Shown here: one piece after another, positions 1 through 64,000 of the stretch
Position numbering within the stretch: position 1 is the stretch's first letter
Layout: every line of letters starts with the position of its first letter
Notes under the pieces: model-generated
What the model was told of the DNA's origin: nothing
Seen by the model: only the letters and a program-made list of their open reading frames with translations
Databases searched by the model: none
NCBI GenBank assembly: GCA_000827325.1
Contig: KN832871.1
Span: 2,232,001-2,296,000, forward strand
DNA from: Oidiodendron maius Zn
Taxonomy: Eukaryota; Ascomycota; Leotiomycetes; Myxotrichaceae
Length of the DNA: 64,000 bases
Reading direction: 5' to 3'
Translations under genes and position numbers: made by a program

Positions 1-2623
1 AGATATTAGTGCTGCAAGATCTTCTAGGCTGTTCTGTACTGGTGTGCCTGTTAAACACCAATAGAACTTTGCACAGAGCTTCTTCATGGCCTTGAAGAGC
101 TTTGTTGACATACGACGGATAATGTGTGCTGAGGAGAAAAGTCAGCACTTGACCTTAGTGATGTGGTTTGAAGTTTACCTTCATCCAAAACAATTCTGAA
201 CCACTTGATCTGCCATAGAGGACTCTCTTTGTCGCTTGCCTCGTGCGATATGGTATGATACGTACTCAACACTATGTCAGAGTTTGCAAGCGCCTTTGCA
301 TCACCTTCTCGGCCGTGGCCATGGTATGTGACGATATTTGAAAAGCCATCGCAATGTCTATTTGCAAAGTCAAATTGGGGCAGCATTCGGTGCATAATAG
401 ACAAAGCTTACAGTTTTATCTCTTGCATCCATTCGTTGAGAAGCACTGCCCCGATCAGATCTAGTGTCCATTTACATGCATCCTTTGACTTACACGGAGA
501 GGGAGTAACAACCAGCGTCGCTCTAGACGGGATTAGCACGTGCTCTGTACCTAAGTGCATACCACCATAGGTATTGCAGGCAAAAGCTTTTGCTTCATCT
601 GCAGTACGAATGGTAGCCGAAAGCATAGTGAGCGTTTTTCCAAGGCCCATCTCATCGGCAAGAATTCCACCTCCTGTCTCCACTGGTTCGTAAGATGTTT
701 TACAGCCCGTCAGCGCATGTGTATATCTGCTCTAATTAACTCATGATCCACATCCAAGCTGGCAATTTAAACTTACGAGAGATCATCATTAACATGCTTT
801 GACTTCCACAGGCAATACTCTTCTGGAATCGGTCCACTTTCTCTTTGCATTATGAAATCCAAAGCCTCCTCTTGGTAGCTAGTCCAAGGGTTAGTATTTT
901 GGTCGGAAAGGACATGCGACTTACGGTTTAAGACTTGTACGAATTCGGATATCTGCAGCAATTCGTTTCAAACTCTGAGCTCGCGTCATGTTCTTGAATG
1001 CTGTTGCAATTCTATCTTTGAGAAATGACTGTGGTGTTGCGATTTGCCACAAGAGGTCATCTTGGAACCCAGCATCCAGTTGCAAGAATGAAGAACATGA
1101 TTGATCAGGCTCACTCTGAGGTTCTGGATGGACAGCGCTTAGATCTAACATGTGAGGATTAATATAATCAAAATTATGATCCCGATAATCAGGCTCTTGC
1201 AGGAATATCTTTTTACCGTCAAGAAGCCTCCCGACGTCTTGAAGACTCCGTTTCGGGCCATAAATAATTATATCAGCGAAGAGACATGTCTGCTTTTCAA
1301 TGGGTGTTTCTCCATTTGCAATCGAATCCCATTCCGTGGTGGAAGAATAGGCCTCGAAAGTGGCAAAACCAGCAAGGTCCGCGAGTACCTCAGTATCTCC
1401 TTTATTCAAGACCGCAATATTGTCAGATATGACAAGTTCTTCCTTTGATGCTGTGGGGAGCTTCAACAAAAAAGATTTATCTTCTCGCAAAACTTTGAAA
1501 AGAAAAAGTTTTCGTTCCATGAGGGACTCAGAAATGGGCGGCATCGATTGGAGCTGTTTCAGCGGTTTGATAGCATACTCAAGCACTTTAACCGCCCGTT
1601 TGTGAATCTACCTCCCATGTTAGCATTTCAGATGTGCAATGAAAATAAGATACCACATTGACTATTGCTGTAGTGTATTAAAGCTTGATCGACCATTTCC
1701 ACGATTGGAAGTCTCAAGAAAATGCAAATTGGACGAGGATCACAGGGCTGCTGGACACTACCACAGCTGCGCATGCTTTGATTACCGAGAAGGACGAAAG
1801 GATAAAAATACCGTGTCGCAATTTATACGACACGAACCTGTAAGAGAATATTGCTAGAAACACTTACCACTCCGTAGCAAATATTCTGCTCTCCTTCCAG
1901 CTTTTCATTGGTAGAGTCAATGTGAAGCTCGGTTTGGCCATCTGCAAGTATACTCTCAGGGTCATACGGGTGCCATGGCTCATCTCCTGAGTCGTCATCT
2001 TCATTGCTCTCATTCATATCGTAATACCGAAGTCCCCTGTAGTCAAAGCGAGCCATTACTTGTGCTTGATGTACAAGAAAGTCAGTTTCCCAATTTGACG
2101 GAGGCAACATCTCGATATTGTCGCATAGAAATGACTCCCAATCCACGTCTGATGCGCTGTCCGGCCCATCGCTACTTTGCAATTGGCTACCAGTATCTCT
2201 CTCACTCGACTGGAACAGGCTTTGAGAATCGATCTCGACCCCATCCTCCAATTTATCAAACGGGAAGAGCGACGGGGAAGTATCTCTCTTTGGGCCATGG
2301 GTTTGGCGACGTTTACGCTTTCTATCTCTTTGCAGTAATGCACCTTCACCTGAGTAATCATCTGATGCCCAGGCTCCGTGGCTAGACCCTCGATTGAATG
2401 ATTGGCGGTGGGCTCTTGAGCGTTTGAGACTTGGTCTTGTTGTTGGCCTGGAACATGAAAGTTAGCTGTATTCCCAGGATGGCCTCCAGACGCACCAGCT
2501 CCTTTCGCTACCCGTGAAGTCACTCCGAGAGTCGCTTGAGATGTCGCTGATATTGTCACTGGCGTCGGAGTCGGACTTGTGTTGCGAAGCCTCGTCTTGA
2601 GAATCATTCAATTCGAGAGACAT
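1..2623 (-). CDS. SNF2-family DEAH helicase/ATPase, Rad5/SMARCA3-like (3' end outside window)
   Basis: ATP-dependent chromatin or DNA-repair translocase of the SNF2 superfamily, nuclear. Visible motifs on the minus strand: motif I GGILADEMGLGKT near 683-635; a DEAH box restored by splicing an intron at 129-178 (LDEAHIIR); motif III LTGTPVQNSLEDL at about 10-55, after which the window ends. A YQEEALDFI segment near 880-855 is the usual Q-motif region. The likely start is the ATG at 2623, opening an acidic Ser/Asp-rich N-terminus (MSLELNDSQDEAS); a basic KRKRRQ stretch follows after a first intron and may be a nuclear signal. Other splices read clearly at about 884-930 and 726-779. The segment 1607-1855 is unresolved: exon ends are visible at ICYGV (about 1857) and IHKRAVKVLEY (about 1606) but the join is not certain. 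The helicase C-terminal half, and any RING finger that would prove a Rad5 type, lie off the window. Confidence 0.82.
129..178 (-). other. Intron splitting the DEAH box of the SNF2 gene
   Basis: Minus-strand gtaaac...ctcag intron of 50 nt. Removing it joins TTGGATGAAG to CACACATTATC and creates Leu-Asp-Glu-Ala-His, the Walker B/DEAH motif, which supports the boundaries. Confidence 0.85.
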
Positions 2624-2913
2624 TCTCCAGTTCTAATTACAAAGAAGTTCTGAACCTAAAACTACATCGTCCACTGTTAGCAATTGCAAGATATTAAAAG
2701 TACGATGATAGCAGATCGCTGGCGAGGCTCTGGCCATCACATGAGCATTGCCACATATATGCACTTCGCCTCAGCCGCGAAACGCCCTGGCGCAGAGCCT
2801 GGTCTGTCTGCCTTGCGCGCGTTGACACCACAATTTCATTTAATCCTCTTGACCATAATTATTCCATTTGAATTTAGATCTGATCACAATCAGAGTAAAG
2901 ACAGTTCCTGAAG

Positions 2914-5900
2914 ATGGCGACGCTGGAAGACGGTTTCAACCTAGTCCTAGCCGACTTTAAAAAGCGCCTCAAGCCAGACGAGCGGGCCAACTTTGAGTTT
3001 ACGAAACTCAATGATCTTGAGCTGGCGATGAAAGATCTGCAAGAGAGGCAGAGAAAGAGCAAGACGGCCCAGAATCTCACCAGGATCCAACCTTTCCTAC
3101 AAGCGATGATGCAATATAAAGAGATTATTGAAGTTTATTTGAACGCTTCTTCTCTGCTTTGCTTCGTCTGGGGACCAATGAAGTTCATACTTTTAGTAAG
3201 CTCTGATTAGCTCTGTTCAAAATCTGTTATTGTTTTGAGAATAAAGTGTCCTGTGCGCAAGCTAATAATCTCCAGATTGCAAGCAATTGGGCTAAATCAT
3301 ATGATATACTTTTGGATACATACAGGCACTTCGCAGAGAACTTCCCTTTGCTAATGCAATATCGCTCAATGTTTCAAGAAAATGACCACATGAAAAAAAT
3401 CTTGGTCTGGATCTATGAAGACATCTTAAAATTTCATCTTCGTGCCTTACGAGTATTTACTCGGCCAAGTGCCTGCTCCAATCTCTCCAACAAAGTTCAT
3501 CACTAACGGAAAAATAGCGTGGCAGCAATTCTTCAACGCAACTTGGAAAGACTTTCAGGAAAGTTTCAAACCTATCTTGAATGATATCGCCCGCCACCGC
3601 GAGCTGATTGAGAGTAAAGCCAATTTGACTCAGATCCAAGAATCGCGGGATGCCCGCCTTCAGTCTCAGGCATCCTTTGCTGCTCTAGAAAGGGAGCAAA
3701 ACTTGGCTAAAATGCTTTCCGTCGTCAACTGGCTTTCAGCAGCTGATACAGCTCTGGATCATGAAGACTTTGCAAGTAGAAGACAGTTTACTCCCGACAG
3801 TGGTCGTTGGATTCTGGAAGAGCCTAAGGTTAAAGATTGGCTTGATCCGGCGAACTCTTCCGTACCAATTTTCTGGCTAAACGGGATTCCTGGAGCTGGT
3901 AAGGGACTCCCTTGTATACTTTTCTAATTGCAAGCTAACATGTGGTAGGTAAAACTATTCTCGCTTCCCTCGTTGTTGAGGAGTGCTTGAATTTGGCCGA
4001 CGCAAAAAAAGATCAAGTATCACTGGCATATTTTTATTGCAGAGATCAAGACAGCCAGAGGAACAGATTTCCAAGTGTTGCAAAATCGATCCTATCTCAG
4101 CTGCTTCAGCAAAATCCAGATATCCTGGCGTATCTCTACGACGAATGTCTTAAAAGCGCCAAGGTAACTTTGGCATCTGCGCATGACTGCGCCAAGATCC
4201 TTGATACCGGTTTACAGGCTGCTCCTAAAACTTTCATCGTAATTGATGGAATTGACGAATGCGAACAGAAGGAAAGGAGAGCGATGCTTAATTTTTTTGT
4301 ATCTAAAATAAACGACTGTGAGCCTGGAAAGATTCGAGCCTTCTTCATCAGTCAAGAGCTCAACGATATCAAGGCCATTTTGTATAATTCTGAGATCTTA
4401 CGCTTAAATGAGCAGCATAGTAAGCTAGATATCAGGAATTATACCATTAAACGGGCGACAGATATCCAGGAGAGATTCAAGCTAATGCCAGACATGGCGA
4501 AGGATCATATTGTACAATTGGTTTGCGAGGGATCTGATGGCATGTTTCTCTTTGCAAAACTGGTGCTGGAAAATCTCTACGACCAGCAAAACCTAGAAGA
4601 CGTCTATAAGGAGATGCACCCTGACATATTTCCCCGTGGATTTGAACAAGCGTACGCCCATAGAAATTATTTCTGGCTGTCTGCTAATTAATATAGTTAT
4701 GCTCGTATCGTCAATAGGATATTCGAAAATCCCAATCTCGCACAACGACGCACTGCTCGGCAGCTGCTTAGCTGGATTACATGCGCGATACGCCCACTAA
4801 AATGGCAAGAAATTCAGGGTGCAACTTCAATAGATGTTGAGCATGGCCTTGTCAATTTCGAGGGGCGCCAACTACCTGACCACGTACGGGAAATATGTGG
4901 CTCGTTGGTGGATGTGCTACCGGGTAATAGGATCCATTTGGTCCACAAAACCGCTCGCCAGTAAGGGATCCCCTCGTAGCAAAAGAGTATCCCTAACCAC
5001 AGTTATAGGTACCTCATTCATAGTAAGTTTATCGACGAGCACAAGGAAGAACTTTTACTTGCCGTCCTTTGTATAAGGTATCTCACATTCGAGTGCTTCG
5101 ATGCCACGATATCCGAAGACGCGATGCGGCAATTTTTGATGAAAGGCTCTTATGCTTTCCTCGACTACGCCAGCCTACACTGGAACCATCACCTCGAAGC
5201 AGCCATCCGCTTCGGAAATTCGGATGAACTGTGCCGTTCAGCTGATCTCCGGATTGCGATAAATGATTTCTTTGAAATGTATAATCCGGGGCCGATGGAA
5301 TCAAGCGATGTACAGAAAGAATACCTCCAAAGTTGCAAGTCGATTGAGAAGGCCGATTACTATGAACCTCTTGTATTCCTCCTCTGCCACGCCAAAACAA
5401 ACCGCATCAAGGAGGAGAAACTGGAAGCACTTGGGGCGCTGGGTGTGATCGTTGCTAGAGTTCGTGCGATCCTCGAAGGGCTATATACGAGAACGGGAAG
5501 ACAAGGCGCTCAAATCTTAGACCCGTCTACCAAGCAGAATCCGAATGACTTCTATGGTGCCAACTGGTACAAATGTTCCAGGCATGCTTGTTATTACTTC
5601 CATGAAGGCTTTTCAAACGAACGAGGCTTATCGCAGCACACTAACCGCCACGAGAAGCCATTTTGCTGCACCGAAATTGGCTGTACGAGAATGTACATTG
5701 GCTGGGCCACGCAGAAGGAGTTGAAAAAGCACATTGGCCAGTACCACCCAGATCCAGCGGCGTTTGCTTGGAAGTTTCCGCACGTCAAGAAGCCTCCTTC
5801 AGTATTCCAATGCAACCTTTGCACGAAACAATTCACTAGGGCCAACATCCTCAAAACCCACCAACTTAGAGGACACGGTAACGAACGACCGTTTGTTTGC

Positions 5901-6077
5901 ACAACGTGCGGAAAGGGGTTTGTGCGGAAGTATGAATGCGACCGCCATGCAAGCACGCACGTACGCAACAGTGTTGAGCAACCAGTTACTGTGCCCGAAG
6001 ATCAGGTAATCATTGAATCATCAGAGCATGAAGATGGTAGCAACGAATTTAGGAATGATAGCTCTTTGTTGGATTAA
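2914..6077 (+). CDS. STAND/NLR-like NTPase: DUF7708-like N-terminus, NACHT, C-terminal C2H2 zinc fingers
   Basis: Predicted 963-aa signal-transduction NTPase of the kind fungi use in non-self recognition and programmed cell death; that role is inferred from the family. Six exons: 2914-3195, 3276-3468, 3518-3898, 3949-4651, 4697-4960, 5009-6077; the lengths sum to an exact reading frame. Residues ~1-200 resemble the fungal DUF7708 region (Tyr/Trp motif VWGPMKFIL). Walker A GIPGAGKT is at ~280-287 and is split by the intron 3899-3948; Walker B TFIVIDGIDE is near 380-389. A winged-helix-like part follows (RRTARQLLSWITCAIRPL). Residues ~796-926 carry several C2H2 or degenerate C2H2 fingers, including CNLCTKQFTRANILKTHQ and CTTCGKGFVRKYECDRH, where most fungal NLRs carry ankyrin, WD or TPR repeats. 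The tail is acidic. No frame break is seen, so the gene looks intact. Confidence 0.85.
3899..3948 (+). other. Intron inside the Walker A codons of the STAND gene
   Basis: GT-AG intron of 50 nt with a gctaac branch site near 3934. It interrupts a Gly codon of GIPGAGKT, and splicing restores GGT-AAA-ACT (Gly-Lys-Thr). Confidence 0.88.
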
Positions 6078-6690
6078 ATGTGATAGATAGAATTATAACA
6101 AGCAGCATAGGCCCAGAAGACCTCCATGTATTAAACAGTTCTTTGTAGAGCCCGGTTTACTCGACTTCTGAGCGGTAGGGACACACCATTTGTTGAAGGT
6201 CTATAAGCTTTTGGAAGTAGAGTCACATATTCCACCTGATACTGCTATTTGGAAAGGGATTTGATTGAATGTCTAGCTAACTTGAAGCTATAATAACCTA
6301 GTTCCACAAACGGATGGACGCCTAGAACTTGGGCAAACTACTACATATCATATGATGATTCGAAAAGTAAACCAAACATCAACTAAACAATGTGGCAGTC
6401 GGAAAAGATTAATATATCGTTAAGACAATTGCATGATTCTGTGGCAAATGTACATATACGTAACGAGATGTAGGTGATACCACACTGTGACTTCTCTACC
6501 AACTTTGCGCACTTCATGAAAGTAATCATCCCATCCCGATCCACACTCGCATCCCTGATCGTTTTGTCTCGCATTTGGATGTGCTTACCAATGAGGTAGC
6601 AAGTCAGTCAAGGGGTGAAGCTTTGTCCGAGGCCTCGAGCATCAATGCCGGGCCACAGGCGTCTAAGCTGCACCGCCTCAGGTATCACTT
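6078..6690. other. Intergenic, no gene seen
   Basis: About 600 bases after the STAND gene with frequent stops in all frames. The last part, near 6550-6690, may hold the eroded 3' end of the minus-strand relic that follows. Confidence 0.5.
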
Positions 6691-6699
6691 ACCTCATAT

Positions 6700-7475
6700 C
6701 CACAAAGGTTTTCAACCATTGTAGCCATGTATCCTCAAAGATTGGAACAGTCCTGCAAAGCAGTAATACCTAAGAGATAGTGCGAATAGTTCTTCCATGC
6801 AGCAGCTGTTCATAGTGATCGTCGCCGGGCGTACGATCTCACACGGCATGAAGACACGATCCACAATGAACAGAAACAGGACGTGCGCTCTCATTTGAGC
6901 ACCGAAAGAAACACGCTCTAACTGAACAATGTACTCCATTAGCACCTCTTAGGTTTGTCTTCCTGATCTAAGAATGCGCAATATGCAAAGATTAGGATTA
7001 GGTTCTCCACGCATGCATGTGGATAAGACATAGCCACATTTTGAGCAGGCACAACGTACTTCGATACTAATCGAACTAAAGTAGATGAGCAGAAAATGAT
7101 AGAGAGATGAGAGGACGTCACGATATTCGTTGCAATAAAGAAAGATGCATAAAGATAAGCACTTGCCATTTCTCGTTGTTAGTTGTGTGAGCCGAGCATT
7201 CAAAGCTGCCGACGAAGGCATGCTTATCCCCAGCCTCTCTACCCTTGGCCACGACAATAAATAAGCCAGCATAGCGTACGAAAGTTTGCCACTGGATATT
7301 GTAGAACTTTTGATGGACTATTATCCACACTGCAAGCCAAAGTATCACTTCCTCTCCGGCCCGCCAGCGTCAAACTCAATACACTTTGCTTCAACTATGA
7401 CCCGACCGCTGCAGATGCCTTTGGCTTCTCTGACGAGTTGCGCCGATGGTAGTCGAAGGCAATATTTAAGTCATG
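6700..7475 (-). pseudogene. Decayed relic A of an Est1-type DNA/RNA-binding-domain family protein
   Basis: No open gene, but ordered fragments in different minus frames match a protein family I recall as conserved across fungi and related to Est1/SMG7-type DNA/RNA-binding domains. Reading from 7475 downward: QLVREAKGIC and VIVEAKCIEF (7373-7440; family EQLVAEVKGIY...VEAKCIEVD), NNEKWQVLI (about 7160-7190; family NNEQWQALI), LVRLVSKYVVPA (about 7040-7080; family LRRLASKYAMPA) and TVPIFEDTWLQWL (6712-6755; family TVPAFEDTWIECL). Several frame changes and stops separate them, so it is a dead copy. It is the most eroded of three neighbours and is divergent from relic B, with about 200 bases between their 5' ends. 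The family name is from memory; the order of fragments is seen directly. Confidence 0.62.
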
Positions 7476-7674
7476 GTGCGTAGACGTCTAAGCTGTTAAA
7501 AACAGCTCTGCGGCGAAGATCGAGCTGCAGCATGCTTTCCCCGACGAGAAGGGAGCGAAGCAGACTTGCAGCAACACAATCTGATGTGACGTACAAGTCT
7601 CGCCAAAGCGGACTTCGTGAAAAGGATACCAGGCTTCACTAGGCTTTGCGGGTGTTTGGTAGTGGATCTAGAAA

Positions 7675-8430
7675 GAAGAGATCAGAAAGGACACGGTCTT
7701 CAATATAATAAAAGAGCCTAAGACAATATTAATTTCGCAAGAGCAACTAGTGACAGAAGTAAAAGGGGTATACGTGGGACCCGTTATGGTGGAGGTAAAG
7801 CGTATCGAGGTGGATAATAAACAAGCCGCACTGGCGTAGCAAGGGGATCTGGTATCCTTGGCCAAGCTGAACAACGAGCAGTGGCAGGCACTAATTGCAT
7901 TGTATCGGACTCTACTTCATGAGCAATATGATTTCTTCCTCGACTCTCAGAATCTGTCAGCGAACCTAGCTCTGCGTAGATTAGCGTCAAAGTATGCCAT
8001 GCCAGCCCGAATGTGGCGACATGGCATACATTCATTCCTTAAGTTGTTGAGACATCGTTTGCCAGCCTCACTCGATCATATGCTCGCTTTCATATATCTA
8101 GCGTACTCGATGATGACCCTGTTATATGAAACAGTACCTGCCTTCGAGGACACATGGATCGAGTGCCTTAGGATCTTGGGCGATATAGGATGACCATCGA
8201 AGATGATGATATCAGAGACAGAGATGTTTGGAATGGAGTCGCGAGCCACCAGTATTCGAATGCCTCGGGCAACGCTCCGACGCCAATTCGATCTCCATCC
8301 ACCAGACACCATGCCATGATATCAACTTTGAACCAGACCATCATTTTCGACGGAATCTTGACGGCGACAAGGGAGTCGAATATGACAAAATGCGTCCTAG
8401 GAGGCGGAATTGTTTGGCGTCATTGTTCTT
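7675..8430 (+). pseudogene. Decayed relic B of the same Est1-type-like family, best preserved copy
   Basis: The plus strand encodes a long run of the same family. DTVFNIIKEPKT starts near 7692, followed by QLVTEVKGVYVG, VEVKRIEVDNKQAALA, an in-frame TAG near 7837, then an open stretch 7858-8193 with KLNNEQWQALIALYRTLLHE, LRRLASKYAMPARMWRHGIH and AFEDTWIECL. After ILGDIG there is a stop/frame change, and the next frame continues with IEDDDIRDRDVWNGV from 8190 to about 8300. Similarity then fades; TATRESNMT near 8370 may correspond to a later family segment. At least one stop and one frameshift break it, while long stretches remain clean, suggesting rather recent decay. Intact members of this family usually run on for several hundred residues, which are missing here. 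Confidence 0.75.
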
Positions 8431-8569
8431 ACCCAGAGCCTGCAATTAGTATAGGATCGAAGAGATTTAAAATGTTTCTCCGGCGGACTTGTCTCGATAG
8501 TAACGACCAGCGGGCCATTTGGCGTAACAAACTAGCTGCTGATCGCATACCGGAAACACAGCTCTAGCA

Positions 8570-8985
8570 CCTACTCTGTTCCACGGCTATCGTCGTTGAC
8601 CGCCATGCGGTAACGTATGAAGCGCTCAGACACTCAATCCAGGTATCTTCAAATGCAGTTGTCGTCTCGCGAGCAATGCTACGAGGCAGACATTTGAACC
8701 AGAGCATATAACTCCAGAACTGCAAACGATATCAAGACAGGACAATAAGTAGACCTATGCGCGTCTCGGGCTGTTCAAAATCATCGATATTTGGAAATGG
8801 TTTGTCGTGGGAGACCGGAGAGTAGTTGCCAATATCAGTGAGCGAAATCCGTAAGATGCCCATCCTCAGATCGAATACCACGGTGACCGTCAGATGTCTC
8901 GCCAGAGACGGACTTATTGAGGCTTTTGAGGCTTTCCAGAGACATATATTTGGAGAGTCGTGTTGAGGTCGTGATCCGAACATGT
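8570..8985 (-). pseudogene. Decayed relic C of the same family, inverted relative to B
   Basis: Minus strand. The diagnostic run TAFEDTWIECL lies at 8628-8660, and RYRMAVNDD in a shifted frame at 8586-8616 matches the family RYRMAIEDDD segment that follows FEDTWIECL in better copies. Upstream, a YRLQFWSYML segment near 8710-8745 fits the family segment before it. The rest, to about 8985, only weakly suggests the N-terminal half. It lies tail to tail with relic B. Because it rests on short blocks, the extent is uncertain, but the nine-residue identity in relics B and C on opposite strands is direct. Confidence 0.5.
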
Positions 8986-9488
8986 CAATAGTTTTCTGAT
9001 ATTTAAGGAAGATGGATTGGGGTGGCTATTTGAGAATATATACTGCGGCGAAAAGTCACGTGCAACCAATAATATGCGCTGACCGTTGCCACTCATCTTC
9101 AAGCTAAAATGCGGTGCAGAAAAGTGAAGAAATCAAGATCAGAGGGTCTCGCTTGGGTTGCCTATTTAGGCAGTATTCATGGGATGCTGGTCCACGATGT
9201 CAAGATACCTGCTGCTGAAACTGAAGTAGAGGCAGAACCCTAGGAGGTGTCGATTACATATCTGAGTCCAGGATGGCAGGATACATGCTGCTAAATCTGG
9301 GGCAGAGGTCGATATATTTCTGACTTCATACATCCCCTCGCGTCGTCTAAACATAATGCAATTCAACCATGTCACGTGAACAATTTCTCTATCTGTTCTA
9401 CAGTAGGACCTTAATGTTTAACCATAAAGATTAAGCCCTATCATTTTTATTCTACACCTTTATTTCTTCAAAATCTAAGTAATCCCCG
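8986..9488. other. Intergenic; holds the left copy of a 21-bp direct repeat
   Basis: No gene recognised. It contains the first copy of the taaaatgcggtgcagaa repeat (9105-9125). The AT-rich stretch 9410-9480 is probably the promoter of the nucleotidyltransferase-family gene. Confidence 0.5.
9105..9125 (+). repeat. Direct repeat, left copy
   Basis: 21 bp beginning taaaatgcggtgcagaa, repeated at 10427-10447 with one mismatch. Weaker similarity (about half the positions) continues for roughly 30 bases downstream of both copies. The two copies bracket the bacterial-looking gene at 9489-10133. Confidence 0.7.
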
Positions 9489-10133
9489 ATGCAACCCGCA
9501 CACCTTCCTATCAATGAACAGGTGGCTCATTTCCGAGATACGCTCAGCCGTAATCGCACATTGGCTGAGGTCTTGACTCGGGCTGCCGCAATGGATCTGC
9601 CCGAGTGGTACCTAGTTTCCGGGTGCCTATTCCAAACCATCTGGAATGTGATTACTGGCCAACCTCCCGAAGCCGGCATCGTTGATTACGATCTGATTTA
9701 TTTCGATAGCACCGATCTATCCTGGGAGGCAGAGGATAAGGTTATCCAGACCGGCCATAAGATATTCGTTGATTTACCCGCTCCAGTACAAATCCGTAAC
9801 CAGGCCCGTGTTCATTTATGGTACGAACAAAAACATGGAATGCCCTGTCCGCAACATAAATCGGTAGAGGCAGCGATCGAGACGTTTCCATCGACTTCTG
9901 CTTGCCTTGGTATCCGCCTACTACTAAACGGCGAATGGCGTATCTATGCGCCACATGGCTTTTCCGACGTGTTTAGCCTCGTCGTACGTCCCAATGCAGT
10001 GCTAACTCCCGCCTACATTTATAAGGCTAAGGCTGCACGATGGCACTCTCAGTGGCCTGCTCTTACTATCCTTCCCTGGCCCCATCAGCCGTTGGAAGAG
10101 TCGGAAATAAAGAATAATGCCCCGTCTACCTAG
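9489..10133 (+). CDS. Nucleotidyltransferase family protein (NTP_transf_6 / COG3575 type), intronless
   Basis: 214-aa single-exon protein. Family features seen: VSGCLFQTIWNVITG at ~42-56, the acidic block DYDLIYFDSTDLSWEAED at ~65-82 (carboxylates expected to bind metal in the nucleotidyltransferase fold), QARVHLWYEQKHG at ~103-115, TSACLGIRL at ~134-142 and APHGFSDVFSLVVRPN at ~153-168. The length matches bacterial members, which usually run 180-200 residues. The family is common in bacteria and patchy in fungi, and the substrate is unknown. No intron, no signal peptide and no related neighbour are visible. It lies between two short direct repeats and next to the decayed gene relics, which fits a transferred or mobile origin, but this is inference. 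Confidence 0.8.
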   Translation: MQPAHLPINEQVAHFRDTLSRNRTLAEVLTRAAAMDLPEWYLVSGCLFQTIWNVITGQPPEAGIVDYDLIYFDSTDLSWEAEDKVIQTGHKIFVDLPAPVQIRNQARVHLWYEQKHGMPCPQHKSVEAAIETFPSTSACLGIRLLLNGEWRIYAPHGFSDVFSLVVRPNAVLTPAYIYKAKAARWHSQWPALTILPWPHQPLEESEIKNNAPST

Positions 10134-10823
10134 AAGGTAGAAGGTAACCTGGTATTGCAATCTAGATTATTCGTCGCTTCTATCAAGGCTTAGGGTTTAG
10201 ACCGTGTAATAAATAACCTTGACGTAATCGAAATCTACTCGATTGATCATTAATGATGGCTGCGATAATTGGGCCGATTGTGATTGCGATTTTCTATCGA
10301 CTCGAATGCGGTGCACTGTTTTTAAAAAACATCATTGGTTGCTGGTTACAGTAATTGAGGCGGGGAAGCATCGGAAAATTGAATCACGTGAAAACAGGCC
10401 AATGCCATTGCTCCAAAATGCCGCTCTAAAATGCGGTGCAGAAGAGTATGGATTTCGAGTTCCAAGGCCATCGCTTGTCAAATGTCTACACATACACATC
10501 CCTTTTAGCTACAGTATGTTTAAGGCAGGGTAAAGCGATGTGAGGTAAGGTAGAGCAAGGTAACACGGGGTAAGGAAAGCGGATGGACCACGAGCTAATA
10601 TATCCTCAGTTGAAACAAATGAAATTCATTTTCTTTGCCATGGACATATACAACCTCTTCCTGATACTGTACATACATGCAAAACCCTAACTTTTGGACA
10701 AACGAGCCTATCGAAACAACATCGAAACAAGTGAGCCAAGCCAAACGCCCGAGAACTTTTTCCACCTACCAGACACCGCTGGGGACAAAATAATGGAGGG
10801 CTTCTCCGAAGGCTCAACGCCCT
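10134..10823. other. Intergenic; holds the right repeat copy and simple GGTAA-type repeats
   Basis: No gene seen. It contains the right copy of the direct repeat (10427-10447), a related atgcggtgca near 10304, and an imperfect run of ggtaaa/gaggtaaggta-like units at about 10528-10575. The last 150 bases are probably the 3' UTR of the minus-strand KR-repeat gene. Confidence 0.5.
10427..10447 (+). repeat. Direct repeat, right copy
   Basis: Second copy of the 21-bp taaaatgcggtgcagaa repeat, in the same orientation as 9105-9125 with one mismatch. Confidence 0.7.
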
Positions 10824-11785
10824 CTACTGTGGTGCTGCTTGCGCATAAGGCGTTTTGTTGAATAGCGTCTCGGAGACGATTGGGCAAACGCCACAGCAGC
10901 GACCAGCCAGCAGGTCTTTGGCGCACAACATTGTGGACGAGAACCGCTTCATCATCCCATGGCCAAAGCCGCCAAAGCCCCCACCTGGTGCACCGCCGAA
11001 GCCTCCATGCATACCACCTGCCACTCCGAATCTCTTTTCCATGCCGTGGCCGCCGAAGCCGCCTGGGCCTCCGTGCATACCACCGCCCATTCCACCTCCC
11101 ATGCCTCCTGGAGCTCCGCCGTGCATTCCACCTCCCATGCCAAATCTCTTGTTCATGCCGTGGCCGCCGAAGCCGCCTGGGCCTCCGTGCATACCACCGC
11201 CCATTCCACCTCCCATTCCACCTCCCATGCCTCCTGGAGCTCCGCCGTGCATTCCACCTCCCATGCCGAATCTCTTGTTCATGCCGTGGCCGCCGTGGCC
11301 GCCGTGGCCGCCGAAGCCGCCTTGGCCTCCGTGCATACCGCCTCCCATTCCACCTCTCATTCCACCTCCCATTCCCATGCCGAATCTCTTGTTCATGCCG
11401 TGACCACCATGACCACCCAAGCCTCCTGAGCCTCCGTGCCTTCCGCCACCAAAGTGTCGCATTTCCTTTTGACATAATATCAGCCATGCTCTGATGATAA
11501 TAAGGTGCGTAGTTTAATTTGAGAACTTACCAGCTCAGATTCTGGCTCCGGTTCCGGCTCTGGTACCGGCTCTGGCTCAGGAGCCGGCTCCCTCTTGGCA
11601 ATGGCTGGGCAATGCAGCCCACAACCCTCGGGGATCGGATCTGGGACGCGGAGGCCCGGGTTCTCAAACTCCGAGTACGGCAGCTCTCGAATGCCAATCG
11701 TATTTACGACGGGCACAGGCAGAGCCGTTCCTCCAATGACGAAGGTCGATATCGTACCGGCGACAGCAACGCCTAGAAACTTCAT
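10824..11785 (-). CDS. Secreted Gly/Met/His-rich repeat precursor with Lys-Arg spacers (KEP/RiPP-like layout)
   Basis: Predicted 298-aa secreted precursor. Exons on the minus strand: 11531-11785 and 10824-11465 (65-nt intron). Residues 1-22 form a signal peptide. A propeptide follows with two Cys (GCGLHC) and KR at 64-65, then an EPEPEP-rich linker. Exon 2 encodes repeats built from GGMHGG, GGMGGG and GGFGGHG, with KRFG(M/V) at 111-112, 149-150, 191-192 and 229-230, and KRF at 258-259. The spacing is 38, 42, 38 and 29 residues. The C-terminal peptide (260-298) differs and has four Cys, including RCCGVC. KR is the Kex2 cleavage signal in the Golgi, so the layout predicts several released Gly-rich peptides. 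Met/His density suggests metal binding, especially copper, but this is inference. No UstY (DUF3328) or other tailoring gene is adjacent. An alternative splice gives an Arg-rich frame and was rejected. Confidence 0.8.
10965..11440 (-). repeat. Tandem coding repeats of the KR-repeat precursor
   Basis: Imperfect tandem units of about 114-126 bp, each starting at an AACAAGAGATTCGG-type sequence (Asn-Lys-Arg-Phe) on the minus strand, with internal short GGTGGAATG/GGAGGCATG-type repeats. Copy-number variation by slippage is expected here. Confidence 0.85.
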
Positions 11786-13627
11786 GTTGACGGAGTTTCT
11801 TTTTTGGGGGGGGGATGGGAAAAGGTAGGGATAAAGAGCAGAGATATATGAGGAAGGGGATGGGAGATAGGGTAGAGAAGAGGTGTCGGTCCTAGATGGT
11901 CGAAGTTGCTTGGAATTGAAAGTGCAAATAGGGGATGTTCACTTCAAGATATACTTTTCTACTGTCGCTTTACAATCCCCCATGGAAGAGACGTAGAGTA
12001 ACTTGAGGTTGAAGGAAGAGGCTCCTTCGTTTCCACAGGAGCCGCAAAATATCGCAAACTCTGCTGAAACGGAAGACGCCCTGGCCTCTGTGGTCCGCAG
12101 CAAGACCCCACATGAAAATAACAGAAAGTGTCTAATAACTCTATTGGAGAGGGAAATAACTCGTGCAGCAGAGTCGAATCCGCGCAGTTCTAATAATCCT
12201 TTGTTAATCTTATTGAGCCGCCGATGATACCAAAATAGAGATGAGGGTTTACCAATTCGTCTGCTAGCTGAATGGAATCATGCCATTTTATAATTGCACG
12301 TCCAATTATGGCAATCGTTTATCTATAATTCTTAGACGTGCTTTGCTTCGCTCCGGATATATCACGGACTTCAGCATGTCCAAATGTAAAGCTTATTCGA
12401 AAATCGCAAACAGAGAACAATCAATACGACCCCGCCACTTTACTGTTGGAGAATTCCTATACTCACCCAATCTTGCATCTTAATCCTCTTGTTTCATGTC
12501 CCCAAGCATTCTCCATCTCTGCCATGGCGGTGCAAAAGGAGTTGTCGTCCACTGCCATAAGAAGTGAAAGGTATTGCAGAGGCTATTGCGACCGCCACGT
12601 AGTGACGCAATAAGGCCATCCTCCACATATAAAATTAAGAATGGATTGGGGCTTTTAAAGGAAGGTTCTTACAGACTGCAGGAGATAGTCGTGAAACATC
12701 AAGATCGGGCTCCTAGGATGTTGAAAAGGGGGCTGTGAGGAGCTAAGCGAAGCGTGCTGCAACCTGGTTGGCCCGGGAGTTTTGACTTCGTGCCGCAATC
12801 CCAAGGAGCCCGAGCCACATCAAATCGCCGGGGGTTTACTCGAACATCCAACGCTCTTCTACTTAGCCCTCTGTTTATATTGAGCCCCAAAGTCTAGTAC
12901 CGCCGCACGGCCTTCCCCCATGAAACTAGGCAGGCTCGCTTGTGGGGCTTGGCCACAGACATCCTTAAGGCTTATATATAACCCAGAAACAAAACCTACG
13001 GCTATCCCGGATGTAGAAGATCTTGCGAGAATGGATTTTTGCCTCTGTACTCTTGCTATTGCAACATCACCTCTCGGTCTTACTTTGGGGAATATTTATA
13101 GTTTCTCGTACGGTACGCTTGAAGGAGGATTTATTCTACGCGCGTCACTTTATCTATGTTGCCATTGGCCAGAAGAATCGTATACTGTAGTTAAGAGGCA
13201 CTTACCCAGCAAATCCTCCTTCGAACTTGCCACAAAATATATACTTGCAGCTTACCTGCATTTGAATACCTGTTGTGAAAGACATACTTATTGCAAGCCG
13301 AGGAAGGATAGTAGTCGCAATATTTAATTGGTCCGGAAATCAGTTACTTGTACAAAACGTATTGCGCAGTCTAGTGCCATATGGCTGCCTCCGAAGACCT
13401 GCCGTTGAGGTTGATCGGACTATCTTCTACCTATTAACCCTCCCTACGTTACAGAAGCGCAAGTATCTATATAACAAAGGAAATGGGTATGTGTAGTGTT
13501 ACATGGGTATCGTAGAGCATCATTATTTCAGTCCAACTCAGAATAGCCAACGAAAAATTTCAAACTCCATCAAATGCATCTCGTGTCTCGTTTTCCAGTA
13601 TGTGATCAAGCCAATGATCGTGCATAA
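11786..13627. other. Long intergenic region, no convincing gene
   Basis: The left end is the promoter of the KR-repeat gene: a C9 tract on the minus strand (G9 on plus, 11806-11814) lies about 20 nt upstream of its ATG, and a TATA-like catatatctc is near 11850. An open stretch at 12920-13327 has no recognised domain. A CERHTYC-like Cys/His segment near 13270 faintly recalls HET-protein N-termini, but nothing follows to support it. Confidence 0.45.
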
Positions 13628-16600
13628 CTAGTAATCGTCATCACCACTGCCGTTCCCACTCCCGCCTCCACCGAAGTAGGCTTGATCGACAGAAAAGATC
13701 CATTCGACTTTTTCTCTCTCGCTACGCGCTTTGAACAGCCAAGTGTTATCAGTGCCATAAATAGCGAAGACACTTCCTGCTTCTGTTTCCCCTGCTCTTC
13801 CCCGAGTGCCAGAGTTTCCTCTACCTGACGACTCGTCTCTCCGCAGAAGCTTGGCGATCTGCGGCGAATGATCGATTCTAGAGTTTCGCAGAGAAACGAT
13901 TCCAATTTCCTCTCCGTCAGGAACAGAATGGATGTGAAGATATGGCCGACGCAGCTCAACGAACCGACGTACCCAGCGAGTGGAGTCTGCGGATGGGGTC
14001 AATAAATAACCACCTTTCAGGATAGATGAAGTTTTGGTGACAGCAGCAACGGTCGCTAGAAACATTGGCTGGCGTTGGGCATCCTCCTCATCATCGGAGC
14101 TAGGTGGCTGGATAGAGTTCTGATTTGGAGGAGGCCGTGAAGGTGGGGCTCCATTAGCAGGCGGTTCAACATTGGATGGCGTCAGGATGCTAGTTATCGG
14201 GTCATGACATAACTTCCACAAGCCTACATACTTCTCAAGTAAGGACCTCTCATGCTCGGAAGCTACATGAGGAGATATGACATCATTTGCATCGGTTTCC
14301 GCGTTTCCATTCACCTCGGTATGGATGCTACCGTTGACATCGCCATTCGCATGCACCATTTTTGAAGGCTTTGGGAATTCGATTTTGCTCAGGAGGCCCT
14401 GTGCTTTCTCCAGTTCTCCGAGACGTACCTTCCGGCGGTTGGCAGCAATGTAGTCTCGGATCAATGACACACCTCTTGGGGCCCAGTTTGATAATGCTTC
14501 TTCTCCCTTCACGTAGTCATTTTGTGTATTCATCCGCCATAGATCACCCGCTCGTTTCACCGGTGTCGGCTTAACTGTTATGGCGAAGATACCGCTCATG
14601 GAATGTACAATCCTAACACTCTGCCATAATGAGGAGAACATGCTCGTCGATCGGACATAAGACCGCGAGAGAATTTGGGAGTTCAGGCTGACAGAGAATT
14701 TCATGGGTTCCGCGAGTTTGTCGGATGTTACGTCCCACAGAAGCGCCATCTGAACCTTATATTTATCCGGCGTGACTCGGTCAAGGGCCAATGAGCCGTG
14801 AACACTAGAATCCCACTGCCCGACAACAGTTACATTGCTAGTGCCATTGGAATTCTGCTTCACTATTGGCTTCGAAACCACTTTGAGTGGCATTTCTACC
14901 ACAGGTGAGCTCAGATCTGGCGCCTTACCCGCATTATCGATGAGTTGAACGCGCCCGACTCGGAGTCCTGACACATCTTGCCATGGCAACGCCTCCCCTG
15001 AACTGTGAGTCAGATTGATAACAATGCGACGTTGAAGTCCCTGGTGCAGCTGATAGGTTCCTTTGTCTACATCAGTGGTCTGCATTACTTCCACAGGAAG
15101 ATAATCGCCATTTTCAGAGAGCTCGAGAATTTGTACCCTTGCAAAGACGTCATGCTTCTCTTCTGTGTAGAACTGAGATTCCGCAATTCGAGCATGTTTC
15201 CTTTTTTGCTGAGGCTGAGGAGCACTATCTCGCATATCATCCCAACTAAGAAGCTTGTCAAGATGCGTCGAGGAAACCCTAGCAAAGATAGCAACGCGCA
15301 GAGAGATATTAGTCGGCCCAAACATTGGCACACTCATACTGTGTATACTCTCGAATCTGACTGCGCCCTCGTCGAAGTCTTTGATCATCTGAGTTGTAGT
15401 GACGCCACTCTCTCCTGAGATGCCGGGTATGAATAACTGAGCGTGAACATCCGTTCCTTCACGTTCTGCGAAGCCGACCATATCATGCATTACGACATTG
15501 AATTTCAAAGTACTTGATGGTGCGCGTGCTGACGAAGGTTCAAGGGAAAGCTTGATGATCCCGATTGCATGAGAGGTATACGGCGAGAGCACATCCAAAC
15601 TGAAGTCTTGCACCCGACTCTCGAAAACAGTCGCCAGTGGTACATCGGCGTCTCCAACATGCGTGTATTGCGGCATGCAGTTCTCAATAAATGGGTTATC
15701 GAGTTGTAAGTGTTGAAGGTACTCAGGTCGATCCAAGTACTGGTGCATCTGTCTCATGCGCCTGACTCGGTCATGAAGCTTCTCTAGGCTCCACAGATGT
15801 ATAACACAATTCCTGTAGTCGATGACACGTACGCCCACACAAGGCTTTGCTGCATCTTCCAGGAAGTGATCATCACCTTCACCTGTGATTCCGTTGAGGA
15901 CCATGTCGTAAGATGAACACATATCCTGGCCAACATCGACAATAGTGAATTGGAATACCACACTTTCATCCATCTCTTGGCTCATGATCTGGGCTTCTTT
16001 CAGATTGGCTGCAGACTGGAGAATGGATTCAGCCATCCGAACATATCGTCGACTTCGCCAATGCTCTGCGATCTTCCGTGCGACAGCTATTTCTGCCTCA
16101 GACAACGGCTCTCGATCTTTAGGCCTCGGATTTTCAGTCTTCATCTTTTCAAGCCTCACTTCGAATTCCTTTCTTTGAGTTTCCAACTGCCTAAGCATCT
16201 CGGCCTTTACTTCTCGGAGACTCTCTTCCATGCGGGCCTTCTCTTTCCTGATCTCCTCAACCTCAACGTTTGCAGCTCCGGCGTTTTTGAGCTGGTCTTG
16301 GTACTCTTCTTTTTGCTTTTCCAGTTGAAGTTGCATCTCCTCTCTAACTTCTCTCATCTTATCCTCAAGTTCGCCTTGCTTGGGTGTTGAGGGCATTGTC
16401 AAAACAGTATCAAGGGAGAAATTATCCAGCGTCCCATTTGACATGTATTTGTCTCTGACAGGGTATGATGTGACGGAATCGCCATCGTCATCCACTTCTC
16501 GTCCAGCACGTTCGGCTCGCGCTTTTTGAACATCTTCAAATAGAATATTCAACTCCTCGTCAGTGAGGCCGGCAATTTTTTGGTCTGAACCAAGAATTGC

Positions 16601-18680
16601 ACTGGCAGCCTCACGTCGAGCAAATGACCAATCAGAGTCACGACCTCGCTGAGAAGGCATTGGAGAATCTGGGCGGCTGCTTTCCCAGTCAACTTCGGAT
16701 GTCGCTTTGCTGAACGATCTGTCATGCCCAGGTCTTGGACTTGGCGATGGTGATGCTTTCTCGGTATACTCTTGCATTTGACTAGCGGTGATAGAATGAC
16801 GCAAGAGACTTTGTTGCGCTCTCTCTTCTCTGGCCTCCATAGGATGGTTAAAGCGGAAAATGTGAAAATCTCCAAGGATCACCCGATATCCACTGCGCAA
16901 ACGGGTTTCTTCCGTAACTCGTTTCCCATTCACCATGACAGCCGCTCCCTCTTTGGGTACCAAGGTCACTTTATTATCCACATTTTGGAAAGTGCAGTGC
17001 TCGTGCAAAATTCGGGTGCCGTTGAGTCTGATCTCCATGGTATTGGCGGCGTTCGACTCGACATTTCCCACAGTCGTTGTTCCTGGTTTTAAGTTGTAGA
17101 CCAGACATTCCGCCAGCAGCGGGTCGTCTGACAGATTCACCAAATGCGGCATCTTCTTTGGCGTATGCAATCCAACGAATCCTTTTTCGATGCTGATCCC
17201 CAACTCCTCCAACGCCGCTTCTCGCTCTTTGTGAATCTCTTCGGTTTTCTGTAGCTTTTCTTCCCAGGTTTGATTGAGATCAGAATACAGTTTCTCGCTC
17301 TGGCTGAGCTGTTCGGCAATTTCTGCTTTGGAAACTTTCTTGACCGTGCCATCTGGTTGCACTATGCTGACCATTTGCTGGTCCAGAGGCGTACCTTCAG
17401 CATACGTTTCTTCCATCGATCCGCCTCCTCCACTGAGTTTGCTGCGAAGGGTAGCCAGCTCTTCTTTCAGCTCACGGATCATCCTGGCGTTCGCATCCTC
17501 GTTAACAACAGCGTGGTTCTTGATTCTCTTAGCGCTGTCTGCATAACGCAGCGTACTCAGAGTCTCGTCGTAGTTGATATCAGCGGGTGAAATTGCTGCA
17601 ATCATAGCTGTCATGCTGTTTCCTCCCAGAGAGTCCTTCAATAGCCATGTTAAGACACTATCTCGATATGGCACCTGGCCAGCTCCTTTGCCGGGTTTCT
17701 TCTTCTTGTCCGATAAATCAGCCAGAGCGGCGATAACTCGGCCAAGGGTCGACAGTGATCGGTTAATTTCAGCACCTTCCTTTAGACGGGCGCCAGTAGC
17801 TCCTGTTGAGGTGGCTCTCTCGGAACCAGCAAGATCCACCAAGCTAATTTTTGCCACCTTTTCCATGGCCATATTGGTCTCGACATCGTGTCTCTTTTGT
17901 GTTAGGGTAAGGGTGAAGACGGCATGACTTCGACTACTTGTTTCGTTCATGTTTGTCGCCGCTACTGTCCTTGCCTTGTTTCCCTCATCCATCAAATGTT
18001 CGATCTCATTGAAGCTGCTTACAACCAATTTCGCCAAATCTTCAACATATGGACCAGTAGAAGGATGTTCTCTGACCTTGAGATTCCCTTTCGTGCTTGG
18101 GTTCAGAAGATCCCTCACTCTCTCGTTATAAATTTCCAGATACGAAACCTCAACCGTACATCTCAGATGCTTATCTTCTTGCATCGCTCCTATTCGCTCG
18201 AACATATCCTGGCAAATTTTTGGGATAACACCTGCTTCTTTCCCGTATCCCATCATAGAATACGATTTGCCAGAGCCGGTCTGACCGTAAGCAAAAATGC
18301 AGTTGTTATATCCCTGGAAAGCATTGTCCAAAAGGGGTTTCCCAAGATCATTATGTAGATTATCCTGTCCCGCATAATGGTCATCCGATCGATCAAAGGA
18401 CCAGTATGATTTGTCAAATGCAAAGACTTTTTGACCCGCATCCTTGGCGCCCTTTCCTGCTCTAGCTTTTTCTTCGGCGTCGGGAGGCGGGGTGAGGACA
18501 GTCTGCTGGTCTTTCATTTGTACAATACATTTTGCTCCGCGGTCAATTTCTGGGAGCGGTCAGTCGACAAACTTCATGAAACGAATATCTGGCGTGGTGT
18601 AAAACTCATATCGTACCTCTGCCATTGAATGGCCGTACCCTCACTACCACCTTGATATTTCCTCCACCCACAGGCGCCAT
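13628..18680 (-). CDS. uncA: Kinesin-3 motor (Unc104/KIF1, UncA type)
   Basis: Plus-end-directed microtubule motor that carries endosomes and vesicles in hyphae. 1661 aa; exons 18617-18680 and 13628-18549 with a 67-nt intron near the 5' end. The first exon starts MAPVGGGNIKVVVRVRPFNGR, the standard kinesin opening. P-loop GQTGSGKS is at ~110-117, switch I NETSSRSH and switch II DLAGSERA follow, and the neck region is near residue 380. An FHA domain lies at about 500-600, followed by KIF1B-like (LFEDVQKARAERAGR) and coiled-coil stretches, a kinesin-associated domain, and a C-terminal PH domain (GGYLLTPSADSTRWVRRFVEL) near 1540-1640, which binds phosphoinositides. The length matches the ~1630-aa Aspergillus UncA. 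No break is seen. Confidence 0.95.
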
Positions 18681-20676
18681 CGTTGCGGCTACTAGGGTTG
18701 CCTACCCCTTCAACAATGCGTAGAAGTGGCGACCGCTCAGATCCCACTGGATCTGATATGATGATTGCACTTTAATATTCGTCCTGAATGCTGTCCGAAA
18801 TGGGGATACGAAGGAGGAATCATCGAGAACAGCCAGGCTATTGTGCAGTGTGCCTGTTCCTCAGGCGTATTGCTCCGTGACGTTGGAGTTGCGTGTATAA
18901 TTTGCGATTCCCATTAGGCCAAGGTAGGCCTATCGATGAAAGGACTCCCGTACACTGCCCCGATAATTTCCTCCGATTCAATGTCAGTGTAAGTTGGCGT
19001 ATCCAGATACCGGTTCTGCGATTCTCAAGATCGTGTGCTGCGGTTGTCGGGGTGTCAGAATTAAATTGTTGATAGTCGCGTCTTCGCGGTCTCACGATGA
19101 GTGAGCACGGAGCCGGCGGTGGGGTACGCCGATCAGTATGCGGGTTGCTTTAGTGAAGCTTAAAAAGTAGTCACATGGTAATAGTCACGTGCAGCTCGGA
19201 TCCTTTTAAAATGCCTATAAGTAGGAAGTTCGGCGCATAGTAACATCTTTGTATGACCAGAAGTATTGATAGGACTTGAGAGTTACTATCGAGTAGCTAC
19301 ACAATCGCCGCTACATCTTAGTCTATCATCTTATGTGCATGTAAGTAGTCTTACATTCTCGTCTGAATACTTCGTCCCTATCAGTCAGTTGCATCATCCG
19401 GGAGAACCTCGCAGAGAATACAAATGTTTTATTGAAAGCAATCTCCTGGTTATTATTATAGAATCTAATAATATCGAAATATGCAAGAGAAAGTGATATG
19501 ATTGCCGAAGGTAGCATACCACTGCACACTTCCAAGACCTCGGCATCTTGTTGTTCATTATTCATTGTAATCTTACCATAGAGTCAGCTCTTAAAAGACT
19601 ATGCTTGGTTTCCCCAAGTCAATTGATGGCTGTACCTCTCGAATTGAGATACATAATTCGTAACATCAAGATAATAAAAAGGCTAAGCAGCTGTGAGGGC
19701 ATATAAAGCACCTGTCTCAGCCACCAAGGCTATAGCGCTGAGCCAAGAGCAGAAGATAGGACAGGAGTCGATTCGAGAATTGTGCTGTGCATCCCCATGT
19801 AGTCAAATATTCAAAGCGTATTGAAATGCAACATAGTTTGATCAGACGAAAGCAACGATCACAGCGCCTATCACGTGGAAATTTCTATTCTGCATACCTT
19901 ATTTAGTGATGGTTGACAACACCTCGGTCACAGAGTATGCCATTGTTGATATCAGACTCAGGCTGGTTCATTGAACTGAAAGGACGGATTTAGGTATGAA
20001 ACCTAACTGCTCTTCGCGTAAGGGCGATGACCATCAGCCATTCGTATTGTCATAGCTTGCATGGCCAGCACTGGGAGAAAATGGATGTGACAGGTATTAA
20101 AAAAGAGGCGCAGGAAGTACAGTTATGGCTGGGAAATGGTCATTCCAACAGCGCGATACATCGACACTTGGCCTGGGCAAAAGCCCTAATCAGACTCCGA
20201 GTTCTCAAGCTCCAGATGTAAGGATTGATCCTTCCAGGAGATACCTGCACTACAGGTCTTGCCAGACGATGATAAATAGCCGCGAACAAGGCAACAAGAG
20301 AAAGCTACTTCTGTGCCTCTAACTCGGGCAGTAGGTCGCTTGGGTCGCTTGTACTCGTCGCACACGCTTAGCTCTGCCACAAAGAAAAGAAACTTTTCAG
20401 ATTTCTCTCCCAAGTGCCAAATCTCAAAAATTCGTGTGAGCCAACAACATCGAGGCAAGAGAAATAATTTCTCTTCGTACTACCTTCTACTCGCCCTGCC
20501 CGCTCTCTTTTCGAGCGTCAACTGCAAACAACGCGTGCGTACCCCCTCGCCTCCTTCGAAGACCAATTTTTGACCCCGCCATAAAATTTACCTGTTGATA
20601 CTCAAGCCCCTCCAATCCGCACATAAATGCTAATCCGTGCCATTACCTTGCAGAAACCATCCAATCGCTCGACATC
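18681..20676. other. Intergenic region of 2 kb, no gene recognised
   Basis: Promoter side of the kinesin gene on the left and of the Gis2-like gene on the right. Short open stretches do not resemble known proteins. A pyrimidine-rich run near 20480-20650 probably holds the 5' UTR of the zinc-knuckle gene. Confidence 0.5.
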
Positions 20677-21881
20677 ATGGATTCCTACGCTTCTGGACAA
20701 GCCCGTGGCTGCTACAATTGTGAGTTTGGCGCCAGAATCCAAGCCCGATAGCGACTGACATAGTGAAAGGTGGCGATACGGGGCACCAGGTACGAGCAGA
20801 TATAGTCGGACAGTCCCTCGCCTTGCTAATGCACAGATTAGGCTCGCGATTGCCCAACCAGAGGCCCACCTAAATGGTATGCATCCTATCCATATTTGCG
20901 ACGCGCCTGGACTAACCTAGCAATAGCTACAACTGTGGTGGTGAGTAATAAAAGTTTCCGACCACATAAAACGACATAAAACGTGATGCTGATGATAGCC
21001 GGGCATAGGCGAAGGACATATGAGTAAGAATCTGCAGAGCGCTGGGGCTCGGTTGGTCTAGTTCTGATATGTATTCTAGGTCGCGACTGTCCCGAGGGAC
21101 CCAAGGACAAGACATGCTACAAGGTATATCGGTGTCGATATACGATATGCGGGCTTCTGACTTGAGTGAATAGTGTTCTCAGACTGGACACATAGCGCGC
21201 GACTGCCCCAATGCACCAGCCGAGGGTGCTGCTGAGCGAGGCGGATTCCCAGCCCGCGGTGGCCAGGAATGCTACAAGGTATCTCAAGCTCACTATGTGG
21301 ATTCATCCGCATTAATTCTGGCTTACTGACTCCCTCATAGTGCTCCAAGATAGGCCACATTGCGCGAAACTGCCCAGAGGCCGGCGGCTACTCTGGCGGA
21401 TACGGAGGCAACCAAGGCTATGGCGGCGGTTTCGGAGGACGCCAAAACAACCAGTCATGCTTTTCCTGTGGAGGCACTGGTCACTTTTCGGTATTCTTAG
21501 GCTTCTCATTCTGCATTGCCATACTCCTTCTCACGCAGTCTTCCGAAGCGGTGATCTAGCGTGAAAATGCAAAACTAACGTATCACAGAGAGATTGTACA
21601 CAAGGCCAGAAGTGCTACTCATGTGGTCAGAGTGGCCATTTAGCTGTATGACCCCCATACCTCCTGTGCTGTCATCTTTGGGTATTACTTGTCCTGAGCT
21701 TGGCACTAACATTCTACAGAGAGACTGCCCCTCTGGCAACACCTCAGGCGAGCGGACTTGCTACAAGTGCCAGGGAGTTGGCCATTTAAGCGTTAGTTGA
21801 ACATGCCCATCTTCCTAATCTTTCTACAATTTACTTGAATCTGTTCTGACATTGGCCCAGAGAGACTGCCCGGAGGCTTAA
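20677..21881 (+). CDS. gis2: CCHC zinc-knuckle RNA-binding protein, Gis2/Byr3/CNBP type
   Basis: 191-aa single-stranded nucleic-acid-binding protein. Yeast Gis2 and animal CNBP associate with mRNA and ribosomes; that role is by family. Eleven exons: 20677-20719, 20770-20789, 20842-20876, 20927-20940, 21009-21023, 21080-21123, 21174-21278, 21341-21490, 21589-21645, 21720-21791, 21861-21881, totalling 576 nt in frame. Seven CX2CX4HX4C knuckles are complete: CYNCGDTGHQARDC, CYNCGGEGHMSRDC, CYKCSQTGHIARDC, CYKCSKIGHIARNC, CFSCGGTGHFSRDC, CYSCGQSGHLARDC and CYKCQGVGHLSRDC. A Gly/Tyr-rich linker (GGYSGGYGG) separates knuckles 4 and 5. Most introns cut knuckles at the same two places (Tyr-x/Cys or His-x-x/Arg-Asp-Cys), and exons as short as 14 and 15 nt occur. 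Confidence 0.92.
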
Positions 21882-24479
21882 AAATGCATATGACAAGGAG
21901 TTACAAAACACAGGATGGCACATCATATTGGCGGGTCTCCACTTTTCTTTCTACTAGCATGAAAAACTATTGCTAAACGAATACCAAAAGTGCAATAGGG
22001 GTATGTTGTTGGAACCGATGAAATTGTTTGCAGCTCTAGATGAAGCACATGATTCCACGTGCCATTTGTATTTCATCCCATCCTACATTCTTCACTGTGC
22101 TGGCAGTGCCATGTTTCTGCTATATAATGATTCTATATCCGTGATTGTTAGTAAAAGGCTTCGAAAAATAACATTTCGCCACTTTGTCTGTTACCCCTAT
22201 TCAGGAGATCCATTAAGCGAGGCACTATCCGTTGATTACGCACAAGCTGGCCACCTTTTAAGCTATATCTAACATCATACTTCATTTTAATCATCCCTTT
22301 ACCATCTCCCAATCTTTTGCTTCATTTCTATGCTCCAGCTCTCTGATTTATGTTCATGTATCCTGATCTTAGGAGAGCGGCATGAAACGCACATTAAAGA
22401 CAGGCGGCTAAGTTTGATGCACCATGCATCGTTGTATGTGTAGGCATCAATAGAAGGACAGGCCTATTCAGTATCTCTCTGAAACATGCATAGAGCAGGT
22501 GGCGGGCCAAAAATGGGCGGTTCATGGACAGACTGTGCGATCTGGGAGTGTGGTTAATTTGTTACAATCACGAAGACTATATAGCTAGGTACCTAGTGCT
22601 AAAAGTATTTGCCTATCCATCTCGAGAGAGATAGATACGTAAAGTATAGGATAATAAAGGGATGGGAATGCGTCTATTCAGATGTGCAGATATACAGAAT
22701 TCAAGGGCGAGAAACGCAATGTCTAACCCCATTAAGGATTGAGTAGGATTTAGGTAGTGTCTGGAATACGACACTCCCAGGTTTCTGTAACTTTTAGCAA
22801 ATATGACAGGGCACCAACATTTCCCTGATCGAATAATCTACGAAATATACGAAGAGAATTCGGTGGCCAGTGACCGTCAACTTGGCAGTAGTGAAGTAAT
22901 GGCAACAAAGCTAAGCATCAAAATACTTGAATATGGATCAGAATCGGATCTGCTCCGGCACTCACCTCTTGTTTCCACCACAGCAGGACCCTGGGAAGCT
23001 GGACTGTCTGGACGGCAACGTGGTCAATGTCTGAAGAACTTGGACAGCTGCGCGAGTGACCACATTCGGACCACCAACCTGGACGCGGCCATAACCTCCC
23101 CAGCCTCTCTGATCGCAGGATGACTTCACGTTGGAGATAAGATAACTTGGTCGGCGGGAATGTCACCAGCCATGTCTCGGATCCGGTGGGGAGGGAGGGG
23201 ACCCAGAGACCAGGAATCGGGTCATGTGACCAGGGATCCGATATCAGGAAGCCAGATGAGGATAAAAAGGGATATAAAACGTTATTAAAAAAGCCAGCTG
23301 GCAGACAAAATTTGCATGGGAGAGGCGTCACTTGCAGCGGGCATGACATTGGAGAATGCGCCTGCGACATCCGACGTGGTGATCGGCCCCGGGCGTGGAG
23401 GGTTGATTCGGTATCAAGAGGCGGTGTCGTAGTGTTTGGGGCTGAAAGGCTTAGACGGCGCGACGCTATGTGAAGGGAATACAGGAGGAGGGACCATCTT
23501 TGCCCGGTCAGATGGCCGACCGGCGTGCGTTGGGGGAGGAAGGCCGCGAGAAGGGGTCGGGAAATCATCACGATATGTACCATCGGGACTGTGAGAAGGT
23601 ACCCTTTGCTGAAGCCTCCTCACAGTTATCACTAGGTCTGAGAGCGAATGGAAGAGAACCGGCCGCCACGTTGGGGCCTCCGTTGGCGAGACGATTTCCA
23701 CATGCAGGAACAGTCATGGGGTCAGCAGGCGGTGTTGGTATTGGTGTTGGTGTTGGTAGTGGTGAGAGGGCCACCCATCGCGATACCTTCATTCCAGGCC
23801 CCTTCTGGGCGTAGAATTCACATCGAGGTCCAGGAGATCGAGAGAAGGCCGAGAATAAAGCGAGAGGGAACAGCGAGGATGACCACATCCTTATGATGAC
23901 CCAGTCATGTTCCGACGTCGTCCTTATTTTCCTCCGCTCGATCCGGCCTGCTGAGAAAGATGCGTGACTAAGCGACGCTCCCGGCTTTGTTGGGCTTTGA
24001 TCGTTCGACTTCAGCCACTCCCGGCGTCCGTAGTGCGGCGATGACCTCGATACTGCCACCATCCTTACGTGGGATTGTCTCGCCCTCTTCCTCTCTCTCT
24101 TCCTCGCACCTCTTCAACCTCGTCTTTCCCACTCCACTCCCTCCCGCCATGCCTAGTTCTCCATTATTAATGCCGAGCCTCCCGTTCCTCTTCTCTCTTT
24201 GATCCTCCTCCCCTCCCCCCCGCATTCTTTTCCTTTCTTTGTTTTGTGGTTGTTTCGTCGTCGCCGCTGGTCAATCGTTCCTCTCCGGCCCCCGACTTTG
24301 GTGGCAGTCGGAGTCCAGTATCCACGATTCACTACATCCCCCGAAGGCACCGGCACCCAATGTCTCTGTAATCCTCGCTGGACATCTGTTGTGACCGCTG
24401 TCGTCGACCCGCGCTCATCCGCCCTCGGTTACCCGCCTTCCGTCGTGACGCCCATCTGAGCCCTAGGCTCTCCGCATCG
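21882..24479. other. Intergenic region of 2.6 kb
   Basis: No gene recognised. A (TTGGTG)n-like simple run lies at about 23731-23760. Bases ~24060-24300 are strongly CT-rich (ctctctcttcctcgcacctcttc), a typical fungal promoter/5' UTR signature before the Vps62-family start at 24480. Confidence 0.5.
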
Positions 24480-26156
24480 ATGTTGGTCCCCCGATTCCTC
24501 ATCGTTGTCCTCTTCATCGTCATCTCATGGTTCGCGCTCAGCTCGCTGCACTCGTACCTCGACCCCAACACCGTGCTGAGCGAGGAGGAGCAGGAGGAGG
24601 ACGTCTGGATTGCCACATCGGCATATTGGCTGGACCGCATAGCGTGTCGCTGGGTCGGCCTCTGTGGGCTCGCCCACTACCGCCCTGAGCCCGCCTGGCA
24701 GCAGAGGAAGAGGCGGAACCAGCAGAGCCAGCAGACCGTCTTCGCCAGCACCGGACCCAATGGCACTCCCGCGGGCTGGGAAGAGGCGCCGCCGAACGGG
24801 AAGCTGAGACCTGGAGATTTCGATGGAGACGACAGAGTGCTGAAGGATGTCCCACAGTTCGTCCTCGACCACGCTCCGCTGATTTATCTCTACTCTGGGG
24901 AGCAGTTCTGGCCTTCTGACATCGCCGATCACCTCCGGCATACCGTACCTGCCGTCAACCATACTCTAGCGAAAGGCACCACCCAGTATGGACTGCACAA
25001 CCTTGAGAAACTACATAATATCTCCAATGGACGACACCTATATATGAAGAGTGTGGAAGATGTGGAAGATCGCCCGACCTGGCTGGGAAGCGCCTACAAC
25101 AAACCCATCCCGTACGGAGATGAAGGCGAAGATCCTGAGGAGGAGGTCGATACGTATACCGAGCTGGTTGAAGCGAATGATGCTGAGAGAGAGGTCTGGT
25201 TCGACCCATATACACCCAAGAAAGCTGCTCCTCGGACTGCCGCTTTGGGAAACCACCATCGTTCTCTTGCGAGACGTTCAAACTCCTTCAACAAGCCCGA
25301 CGAGTCAGGACGGTCATCCGCGCCCTCAGTCCTTATCCTTGTCGACAAAGGAAATGACATCCTTGACGCCTTCTGGTTCTATTTCTACTCCTACAATCTC
25401 GGGACGACTGTTCTGAACATCCGCTTTGGGAACCACGTCGGCGACTGGGAGCACTCTCTGATCCGCTTCCACAAGGGTGTCCCGAAGGCCGTCTTCTTCT
25501 CTGCCCACTCTGGTGGCACGGCATATACCCACAATTCCGTTGAGAAAGGCAAAGGGAAAGGCAGAGAGGGAAGACCTGTTCTCTACTCGGCGCTGGGCAG
25601 CCATGCAATGTATGCCATGCCCGGCAAGCATCCTTACGTCCTCCCCTTCGGCATGCTCGCCGACGTTACCGACAAAGGCCCTCTATGGGACCCGGCTTTG
25701 AACTACTACGCCTACCACTTTAACACATCACTCACCCACGATGTAGACGCGAAGTTATTCCCTGCCACCCACACCCACGGCTCGCTCTCGACACAGTCCT
25801 TGCGCAGCCTGGAAGTCCACCGCAGCACTGATGTTTTAACACCCGCATCGCACAATCCCGACGCGCCGACGAACTGGTTCTGGTTTAAGGGCCACTGGGG
25901 CGACAAATTCTACGAGCTGTCCGACGAGCGGCAATGGCGGTTTGCGGGGCAGTATCACTACGTGAACGGGCCGCTGGGGCCGAGATATAAGAACCTGGGC
26001 CGCTCGAGAGTCTGCCAATCCGGAAAGAAGTGCCGGATGCTAGACTCCATCGAGGAGGGCAAGAAGTCGAGCTGGATCAGCGCCCGGTCGCTGCTGATAC
26101 CAGAAGAGAGGCTAGTTGATGTAGACCCTGATATAGAGTATGGTGATGAGACCTGA
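24480..26156 (+). CDS. vps62: Vacuolar protein sorting-associated protein 62 (VPS62/DUF946 family)
   Basis: 558-aa single-exon protein. An N-terminal hydrophobic segment (~5-24, FLIVVLFIVISWFALSSL) looks like a signal anchor. The VPS62 domain fills the rest: APLIYLYSGEQFWPSDIADH at ~133-152, FWFYFYSYNLG at ~298-308, FGNHVGDWEHSLIRF at ~316-330, AVFFSAHSGG at ~336-345, YSALGSHAMYAMPGKH at ~370-385, and the WFKGHWGDKFYEL block near 470. Yeast Vps62 is needed for vacuolar protein targeting; the biochemical activity is unknown. The start is favoured by the CT-rich leader and the hydrophobic first exon. It lies alone, with large gaps on both sides. Confidence 0.9.
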   Translation: MLVPRFLIVVLFIVISWFALSSLHSYLDPNTVLSEEEQEEDVWIATSAYWLDRIACRWVGLCGLAHYRPEPAWQQRKRRNQQSQQTVFASTGPNGTPAGWEEAPPNGKLRPGDFDGDDRVLKDVPQFVLDHAPLIYLYSGEQFWPSDIADHLRHTVPAVNHTLAKGTTQYGLHNLEKLHNISNGRHLYMKSVEDVEDRPTWLGSAYNKPIPYGDEGEDPEEEVDTYTELVEANDAEREVWFDPYTPKKAAPRTAALGNHHRSLARRSNSFNKPDESGRSSAPSVLILVDKGNDILDAFWFYFYSYNLGTTVLNIRFGNHVGDWEHSLIRFHKGVPKAVFFSAHSGGTAYTHNSVEKGKGKGREGRPVLYSALGSHAMYAMPGKHPYVLPFGMLADVTDKGPLWDPALNYYAYHFNTSLTHDVDAKLFPATHTHGSLSTQSLRSLEVHRSTDVLTPASHNPDAPTNWFWFKGHWGDKFYELSDERQWRFAGQYHYVNGPLGPRYKNLGRSRVCQSGKKCRMLDSIEEGKKSSWISARSLLIPEERLVDVDPDIEYGDET

Positions 26157-27890
26157 AACCTGACGAGAGAAACGACGCGGTCCGTTGAGTGACCGAATTA
26201 TAGACGCACGATAGGATGAATCAAACCGGGGTAGGCGTTGGGGTTTTTCCGCTTTAAATTTTGCTGGAGTAACATTGGATATGGGTTATGGGTCGGATCT
26301 GGATGCAAAACAGGTGTGCAAATGATTGAAAGACTGGGGCAAAATGGAGTGGTGGGCTCTTTCTCTTTCTCTTTATTTTTCCAACACCCAGTACGGGACC
26401 AAGGCATGGTTGCATCCGGTAGAGTGGAGTTATATACCATGTACACCTAGTACTCTCACTTTCTCTCACTCCTTTGACTCCCTCCGAATCCAGCGGTTCT
26501 CCTATAGATTCAGATACCTCTTGAATACTACGAGAAGACTAGGACTCGACTTAAGACTTGCGTTCCTCTTTTGTGAAACGCAATCAATTGATTAGCACAT
26601 TCTCTAGGAAGTTAGCGAGCTTCTATATTTAATGTACTGACTAGAAATGCTTGGCGCTTTGATTGCATGAAGCAATTCGACACTAAGATAACACGCGCTC
26701 CCGCTATGTTCACCTTTAGCACCCTGCAGGCGAAGACGGTGGACGGATTTAAGTCCCAACTACTGAAGGGCAAAATCCCAAGCATAGACAGCAATGGAAA
26801 ATGCAGAAACCTCTAGACCTAGCAAGAAGCATGAGTCTATACAAAGAAAGGAAGCGACTTTTCATTGAAGGAGGCTAATTTCTATGGCACCCGTGGGGTA
26901 GAAACTGGTGGATTACATGTAACACTCTGCAACAGTCGGCTGTTAATAATTCATGCTTTTCGGCATAATCTACTGAGGAAGAGGGCTCATTTAGAAGTAT
27001 TAGTACACTTCTCAGTTAACGCCTAGTTCGCACTACCAGCTCGCTTATACTCTCAGGGGCTGCTCCAGGTTTAATACTTGGCTATTCCTTAGCTTTACCG
27101 GACAGCAACAGAACGGAGAGTATGAATTTGTAGGCGTCCGCAATTCGAGAAATATGTGTTATAGTACGACCTTCGAATGATGTAAGACTACTGTGATTTA
27201 CTTTGTTATAATATGCTCGGCACAGCTATTTACCCGGCAAGTATTTATCCCACCTAAGGTCTACTAAGGAAGTAGGGAGGCCTAAATTAGCCAGGCATTT
27301 TAATCTAGATTGGAAGTGTTCCTATCTAGTGGTTCACGACAAGCAGTAAAAATCTCGCCTGATCGAAGCGTATCCTACTATCTTTGTTCTGAAATCAGTG
27401 TCACGATGTGCTCTTTGTTCTCTTGCGTTTGTCTCATTAGTCTTATGCCTTGCATGCCAGGTGTCATAGTTTAAGCCGCAGATTACTTCCATCACCATTG
27501 AGTTCTAAAAAGCAGCATGTCAGAGCCTAATGGAATACTCTCGAGCACGAGAGACAACTCATGAGACTTGAAAACCAATGTTCTCTGCCTCATAAATTCA
27601 GTCTTGTGCCTCCAGGAATTTAAGTGCCATGTAGGTCTGTCCGTGGTTGGGAAGAAGCATTTACTTGAATATTAACATTTTAAAATGGGTTTAGATAGTT
27701 ATTTATGCGGCAGAGAGTCATTGAATCCCATTTGCGGCGTAAGTCAAGAAATCCTCACCCCCTCTTTTAATTTTTTAACCATATTCACAAGATCCTCGAG
27801 ATTGATAATTACATTCCAAGTAATTGACTTTGTCTTAGCAGGAGCCAATAGGGAACAAAATTTCTGTCACGGATGAGAATCTCCAAAGCG
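26157..27890. other. Intergenic, AT-rich, no gene recognised
   Basis: Stops are frequent in all frames. The composition looks like decayed sequence, but no terminal repeats or protein relics could be identified. Confidence 0.45.
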
Positions 27891-27897
27891 ACGACTT

Positions 27898-28309
27898 TAA
27901 TACTCTAGTTCTTCAAGTACCTCACGACGAGAACCTAAGCCAACTTCGACTTCATCTTCAGTTCATAAGCCAGAAGTCCCATCTAATTTCACCCTCTGTA
28001 TCTGCATATCATTTCCCGAGAGCTGTTCACTATCTCTCCCAGCATCTCTAATCCCTGACTGGGAAGACAACACCAACATATTTCAGTCGAGCAGTCCCTC
28101 ACCACCACCTATTGATCTACCAACAGTTCCATTAAAACCGTCTATCCCTCTTTGCAGTCCAATTCCACGCGATTCTAAAGCCTTCCGTAAACAGCCACAT
28201 CTCAGACCTTGGAATTTGAACACATACTGGTACATGGAAAGTTACCGTTCTGAATCGTCCATCGCCATTAAACTAAGCTCTCTGCCGCAGGTGCGACTCA
28301 GCGCCTTAT
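27898..28309 (+). other. Coding-like open stretch, possible upstream exon of the TPR-like gene
   Basis: One plus frame stays open for about 410 bases and encodes a Ser/Pro-rich stretch (SSSPSPPPIDLPTVPLKPS, then RPWNLNTYWYMESYRSE) with no ATG before residue ~110. A second frame is open over its first half. A possible donor (CCGCAG/gtgcga) lies near 28290, and an open frame continues into the TPR-like reading frame after about 28345. It may be the missing N-terminal part of the gene at 28401; the join does not keep frame with the simplest splice pair, so I do not include it. Confidence 0.3.
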
Positions 28310-28400
28310 AATTGAAATTAACACGGCATTTAAGCCGCATAGAAGATCACTCGTCTTCAATTCCAATCTATTCTCATTTTTCCCCTTCCGATCTACACCA

Positions 28401-28754
28401 ATGTCTACGCATCGCGTGCCGGCCGATGATATTGTTCAGCGCATTAATTTGCATCTTCTTCGCTGTGCAACTCTCCTCGCATGCGAGCAGCCCAATTTGG
28501 GATTGAAAGACGCAAACAGGGCATTAGGCTTGGCAGAGTCTGAGAGGATCTACCACTTGCGATCAAAGAGCCATTTATACCGGGGGTTATGTTTTAGGAA
28601 GCTGGCACGCTGGGTGGAAGCCAGCTCTGCTTTCACGAAAGCGGCGAATATAAGATCATGGGCGTCTAGAGTGGGAGAGTTGAAGAGCGAGGCGGAAGAG
28701 AATATTGATGCATTGGAAGCCGAGTGGCCAAAGAAAGTCAGATTCGTAGATTAG
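28401..28754 (+). CDS. Short TPR-like protein
   Basis: 117 aa from the ATG at 28401. The helical repeat pattern resembles tetratricopeptide pairs: RINLHLLRCATLLACEQPNL, GLKDANRALGLAESERIYHL, SHLYRGLCFRKLARWVEASSA and FTKAANIRSWASRVGEL. Larger fungal proteins with this kind of module have an N-terminal extension, so this could be the 3' exon of a longer gene; coding-like sequence upstream (27898-28309) agrees. The next gene downstream on the same strand also ends in TPR-like helices, so the two could be distant paralogues. No specific function can be given. Confidence 0.55.
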   Translation: MSTHRVPADDIVQRINLHLLRCATLLACEQPNLGLKDANRALGLAESERIYHLRSKSHLYRGLCFRKLARWVEASSAFTKAANIRSWASRVGELKSEAEENIDALEAEWPKKVRFVD

Positions 28755-29179
28755 CAAGTGACTGGGCAGCGTCTGCGCTGCAGTAAGGAAATTGACGGCA
28801 ATACCAGACTTTAGGTTCAGGAGAGAAAATTTAAGAAGCTTATATTTGTGAAAAGAATCTTTACATAACAAGTATATCAAATACTGAGCTCCAGAAAGGT
28901 AATTTATAGTTGGAGAGAACTTGAATTTTGGGTCTCTCACTCCAATGGAAATCAATTTCCAACATAGATCTCTTTCAGACAATGGTCTACCGGATCCGGC
29001 CAGATGAAAACGTGAGCTACTTGGGCTTTTAGCTTTATACAGAACGTCCCACTTAAACGCATTCCAGTTGCTAACCCTGTGAACTAAATACTGTATTCCG
29101 CTGCTATTTCATTAGAACATACTACTTTGTCTATCAGGAAGCTGAATACAAAACTCTGAAGCAATCAGCAGATATTACA
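28755..29179. other. Intergenic between two plus-strand genes
   Basis: About 425 bases, AT-rich, no gene seen. It is the likely promoter of the following gene. Confidence 0.5.
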
Positions 29180-32036
29180 ATGGCAAAAGACGGAGACGGT
29201 ACTTCAGATGGTGACAGCGCTAACATAAGTGAGTCTGAATTACATCAGAAGTCGTCCCAGATTGTTTCGAATGAATACAAATCGTCCATACCTTCGAACG
29301 AGGGCGTCTTAGGAGTGCATTCGGATGTTGTGAGATCTTTACCGTCATCCAAAACTATACTTGCTTACCAGCAGCAAAATGTCACGTCATATGTTTCGCA
29401 AGGCACTCTTCTCTCCCCATTTATATCATCAGAAGCTGTACTCCCTTCAGTATCTCTTCCAGCCAGCGTAACGTCTGTATCACAAATCTCACCCACGTCG
29501 ACCCATGAGTTTAAAGATCTAGGAACGACAAATACATCAATCACCGAGCAAACAGAAACGGCTCAAGAACACCCATCCATAAACACGGAAATTCTAGCAA
29601 ACCTAAACCCTGCGCCTTTAAATATAGCGAAGGATTCTGACCCTCATACTCCTCCTTCGCCGAGTGGAAAAGCCGATAATTCTGAAATGAAATCGACCTT
29701 GTCTACACCCAAGCAGCGTAATCACAGTGGGGTATTTGGTAGCTCAGGTTCATTCTCAACGGTCGAGTTATCGAGTAGCGGCCGTTCAGGCACAGGAGCA
29801 ACAGCTGTAAATACCCCCTTAGGCGTGTGGAGTAGCTCCCCGCCTGATATTTTCGCCAAGGTTGAAGAATCTCCTGAAAGTAAACAATCTCTGTTCCTCG
29901 GTCAATCGCCTCAGGATGGATTGTCCGAATCTCAACTGGATCAAGTAGAGCAAGGCATATCCATCGGAGAGACAGATCAGGATCTGGGAGAAATCAGTTC
30001 AGATACCTGTCCTCGTACCAGCAGCGATAATAAGCCATCAGGCAAAGATGTATCGAACAGACCTTCGGTGTATACAGAACAATTGCCAATAGAAACTTAT
30101 CACAGACGAGAAACTCAGTCGTCTCCGCCTGTTGGCCGGCCATCAAGGCAAACTTTCATTGAGGAATGCGATGGCTTGAATTTGGACCTGCTTTGGGAAG
30201 GTGAATGTATCCCTGCTGGGGAACATGCAGTGGATTCAAATGCACCGCAAAATAAGGCTCCTGTCCTTGGTGATACGCCTCCAAAAAGCACCGGGCCAAC
30301 TCAAAAGGAGATTGAGGCCAAGGAATGGTTCCGGGACCTCGAAGCAAGGGAGAGAGAGGTGACTCCAGGCGATAAATCAGTAGAACCGAGCGAAGAAACA
30401 AAACGGCTGGAAGAGCATGTGAAAGCGTTGAGGAATGCGGGCACGCAAAAGGTATAATGCCGTACTCATTGTTGCAGCACTAGAAATATATATACAAGCT
30501 AATTTTTATAGGTACCCGATGAAGTAGAAAAGTGGAAGATACTTGTAACTGATTACGCAAACAGACTTATGGCTAATTTGACTGTAGAAATGGCGATCGA
30601 GTTTGGCAGTCAGGCAGTAGAGGCCGCATTTCTGCTAGGCACCTCGCAAACTAGTGAGATTATCTCGTTAAGACATGAGAATAAGAAACTGAAAAAAGTT
30701 CTTGCATCCTTAAAGAAAGATCATGGAAGGAGTGTGGGTTATACCTCGCCAGAGGAATATGAAAAATTTAAAGCACAATGTAACGAAGAGATAATTAAGC
30801 GGGATGGCAAAATTGAAAGGCTGGAGAGCCAACTCAGAAATGAAAAGGCATCCAGTGCTTCTAAGAGCACGTCCTCTAAGGGCGATTTGGATAGAGCAAT
30901 TGAGAAGAATAAGAGGCTCGGTGCAGAGCTCGCCAAACAGCGGAAGAGTGAAAATCAGATAGTGGAGAAGTTTCAACACGCTCTCGAGGACGAAAAGAAT
31001 AAGAGTGCGGTCTTAAAAACTGAGATTGAGGAAAAAAGGACAAAGACGGCATTGCTAGAAGAGAAAGTTAAATCTCTGAGAGACGCGCACGAAAACCCGG
31101 GCATCAAACAGCAACAGACTCAGCCTAATCAGAAAGAGCTGGAACTGAGAGGTAAAATAGCCAAGCTCCAGCAAAAAGGGAAGGTGGCATCACGAAATAT
31201 CGGGATATTGCTAGAAAGAATACGGACGCTGGAAGGAAGAGGTAAGTTGTTCGCAATTCCTTGGCGCAAGAAGACTCAATCAGAAGATTTGTATAGATTC
31301 TACTGGTTCTACTTCGAAAGCATTAGAAGTATCGGATCCAATTGATCTCTGGGATATGAGCTCGGCAAGAGAAGACGAAGTGGACACGGCAGACATCGCA
31401 ATATTTCGAATCAGACTATACCTGCACAACATGGTTCAGAAACGGGCGATACATGGAATGCAACCAGACGACACAGCTGGGATACTCGATATAGCATGGG
31501 ATATACTAAGGTCGAGCCAAGAATCCGCGGATGAAGCTGCTATCACCCGAATCTCATTCTGGCTTGGCGTGGTGTTATACTATAGTGATGACATTGCAGC
31601 AGCTCGCAGCTACTTCTTGGAAGCCAACAAGCCTACGTTATTGCCAACCTATGAAGCGGCCTATATTGAAGGCTGGATTGAGCGGTGCAATGAAGTTGGA
31701 CCGGAGAAAGACGCTTCGGCTTACGTAGGACTCGCAGAACTCCGCCAATTGGGCATTAGTCCGCGTGACTTTCTCACCGAACTAAAGGCAGCGGAGGAAG
31801 ATAAGAAGCCAAGCAATCTGTCCGACAAAGCCAAGGATGAAGCAACGAGCGCTGGTGACTCTGAATCGCAAAGCAAGGAGCGAGAAGGGCCATCCGAAGC
31901 AATAAAGCCTCAAATTAGGAATGACGAAAACCAGGATAACGTACATGGAGATATTTTGAGAAGACTAACGCCTACATGGCTCTACACCACCATTCGAGAT
32001 GCCATCTCGGGTCCAGGAACTCTTCCAACAAACTAG
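29180..32036 (+). CDS. Large disordered/coiled-coil protein with C-terminal TPR-like helices, function unknown
   Basis: 913 aa in three exons: 29180-30451, 30512-31241, 31297-32036; introns of 60 and 55 nt keep frame. Residues 1-400 are Ser/Thr/Gln-rich and probably disordered. Residues ~430-670 form a long coiled coil (ENKKLKKVLASLKKDHGR, then LERIRTLEGR). Residues ~690-810 are helical and TPR-like (ITRISFWLGVVLYYSDDIAA and ARSYFLEANK), followed by an acidic linker and a conserved-looking C-terminal motif LTPTWLYTTIRDAISGPG. I do not recognise the family. The architecture suggests a scaffold or adaptor. The coding bias is clear and no break is seen. Confidence 0.75.
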
Positions 32037-32306
32037 TAATAAGCAGACATATCAAATCTCTGGTTTAGTATCGCAGTAGTTCCTGTTGTATAATAAGACA
32101 AATCGAAGGACGTGTATGAGTGGAATCATGCCTTCTCTTTTAAGTTTGGAGGCTCGCGGGTCAGACAATTGCAATATTAGAAAGACGTAATACATTGAAC
32201 CACACTTGTGACATTGAGCTTGCGCATGCTTTTAGTAGATTACATCAACATGGTAATCTCATTTCGTACCTCTCAATAGAGATAACTCCGTCCATACCTC
32301 AGAGCC

Positions 32307-33404
32307 TCACACGCGTATTATGCTACTAAGCGCTACGGCGCCGATACTCATAGCCAATGCCATCAGGAAGTTGACCTGGTTGTTATCAAGGAGACCCAGA
32401 GAGCCACTCTCCAGCATACGACTGGGTTGTTCGTCTCTACCCTGCTTTCCTGCGCCTTTCGTCTTAGCAGAACCTTTTGACGTTGGCGAAGAAATCAGGA
32501 CGTGTGCTCCTCCCTTTCCTTCCACGATTTTCCCCGTTCGCGTGTCTACTACACTTGGTTGAAACCAACCACCTAATAAACTATCAAGAACACTCCCTAG
32601 AGCTCCCCATATTGTCATAATGAGCACAAACCTCAGCCGTTGTCGCAGCGCCCATGCTCCTGCGACCCCAATCACGGATGAGCTCTCAGGGCAGAAAGGA
32701 ATCAGGGCCACGGATGCTAGAACGATTATGAGGGATCCTAGTAGACCCGCCACAAGGCCCCAGACTGTGACACCGCCATTTGTTCCTGGAGGGACCTGTC
32801 GTAGATTCCAGGACGTGATGAGTCGCGGCCTGCTCTTTGACAGGATGCCCAGTTCGGAACTAAATGTATCCGCGGCCACAGCTGCATAATTTGCTACTAT
32901 CCCTATGACGAGCACATCGTCTCCCCATGTGTAGCATCTAGGTATAGAGCCGGGATCCGAGAAGGGGTTTTGCTCTCGCTGGCGGAGCTGGTATGTATGC
33001 AGAAGGCTGAGGATGGAGGCTACAGCAGAGTTTGCGAAAACTACATTGCAGTTAGGCCTTTGTAATATACGCTATCTGAGATTGGTTTACCTTGAATATG
33101 CGTCCTCGCCCCTTCGCCGCCAGAGCTACCATTGGCTTGCACTGTGAGCCTGGCCTTCACATCTTGCTTGACCTAGGAACCATTAGGATTTCGTCGCCTC
33201 ATCAGACTCGACACACACCTTGGTGACTCTAGTGCCAGCCAAAAAGAATATAATCAGGAGGGCAAAGGGGAGGCTCCACGGGTGTACTGCATGCGCAACG
33301 CCTGTGAGGATAGCTGCTACGATTCCAGCAGGAGTGAGTGACTTATGTGACCAAGCTCGATACACCATTGCCAGCAAGACTGGTATGGCAATTATAGCCT
33401 TCAT
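32307..33404 (-). CDS. Integral membrane protein, TMEM19/DUF92 family
   Basis: 333 aa in three minus-strand exons: 33219-33404, 33091-33172, 32307-33040; introns of 46 and 50 nt restore frame. The start at 33404 (MKAIIAIPVLLAMVYRAWSH) is chosen because the family begins with this hydrophobic helix followed by KSLTPAGIVAA. Other family blocks seen: AANYAAVAADTFSSELGILS-like segment at ~145-165, PRLITSWNLRQVPPGTNGGV at ~170-190, and the acidic/Gly loop IWGALGSVLDSLLGG-WFQP. There are about six predicted membrane helices. The family includes human TMEM19 and plant VTE5/VTE6-like kinases only distantly; the fungal function is unknown. Confidence 0.88.
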
Positions 33405-33826
33405 ATTGAGCGGGATATGATGAAGTAGGTATATAGAAGACGTGAATGTTGCTGCAGTGTAAGCTTCATTCTTGCATACATACAAAATGAGGACGGTAAT
33501 ATTCTGGCCTGCTGGGTTGTACGATGTGCCTTGCCCAGAAGCTCCGAAAAGGGAAACGCGCAGACTTTGAAGCTTACTCAGCAATCAGAGCTCTTCCCCC
33601 CTGCTGGTGCTTTACTGCATTGCACGCACTGCTCTCCGTCGACATCACTCTGCTAGTAGAACATCAACTGCACAACTAATATTTCCTCAGTTGGGAGATT
33701 GCAGTATAGATATCTTTAAATTAGCCTGCCAAGTGCACGTCTCTTCCTCCTACGGCCGTTCAGTACAAACGTGGTCTTATATTCTAAAGATCCTTATAGA
33801 GCGGATGGCACAAGTAAAGTTAGGTT
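33405..33826. other. Intergenic between two minus-strand genes
   Basis: Promoter of the TMEM19-like gene and 3' UTR of the FAD oxidoreductase. The frame upstream of 33404 stays open to 33584 but is not family-like and is read as 5' UTR. Confidence 0.5.
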
Positions 33827-35387
33827 TCATGGCCTGCTATCTGCCAACCACACTTCCTCATAGCTCCGGGCCTGCTCAACCCGCTCTCTTGTCAACTTAT
33901 ACTCATCTGGTACATCTAAATCCTTCCCACATCCCATTATCAGATCCACAACGGCCTTCCCACAGAGCCAAGCGTTCGGCATTCCATGGCCAGTATATCC
34001 TGCACAAACCCATAGGCCCTTGCCACCTCCAACCCCCAGTTCCTCTCGTACCTCTCCAACCCAGGGATGACCGTCCCTACTATATCCCATAACTCCACTC
34101 CACTCCCATGTGGCCTCTAACTCATCGCCGTCACTCTCTAAATCAAGCAGAGTGTTTAGTTCTCTCCTAAGGTAGGCAGCCGCAGGTGGATCGATATGAG
34201 AATCATCTGAAACCCCTACTCCAGCATGCGCGGCATATGAACGGCCACCTCCGAACATCAATTGACCACCCGATCCGTCGACCTCTGAGAAAGGTCGTTG
34301 GATAAGATAGTCATCCTGGTTAATAGTCTGCTTTCCGTTTCCCATAAATCCGTATGAGCACCTCAAGGGATTAGAAATGATGGCAGGTCGTACAGATTTC
34401 GGCGGGATGAGAGCACTCATTTCTCCCCGAACAGGAACGATAAGGTCACTGAAATTAGGGAGAAGGTGAGAGGTATAGCCATTGGTGGCAAGAAGGACCG
34501 TTGGAGCATGAAGCATTCCGCGCGACGTATGAATGATCCAGCCTTCATCTATCTTTTGAAGGTGCGTGACAGGAGTATTAGTTTGAAGGTTCAGATTCTT
34601 GCTCTGAAGTAGAGATTCAAGGATCCAGGCCACAAACTTATACGGCCAGAGGGAGGCAGCATTGACTTGTAGAATGGCGCCCTTCGCCCCAGGCACTCTG
34701 AGATCCTCTAAAGAGGGCTCCACTGATTCCGTCGTAACTACTGACACAAGTTTCCCTAAATCAGGACACAGTTTCTGGAGATTCTTTACTCCCCTGACGG
34801 CTTCTTCAAACATAGGTGATGATAGAAAGGCATGACAGCCGGGAATGGACTTCCATTCACACGGAATGCTATTTTTCTCAATGAGAGATTTAATGGCTTG
34901 GTAATTCCGAAGCTCAAAAGCACCAATTTCTGGCATGGTGTGATAAATCATAGGCTGGCAATGGCCGCCATTCTGGGGTTTGATTAGAAACTGGTTAGCT
35001 GCAAGACAGTGCAAGACTCACACGGCCCGTTGCTCCCCAACATGCTTCTCGTGCCTCCAGCATTACTACATCCAGATTCTCCGCGCCGAATCGCTGGCGG
35101 AGATGGAAGGCAGCTGATGCACCACATATTCCACTGCCAATGATTACAATGTCTGCAGTGGTAGGGAGAGAAGATGTCGTCCGGTGGCCCAGGAGGGTGC
35201 TGGACGGCTCACTGTGCCAGAATGCCTTCGTGGAATGGCGTGTAGGCAAGCTCGCCCTACCAGATTGACTGGCCCCACGAGCCATGGTTGACTCTGGATT
35301 TCCAGGATTGGCGTTGTGGTCGCTTCGATGCTGCATAGGGTCGGAAGCAATAGGCAGGCACACCGACCGGGGCTGAGTCAAATCCAT
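33827..35387 (-). CDS. FAD-dependent oxidoreductase (DAO family)
   Basis: 503 aa; exons 35022-35387 and 33827-34972, with a 49-nt intron (gtgagt...ccccag). The dinucleotide-binding motif is IVIIGSGICGASAAFHLRQR at ~79-98, followed by an Ala/Glu strand VVMLEAREACWGATGRNGGH, typical of D-amino-acid oxidase-like enzymes (Pfam DAO) in which GATGRNGG contacts FAD. The C-terminal FAD loop is AGYTGHGMPNAWLCGKAV at ~460-477. Members oxidise amines or amino acids such as gamma-glutamylputrescine or sarcosine; the substrate is not predictable here. The first ~70 residues are polar and may be dispensable; an internal Met at 18 is an alternative start. No peroxisomal SKL-type end is present (ends DSRP). 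Confidence 0.88.
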
Positions 35388-36016
35388 CCACGTGACTATC
35401 AGTGATCAATTTGCTGTGTCTATCTCCCGGACTTGGAGTCTGGTGGAATGAGGAAAGAAGGGAAATATTCCAAGGGTAATACGTCTGGTCATCCAGGCTT
35501 TAATAGGCGTCTGCTACATGATGTGGCATCTTGTCCTCCGTCGGAAACAGTGTCCGCCCTACTCTTTTTGCGACCACGATTTAAGCTGAAAAGAGTCGAG
35601 CAAACATAAGAGGAATACTATGCCAAGATTATTCAAACCATATCCAAAGTAGAGCATACCTGAACGTGCTGACGAACTAAGAAAGAGAGCCCGAAACTTC
35701 TTGTTGGTCTATGTTTCATATTGGGACATCGATAAGAGAATAGAGGCTTCAAAAAGATAGGACAATCCCATTTTTGTTTTGCCAATCTATCAAGACAAAG
35801 TAAAGAAGCACTCCGTAGTACATCAGGATTCTAACACCCGAGGATCCAGCGTTTCCATCATTATTCGTAGTCGCACGAAGACCCATTGTTGCGTCATCGT
35901 AGGTATCATACTCTCCTAAACAAAACGCCAGAAACCAATCGCTATACCAATTCAAGTCCCGAATACCGCCTCACCTGAGATCACATCGTGAGTGGCTGAC
36001 CACATGCCACGAGTCC
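35388..36016. other. Intergenic, no gene recognised
   Basis: Promoter of the oxidoreductase on the left; a purine/pyrimidine-mixed region with short open stretches and no domain match. Confidence 0.5.
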
Positions 36017-37717
36017 TCAATCGTCATCTTCACACTCCGCATCTTGATCAAGGCCATCAAGCCAAGTATTCATGGGGATAAGTTTGTACCCGCCATCCAC
36101 GCGATCAATTATGCCCTCGCTCTGTGCCCACTTAACTAACAGCTCGTCATTTTGATGTTGCACACTGGCGGCCCCTCTGGTCTCCGCTACCTTCTCTAGG
36201 TGTTTCGCCACGTGCTCCATACGGTCATCCCAGCACTTAGAGCCGCTAAAGGGAGCCGGGCAGTCCGCAACTGGGCATTTCAAAGCTTTTGGGCCTTGTC
36301 GATTGACTTGCAGGCAGTCCTTCTGAAGTTCTTTGATCCTGTCGTCCCATGTGGACTTCTGTTTATCGGGTCGTTTGCGATTGGGTGCGTGCATGCGACG
36401 GAGATGCTGCGTGAATAGATCCTTGCGGTTGAAGATGGCTCCTTTGCTGGACATTCCTTCAATCTCTTTCTTTGGGGACGAAGACGATTCTGCATGGGCT
36501 TTTCCGCAAGCATCCAAGTTACAGACCCAGGTGTTGAAATTCAAGTGCTGCGTTGCGACATGTCGCTTCCACTCGTTCTTGCTGGCGAAAGTGCTCGGGC
36601 AACCCGCGAAGTTGAATACACAGGTGAAAGCTCTAGTATGCTCTTTATCAACATGGCGTTGAAGAGCCACTGGATCATTAAAATTCGTCTTGCAACTCTT
36701 ACAGGCGAGTGTTGAGAGGCCCCTGGAAAACTTGCTAGCCCTTAGCGACTTGGACTTGGCGGGGCGGCCGCGTCTGACGGAGGATGAAGACACGGACTTA
36801 GAGGTATGGGTTGCACGGCGCCTGTTTGATCGTTTCGGAGTGTACTCGGTGTCTGAAGCTTCCTCTTCTGGAACTTCATCATCTTCCTCAATATCCCCAT
36901 CCATATCGGTTGTAACCTGTGATTGATCCTGATCCTGGATGTAGCCGGCGTCCATCGGGTCCTGTTGCCTTCCGTTACTTGCAAGGGAGCGCCGGGTCGC
37001 TGTTCGGACTTCACCACCTCTAGAGGGTCGAGGGTCTACCTCGATAGCGAATTCAGTCTGCTCAAGATCTAAGTATCTTTCGCCAGGTTCGAAAACATTC
37101 TCTGGTGGTTCGGTATAGTCTGGCGGGTCGCTGAATGTTTGAACTTGGCTCATATTGACGCAGGGGAATCCGGCAGAGCCGGCAAAGATAGCCACTTGAG
37201 GTTGTATAGCGCAAACGGTTCCAAGTTCTGGGCTCATGTAAGGTATATCATTGGGAAAGGGCAAATCGTCGTGAATCTGGGGAGTGTTGTACGCATCGGG
37301 ATACCAATCAGGGTCTGTAGCTGGGCTTCTAGCACTGCTACTTGTGGGTGTTGAGAGTCCTTGTGAAGGAGCTGGTGATACCATACGTGGGTCAGCGGGG
37401 AAGGGAAACGACGGAATAGCATCCATGCTAGGCCCGTTGATGAGCTGTGCAGGTAAAGCAGGGCCCGACGAATTGAAAGTTCTTTGGGTCTCCTGGTCAA
37501 AGAGTTGAGTATAATCTGCTTGATGTTGCCACTGTGGGCTGGGATAGCTTTGGTTTTGTCCTTGACGGCGGAATTGCTGGATAAACCCAGGCCATATCTG
37601 GTCGTCTCCAATGCAGCTCTCCTGTGGATACGATGGCTGTATTGACATGCTTGCACGAGAGAATGGTGTTGTCTTCAAATGACCGAAAGGGGTGCTATAC
37701 GACATCTTCACTGCCAA
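36017..37717 (-). CDS. C2H2 zinc-finger protein (fungal transcription-factor-like)
   Basis: 566 aa, single exon. Residues 1-~330 are Pro/Gln/Ser-rich and acidic, with an EEDDEVPEEEAS stretch and a basic Lys/Arg/Ser segment (RRGRPAKSKSLRASKFS, AT-hook-like) just before the fingers. Fingers: CKSCKTNFNDPVALQRHVDKEH, then the CVFNFAGCPSTFASKNEWKRH type at ~365-390, WVCNLDACGKAHAES with a His pair further on (LFTQHLRRMH), and CPVADCPAPFSGSKCWDDR with MEHVAKH. The SKNxWKRHxxxQH pattern recurs in the neighbouring gene at 39570-42278 on the same strand. A nuclear DNA-binding role is inferred. The start could be Met1 or Met5. Confidence 0.88.
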   Translation of the reverse strand: MAVKMSYSTPFGHLKTTPFSRASMSIQPSYPQESCIGDDQIWPGFIQQFRRQGQNQSYPSPQWQHQADYTQLFDQETQRTFNSSGPALPAQLINGPSMDAIPSFPFPADPRMVSPAPSQGLSTPTSSSARSPATDPDWYPDAYNTPQIHDDLPFPNDIPYMSPELGTVCAIQPQVAIFAGSAGFPCVNMSQVQTFSDPPDYTEPPENVFEPGERYLDLEQTEFAIEVDPRPSRGGEVRTATRRSLASNGRQQDPMDAGYIQDQDQSQVTTDMDGDIEEDDEVPEEEASDTEYTPKRSNRRRATHTSKSVSSSSVRRGRPAKSKSLRASKFSRGLSTLACKSCKTNFNDPVALQRHVDKEHTRAFTCVFNFAGCPSTFASKNEWKRHVATQHLNFNTWVCNLDACGKAHAESSSSPKKEIEGMSSKGAIFNRKDLFTQHLRRMHAPNRKRPDKQKSTWDDRIKELQKDCLQVNRQGPKALKCPVADCPAPFSGSKCWDDRMEHVAKHLEKVAETRGAASVQHQNDELLVKWAQSEGIIDRVDGGYKLIPMNTWLDGLDQDAECEDDD

Positions 37718-39569
37718 ATGTTGGTTACCAAGCGCGCTTGCGTGGTATAGTCCGGTGCTGTTGAGGCCAATTTGGGGGCGGGAAGGTCTTGGGCGTAGGG
37801 GCAGTCGAGAAGCCCCTTGGCGATCTTCGATATGAATCCGGAGTTAAAATAATAGCCCTAGCAGAACCGAACTTGGAACGGTAGGAATTGAATGGCTATA
37901 TAACTTAGTTTGATAGTCTTGCACACCAGGCAGGATTCATGGCGTTCACATACACATCAGGCTTTCCAGAACAACAGCCTAGCAAAAATCCGGGGCGAAG
38001 CAGAAAGAGAAATAGCGCAGCACATGGGATTTAAAAGAGACCTACATCCCGTCCATCTTAAAGGACGCAATCCAAGCCCCAAGACCCGGTCCTCCATCCT
38101 CTGGGGGGGTTAGCAGATACAGGCGACTAACGAGCAGAGCCGCATGATTGTCCTGACTGAGAGAATTCTGATCCGGAACGACTCACAGTGCCAACGCGGC
38201 ACGCTCATGCAACCCCTGAGGCGGAATGGGTGGAGAAATGAACAAGCGCTTTGGGGGCTGCGCTCTGGGCCGAGTGCTTTTGAGCAAGGACTGACGGTAG
38301 GGTCGCAACTGTCCATCAGTGGCCAGCTCAGGAGGCTGATGGTTTTGCTTTTTCGATACCTGCTTCCACACCCCCACCGAATGGCTGGGCTGTTGCTCCG
38401 CACCAAATCTCGATCGCTCACTGATCCCCGTATTCAGTTTTGCAGCGAACATTCCTCGAGAGAAAAGAGAAAAGAAAGGAAAGACCGGAGGAACGCCCTC
38501 GCTCTTCTTGCTCCTCGAGAAGCTCGCTGGAGCATCCCGGCACTGAAAAGCGATCGTGTACATGGAGGATGCCACACGGTGATCGGCATCAGGCCGCCTT
38601 CGCCCGTGGTCCCTGGAAGGGATAGCTGGGGATGTGTCGGACGGTCTGTTGACGCCCAGAGGAGGACGAGGGCAGATTTCCAGCCTCACTTTGGTGCGGT
38701 GAGCCCCGCCCTGCGCCCCCCGGCAATCACTGCACTTGCTAGAGCAGACATGGTCACCGAGCGCTGGTGACGGGCAACAGGAGGTATTCCGTACAACTCA
38801 GTACCCCCCCTTCACTGATCCTGCACGCCCGGCACGGCGAACTCTTGGTAGTGTGGCTTATCTGCTTAGGCAGACTGGCCGGGTGCCCAATAACGCTGCC
38901 CGTCATTTTGATCGGTGAGGGATATAGGCGCACAGGCCCTTGTCGAGGCAACCGACCCCATGATTTACAGCTTTCAGGTGTTCGGAGGCTTGTACCTGCA
39001 CGATGCAGCCAGTTTCATTCGGATATACGCTTGTCAGCCACTGGCGATTGGGCATTCGGGTTTACTACAATCGTCGGGAAAGTCGTGTGTCACACAAGCT
39101 GTACGCGGCGCGCGAAGTTCAGGACTGGTGCGGGAGTGGACATGGATTATTCTGACGATGAAAGACATCGATGAGAAAGCAGCCAGAAAGAACGCCTCGG
39201 GGTTAGCCGCCTTCCTGCTATTGAAAATGAAAACCCATGTAGAGCTTTCCCCAGGTAATTGTCATGCATGTGCATTACATTGTACGACGTGAACGATCAA
39301 TAAATCGATAGGGAGAGTCCCGTAGGTTATTGCCAAAACTGTACATTTGGATAAATCAAATTTTAGAGGATTGTGCAAGATCCAAGGAAGGATACCGCAA
39401 GACGCATTAGCTAGGGTTTGGGGGACGACCTGATCTCCATAACACAGCTGTCGCAAAATCGATGGGAGTCATTGCATACGGTGCAATTTTGGTCCAGTTT
39501 AGGATTATGAGAGGTTTGGCATTGGCACTGGAGTCGAACCAGTTAGCAGCGAACAAACGTCAGTCAAGT
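37718..39569. other. Intergenic, GC-richer, no gene recognised
   Basis: Promoter and 5' leader of the single-exon C2H2 gene on the left. Open stretches between 38144 and 38770 in several frames have no domain, low complexity and no consistent codon preference. Confidence 0.45.
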
Positions 39570-42278
39570 TCAAGATCTTACACAGTAGACAAGAGCATCA
39601 TTACCAGTTTCGTGTCGCTTGCCTGGTTGGTCATCGTCGTCATCATCACCGTGCTTTCGTTTCCCCTTCCTCTGAGTAGCCGCGTCTCCTGCGTCGCCTG
39701 AAGATGACTCTGGCAGACCTGTAGGCTCAGGAGAGCTTCCGTTTGAAGATCTCGAATCCGGACTTTGAGCTGAGCCCTCTGGACTTTCGTGCTTAGGACT
39801 TGGCACAAAATCACGAAGAGCCAGAGAATCTGGCTTCAGTTGGTCGCTACTATCTACAGGAACCCAGTCTTGAATGCTCTGCTGTGCGAAGTCATTGCGT
39901 CCCATAAAATGATCATCAATATGATCGAAGCGTTCAGCCCAGGCCTCGACGCTCTTCTTCTTCAGATCGATAAGCTTCACACAAAACCCACACCAGAATC
40001 GCGATTGGCAGTTGCGTCCAATGTGGCAGGCCTGAGTCTTCAGTGAGACCGCGTCACCATCCGAGATCAAATGATCTTTCTGTAGATGATCTGTGAAGGT
40101 CTGTTTACGGTAACAAACCTTAGCGCACACACCACCTTCATGTTTCGCAACATCACAGCGCCACGACTCGAGATGGAAATGCTGCGAATTTTCATGGCGC
40201 TTCCAGTCATTCTTGCTACCAAAAGTCTTGTTATTGCATGCCGGAAATGTGCAGGCATATGGTCGCGAGTGTCGCTTCATGTGCTTCCTACTTCTAATTA
40301 GCGTAGTGCGAGACGTAGAGGTTAATACAAATATACTTCAGTTCGCAGGGCCGTCCCTTGAACTTCCCGCACGTTGAACAGGTGACCAACTTTTCACTCC
40401 TACTACTTGCGACGGATCCTGGATTGAATGGTTTGATGGAATGGCTCGGATCCTTTTGTACTATGTACCCAAAATGATGGAGTGTTTTGAGAATTTCAAC
40501 AGCTTTCCTTTGCGCTTCGGCGTCTGCAGAGGATTCCGACGGAGACGGAGCGGCTCGGAGGTTAATATTGGGGGCCAGTCCCATAGATTTTAGCGCCGGC
40601 TTGCATACAGGTTCAGGTGAGGATTTCCGGCTAGACAAAGCCCATTCGGGGGTGTGATTCCGGGCGTCGCCTTGATTTTCGGCTGGAGCGCTACCACCAA
40701 CTAAAGCGGTTTTGATCACTTCCGTAACGGCGTCCAATGCGGATGCGTGGCGCGCCTCTGGCTTACCTGGACGTCTCAGCCCAGTAGTGCGAACTGCGGG
40801 AAGGGGATCTTCATCGGAGACTCTGGAATAAGTCTCTTTGAGGCTTAACGGAGTTGAAAGAGTGCTCTGAAGTGCTGATCGGCCATGATGGAGAGGTTCT
40901 GGGACTTGTAGAACATCAGATGGATGGACAGTTTCTCTTGGAGGGGAATCATAAGTAGAGGCCAGTTCGTCCATAGGAGCCTCTCTATCCGGGTCCTCAA
41001 ACTGCCTCTCCTTTAAGTCCAGTAAATCCTGCGAATGATCCATTGCTTCTGGATAAAGGCCTCTCCAATTATGGTCCATGATTGGGGGTTTCAGCTCCTG
41101 CACGGGCATTGCGGATTGGGACGCCTCCCGAAGAGAATCACTCTGGTCAAAACCATGGTCTTGGTTAATGTTAGAAGCCACAGGTTCCATATACCCCGCT
41201 CTATCATTAATCAGCCTCAAAGATATTAAGGAGACAAATCAGGCGCAGTTTCGTCCGACTTACTGTTGTACCATCTTCTCAAATTCGTCATCTTCTGCGA
41301 AGCTCTTTCTATGCACTCGTTTAAGGTGACTCCGAAAATTGTCAAGCCGCGGCCACGACTTGTCCTTGGACTTGCACCCTTGGACATGACATCGATACCG
41401 TTTGGTAGCCGCGGGTCCTCGGAGCACAGATGGGTGCTTGCTCCTTCTATGACGGTCCAAGTCGTTGGATGTACTGAACCCCTCGGTCCTAGAACATCCA
41501 GGGTAATCACAAACAAAGGGCTTAGAATGGCGTAGATCATGTTTCCTATACGCATTAACTCCTGTCACGTGCACCATAGATTCTCTTACTTCAGTTCAGA
41601 TCTCGTTTTGACAGGTTTGCGGCATATTTGGCAGAGGAGTGTCTTCCCTGGTTGCTCATCAGACATGGCATTCCAATCATCTGGGTTCGCATCCTGTGAT
41701 TGTCCATCGACCATCCCTGGAAAAAGCTGGAAATCAGAAACATGGCCCGCAAAGCTTCGGCCATCTTGGTCTCGATCTGGTGCATCAGCGCTGAATACCG
41801 AAGCATCACCGTCACTACGTCTAGTACCATAACCAGAGTCTGATGGAGGCACGCCAAATTGGAATGGTCCAACATCGGATGGGATGCACTGGCGGTATGG
41901 GTTTCCATGGCCAAATTGAACACGATGATCCCGCAGAGTGCTTGGATGTCTTTCTTGTGGCACGTCCGAGATACTACTCTTCGGTACCCACGGGCCATCA
42001 TTGCCATTATACCACTGAACAAGCGGATTCTGGGCGGTGCCACGATCGTGAGTCTCCAATATAACTTGCCTTGTGGAGCCTGAGGGACCGAAAGTTGATA
42101 TTTCTCCAAATGCAGGAAGTGCAAATCCAGGGGCATTCCAGGACACAGGAGTTGACGGACTGGGCAGAGTCGTTGAGCTGCTGGGATCTATCTCAAGGAC
42201 TTGCGGTGGATAATCCAATGGAGGTAAGCCCAAGTCCCTTTCAGGTCCATACAACTGCCTCGCGTCCGTGGAGTTCAT
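39570..42278 (-). CDS. C2H2 zinc-finger protein with two finger clusters
   Basis: 855 aa in four minus-strand exons: 41590-42278, 41264-41545, 40337-41215, 39570-40287; introns of 44, 48 and 49 nt keep frame. The first cluster (from ~residue 220) is CQICRKPVKTRSELKKHDLRH, CDYPGCSRTEGFSTSNDLDR-H and CHVQGCKSKDKSWPRLDN-H. The second cluster (from ~residue 600) is CSTCGKFKGRPCELKKHMKRH, CTFPACNNKTFGSKNDWKRH and further Cys/His pairs to WCGFCVKLIDL. The region between is Ser/Pro-rich. The C-terminus is acidic and basic (KGKRKHGDDDDDDQPGKR). Intron 1 and intron 3 fall at the same codon and phase of the two equivalent fingers (ELK/KH). A splice near the very 3' end (gtgtaag at about 39587) cannot be excluded. 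Confidence 0.88.
40288..40336 (-). other. Intron 3 of the two-cluster C2H2 gene, phase 2 in CELK/KHMKRH
   Basis: 49-nt GT-AG intron splitting a Lys codon after GAACTG, matching intron 41546-41589 in site, phase and flanking codons. Confidence 0.85.
41546..41589 (-). other. Intron 1 of the two-cluster C2H2 gene, phase 2 in SELK/KHDLRH
   Basis: 44-nt GT-AG intron splitting a Lys codon (AA/G) after GAACTG. It has the same position and phase as the intron 40288-40336 in the second finger cluster. Confidence 0.85.
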
Positions 42279-45120
42279 AGGAGCAGGGGCAGAATGAGGA
42301 GTATAATACTAAGACCACAATCCGTCAGAGAGGAAGGATGCAGATGGAGGTGAAAATGCTAGAACACTGCCGTACTGTGGAAGAATGATTTCTGTTTTGG
42401 GGATACCTCGACGGGGTAGCCATTTGTCCCTATGTGTCAGTTAGCAAAATGCAGAAAGCGAATTTGCAACTAGGGATTCTCAACCTGCACGAGTCCACTG
42501 GGTCTCGCGGGCTGATGCCTGATTGTCACTGGGTTTTGGGCGGCCGGTCTAGGTACCAGCTGGGATATTACCTAAACGGATATGGGGTGTAACTCTATAC
42601 TATCGCTGGGAAACCAAGTATAAAGCGCTTCAGAACAGTCCTCTGGAGACAGAAGAGGTGGTTCGCACGTATGACCAAAACACGGGACCAGGCAGACGGA
42701 CCTGAGAACGCTTTGGCGATTCGGCGGCACCTGGGAAGAATAAATGTCCCCGTTGCCTCCTCGCTTGGATGACAGCGGCATTCGGTGTACGGATCCAGCC
42801 AAGGCTAGCGGGTGGTGAACGGCAGAATTTGAAATTCACACCAGGGAAGGGCGGAGAGGGAAGACGCAACCAGAGAGAAAATCTCTGTCGAGCACATGCG
42901 CTCTGAGTGCTGGAAGGCTCGGCAGTAACCCTCCCATCCTGCGAGCCAAAAAGGAAAGGGAGCATTTCCGACAGTCTCAGAAGTGAGGCGCCAGCAGGAA
43001 GTAGGGCGGTCTACCGAGCTGCCTGCCTTAACAGCGCAGCGATGCGGTGCGGTACGTCCTTGCTTACCTTCATAAGGCCAACTTCACGTACCTTGTGAGG
43101 CAGCGATAAGGCGTCCGATGGCATCTCTGAGCAGTTCTGCTCATCGCCCAAGCCAAGACTGACGCTCTGAGTTTGTGGGAGAGAAGGATGTAGGATTTTG
43201 GGCCGGTTGGGCTAAATGTTAGTGCCTGTATTTAATCCTCAGGCAACAACTGTCGTCGTCAAGTCTGTCGCGTAATCACGTGAGCAGTCATATTTCTGTC
43301 ACGGGGTACTCACAGCTTGATAGGCCATGATCAACCTAACCTCCTAATTCCTTCTCACATGGCCAGCGCTAATCTGACTTCGCTGTTCTATACCTTCTGC
43401 AGGTCTAAGTTATAGCAAGACAAGGGCAAGTAGTTTGCCATCTCCTAATCCCCCCAGCGTCCTCGAAGTACTTCATGCAATGTCGCGTAATCTCACTCAT
43501 TCCGGCGCATGATGTGATCTAGCAGCACAATACACGCATCGATTTCCCTTTAAGTTGCGCAAGTATTCCTGCATGAGATCGCAATCGGGGTCCAGTGGGG
43601 TCAAACACAAGGCCGGTTTGCAGAGAAGAGAGTACACAATGGCTAGGCGAGAACTACCTCTCTCACAGCGAGCTTCCCGATAGTTATCGGCGAAGAAAGA
43701 TCGACAATTCAAAGAATAGAGTATTAATGCCAACATTCTGCATGCTCCTTGAAAGTCTTCCTATATAGTAGAATGGTCTACTACAATGCTATGTGCGAAA
43801 CGCACACCTAGATGTGGAACCATGTTTGGAATGTCCTCATCCCGCATCAAGATGCATTCCAGATCTCTGAGCCTCAATCTTTCTGGCTTGCTACTTGCCG
43901 ATTATGGAAATCCCCTTTCCTTAGTGTTGATATATCTTGTTAATATATTAATGATTCTTTGACCCCGATAAACACAAATATAATGCCAAAATGGACTAAA
44001 CATTTGTAGCATGAAAGCTCAGAATCCTTGCACATTGAAATACGCTGTCGATCTAGGACCGGCTCGATCTAGGACCGACTCGATCTAGGATCGGCTCGAT
44101 CCCCGGACCAATTCCCATCGTAGAGGCTGGTGACCACTCGTTACACCCAGTCTTCCCTCAAGGCATCTTAGATAGGGTCTGAATATGGAACACTTGCATA
44201 GCATGTTTATCATATCTCACATTGCTTATTCTCCGTCTGACTTCGTCGAGGCCAACTTGAAAGGTTTTTAATGGCAGTGCATCTTCGACGGTCTTCTATG
44301 GCATGTTTTACCTTCCCTTGTCGCAACATTTCGTATTCCCACAACGTTCGATTGCTATGCATTCTTTCCTCGTAACTGGTTCCAGAGCACGGCCTGCAAT
44401 CCAAGGGCTGCAGTCAGCAACTTCAACATCCTCAATTCCTTTCGTGGCTTGTCGATGATAGTTGTCAATATATCATTCGCCATAATCAGTCAAAATCTCT
44501 TCCCGTCTCTGCCGGTTAGAACACCTGACATCCTTTTGACACTCTGCCCAATTATAGGTGTCTTTTGAGATCACTACGACCGGCTTTAGAGTCTCATGAG
44601 GATGCAAACATGACTCCACAAATGATATCGGAGTCGTAAACTCGATGTAGGGAGATGGCGATCAGATATTGGACAAGAACCCTCTGTGGATTCACATAGG
44701 CGTCTCTTAGTGACTGTCAGTCATGGCCGAACAGTTCACCAGATATTTGCTTTCTATAAATGTACGCGCAGCGGCTGTCTTCGGTCTCGTACCCTACAAT
44801 TCCATTAATATTAATCAACGTTACTTAAGTTAACCCCTCAATACCGCCTCAAATCTGCCTGTAAACTCCCAACGAGATACACCAATCGTACATCCCAACG
44901 TATCTCAGAGAATTACCCGCTACGTCCCTCCGTTTGCCATACCCTAACTGTACCTAACCAATACTTTCTGTCAAACGAACCCACTTTCCATCCAAGGCTC
45001 GCTCTCTTCATAGTTCTCAGATAAAGGGAATTACGGAATAACTGTTCGTATGACATCCCCTTCGTTCTAGAATGCCTGCTGACATCTAGCCGCCACATCT
45101 CGAGCACTTTACTAGAAACG
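42279..45120. other. Long intergenic region
   Basis: 2.8 kb without a recognised gene. The first ~300 bases are the promoter/leader of the C2H2 gene. A short tandem repeat lies at 44049-44102. The part from 43700 to 45000 is AT-rich with many stops. Confidence 0.5.
44049..44102 (+). repeat. 16-bp tandem repeat, three copies plus a partial
   Basis: Unit cgatctaggaccggct: copies at 44049-44064, 44065-44080 and 44081-44096, each differing from the first by no more than one base, then a partial cgatcc. Intergenic. Confidence 0.9.
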
Positions 45121-45336
45121 ATGTGCGACCACGAAACCTTCATCTTTACCTGTGGCCACACCCTCACTCAACTCTTATCCTACTGCCACTTTGCACGGAA
45201 CGATCCTTTCCATCAATGTTTTGGTGTCCAAGTTATCAAACGAAGATGGTCGAAGCCCTTCCCGTGCCAACCATGTAGGGAAGCCGCAGCTCGAGCTGCC
45301 GCAGAGGCTGCAGAGGCACAGTCGCAGAACAAGTAG
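45121..45336 (+). CDS. Small Cys/His-rich protein, probably zinc-binding, 71 aa
   Basis: Single exon from ATG 45121. It starts MCDHETFIFTCGHTL, continues CHFARNDPFHQCFGVQV and ends with PFPCQPCREAAARAAAEAAE. The spacing C-x-H...C-x-H...C-x-H...H-x-C...C-x2-C suggests a compact zinc site. I recall similar short uncharacterised proteins in other Pezizomycotina, with the HQCFGVQV-like core, but no named domain. It could also be the N-terminal piece of a longer gene; the stop at 45334 is not followed by an obvious exon. Confidence 0.6.
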   Translation: MCDHETFIFTCGHTLTQLLSYCHFARNDPFHQCFGVQVIKRRWSKPFPCQPCREAAARAAAEAAEAQSQNK

Positions 45337-45958
45337 TGGCGCTCTAATTCGAAGAGATAAATCGAGGCCTGCTTGTGACCTTAATTTTGTCGATGAGTTT
45401 GCAATAAGCTGTTCCTGGGACCGTGGGGTGCTGTGTTTACGATTCGATGATATTGGGTCCATCACCGAATCCTAGAGGTATAGAAAGACAGGTCTCCCTG
45501 TACGCTCGTCGAATAGCTTACAATCTAATGTACACGTAGTTTTTATTCATTGCATAACGGCCTACCAAGGCTGTAAAGGCTCTGTTATGTAGCAAGTTTG
45601 AAGTCTTTGAAGTCTCACGGTGGATTTAAGCAGTTCTTCTTGGTGACTACCTATAGAACAGACCTATAAAGCTAATAAAGGGACTCTCTATACACAAAAG
45701 CAGAGATCTCCCATTATCCGCTGTAGAGCAAGAGGTGGCCAGAACCAGACTTGTTGTATGCTAACTTCCAGATTGTATGTGCAAATACCGGAGAGGCCAA
45801 AATACGTAAAGGGATCGGCTTTTCTCCACAAGTGCAAGAGATAATTGATGCGTGCAGCTTCAACTGAATAGATTCATTCATATGTTCGGTACGCATGGCT
45901 ACATTTCATCACTCTCCTCCCTTTATTCAATGAGGACAGACAATTCGAAACGTGTCAG
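45337..45958. other. Intergenic between convergent genes
   Basis: No gene seen; expected to hold the 3' UTRs of the small Cys/His gene (plus) and dap1 (minus). Confidence 0.5.
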
Positions 45959-46505
45959 TTATTTGGCTTCTTCAACTTCCCCGACAATATTATATCGTTT
46001 CGAGAAATAGGTAAACCAATCATCCAGAACCTTCTTCTCGCTGTCTGGTAAATCGGCCCATTCAGGTGAGACGTCTTCAGCTTTGGTGCTGGTCTTTGCT
46101 AGAGCGCGCGATGCATCATGGCCAGCAAATACTGTGCATTATTGTTGGTCAATTACAAACAGAAAAGTAAAGTATTTTGTGGGAAAGCATGCGGCTTTGA
46201 AGTGATATTTTGCACAAGTGGTAATCGTAGAGAAAAGCCAAGAAAGGACTAACCATGATATGAGCCACCTGGCTGGTATGCCTTATTCCCGGTGACATCA
46301 AAGACTTTGCCCTTGATCGCGACATAACAGAGGCCACCGTCCACTCCTATAAACGTATATCAGTCAGTTTTCCTGGTTCTGCGCGAGAAAATGGCGGGGG
46401 GTATGAGGCTCTGCCTTTGCATTGGGACAGGAATTCCTTGGAAATGGGGTCATTTTTTGGTGGATCCAATTGCACAGGCGTCTTTGGCTCGAATTTGGCT
46501 GCCAT
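45959..46505 (-). CDS. dap1: Dap1/MAPR haem-binding protein (cytochrome b5-like fold)
   Basis: 118 aa in three minus-strand exons: 46415-46505, 46254-46346, 45959-46131. It is a membrane-associated progesterone-receptor homologue; yeast Dap1 binds haem and supports the sterol P450 Erg11. Conserved blocks: YVAIKGKVFDVTGNKAYQPG, GGSYHVFAGHDASRALAK and VLDDWFTYFSKRYNIVG. The Tyr residues expected to ligate or contact haem lie in YQPGGSY. No N-terminal membrane helix is seen; the protein starts MAAKFEPKTPVQLDPP. Intron 1 (46347-46414) has a GC donor (AAAG/gcagag) and a normal tatag acceptor; no GT donor gives the conserved CKG-VDGG join. Intron 2 (46132-46253, 122 nt) is canonical. Confidence 0.88.
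46347..46414 (-). other. Inferred GC-AG intron in dap1
   Basis: 68-nt intron whose donor is GC (TGCAAAG/gcagag) and acceptor tatag. It is inferred because the surrounding exons join in the conserved Dap1 frame only with this donor. The next intron of the gene is a normal GT-AG. Confidence 0.65.
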
Positions 46506-46779
46506 TGTAGAAGATTTCACTGGCGGATATTTGCTTGTAGATCCCCAAGGTTAAAGATGGTGTTGTTGCAGGAGCTTTCGGGAAGACGTGGGGTTTATTA
46601 GCATCATTCGGGTGGCTTTCGACTCAGCCGACTTGTGCGATTAAGTCTTGGCATCTTGGCGTGAACCAGATTTCTGAAGCTCTGCATCATACCAAGCCTC
46701 TCAATTGGGCTAGATCACAACCACGATTACCTTTGTATGGGTATAACTACTGCAGCTATTCGCTCAAGCTTTGCGCGCA

Positions 46780-48249
46780 ATGATGTTTCTACCCCGAATG
46801 AATACAATCGGGCGGGCAGCTGCCAGTCACGCTGCTCAATCTGTCCAGGGTGCACACCTTGGCTCTGTCGGAAGGAGTTCTATAAAGAGTCAAATACAAA
46901 AACAGAGGCCTCAATCAACATCCCCATTATTTACGAGACCTTTTCGATGCCTGCACCGACCACGACAAGAGGTGCCGAAGAATGGAATACCCAGACAGCG
47001 TAGATATCAGTCAGGCACAGCTAGAGGAGCGGCCAAAGCTCTCTTTTCAGCACACCCATACTCTGTGTCTGCGGCCGCCTTTTTGTATTTCTCTATTCCT
47101 TGGATGATTGAATGTCTATTAACTAATCCTTTCTAGTATTCTCTGCGGAGCAGGATTCCTATTATATTCGAATTACATCTATCACACATACATCATAGGT
47201 GCCTTCCACAAATTCCCGGAGCCAGTCGCAAAACAGATGCGCAAAGCCCTCTACTATACCAATATATCCCTGGACCCAAAGCTCGCGGTGAAGTACTATC
47301 GCGAGGCTCTCCGAGTTGCTGACGAGATTGGCATGGATCCTTTCTCGGATGAGATAATCGGCGTGAAGATTCAATTGGCCAGCCTGATGGAGAAAGTTCA
47401 GCAATACAAGAAAGCCATTCATATTTTGGAGATTGTGAAGTCTGATAACCTGAAGTGGGTGGAGCAACTTGGAGGGCTCCCAGGGAATGAAGGGAAACGA
47501 ACAAAAGTTCTAGGGAAGACTGTCGGTGTCAGTGTGAAGCTGGGAGACCTGTACGCGAACGAGTACGTATTACAGAAGGACAAGGCTGAGGAGAGCTTGG
47601 TGTGGGCTGTGGAGACGGTGGTTAAAGAGCAGCAAAGACGGGAAAAGGAGGGTGTGAAACCTGAAGAGGGAGAGTGGATGACCCCAGAGGGGAATGGAGG
47701 AACATTCGAGGGTTAGTGGACATACATTTTAAGGGCGATATGAAGCTAACATGCACAGCTCTTGCCCACCACTATGAGGAGAAAAACCAGCACTATCTTG
47801 CAGCCCCTTTATTTCTGCAAGCACTTACCTTTTCTCCACCGTCTAGCTGCCACACTGCTGTCTTAAGTAGGTTACGTTCTCCGATCATCAAAATGTATGG
47901 ACTGACAAAGTCAGTGAATAACCTATCCATTTCCCTTGCCCAGCAGGATCCGCCTCCAACGCCTGGTCAGCCGGCAGCATCGAGATCAGCTTTGGTCAGT
48001 AACGCCCGAGCTTGGGCAGAGAAATCACTAGCAGTAGGAGCCAAGATTAGCCCTCCGGAAAGGACAGAGGAGTGCGATCAAGCTTGTGCTGTTGCAACGC
48101 ATAATTTAGGCGAATTTGCCGAGATGGATGGCAATATCGCGGAAGCAAGAAAGAGATTCGAGGAGGCCAAGAGCCTGGCGAGAGCCATTGACTTCCAAGA
48201 AGGAATTTTCAATGCTGAGGAGGCTTTAAAGAGGATTCAGAAGACATAA
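46780..48249 (+). CDS. Mitochondrial inner-membrane TPR protein, Mgr3-like
   Basis: 440 aa in four exons: 46780-47084, 47137-47711, 47759-47866, 47915-48249; introns of 52, 47 and 48 nt keep frame. The N-terminus is Arg-rich and poor in acidic residues (presequence). One membrane helix is created across intron 1 (AAFFILCGAGFLLYSNYIYH, ~98-117). The TPR-like body follows: KQMRKALYYTNISLDPKLAV, AVKYYREALRVADEIGMDPF, ALAHHYEEKNQHYLAAPLFL, and a C-terminal CAVATHNLGEFAEMDGNIAE repeat. Yeast Mgr3 with Mgr1 delivers substrates to the i-AAA protease Yme1; assignment rests on layout and on recalled similarity among fungal proteins of this type. It is divergent from dap1, with 274 bases between the starts. 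Two adjacent ATGs begin the frame. Confidence 0.78.
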
Positions 48250-51106
48250 TATAACCCCATTATCTGCCCATTTTTGGGGTCGACAAAAGCTCTTTTGGCG
48301 GTGATTTAATACGTAATCCACAGGAACAATGGTATTTAGGAGTGAGAGAGCATTCACGGAGGATGCTAAACATTTGGGCAATGGAAGCGACAACAGACAG
48401 GAATGCCGTATATTCTACATTGCCAACAAGCTGATCAATCCTCAATATCGTCGAATGGGTATCTCACACGATACGCAAAGTACCGTACCAGCTCTCGTTG
48501 CGAAAAGTCGACTGATTCGGCATGCCTACACTGCACTTCTAGGGCCAGATTTGTATTAAACCACCTGTCAAGGAGTAGTCAATAGTTACAGTAGCTTAGT
48601 TGCATGCCGATGCTTCTTAGGAGTATTAGAAACCGGCGTCTTTCCCGGTACAATATCCCATTAATTATTTCATCATTTTTTGCGCTCACGCATATAGGCT
48701 GTGCTTTCCTAATTGACTTGCACTACAATCGTCATGAATTGCACTAGAGATGGACCTTTTTTTTTTCAGCTCACGACTGGTTGTGGGCGCATTTGGAGGC
48801 GTGAGTAAACGCACTAGTAGGATGAATCTTACTGACCCAGCTCACAGCTTTGGCATTTGATCTTATTAAAATTGATGGCCTTGGGGGGCTATTCAGTGTG
48901 GAGGTGGTCTGCTGCAATATTATTGGTTAAGGCCGCATGTGCTTTTTCACCAATACAGTGCTACGATCTTCATTATTGAAGGGCTAGCAGCTGCGGGTGG
49001 AGAATCTTGGAGATGCGCACCTAGAGTATACGGAGTAGATATAATGGTTGATTGGGACAGGGGATTAAATTAAACAGGTAGGCATGCGGAGGTTTCACAT
49101 AAATTGTACAAATTTCCAACCCTGCTCCAGAGAGTTACGTGTTTTAAATATTCGCTTCAGTCCTAGAGATAGATACAAGAACATTATTTTATGTTATTAC
49201 CATTATCCACCAACAACTGTCTTGAAGACTGCGTAGCTCAGCCTGTCAGCCCCACGCTCGATCCAAACGAGAACAGGGCTTCTGGTAGGGTACCATCCCG
49301 CCCTGCCACAATAAACCCTTCCCGCCGCCGCCACCAACCACTGTCATTGAAAGGACGGTAGCTTAGTCTGCGGTTCCGGCATTGCATGATGGCTTAAAGC
49401 CACGAAGCAAGGCTGTCTTAATCTTGAGATCAAATTGCCAGCCATTGAACAGAAGCTGCCTTGCTTCTTGAATTTTGCCATTGAAAGTACGAGATATGCG
49501 GACGATGGGAAAAAGTACACAGCAAGCTACTGAGAGAGTCCAGTCAAGACTGCAGTGAAACGAGGATAGTCAAGTGTCTGCTCTGGAAATAGCTTGATCT
49601 TGAGTGAGGTCAAACATGAGAATCACCTTAGCGCCACTTCAAGCAGAAATCAGACCAATGCTATATACAATTTTTATACCACTTCAGGCGTCTCAATATA
49701 CCAGGGTAGTTTAGCTGCTGGGTAGTCGAATACTTAGTGCTGTGTATCGGTCAATGTGTTCATGTGTGCAGCTGCGATTATAGCTAAACGGATTCGTCGG
49801 TACGAAATGTACAGTACGCCGAAGTAGTTGTGCCAAGCACTGACAACACAAATAGCAGACTTGTACGTAGCTGAGATGCAACCGCAGGTCTCAGCACGCC
49901 GTGCCGTTGTTTGAAGCTAGCCGGCTTTGCTGCGCGTGTTTCATCCGGTGACTGATGCACATAAGCGATCCTTTCAGCCTACCGTATATGGTACATCCAG
50001 CATACATCTCGACCATACGTACAGGAGACAACAGTGGCCGCAGGCACCGTAGACACGAAGGGCTGGCTAAACATAGAGGATTGCGTGGCAACATGTGGGG
50101 AAGCGAAGAGTGTATCGCCCTACCAGCCCTATGATGTAGGATAGACGCGTAGACCATTTTTTCATGGAGCGTTGCCTAGAAGCATTGCCTCAATCAAACT
50201 CTCCAATCGCAATTCAGTGGCCATAACCATCAAGGGAGAGGCACCGGCGTTTCCCAACACCGTAGGAATGTCGATCCACTGGTGAACAAGAGGAGAGCAG
50301 AGACGAGAAGTCTGGTTGAGAGCAGCGAGAAGCAGTGAGTGATGCGTGTTTGCTCATGCCACAGGATGGCATTTGGAAGTGTTATTACCAGTTGACTTGG
50401 CATTCAATCCCAAAGCACCCGGTGCTTTCGTGCCTAGGGGGTTTGAGGAGAAGCCGACGAGACCGGGCCCCCATCTACGCCAGGGCAGAAACTGTCGATT
50501 CTGCTGACAGTGCATTCATCAAATATGCTGTAATGAGTGACACTAGGACCGGATTGCTCGGAGTCGTTGCTCTCAGCTTGCCCCATATGGTGTCCACAGT
50601 GGTGGCACGACAAGCGTAGGCACCCATCGAATCTCTTAAAATGATCTGGTCCGTGATGGCGGAAAGTTGTCAGCGGCTGTGGCTGATGCGCCCGCTAAAC
50701 CATAACCGGCTTAGACGTGAAACCCGAACCGGAATATTTTGCAGTGCGGCGTGGCGCAGGGGCATGATCAACCTCGTTCGTGCTTCGAGCAGTGCAACTC
50801 CCTGCCACTCTCACGCTGGCTTGACCTCCTGGCCAGGTACGGGGTCGACGATCCTGGCTCGGGTCAGGATCCCTAGGGGTCGGGTTAAGATGATGCGCTG
50901 ATCAGAGAAGCGTTGGGGGGGGGGGGGATTTTATTTATATTGAACGCTCCCTCTGCAGTACCCCGTTTCTCTCTTTCACCCCCAAGACCAGATCAGAATC
51001 CCGTCATCAATCGTCTCCTCTAGAAACTTTCCAATTCCTCCTCGATATCCGTTCAATTCAATCCCCCAGTAAACCATATATCTAAGTCTACCAACTCGAT
51101 CTCATC
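48250..51106. other. Long intergenic region
   Basis: 2.9 kb without a recognised gene. An imperfect ~40-bp direct repeat (ccaccaac-actgtc-ttgaa...) lies at about 49208-49248 and 49331-49370. A G13 tract is at 50915-50927. A TATA-like ttatttatattg near 50931 and a CT-rich leader precede the GPI-protein start at 51107. Confidence 0.5.
50930..51106 (+). promoter_or_regulatory. Probable promoter and leader of the GPI-protein gene
   Basis: A TATA-like ttttatttatattg at about 50928-50941 is followed by CT-rich runs (tttctctctttcaccccc) and a Kozak-like atcATGC at the start. The order and spacing are typical of highly expressed fungal genes. The G13 tract lies just upstream. Confidence 0.5.
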
Positions 51107-51736
51107 ATGCGTTACTCTACCGTCCCCGTCGTGGCCACCGCTCTCCTAGCCTACTCCTCTGCTACCCTTGCTCAAGATCCTCTCACGGATCTACCTGGAG
51201 TCATCAACAGTGCCGAGAGCATCTTGAGCGGAGTCCTCGCTACAGCATCTTCGGACCTTGCTGGCTGGGAGGCTACCGCCGCATCAGATATCGCCGGCGC
51301 CGCCTCTACTGCATCAGCCTTCCTTGCCAGTCAATACTCACAAGGCCTATCTGACGCCCTCAGCGCCTGGTCTGTTGCCGCGAGTTACGCCTCCGGCCTC
51401 GTCTTTACAGCTACGAAAGAGGCCGAGAGCGAACTGAGCAGCTTGAGCAGCATTGCTGCCACAGCCTCAGGTGACGCAAAGAGCAGCATCGAAGCCCAGA
51501 TCAGCTCCGTGAATGCCGTGGTCAGCAGTGCCAAGGCCGAGGCCACGAGCGTCGTCGCGCAAGCTTCTGCTGCTGCTGCTGCTGCTGCCTCCGTCACTCC
51601 TACCAGCGCTGCTTCCACCGGTTCTAGCACCACCTCGTCTTCCGCATCATCTTCCTCCTCCTCGAGCTCAGGTGCTATGGCAACGAAAGCACCTATTTTG
51701 GGAGCTATGGTGCTCGGTGCGGCTCTATTGATCTAA
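51107..51736 (+). CDS. Ser/Ala-rich secreted protein with GPI-anchor signal
   Basis: 209 aa, single exon. Signal peptide ~1-22 (VATALLAYSSATLAQ). The mature part is Ala/Ser-rich with short helical stretches (TASSDLAGWEATAASDIAGA), followed by a Ser/Thr-rich O-glycosylation region (TGSSTTSSSASSSSSSSSG) and a C-terminal hydrophobic tail ILGAMVLGAALLI after a small-residue site, which is the usual GPI signal. It is expected at the plasma membrane or cell wall. It has no Cys, so it is not a CFEM or hydrophobin. Low complexity makes orthology uncertain. Confidence 0.82.
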   Translation: MRYSTVPVVATALLAYSSATLAQDPLTDLPGVINSAESILSGVLATASSDLAGWEATAASDIAGAASTASAFLASQYSQGLSDALSAWSVAASYASGLVFTATKEAESELSSLSSIAATASGDAKSSIEAQISSVNAVVSSAKAEATSVVAQASAAAAAAASVTPTSAASTGSSTTSSSASSSSSSSSGAMATKAPILGAMVLGAALLI

Positions 51737-52805
51737 AAGAATAATTTGGAGTAAATTACGGTGCATGGGATTACTAGGCAAAGGTTATTCGGGAGGTTCT
51801 ACGTCAAAATTGATATGTCAGAACTATGATTTTACCAACTAGAATTTGGGGATGTTTTGCGTTATAATGTACATTTTAGTTTCAATCCAGGTCACCTTTC
51901 GATGCTTGAACGAGCTTTATAATCAATGCCAGTCCAGTGCTTTAATCACACACGATGTGACAGGAGTTCACATGCTCTGCAAGCCATAAGCAAGTGCAAC
52001 AACTCTTGGAACAAGGAGAGGGGGCGCGAACCATCCTTTCCTCTTAGTTTCTCACTAGTAATTAGATGTCTCGAACGCAACGTGCCACAAGGCATTGTTG
52101 CTCAGAGGATCTTAATCGACTTAGCACGGTCACTGGGATGTTAGTCTAGAAAGACTTGCTATGCCTGGGTTAACGAGATTGTTTTAGTTCCTGGGGGAAG
52201 ACATCCAAGGTAAAGGGGGTCTTCGAAGCGAGACCACATCTCGATATAATATGCCGGCTTGCGATGCCAAAGGTTCATATTTCTGACTGCGTAAGCCAAG
52301 TGAGAATGAAATTAGTTACAAATAAGAGTTTTATAGGTAAGTACTGTTAAAATACCTTCTAAAATTAGCATTTTGAGAACAGACGGAACAGATCGAATTA
52401 AGGGCTACGATGTTTAAAGCAGTCCAAAATTTGGGGGGGGGCTTTTCTATTCATCTGCCTTCTCTTTTCAGGCTCAGTACATCCGGTTTGATAAGTGAAA
52501 CCATGCTCTGAAAGAAAGAAAACAAGAGGCTGATGCAATTAACAGTTATTTCCGATTTCTGATGTTAGGCCAAGGAGAGACTCCCGGTGTGATAAGATTT
52601 ATGAGTTAATGAAACTGCAGTATATATTGGTCGTTACTAGGTTATACTTATTGACGTCAAATATACACGCCTTCAAAGAAGAATTGCAACATACCTTTTG
52701 ATATCCAAACCGTGTGGCCATTCTTAATGATATGCCTTATCCGATTGAGGACATCTAACTACTCTTGAATCCAAATTGGAGGAAGTAACATTCTGTGGCA
52801 GGTGC
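51737..52805. other. Intergenic between convergent genes
   Basis: About 1.1 kb, AT-rich, without a recognised gene; a G9 tract lies near 52433-52441. 3' UTRs of both flanking genes are expected here. Confidence 0.5.
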
Positions 52806-54530
52806 TTAATCAAAAGTCTTATTACCACCAACGGTCTTACTACTGTCCGGATCAGAATCCACTCGAGGATCGACCTTGTTCCCAATATCGGAGCTCTGGA
52901 AGAAGACTTAGACGTCTTGTTAGGAACAGGCGGGTAGTGGTCTTATAGAGGGGTTGTAGTCGGGAAGTGGTCTTATATAGCGGTTGTAAACAAGTTAGCA
53001 CAACAATCCGTATGCTCTCAATGCAGCAGTTGAAATACGTACCCAGCAGTAGTAGGGGCATTTACTGGGCCAGATGTCTGGGCGTTACCGCTCTCAGAAC
53101 CATGTTCGGTGGTTCCTGCACCAGCGCCAGTTGCCAGACCACCTGCTGCAAAACCACCACCTTGGCCAGGTCCACCACTCTCGAGTTTATCGCCTTCCAC
53201 AAGCTGCAAATCATTAGGATCAGGTTCAAAGTTCATTGTCCTGTTTGAGACTGAAAGGGACTTGCATCATAAGAACTCGCAACTCCTCCACCAGGTCCAG
53301 TTCTCCAATCGGCTCCAGAAGTTCCTGTAGGTCTTTTTGCGGTGCCAGCAGAATATGTTTCGTCATATTTGGGAGTGTCGAGCCCTGAGCTCCCAGCACC
53401 TTCACCATATGACTCGTCGTATCTGCTCGCACCAGTTCCAGTGGCTCCTCCAGCTGTCCCATACGAACCATCGTACTTCCCGGCGCCAGTATTTCGAGCA
53501 TATGTATCGTCATATCTGCCTGCACCGGCTCCAGTGGCTCCAGCGACGCCTCTGGGGTATTCTCCCGCAGCTGACGTATCGGTTGAGGTGCCTTTTCCAG
53601 GATTTGAAGTTCCTCCACTTCTAGTCTCTGTTGAGTATCCAGCTCCTGGACCTTGAGTCGCCCCGGAATCAGTTGAGCCAGCATCTCTATACCCAGATGC
53701 TGCCTCAGAAGACTGGTATTTTGCCCCATTGCCACTAAGGGCTATACCAGTGCTGGGGTGTGAGGCTTCAGAACCTTGAGTTACAGTCGGGCTGGCCGAA
53801 GGGCATCCTGGACCACCACCAGAAGTGCCGAAGTCATCATGCGTATTTCCGCGGCCAGAATATTCTGTAGCAGCGCCTCCTGCCACAATACCAGTTATGG
53901 CACCTCCACCTGCTCCTTGGGCAGCGCTACCACCTGCAAAGGTATCTGCACCGGCCTTGGAGGGAGAGCCCACTTCACTGGCGCCGCCCGTACCTTGCTT
54001 GCTTCGGTCCTTGGCTTTATGCAAAACACCCTGAGACTTTTTTTTAGTTTCACTCTTTAGAAGAGGTAGAATATGTGTTCCGACAATATTGTTTTGCACA
54101 AACGAAACTTACTTTAATCCTGTCCAAGGTTGACTCCTTGGCCTTGGGAATCTGGGAAGTCACTGTATCCTTTCCGGGGAAGTTGGGCACATGAGAGACC
54201 ATCTTGAAAGCTTTCCAACTGATTTGCTCTTTACTTTCTGCTTCAAGGCCTTGGAATGAATCTTTCTCGGAGAGTAAAGGGTTGGCATGAAGAAAGACTT
54301 CCCAAAACTGGGAGGTTGTGGATTAAATACCTAGAGATGTCTCAGCGGTGGCAATAAAATGAACACATGAGAGAGATGAATGCAACCGAGTTGCATGATA
54401 AGAGATTCATTTGTAGAGGACCACAGGGCAGATGACAATACATACTTACACCATATACACCTCCTTTGCCTGCAATTGCCTGATGATCAAGAGCTCACCG
54501 TCATCCCATAGAGATGGTCCAACTTTAATC
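52806..54530 (-). CDS. Disordered Gly/Ser/Thr/Tyr repeat protein (5' end unresolved)
   Basis: Minus-strand exons: ~54450-54530 (DDGELLIIRQLQAKEVYM), 54113-54307 (FWEVFLHANPLLSEKDSF, then HVPNFPGKDTVTSQIPKAKE), 54037 upward boundary of the main exon 53292-54036, 53043-53250 and 52806-52893. The main exon encodes Gly/Ser-rich sequence with repeated (R/K)YD(D/E)(T/S)Y units (RYDDTYARNTG, KYDGSYGT, RYDESYGEGA, KYDETYSAG). The last exons read NFEPDPNDLQLVEGDKLESG and SDIGNKVDPRVDSDPDSSKT, a C-terminus I recall from other fungal proteins. No ATG fits the first exon, so another exon lies upstream. At 53233-53291 either a 41-nt intron or a frameshift joins the two frames. Composition suggests a desiccation-type or stress protein; this is inference. 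Confidence 0.6.
52894..53042 (-). other. Intron with a 30-bp tandem duplication
   Basis: 149-nt GT-AG intron of the disordered-protein gene. It contains two adjacent 30-bp units (52931-52960 and 52961-52990; core agtggtcttata), about 25 of 30 bases identical. Confidence 0.7.
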
Positions 54531-54951
54531 GGATCTCTTAAACTCTCAAGGGCTTCTGAGTATTTTTAATGTCAAACCCTCGCCAATAAGGTTGGGTGGG
54601 AATGCAATGGTGGGAATGCGTAAGAAGCGACTGTGGCGACGTAGGCAAATCAGATGTTTCCACTACAAGGCACAACCAATGACCTTATCCAGCAGCACCC
54701 TCCCCACAATCACCCAATACTTCTGCTCAAGTATTATCAGGTGTTCTAGCACTCTAAGCTTGTCAAGTTACGCCACCATGCCAGGATGTATGCCCGGCTT
54801 CTAAAAAATAGATTGAAGTCTGCTTTCCGGCAGAAGTCTCTCGGGTCACATAAATTAGCAGCTTGATTAAGTTTTAAGTGTGTGTGCTTTCTAAGGATAA
54901 AGAATTGACCTAAAATACGTCCTGGCAGGATAAGATCTACGAGGGCGACTT
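54531..54951. other. Intergenic between two minus-strand genes
   Basis: Promoter region of the disordered-protein gene and 3' UTR of the acyltransferase. A missing first exon of the former should lie here, but no ATG-led exon could be identified. Confidence 0.45.
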
Positions 54952-56541
54952 TTAGTAAATACCCTCTCCCCACAGTCCAGGATCCTTTTCTAGCCTCTCC
55001 ATCACGTCACTGGCCAAATATATTAAAATGTCAGCCCCGTTTTGTGTCCAATGACCCCCTTCCTTCTCACCAAGGCCTTCTATCACCAAAACCAATCCAT
55101 CACCGCCCATCTCCGGCTGCACATACCTTAATGTTGGTGGTTCGGTGCCAGTTCTACTACGGCCAACAAAATCTACGTAACATGCCCCGGCACCCACCCA
55201 TGTAGTTTGAAGTATGTGCTTCTTGCCAAGGAAAGCCCGCCATAGACGCTGTGGTGAAATCTCAAATGCTGAATCGTGAAGGAAAGCTCCTATGGCATTG
55301 GGCGTGAAGATCTCCAGGTAACTTCGAATCCTACTTGCAATTTCGGAAAGTTTGGGATACTGAGATACCGTGGAAGGTATGACTGTGGGAATTGCCGCAA
55401 TAATTATAGGGCTACCAAGGAAGTTCTCAGGAAGAGAGAGTCGCGAACGAAGACCGATAGTTAAGTCGAGATATGTGACAGCGGAAGCAGGGAGTTGCCT
55501 AGCCAGATTTATACGCGTCCAGATATGTGCCAGAAGAGCATCATGCTTGGAGATCTTGGAATTGTGGTCGGAGCTTGCGATGGCATGTAGGTGCTGTATC
55601 TCCTCAGGCGTGAAATGCAAGACTAGATGTGAAGTGGGTGCATTAGTGTCCCAGTCTTCCCAGGGAATTGGATCACTAGGACTTAAGTCTGTAGTGGAAT
55701 CAAAATCATCTGGGGTATGTGCCGGCCATGGCTGGTTTGGGACCTCTTTGTACCAATCAAATCTGTGAAATGGCAAATCACGGGCTTGCTGCACTAGAGC
55801 TGGGTCAGGGGATTCAGCGTCGATGTCTCCGGCGGCTGCAGCATCGAGCAGCTTCGGATTAAACACTGGAGATGGAGTCGGCAGATCCGTTAAGGAGTAA
55901 AGAGTACGACTGACAGATGCCCAGTCCCGTGCAAAGGTACACATTCCTTGTGCATCAGAGAGGCCATGAGAGATAGCAATGCCGACAGAGGTGCTGCCGC
56001 ATGCGAATTTGGTGATTTGGACCAAGAGGTTAGGAGCATCAGGTGAGGGGCTACCACTTGAGAGGGCCATCCGGGTTGATGGGAGTAGTCCCGCTGAAGT
56101 CAGCTGCGAACCGTCCCATGCCTTGAAGTCGGTTCTCCGGGCGGCGGGACTGGGAAGAAAATCTGAGAGTGTTCTTGAAGAAAACGCCGTAACGAAGGTC
56201 ACTCCGAGGTCTGTGCCAGCGTTAAAAGTGACCTGAACCCGGCGATATCGTTTAGTATAGCCCCCATTCTTCTGCGGGACTACGTAGGACAAACGCCCAC
56301 ACCAAGGACGGTACGAGTTTAAAGTCTTAGAGAGCGCAGTTCGCAGGTGAGATGGAGATAGGGATGATTCTGGGCTTGAAGGGGGGTCATAGAACCAAAT
56401 GCCGGCCGTCCGTGCAAAGTAGGAGACAGTGGAATCAACAATTGAGAGCGGAATGGTCGTGGGTTCTCCTGACCTCGAGTCAGGGAAGACCTGGACGGTC
56501 GATGTCACCTGAACTTCGAGCGAGAAATTATCATCAACCAT
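54952..56541 (-). CDS. BAHD-type acyltransferase (Pfam Transferase family)
   Basis: 529 aa, single exon. The catalytic HxxxD motif is seen as ISHGLSDAQGM (~193-203), and a DFGWG-equivalent as YVDFVGRSRTG (~452-462), with the aromatic/Trp position changed as in many fungal members. The N-terminal part has the family LRTALSKTLNSYRPWCGRL helix. BAHD enzymes move acyl groups from CoA to alcohols or amines; fungal relatives include trichothecene 3-O-acetyltransferase and several secondary-metabolite enzymes. No other biosynthetic gene is adjacent, so pathway membership is unknown. The start at 56541 is preceded by CT-poor sequence, but the first residues (MVDDNFSLEVQVTSTVQVFP) fit the family. Confidence 0.87.
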   Translation of the reverse strand: MVDDNFSLEVQVTSTVQVFPDSRSGEPTTIPLSIVDSTVSYFARTAGIWFYDPPSSPESSLSPSHLRTALSKTLNSYRPWCGRLSYVVPQKNGGYTKRYRRVQVTFNAGTDLGVTFVTAFSSRTLSDFLPSPAARRTDFKAWDGSQLTSAGLLPSTRMALSSGSPSPDAPNLLVQITKFACGSTSVGIAISHGLSDAQGMCTFARDWASVSRTLYSLTDLPTPSPVFNPKLLDAAAAGDIDAESPDPALVQQARDLPFHRFDWYKEVPNQPWPAHTPDDFDSTTDLSPSDPIPWEDWDTNAPTSHLVLHFTPEEIQHLHAIASSDHNSKISKHDALLAHIWTRINLARQLPASAVTYLDLTIGLRSRLSLPENFLGSPIIIAAIPTVIPSTVSQYPKLSEIASRIRSYLEIFTPNAIGAFLHDSAFEISPQRLWRAFLGKKHILQTTWVGAGACYVDFVGRSRTGTEPPTLRYVQPEMGGDGLVLVIEGLGEKEGGHWTQNGADILIYLASDVMERLEKDPGLWGEGIY

Positions 56542-57070
56542 TGTTTATGGTCGGGGTGTGGTTGGGACAAATTGAGGATATTGTAGTCTTATCACCTCCT
56601 TGAGATGGCGCTCCATGCTTTATATAGACTGGTGTATTCAAGATGGTGACACCCATTTCACCGGTATCGTACCCATAAGCTCACCCAAGCCACTTCAACC
56701 CTGCGGGCTTGACTCCAATGATAGAACGCAAACAAGAGAAATGAGTCCATTAAAGAATCGAAGCTGGATAGAAATTGGGTGAGTCATTCTGATGCCATTC
56801 TTACGAGTCTTGAACGGGAAGGTGGAGCAGCTCCCTTGAACACATTTGTGGGTGCTGTGGCGTTTACGGGTTACATACCCTCTCGCCTACTTCAACCCAG
56901 GTGTTGAAACATACCTACAGCACGTACAAAGTAACGAGTTGGTCATGTGCTGGCAGTAATGGCATTTAAAAAAAGGTCGGATATATTACTCCCCTCTGCT
57001 TTCATTGAGAAATATATTTTCAAGATCGTCTGTGGCAAATGTCCATCCTCATGCCTATATCCTTAGGTCT
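56542..57070. other. Intergenic
   Basis: Promoter of the acyltransferase and 3' UTR of the Kelch gene; nothing else seen. Confidence 0.5.
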
Positions 57071-58411
57071 TCATTCAATCCTCAATATCCAGCCATCAGG
57101 AATCCTCTCATTCAGATTATTCAAGCCTCCCCATAGCACAATTCCACTGGCATCTAGATCTCCCATACTGGAGCTTCCAAACCATCCTCTCCCACCTGGG
57201 ATGAGCGGTTTTAGGTATTCACCTTGAAGACCTCCCGCATCAGCAACTTCAATCTGTGTCCACAGTCCCTCTCCGGTCTCTTTTCCTAGCGCTTGCCGTG
57301 TTGCATGGTCAAATGAAGCGGCTGTCATGCCTTGCGGAGGACATTGAAAGGCCCACACGTCATCCCAGAACTTTCCAGCTCCAGCATGGCCGTCTGTGCT
57401 TGGGTCCCTCTCCCCAAGGAAAAGTATCAGATATTCTCTACCCCTGCCCGTAGAAATAGTTTGTAAGCCGGCCACGCTTCTATTCCCTGGCCGTAGCATA
57501 TCCTCCTCTGTAAGATCCAGAGTCTGCCAATCACCTTTGGCCGAAACCGATATCTCGTTTGAGCTGCCAGTGCCAGTAAAAGTCGTCAGCTGGAGCTCTA
57601 ATATGTCGACTTGCCCGCCCTCTTCCTTTTCGCCGTTGAAACCTCCGTATCTATATATTCGTTGCTTGGAGATGGCAATGGAAGTCCCACCTCGCGGGTT
57701 TCCTGGTGCAGTTGGATATTCCTTCCATGTCCGGCTCATAACATCAAAAGCCCAAAGATCATTCGTCCTACCAGTTGCAGGGCAGCCAGCATGCACAAAA
57801 AATGTGCCATGGCCGCCTCCCTGCTCGTCGGTAAGTGCTGCCTCTGCAGTCTTGCCAATCTGTGTATCATCTAATACGTTATCCGTCTTCACAATTTTTA
57901 CTCTTGGTTCGGGCTTCTCTATTGCCAAACTTGAGTGATATGACCGGGCGGTCGGGTAGGGTGTGCCTGGCATAGGGTCGAGATATGTCCAAGCGTCTGT
58001 CCGAGTATTATATATCCATACACGGCCGTTCTCCTCTAACGGTATCATATCTTTGCCTCCACGGCCACCAAAGATAAAGATCCTGTCTCCGATAACTGCA
58101 GCGCTGTGCCCGACTCTCTTTTCCGGAACCCCGCTGCTCGGTGCTTGTTGTCTAGCAGGAATGGCACGATAATCAGCCTGTGCGATCTCAGATGCAGTTG
58201 GTAAAGTGATGATATGCATATCATTATCGACCGGCTCTCGAGGGTTGATCTCACCGCCGAAGATGTAAGCTCGTCCTGCAACGACAGAAAGAGAGTGCGA
58301 GGAGCGGGGTAGAGGAGGGCAATCGATTCGTTGCCATTGTGCTTTGAGCTGGTGAGAGTTCTGGAAGATGCCTTGAACGGCTGCGGCTGCATTTGATAGT
58401 ATTTCCATCAT
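57071..58411 (-). CDS. Kelch-repeat beta-propeller protein
   Basis: 446 aa, single exon. At least five Kelch-like blades can be read: PRSSHSLSVVAGRAYIFGGE (~35-54), RVGHSAAVIGDRIFIFGGRG (~99-118), PTARSYHSSLAIEK (~150), a GTFFVHAGCPATGRTNDLWA blade (~200), RGGTSIAISKQRIYRYGGFN (~238-257) and a GREYLILFLGERDPSTDG blade with FWDDVWAFQCP. No BTB, F-box or membrane part is present. Fungal homologues are usually annotated only as Kelch or galactose-oxidase-like; the role is unknown. It is divergent from oma1, with 269 bases between starts. Confidence 0.87.
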   Translation of the reverse strand: MMEILSNAAAAVQGIFQNSHQLKAQWQRIDCPPLPRSSHSLSVVAGRAYIFGGEINPREPVDNDMHIITLPTASEIAQADYRAIPARQQAPSSGVPEKRVGHSAAVIGDRIFIFGGRGGKDMIPLEENGRVWIYNTRTDAWTYLDPMPGTPYPTARSYHSSLAIEKPEPRVKIVKTDNVLDDTQIGKTAEAALTDEQGGGHGTFFVHAGCPATGRTNDLWAFDVMSRTWKEYPTAPGNPRGGTSIAISKQRIYRYGGFNGEKEEGGQVDILELQLTTFTGTGSSNEISVSAKGDWQTLDLTEEDMLRPGNRSVAGLQTISTGRGREYLILFLGERDPSTDGHAGAGKFWDDVWAFQCPPQGMTAASFDHATRQALGKETGEGLWTQIEVADAGGLQGEYLKPLIPGGRGWFGSSSMGDLDASGIVLWGGLNNLNERIPDGWILRIE

Positions 58412-58680
58412 TGTTGTGGTATTGCAAGTATTGGTACAATAAGATGAAGATAGTTGGCAGCGCGGAGATTCTAAGGTTGGAAGGGAAGCTCAATGACCAT
58501 CGTCATAGCTCAAGCATCCCTGCAAATTGTTTATCTCCATTCATCGCCAGGCTGACGGGGACCACGACAGCATGAAAAAGGCTTAAAAGGTGCAATATAC
58601 GCTGGAACTATCTGCGTCCATCAATCACCATATCCCCTCCATCACTCCGACGGAGGGGACTCTTCAGTATAAACTGAAAA

Positions 58681-59864
58681 ATGTTTGCCTCTAAGGCTCT
58701 CCTCCGATCGTTACGCGCTTTCCAACGAACACCTACCACGAGAGCACAATTCCCGCTCCAGCTTGTATCTCGAGATTCCCCTTCACCTATAGTACGACGA
58801 TTCGAATCGAGCTTCCGCCGCTACCCCCCTCCGCCGCCTCCGCGACGTCCTGACAAGATAGTTCATCGACGTTGGGACCCAGAACATGCCCGCAATGCCA
58901 AACCCCTCCTCACTGTTGAGGGCATCAAGAGGACCGCCACAAGCGGGCCCTCCAAGATTCTCATCGTCCTCACCGTGGGATCTGCGACTCTCTTTTATGT
59001 CACACATCTAGAAGAGGTACCAGAGTCTGGACGCAAGAGGTTTATGTGCTTCAGCGAGGAGACGGTTGAAGAACAGAGTCGGCTTCAATACGAGCTGATC
59101 ATGCAGAATGAGGGCCGTGCAATCCTGCCGGAGTGGGACGCCCGGACTAGGATGGTTAATCGAGTCATGGATAGGCTTATCCAGGCCAATGGGCTGGAGC
59201 ATGTTCCATGGGAGGTGAATGTCATTCAATCCGATCGTGAGTACTGCCCGTCTATATTATTTCGGGATTTGAAAGAAAGTTTCTGATATCGTATCTAGAA
59301 ATGAATGCGTTTGTTATTCCTGGAGGGAAAGTCTTTGTCTACAGCGGCATATTGAAGGTAGCTGAGACAGATGACCAGCTAGCAACGATTCTAGGCCACG
59401 AGATCGCACACACTCTTGCCCGACATTCGGCAGAACGATTAAGCAGCTATGTAATTATGATAGCTCCGATTCAGATACTGATTACTATATTAGACTACAT
59501 GGGACTCACATATGGCATCGGGCGATTAGTTGGGCAAGTGCTACTAGATCTAGGAGTCACCCGACCTGCCTCGAGGGTGCAGGAGAGTGAAGCTGATTAT
59601 ATTGGGCTGATGATGATGGCAAGGAGCTGTTACGACCCTCAAGCAGCAGTGGAAGTCTGGAATCGAATGGAACAAGTGAATAAGGAGGAAATGCCTGAAT
59701 GGATGTCTACACATCCATCACATGTTAATAGGGCGGCCAAAATCACAGAATGGTTGACTAAGGCCGAAGATGCGAGGGATTCGAGTGATTGTGCACCTAC
59801 TCTGGGCTACCAGAGACAGTTTAAAAGCGCAATGGGCCAACTACGTGATTTATACGGCGTTTAA
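58681..59864 (+). CDS. oma1: Mitochondrial M48 metalloprotease Oma1
   Basis: 373 aa; exons 58681-59236 and 59299-59864 with a 62-nt intron. The N-terminus is Arg-rich without acidic residues (MFASKALLRSLRAFQRTPTT), a mitochondrial presequence, followed by a Pro-rich stretch and a membrane helix (ILIVLTVGSATLFYVTHL, ~98-115). The zinc site is HEIAH (LGHEIAHTLARH, ~215-226), and the third ligand is the Glu in QESEADYIGLMMM (~283-295). Oma1 cleaves inner-membrane proteins under stress; substrates in animals include OPA1, while yeast Oma1 has overlapping functions with m-AAA protease. The preceding WEVNVIQSD/QMNAFVIPGGKVFV junction is conserved, which confirms the intron. Confidence 0.93.
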
Positions 59865-60136
59865 ATACTGACAACGTGCTGTGCGGATAGATTTATATGT
59901 CTATATTCTGGGTCTGGCGTAGGGCGGTTGCATGAGTTTCTGCATGAGACAATGATTTACACACGCAGCTCAATATACCAAGATACGAATCATATATGCC
60001 ATATTATCTAAGCGTTCTGTTCTATAATGTATGTGAATGGGTACTCATAATCTTAGGCCCTAGTAGCTCCTCGCTCCATATGGTCCACAGCCTATAAGAC
60101 AGCTCGGGAAAAGCGTTGGCGGATCGGCTTAGAAAC

Positions 60137-61626
60137 TTATAGCAGCTTGCTCCCTTTCCCTCCATTCGATTTTGTCACCCCAGAGTCATTCTTGCTGGAC
60201 ATTCTCTGTCCAATAGTCCCAGGTACAAGCCGACTAGCGGGCCAAGCGAGACTCTTTCCCAGAGGTTGGCCGACATCGTCTGAGGTAAGGTACTCAACGA
60301 GAGCTATGACTATATTCTTATTAGTAATTGAATTTACAACACGTAAAATGAAAGGGGTAAGTACATATATATGCCCCTATACCAGTGAAGATATGCCACC
60401 ATCCGTGTAGCTCGAGAATAAATGACCATGGCATGCCTATGGACCGCTTGGTCGCTGTAAGGGAGTCGCAAAAAGCATTATCAACATTCCAGAGTGCAAA
60501 TCCAGAGCCAAAGAATACTAATTGTTTATCAGTCTCATTATGGATTTATCAGAGGGGACGAGGGTCTGACTAGCTCCCCATCTTGCTAGCATCTGCAATT
60601 GCCTCCTCAACCCATCATCTAGAATTCGGGCCTTGATAATTTGCCGTGTCTTGTTTCCTACTATCACGACCATAATCCCTGATTGCTTATATCAGTGTTT
60701 TATATCCTTGTAGTACTAGAGATACGTGATAAAGTAAAAACTGAGTTACCAAATAGGATGGGGTGCATCAAAGTCTCGTCAACGATACAGTGCCAGGTAA
60801 TAAATCCCGCCATCAGCGTAGTGAGTACGAGTCCAGAATACACGGTTACCGTGAGAGATTTGTCAAATGTAAAGACCCGGTGAAGGACGGTTGATGTTGC
60901 TATAAGCATAGAGAGATCATCACCTAGTTTGGGGTTAGGGAGCGTCTCATCGGGTACGAATCCAACGCGCAAATGAACATCGTATAATAGCCGGAAGCAG
61001 AGGGTAGCCACTAAGCTCATATCATGGCATTATAGAAACTGGTTCAGACTAATTTGGACAGCAACGAGAAAGCATTCGGCTTACACCATTGAGTATAATT
61101 CTTCATCGTAGCATGGAAAATGGTACTTCCAATCCCCACGCAAGCTATTCCAAGATAGGGCAGGTTGCGGAGTATCGCATCTTTGCGATTCCTGTTCCAC
61201 TTTACGCCATGATAGGCATATAACACTGTCATTCAATTAGCTATGATCTCGGACTTCAGTTCTTCCTAGGTAGCGCATCTTTATTTGAAGAGCATGCGCA
61301 TCAGGTGGCGTCTACTCAAGAGAGCCGGCCGGATTTAGTGGAGAAGGAGAGGGTGTGCATACAATACGTGACATTGGTCAATGTATTGATGAATTCTGCA
61401 ATGTATGCCGTGATGATGTGGTCCTATCTCCATCAGCCGGGAAGATTATACCGATATATGGGTACGTGCTTCTTCGCAAAAGCTACGGTAAAATGTCAGC
61501 TTCAACAACACCTCTTGGATTTCTCGCTCTTTCTCCGCCTGATAAAGAGACTTACTTGGCTTGTGCGTTTGTAGCACCCCAATATGGCGTGCGGGGTGCG
61601 ATTCTGTATGGGTAGGACAAAAGCAT
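60137..61626 (-). CDS. Alkaline ceramidase (Ypc1/Ydc1/ACER family)
   Basis: 291 aa in eight minus-strand exons: 61556-61626, 61470-61482, 61363-61423, 61085-61225, 60750-60923, 60571-60660, 60365-60517, 60137-60309; 876 nt in frame. It is a seven-helix ER/Golgi enzyme that hydrolyses ceramide to sphingoid base and fatty acid. Family motifs: TPYWGATNAQANFCEE, then DHIITAYIAEFINTLTN, GIGSTIFHATMKN (catalytic His), DDLSMLIATSTVLHRV (Asp of the active site), and the C-terminal FALWNVDNAFCDSL and ILELHGWWHIFTGIGAY (His ligands). Intron 61424-61469 uses a GC donor, and exon 2 is only 13 nt. The C-terminus is polar and ends KGSKLL, a lysine-rich tail. The gene is divergent from the cytochrome b5 gene. 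Confidence 0.88.
61424..61469 (-). other. Inferred GC-AG intron in the ceramidase gene
   Basis: 46-nt intron with donor GAAGAA/gcacgt and acceptor gatag. It joins FCEE to DHIITAYIAEF at the spacing seen across the family. GT donors in the same place give a frame error or a stop. Confidence 0.62.
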
Positions 61627-62248
61627 TATTGCGGCAGCTACTTCACGATTAGGGCAGAGAAGTAGTGGTACCTGGTGAAGAAGAAGAAGAACTAAGGACA
61701 GCTCGTAAATGGCACGTTTATGCTACACACTTATAACTTGAGCATTACGACGACTTTAAGGTGGTTGAAGAGGCACAGATAGTGTTCAGAGTAGAGATTC
61801 GCCTACCCCAGTCAGTGCCTGGAAGGCTCCACGTTGACAGACCAGGATTGATTAGGCCGAATTTTGAATATATTTTGTGGTCCTCTTACCTCTAGCTGTC
61901 TTGATCCCTTTGAAGATATACTTCCAATATCACCGAGCTGATTCGAGGCGCATAGTGTGATAGGGAAGTGAGTTAGCCAATAGTGGGACCGGCTATCCTG
62001 CTGACCGCGATCCTCCATCTCGAACCTCGGCTCTCCCGAGAGAAGGTAATCCGAGTCCGGCAAAAGCTGGGGAGACCCGCGTCCGACCTCGATTTCTTCT
62101 TCTACTCCCCGCAGTTTTCCTATCTCTGTCGTCTTCGTTTTCCACATCATATTCATCCTGTGTGCGACGCTCTCTATCCTACTAGATCCTCTATTATCTT
62201 CAACTACTACACAGCGCACAGCTTACATATTGCAATCATCTCGAAACC
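61627..62248. promoter_or_regulatory. Divergent intergenic promoter of the ceramidase and cytochrome b5 genes
   Basis: 622 bases separate the two divergent starts. A gaagaagaagaag run lies at 61677-61692. CT-rich sequence (cttcttctactccccgcag) near 62094-62115 precedes the cytochrome b5 start. No specific factor site can be assigned. Confidence 0.45.
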
Positions 62249-62557
62249 ATGTCAAAGACATTCACACCCGCCGATGTGGCCACACACAATACTGCTGATT
62301 CGGGGCTGTATATCATTATCGACACAAATGTTTACGACGTCACCTGTACGTCTCTCCTAAATCCGCGCCCATTACTATAAAGGCTAATCCGTACGCAAGC
62401 ATTCGTCGACGAGCACCCAGGCGGCGCCAAGATCCTGAAGCGCGTTGCAGGCAAGGACGCCTCCAAACAGTTCTGGAAATACCACAATGAGTCGGTCCTG
62501 AAGAAGTACGGATCGCGGTTGCAGGTCGGGACGGTAAAGGACGCTGCTAAGCTGTGA
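62249..62557 (+). CDS. Small cytochrome b5-like haem protein
   Basis: 84 aa; exons 62249-62345 and 62400-62557 with a 54-nt intron. Core motif FVDEHPGGAKILKRVAGKDA at ~34-53 with the first haem-ligand His (EHPGG), and KQFWKYHNESVL at ~56-67 with the second His (YHNES). The protein starts MSKTFTPADVATHNTADSGL, the standard b5 opening. No C-terminal membrane anchor is present, so it should be soluble, unlike the ~130-140-aa ER form. It donates electrons to lipid desaturases, hydroxylases or P450s by family; the partner is unknown. Confidence 0.9.
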
Positions 62558-62855
62558 GGTGAGGGTGGTGATGCGGGCGTATGAAGATTAGTGAACCAAG
62601 GTTCCAGTGTGTTAGATGCGCTAGATGCGAGTAGAGCCCTGATAGACAGGCGGATGCACATTTGTTTAGAATACAGGGTAGTCCATATCAAATCCATCCG
62701 GCGAACAGACCAAAAATCTCTGACCCATCCTTAAGTCAATCAATGGAAATGCCAATTGCAAGAGGGGCTGCTACGCTGCCGAGGATGTTCACATACATGA
62801 TTAAAAAGCAACCTTCCAAGCACGCCAGTGGCATCCCAAGACCCTTGCTATATCC
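62558..62855. other. Intergenic between convergent genes
   Basis: 298 bases. The minus-strand frame downstream of the next gene stays partly open after its stop and reads GLGMPLACLEG and CFLIMYVNILGSVAAPLAIG, a membrane-like tail that may once have been part of that protein. Confidence 0.45.
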
Positions 62856-63203
62856 TCAACCATACCCATATCCAAGTGGTCTCGAATATAGCTGGGTTGG
62901 TCTAATGGATCTGGCATTAGGGTTCCCATACAAACCCTGCATGAGCAGATTATACTTATACGCACTATCACTGTAACTAGGACTCCTAGCAAATCCACTC
63001 TCGACCTCATACGGCGGCTCTATATAGATGTTTCTCCCCTCAAAATCCCTTCCCAGCAGTTGCGGCTCATCGGTCTGTGCTGCTTTGGCTATGGCCGCGT
63101 AAAATCGCTGATGCGCCGGACACGCCTGGTGCTCTTCGTCTTGGTGCTGCCGTCTCCTTGCCTCACACTGCTCGTGCGTCGTGTCTGTGAGTAAATTATT
63201 CAC
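62856..63203 (-). CDS. Hypothetical protein with Gly/Tyr-rich tail, possibly truncated or multi-exon
   Basis: 115 aa from the ATG at 63203. The N-terminal half is polar and Cys/His-containing (HEQCEARRRQHQDEEHQACP), then YAAIAKAAQTDEPQLLGRDF and NIYIEPPYEVESGFARSPSY, and a C-terminal PLGYGYG. The composition resembles an uncharacterised fungal protein type that ends in a Gly/Tyr run plus a hydrophobic patch. Here the stop comes right after GYGYG, and the hydrophobic patch lies beyond it in the same frame, so this is either a premature stop or the natural end. Upstream, an open stretch 63207-63434 could be a first exon, but the only splice that joins them would be too short. Confidence 0.45.
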   Translation of the reverse strand: MNNLLTDTTHEQCEARRRQHQDEEHQACPAHQRFYAAIAKAAQTDEPQLLGRDFEGRNIYIEPPYEVESGFARSPSYSDSAYKYNLLMQGLYGNPNARSIRPTQLYSRPLGYGYG

Positions 63204-63434
63204 GCGTCATCCAACTTCCCTAGCTCCTACCGGCTGTCCTGCAGGGCCAAGTTGAGGTACAGTGGCGCTAGCTTGTGTCAGTATGGTAGACTCGTTGTTG
63301 CTACTCTCCGCTTCGATGTCTGCGTTCGTGGTAACCCGATTGGCATGTTGGATGTGACTGCGTCCACCTGATATGAGCTTAACTGACTGTACAACTTTTA
63401 AGTTATAGAGCTTGGAGGGGAATGGTTTATTCAT

Positions 63435-64000
63435 CGTGATGCCAGCAGTCGTTAACTCATTAGCCTCTGATCAAATGCGTATTAAAGGCCAGGTCCGGAA
63501 GGTCCCTGGATTGGGAGGCTTGAGATAGCATAGGAGATCTTCGAAACAATAACTTAGTACTAATAAAGAGGCTGTAGCAATCCTAGCATAGACGACAGAT
63601 GATATATATAGTAAGAGAATGAGGGATTGGAATACCATTTTGGACTAAATGCAGAGAATATGTACTGATCTTAGTCGTTGGATATGATACTTAGACTAAA
63701 GCACCATGCCTTGAGTACCTCGTCTCAGATTCAAGCTTAGTAGAATGGATAGAATATTAAAATCTTCATCCAATCTGGAACAATTTTGAAGGCGCACTTG
63801 AAATATACATCACGTGATGTCAGCCAGATGCTGCGATTTCCGCTCAGGGGCATTCAGGGGTAGCGAGTGGTAAGAGCTAGTAGGTATCATAGAGAGTACG
63901 GATTCGGGCTCGAAAAGCTCTCCTTCCGGTCTCTGAACATGTTCTATCATTTCCTGTCCTCATAACATAAAGCTCGATAGTTTATGATCGCTCTAACAGA
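63435..64000. other. Intergenic at the right edge, no gene seen
   Basis: AT-rich, with many stops in all frames. No recognised feature. Confidence 0.5.

Follow-up and report, generated by a model that had tools for sequence, protein, structure and literature searches.

The gene described here is read, at about even confidence, as encoding a secreted two-module Kex2-processed repeat protein (KEP) that belongs to a family with a conserved leader and changing cargo, and whose products are most likely metal-responsive Gly/His/Met peptides for biotic interaction. The anatomy of the gene and its place in a family are the parts of this reading that we hold with high confidence. The KEP class is already known. 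What is new here is the chemistry of the repeat units, a second and constrained Cys module, and a family with a conserved leader, an upstream element and changing cargo.

The DNA analysed is a stretch of 64,000 nucleotides, termed the window, which corresponds to bases 2232001-2296000 of contig C2. All genome-wide counts refer to an assembly of 45.9 Mb in 58 contigs, in which a 5.8S rRNA search gave no match. Its introns, together with its kexin, UstYa and NACHT-type genes, show it to be fungal, probably from a filamentous ascomycete. The contig labels C2, C3, C5, C9, C13 and C17 also serve as names for the family members found there, C2 being the window gene.

Architecture of the precursor

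The window gene lies on the minus strand, begins with an ATG at position 11785, and consists of two exons that encode a product of 298 amino acids (Table 1). The first-pass annotation had described a signal peptide, six KR sites, four spacers of 38, 42, 38 and 29 residues made almost only of Gly, Met, His and Phe, and a final 39-residue peptide with four Cys residues (RCCGVC). Translation reproduces this layout. The KR sites fall at residues 64, 111, 149, 191, 229 and 258; when the residues of the mature part were shuffled 20,000 times, a shuffle contained 0.34 KR on average and never more than 4. Gly, Met, His and Phe make up 143 of the 174 residues from the start of exon 2 to the last KR. 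A signal peptide is likewise predicted, by eye and from likeness across relatives (five sequences aligned, plus C17). The first-pass annotation gave no strand and made no mention of the X-Pro run, the propeptide CGLHC or the relatives within the genome.

Table 1. Features of the window gene, in window positions, and (last three rows) its relatives, in positions on their own contigs
Feature	Position	Strand	Remarks
Upstream inverted repeat	12020..12043	-	GGCTCCT-N10-AGGAGCC; 235-258 bases before the ATG
Exon 1	11531..11785	-	255 nt
Signal peptide (predicted)	11723..11785	-	MKFLGVAVAGTISTFVIGGTA; residues 1-21; hydrophobic; cleavage site estimated by eye; similar in five relatives
Propeptide	11591..11722	-	Residues 22-65; holds CGLHC; first KR at its end
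Eight X-Pro dipeptides	11543..11590	-	EPAPEPEPVPEPEPEP; Ste13-type signature directly after the first KR
Intron	11466..11530	-	65 nt; GTAAGT...CAAAAG; phase 0; position and phase common to C5 and C13
Exon 2 (cargo exon)	10824..11465	-	Stop codon counted in
Unit 1, exon 2 part	11385..11465	-	EMRHFGGGRHGGSGGLGGHGGHGMNKR
Unit 2	11271..11384	-	38 residues; FGM start, NKR end
Unit 3	11145..11270	-	42 residues; FGM start, NKR end
Unit 4	11031..11144	-	38 residues; FGM start, EKR end; same as unit 3 apart from a 4-residue gap and E in place of N
Unit 5	10944..11030	-	29 residues; FGV start, MKR end
End peptide	10827..10943	-	39 residues; four Cys (C-x8-CC-x2-C); single copy; core CAKDLLAGRCCGVCP
C5 relative	Exon 1 1829474-1829271; exon 2 from 1829208 downwards	-	Decayed copy
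C13 relative	367575-367183		114 residues, repeat-free: signal peptide, GKR site, then peptide with CARNVLAGRCCGVCP
C3 relative	C3:2469739-2470050		Signal peptide, then two near-identical units of about 30 residues (DLHYDTGAFGGLNQAKLFSGRPLSQRAEP) ending in single-Arg SQR

Units 2-4 carry six or seven Met and three or four His residues apiece, and Tyr and Trp are absent from the Gly/Met/His units. The near-identity of units 3 and 4 suggests a recent expansion. The first fragment comprises residues 66-112 and starts with the eight X-Pro dipeptides; this Ste13 signature accompanies the first KR only, the other five of the six sites being devoid of it.

In KEP processing as published, Kex2 cuts after KR, Kex1 takes off the KR, and Ste13 takes off X-Pro dipeptides (PMC6339444; PMC9769878). 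By this route the signal peptide would be removed from the window-gene precursor, Kex2 would cut after the six KR sites, Kex1 would trim the KR, and a Ste13-like dipeptidase would strip the (X-Pro)8 run off the first fragment. The predicted products are five near-neutral, flexible Gly/Met/His/Phe peptides of 29, 36, 40, 36 and 27 residues, and a separate 39-residue four-Cys peptide that may be stabilised by disulfides or by metal. After trimming, the Gly/Met/His peptides would have few or no Lys/Arg residues (0 to 2 Arg each), and their computed charge ranges from -1.0 to +1.1 at pH 7 and from +1.8 to +4.7 at pH 5; those that read FGM...GMN have a computed mass of about 3.1-3.4 kDa. A genome search for kexin gave one P-domain match, and a catalytic-domain frame nearby matches a solved kexin with E 4e-99. 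From sequence, we infer that the gene is expressed and that its peptides are released by Kex2, bind metal and are active.

Searches of Pfam, NCBIfam and PDB sequences returned no family match at cut-off for the window-gene protein. In Pfam, an acidic Pro-Glu run gave two weak matches with E 0.022 and 0.74, both far short of their own cut-offs. The same sequence searches gave no family for the C13 and C3 products either. No such protein was found in the literature by sequence-string search of main texts or, among the matches listed, by word searches; the short unit and Cys strings that did match in available main texts concern GroEL tails, engineered pili and chick gut.

Intron and reading frame

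A phase-0 intron followed by a Glu codon that opens exon 2 is common to C2, C5 and C13, the three members in which the intron can be placed. The intron measures 62 nt in C5, which has an AAG acceptor as in C2, and 48 nt in C13. Because its place and phase are the same in two relatives, the 65-nt splice proposed in the first-pass annotation is supported.

CAG is a commoner type of splice acceptor than AAG. Alternative acceptors for the window gene give, among others, a 345-aa Arg-rich frame through a 40-nt intron. On the plus strand, long open frames, one of them Pro-rich, lie antisense to the repeats (positions 10849-11494), an openness that follows from the Gly-rich composition of the repeats. 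We rejected both the Arg-rich splice and the antisense frames on the common place and phase of the intron and on frame-specific constraint. When the end peptide is compared with C13, 12 of 17 residues are identical in the reported frame; the two alternative frames give 6 of 16 and 7 of 16. The divergence from C13 is frame-specific and mostly synonymous, and for this reason we regard the reading frame as strongly supported. Codon choice over the repeats scores 0.13 bits per codon in the reported frame and -0.11 to +0.08 in the remaining five, and is uninformative for exon 1 and for the tail; codon usage is of little help in settling the frame.

A dispersed family in the same genome

Relatives were sought within this one genome, and six loci were obtained, the window gene included. 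The protein search with the window gene gave seven rows: two for its own exons, one for C5, two for C13 (the start and end of one gene), one for C9 and one for C35. The C35 match (E 1.16, 24% identity) was set aside as composition.

The exon 1 product of C5 is the closest to that of the window gene (49% identity), and CGVSC...AKREPEP is its counterpart of the window-gene propeptide. Exon 2 of C5 contains Gly/Met/His units and a KRFGM boundary, but it has in-frame stops and is without the Cys tail. Since C5 has the Gly/Met/His module though the exon 1 products are only 49% identical, this module predates the duplication that separated C5 from the window gene. A retroelement fragment (Pfam SH3_retrovirus; 3345-4118 of the fetched C5 flank), which we take to be Copia-like, lies about 3.4 kb from the C5 relative.

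The C3 relative was recovered with E 1.6e-4 in a further search and by the dibasic rule is not a KEP. C17 is weak as protein (E 0.85), whereas the genome-wide DNA comparison gives E 8e-19; its DNA is 67% identical to that of the window gene over 377 aligned bp, promoter included. In C17 and C9 the signal peptide is followed by short unrelated continuations, with no clear complete cargo. C9 is the least certain member of the family: its signal peptide matches with E 0.35, and 64-123 bp of DNA resemble four members with E 3e-7 to 3e-4 in a small set. Near the C13 relative, about 2.6 kb downstream, is a frame for a small secreted-looking multi-Cys protein (MKFLLISTLIAFASTTYS...; minus strand, 6612-7091 of the fetched flank), for which there was no Pfam match.

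These relatives change the interpretation of the window gene: C5 has the Gly/Met/His module without the Cys tail, C13 has only the Cys peptide, and C3, C17 and C9 have other continuations.

The Cys end peptide

Between the window gene and C13, 12 of the 15 residues of the Cys core are kept. The core shows eight synonymous and three nonsynonymous differences over 11.8 and 31.3 sites, respectively (pN/pS 0.14, P 0.002), and the ten codons for LAGRCCGVCP have undergone six synonymous changes and no nonsynonymous ones. A DNA pattern for GRCCGVC occurs at exactly two places in the whole genome, the window gene and C13, and its backward control at none. This comparison shows that selection acts, or for a long time acted, on the predicted Cys peptide at the protein level. 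The first-pass annotation had treated the end peptide as an oddity. It is instead, on these codon differences, the putative product with the clearest protein-level constraint, and it stands alone in C13.

An upstream element and the change of cargo

Five of the six members (C2, C5, C13, C3 and C17) have upstream an element of the type GRCTCCT-N10-AGGAGCC that starts between -245 and -259; the sequence upstream of C9 has no counterpart. In C2 and C3 the arms mirror each other perfectly as an inverted repeat; they have one mismatch in C13 and C17 and are further diverged in C5, the left arm being imperfect in the last three. Within the element, 16 of 24 columns are invariant in the five sequences, compared with 3 for the median 24-column window, and pairwise identity is 70-92% versus 40-78% in the remaining upstream sequence. 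These figures are for the element itself; a 24-column block that starts inside it gives 78-95% versus 40-77%.

The element was chosen after the alignment had been seen. Genome-wide there are four exact matches to the pattern, each before a family gene (C2, C3, C13 and C17), but as the pattern was drawn from family promoters these are present by construction, and the new part is that no exact match occurs elsewhere. With up to two mismatches there are five matches versus six for the backward control, so that, of the matches, only the exact ones carry weight; the case for the element is built on these and on its local conservation. A two-mismatch match on C6 was taken as chance.

How cargo changes was measured in one pair, C13 and C3. 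On the 5′ side, these loci are 75.9% identical in a stretch of 974 aligned bp that ends at codon 23; on the 3′ side they are 75.8% identical over 306 bp from about 25 bp past each stop. The parts between (347 and 268 bp) align with a score that was reached by 142 of 500 shuffles in local alignment and by 343 of 500 in global alignment. In this one pair, similarity persists in the promoter, the signal peptide and the 3′ flank, and the predicted mature-coding part is replaced or diverged beyond recognition.

Taken over all members, it is well supported by sequence comparison that a dispersed family keeps the putative signal peptide, the upstream element (five of six members) and the intron position (three placeable members) as its cargo changes. 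This pattern points to a rapidly evolving repertoire of peptides that may act as secreted weapons or at the cell surface.

Neighbourhood and class

The window gene is situated between a nucleotidyltransferase-like gene (PF06042) and a gene for a KIF1-type kinesin. The window contains 28 frames of at least 200 aa; the Pfam scan covered 16 neighbouring frames and the gene itself. Among these 16 frames there is no UstYa, methyltransferase or metal-transport gene, in keeping with the earlier remark that no UstY or methyltransferase neighbour was visible, and an FAD oxidoreductase (33827-35017, 22 kb from the gene) and an acyltransferase (54952-56544, 43 kb) did appear. Elsewhere in the genome UstYa has at least 70 matches, several of them clustered on C1, C11, C15 and C17. 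Among the matches listed, the nearest to the window gene on C2 lies some 318 kb off, at 2561755; another, on C9, is about 16 kb from the C9 relative. We found no link between this rich UstYa repertoire and the window gene.

Around C5, C13, C3 and C17, flanks of approximately 10 kb on each side were taken, and 20 of their 51 frames of at least 130 aa were scanned with Pfam. NPHP3_N/NACHT are the only Pfam families present at more than one family locus among the scanned frames (window, C5 and C3), the NLR-like frames in question being at 3939-4691 of the window, 8409-9041 of the fetched C5 flank and 3-1733 of the fetched C3 flank. As this group is large in fungi, its recurrence may be due to chance.

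Two computational definitions of KEPs have been published, and 7878 KEPs are reported from 1345 strains (PMC7329392). The pipeline of Le Marquer (2019) takes proteins that have a signal peptide by SignalP, no transmembrane segment by TMHMM, and at least four fragments after cuts at KR or RR, of which at least three are similar and amount to at least 15% of the protein (PMC6339444). Six KR sites divide the window-gene product into seven fragments, and units 2, 3 and 4, which are alike by reading, comprise 118 of its 298 residues. Umemura (2020) defines KEPs by at least three tandem repeats, each 8 to 100 aa long and lying between Kex2 sites (PMC7329392); by count, the window gene has four F-starting units of 29-42 residues including KR. 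The testable parts of both definitions support the classification of the predicted product as a KEP, and a kexin gene is present in the genome. This part of the first-pass interpretation stands.

The other part, a dikaritin- or borosin-like precursor, is not supported. Dikaritins are recognised by a UstYa/DUF3328 gene in the neighbourhood, and neither such a gene nor a methyltransferase gene is among the 16 scanned frames; the units also provide no Tyr or Trp. The structural or metal-binding role that the first-pass annotation put forward may hold. The repeated WCxxxGxxCW core by which alpha-pheromone precursors are recognised is likewise absent from the window-gene protein. This core is usual in Sordariomycetes and Leotiomycetes; in this genome the DNA pattern for it, which covers cores that have both the Cys pair and the final Trp, has no match.

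Function and alternative explanations

Interaction genes, more typically than structural or housekeeping genes, change their cargo behind a conserved delivery module, and on this ground we favour a function in biotic interaction. Outside the cell, the Gly/Met/His peptides would be metal-responsive (Zn/Cu via His, Cu via Met), self-assembling or antimicrobial, working in the manner of plant shepherins or crustacean armadillidins, and the change of cargo in the family would reflect a role towards competitors, grazers or hosts. This function, drawn by analogy with those peptides, is a tentative proposal that we place clearly short of even confidence. Several findings go against the explanation as a whole. 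Of the relatives found, C5 alone has the Gly/Met/His module, and its copy is broken by in-frame stops; constraint was measured for the Cys core, and units 3 and 4 look recently expanded. Armadillidin is described as cationic, and the window-gene Gly/Met/His peptides have few or no Lys/Arg. Five of the six KR sites are devoid of a Ste13 signature, C17 and C9 show no clear complete cargo, C9 is also without the upstream element, the two-mismatch pattern does not outnumber its backward control, and cargo replacement was measured in a single pair.

It is unlikely, if with some real weight, that the Gly/Met/Phe units are instead structural or surface peptides that cover hyphae or spores with an elastic or amyloid-like coat, in the manner of abductin, the rubber of bivalve hinges, or of the Kex2-released Rep1 peptides. 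Units of 27-40 residues with FGMGGG and GGFGG motifs would suit such a coat, Gly/Met-rich chaperonin tails, which have been likened to abductin, form polyproline II helices (PMC12571646), and Rep1 peptides form amyloid-like fibrils (PMC9769878). A coat would be expected to be conserved, yet the cargo of this family changes. Repellents are also usually amphipathic in make-up, and the window-gene units do not have this make-up. Less probable again is that the gene exists for its Cys end peptide, with the Gly/Met/His repeats no more than a spacer or pro-sequence that grew by neutral expansion. The measurable purifying selection on the Cys core, the presence of that core without repeats in C13 and the sign of recent expansion in units 3 and 4 are in accord with this idea, but the KRF boundary and the same odd composition are found in C5 too, and six KR sites exceed the need of a spacer.

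We consider it improbable that the gene serves the fungus's own metal handling, by way of a secreted Cu/Zn buffer or metallophore-like peptides in which Met would bind Cu(I) and His Cu(II)/Zn(II), with a Cys4 tail. The Met and His content of units 2-4 and the four tail Cys residues together with the propeptide CGLHC would fit this role; against it, the 16 neighbouring frames hold no metal-transport gene by Pfam, we recognise no known metal-response element in the upstream repeat, and change of cargo is unusual for housekeeping metal buffers. A dikaritin-like RiPP precursor whose tailoring enzymes are elsewhere is highly improbable. A DUF3328 neighbour accompanies just 22% of KEP genes, so that a missing one does not alone exclude modification, and the genome, besides the KEP architecture of the gene, offers many UstYa matches; however, where a DUF3328 neighbour is present its mean distance is 3.09 genes (PMC7329392), as opposed to about 318 kb here among the matches listed, and the units lack Tyr and Trp. 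To the last alternative, that the locus is non-coding as described, through a wrong splice or frame or as a dead gene, we give the slightest weight. Several frames are open over the repeats on both strands, and use of the CAG acceptor that makes a 40-nt intron leads to the Arg-rich frame, but the intron has its place and phase in common with relatives, the divergence from C13 is frame-specific and mostly synonymous, and codon choice over the repeats is best in the reported frame.

Most KEPs are without known function, and the reading of the window gene as a two-module KEP with interaction peptides offers handles on this question: the shared upstream element leads one to expect co-regulation, the two cargo modules occur apart from each other in relatives, and the Cys core is under constraint. 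The Gly/Met/His peptides are short and easily synthesised for tests of metal-driven assembly and antimicrobial action. If this reading is right, the family shows a fungus making new secreted peptides by keeping the delivery and changing the cargo.

Comparison with known systems

Like other KEPs, the window-gene product has a signal peptide, KR-bounded repeats and a Ste13-type X-Pro run, with a kexin encoded in the genome. It differs from them in that its units are long (29-42 residues with KR) and almost only Gly/Met/His/Phe, in the one non-repeat four-Cys end peptide that exists in a repeat-free version in a relative, and in belonging to a family with an upstream element and changing cargo. 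The alpha-pheromone precursors of ascomycetes also have KR sites and Ste13-type dipeptides following a KR, but in the window gene the Ste13 signature is at the first site only, WCxxxGxxCW is absent, and there is a single C-x8-CC-x2-C. With dikaritins of the ustiloxin/phomopsin type the gene has the KEP architecture in common; in contrast to them it has no UstYa within about 318 kb, among the matches listed, and its repeat units contain no Tyr. The Rep1 repellents of Ustilago maydis are linear peptides freed from a KEP-type precursor (PMC9769878), a likeness of architecture.

With Zn(II), the plant Gly/His peptide shepherin I turns into fibrils and becomes antifungal (PMC10698721). GGGF(H/N)(R/S) repeats are found in the armadillidins, linear antimicrobial peptides that are rich in Gly and described as cationic (PMC5031766). 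Shepherins (Capsella) and armadillidins (woodlouse) resemble the window-gene units, by composition only, as linear Gly-rich peptides with His and GGX-type repeats, whereas the units are Met-rich with little or no Arg, and no shared descent is claimed. Abductin and the Gly/Met tails of GroEL/Hsp60 have GGM/GGGM motifs in common with the units; unlike them, the units are predicted to be secreted, are punctuated by KR and are rich in His, and here too no shared descent is claimed. Abductin carries FGG as well.

A broader parallel follows from reading the six loci as a secreted-peptide cassette family, a suggestion that falls a little short of even confidence. A fixed delivery module (element, signal-peptide exon and intron) would extend over the six loci, cargo would be swapped wholesale between conserved flanks, and the window gene would combine two modules that two relatives carry singly. 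If true, this would be a new chemical type of KEP cargo and a fungal counterpart of the conserved-leader, hypervariable-cargo systems of which cone-snail toxins are an example.
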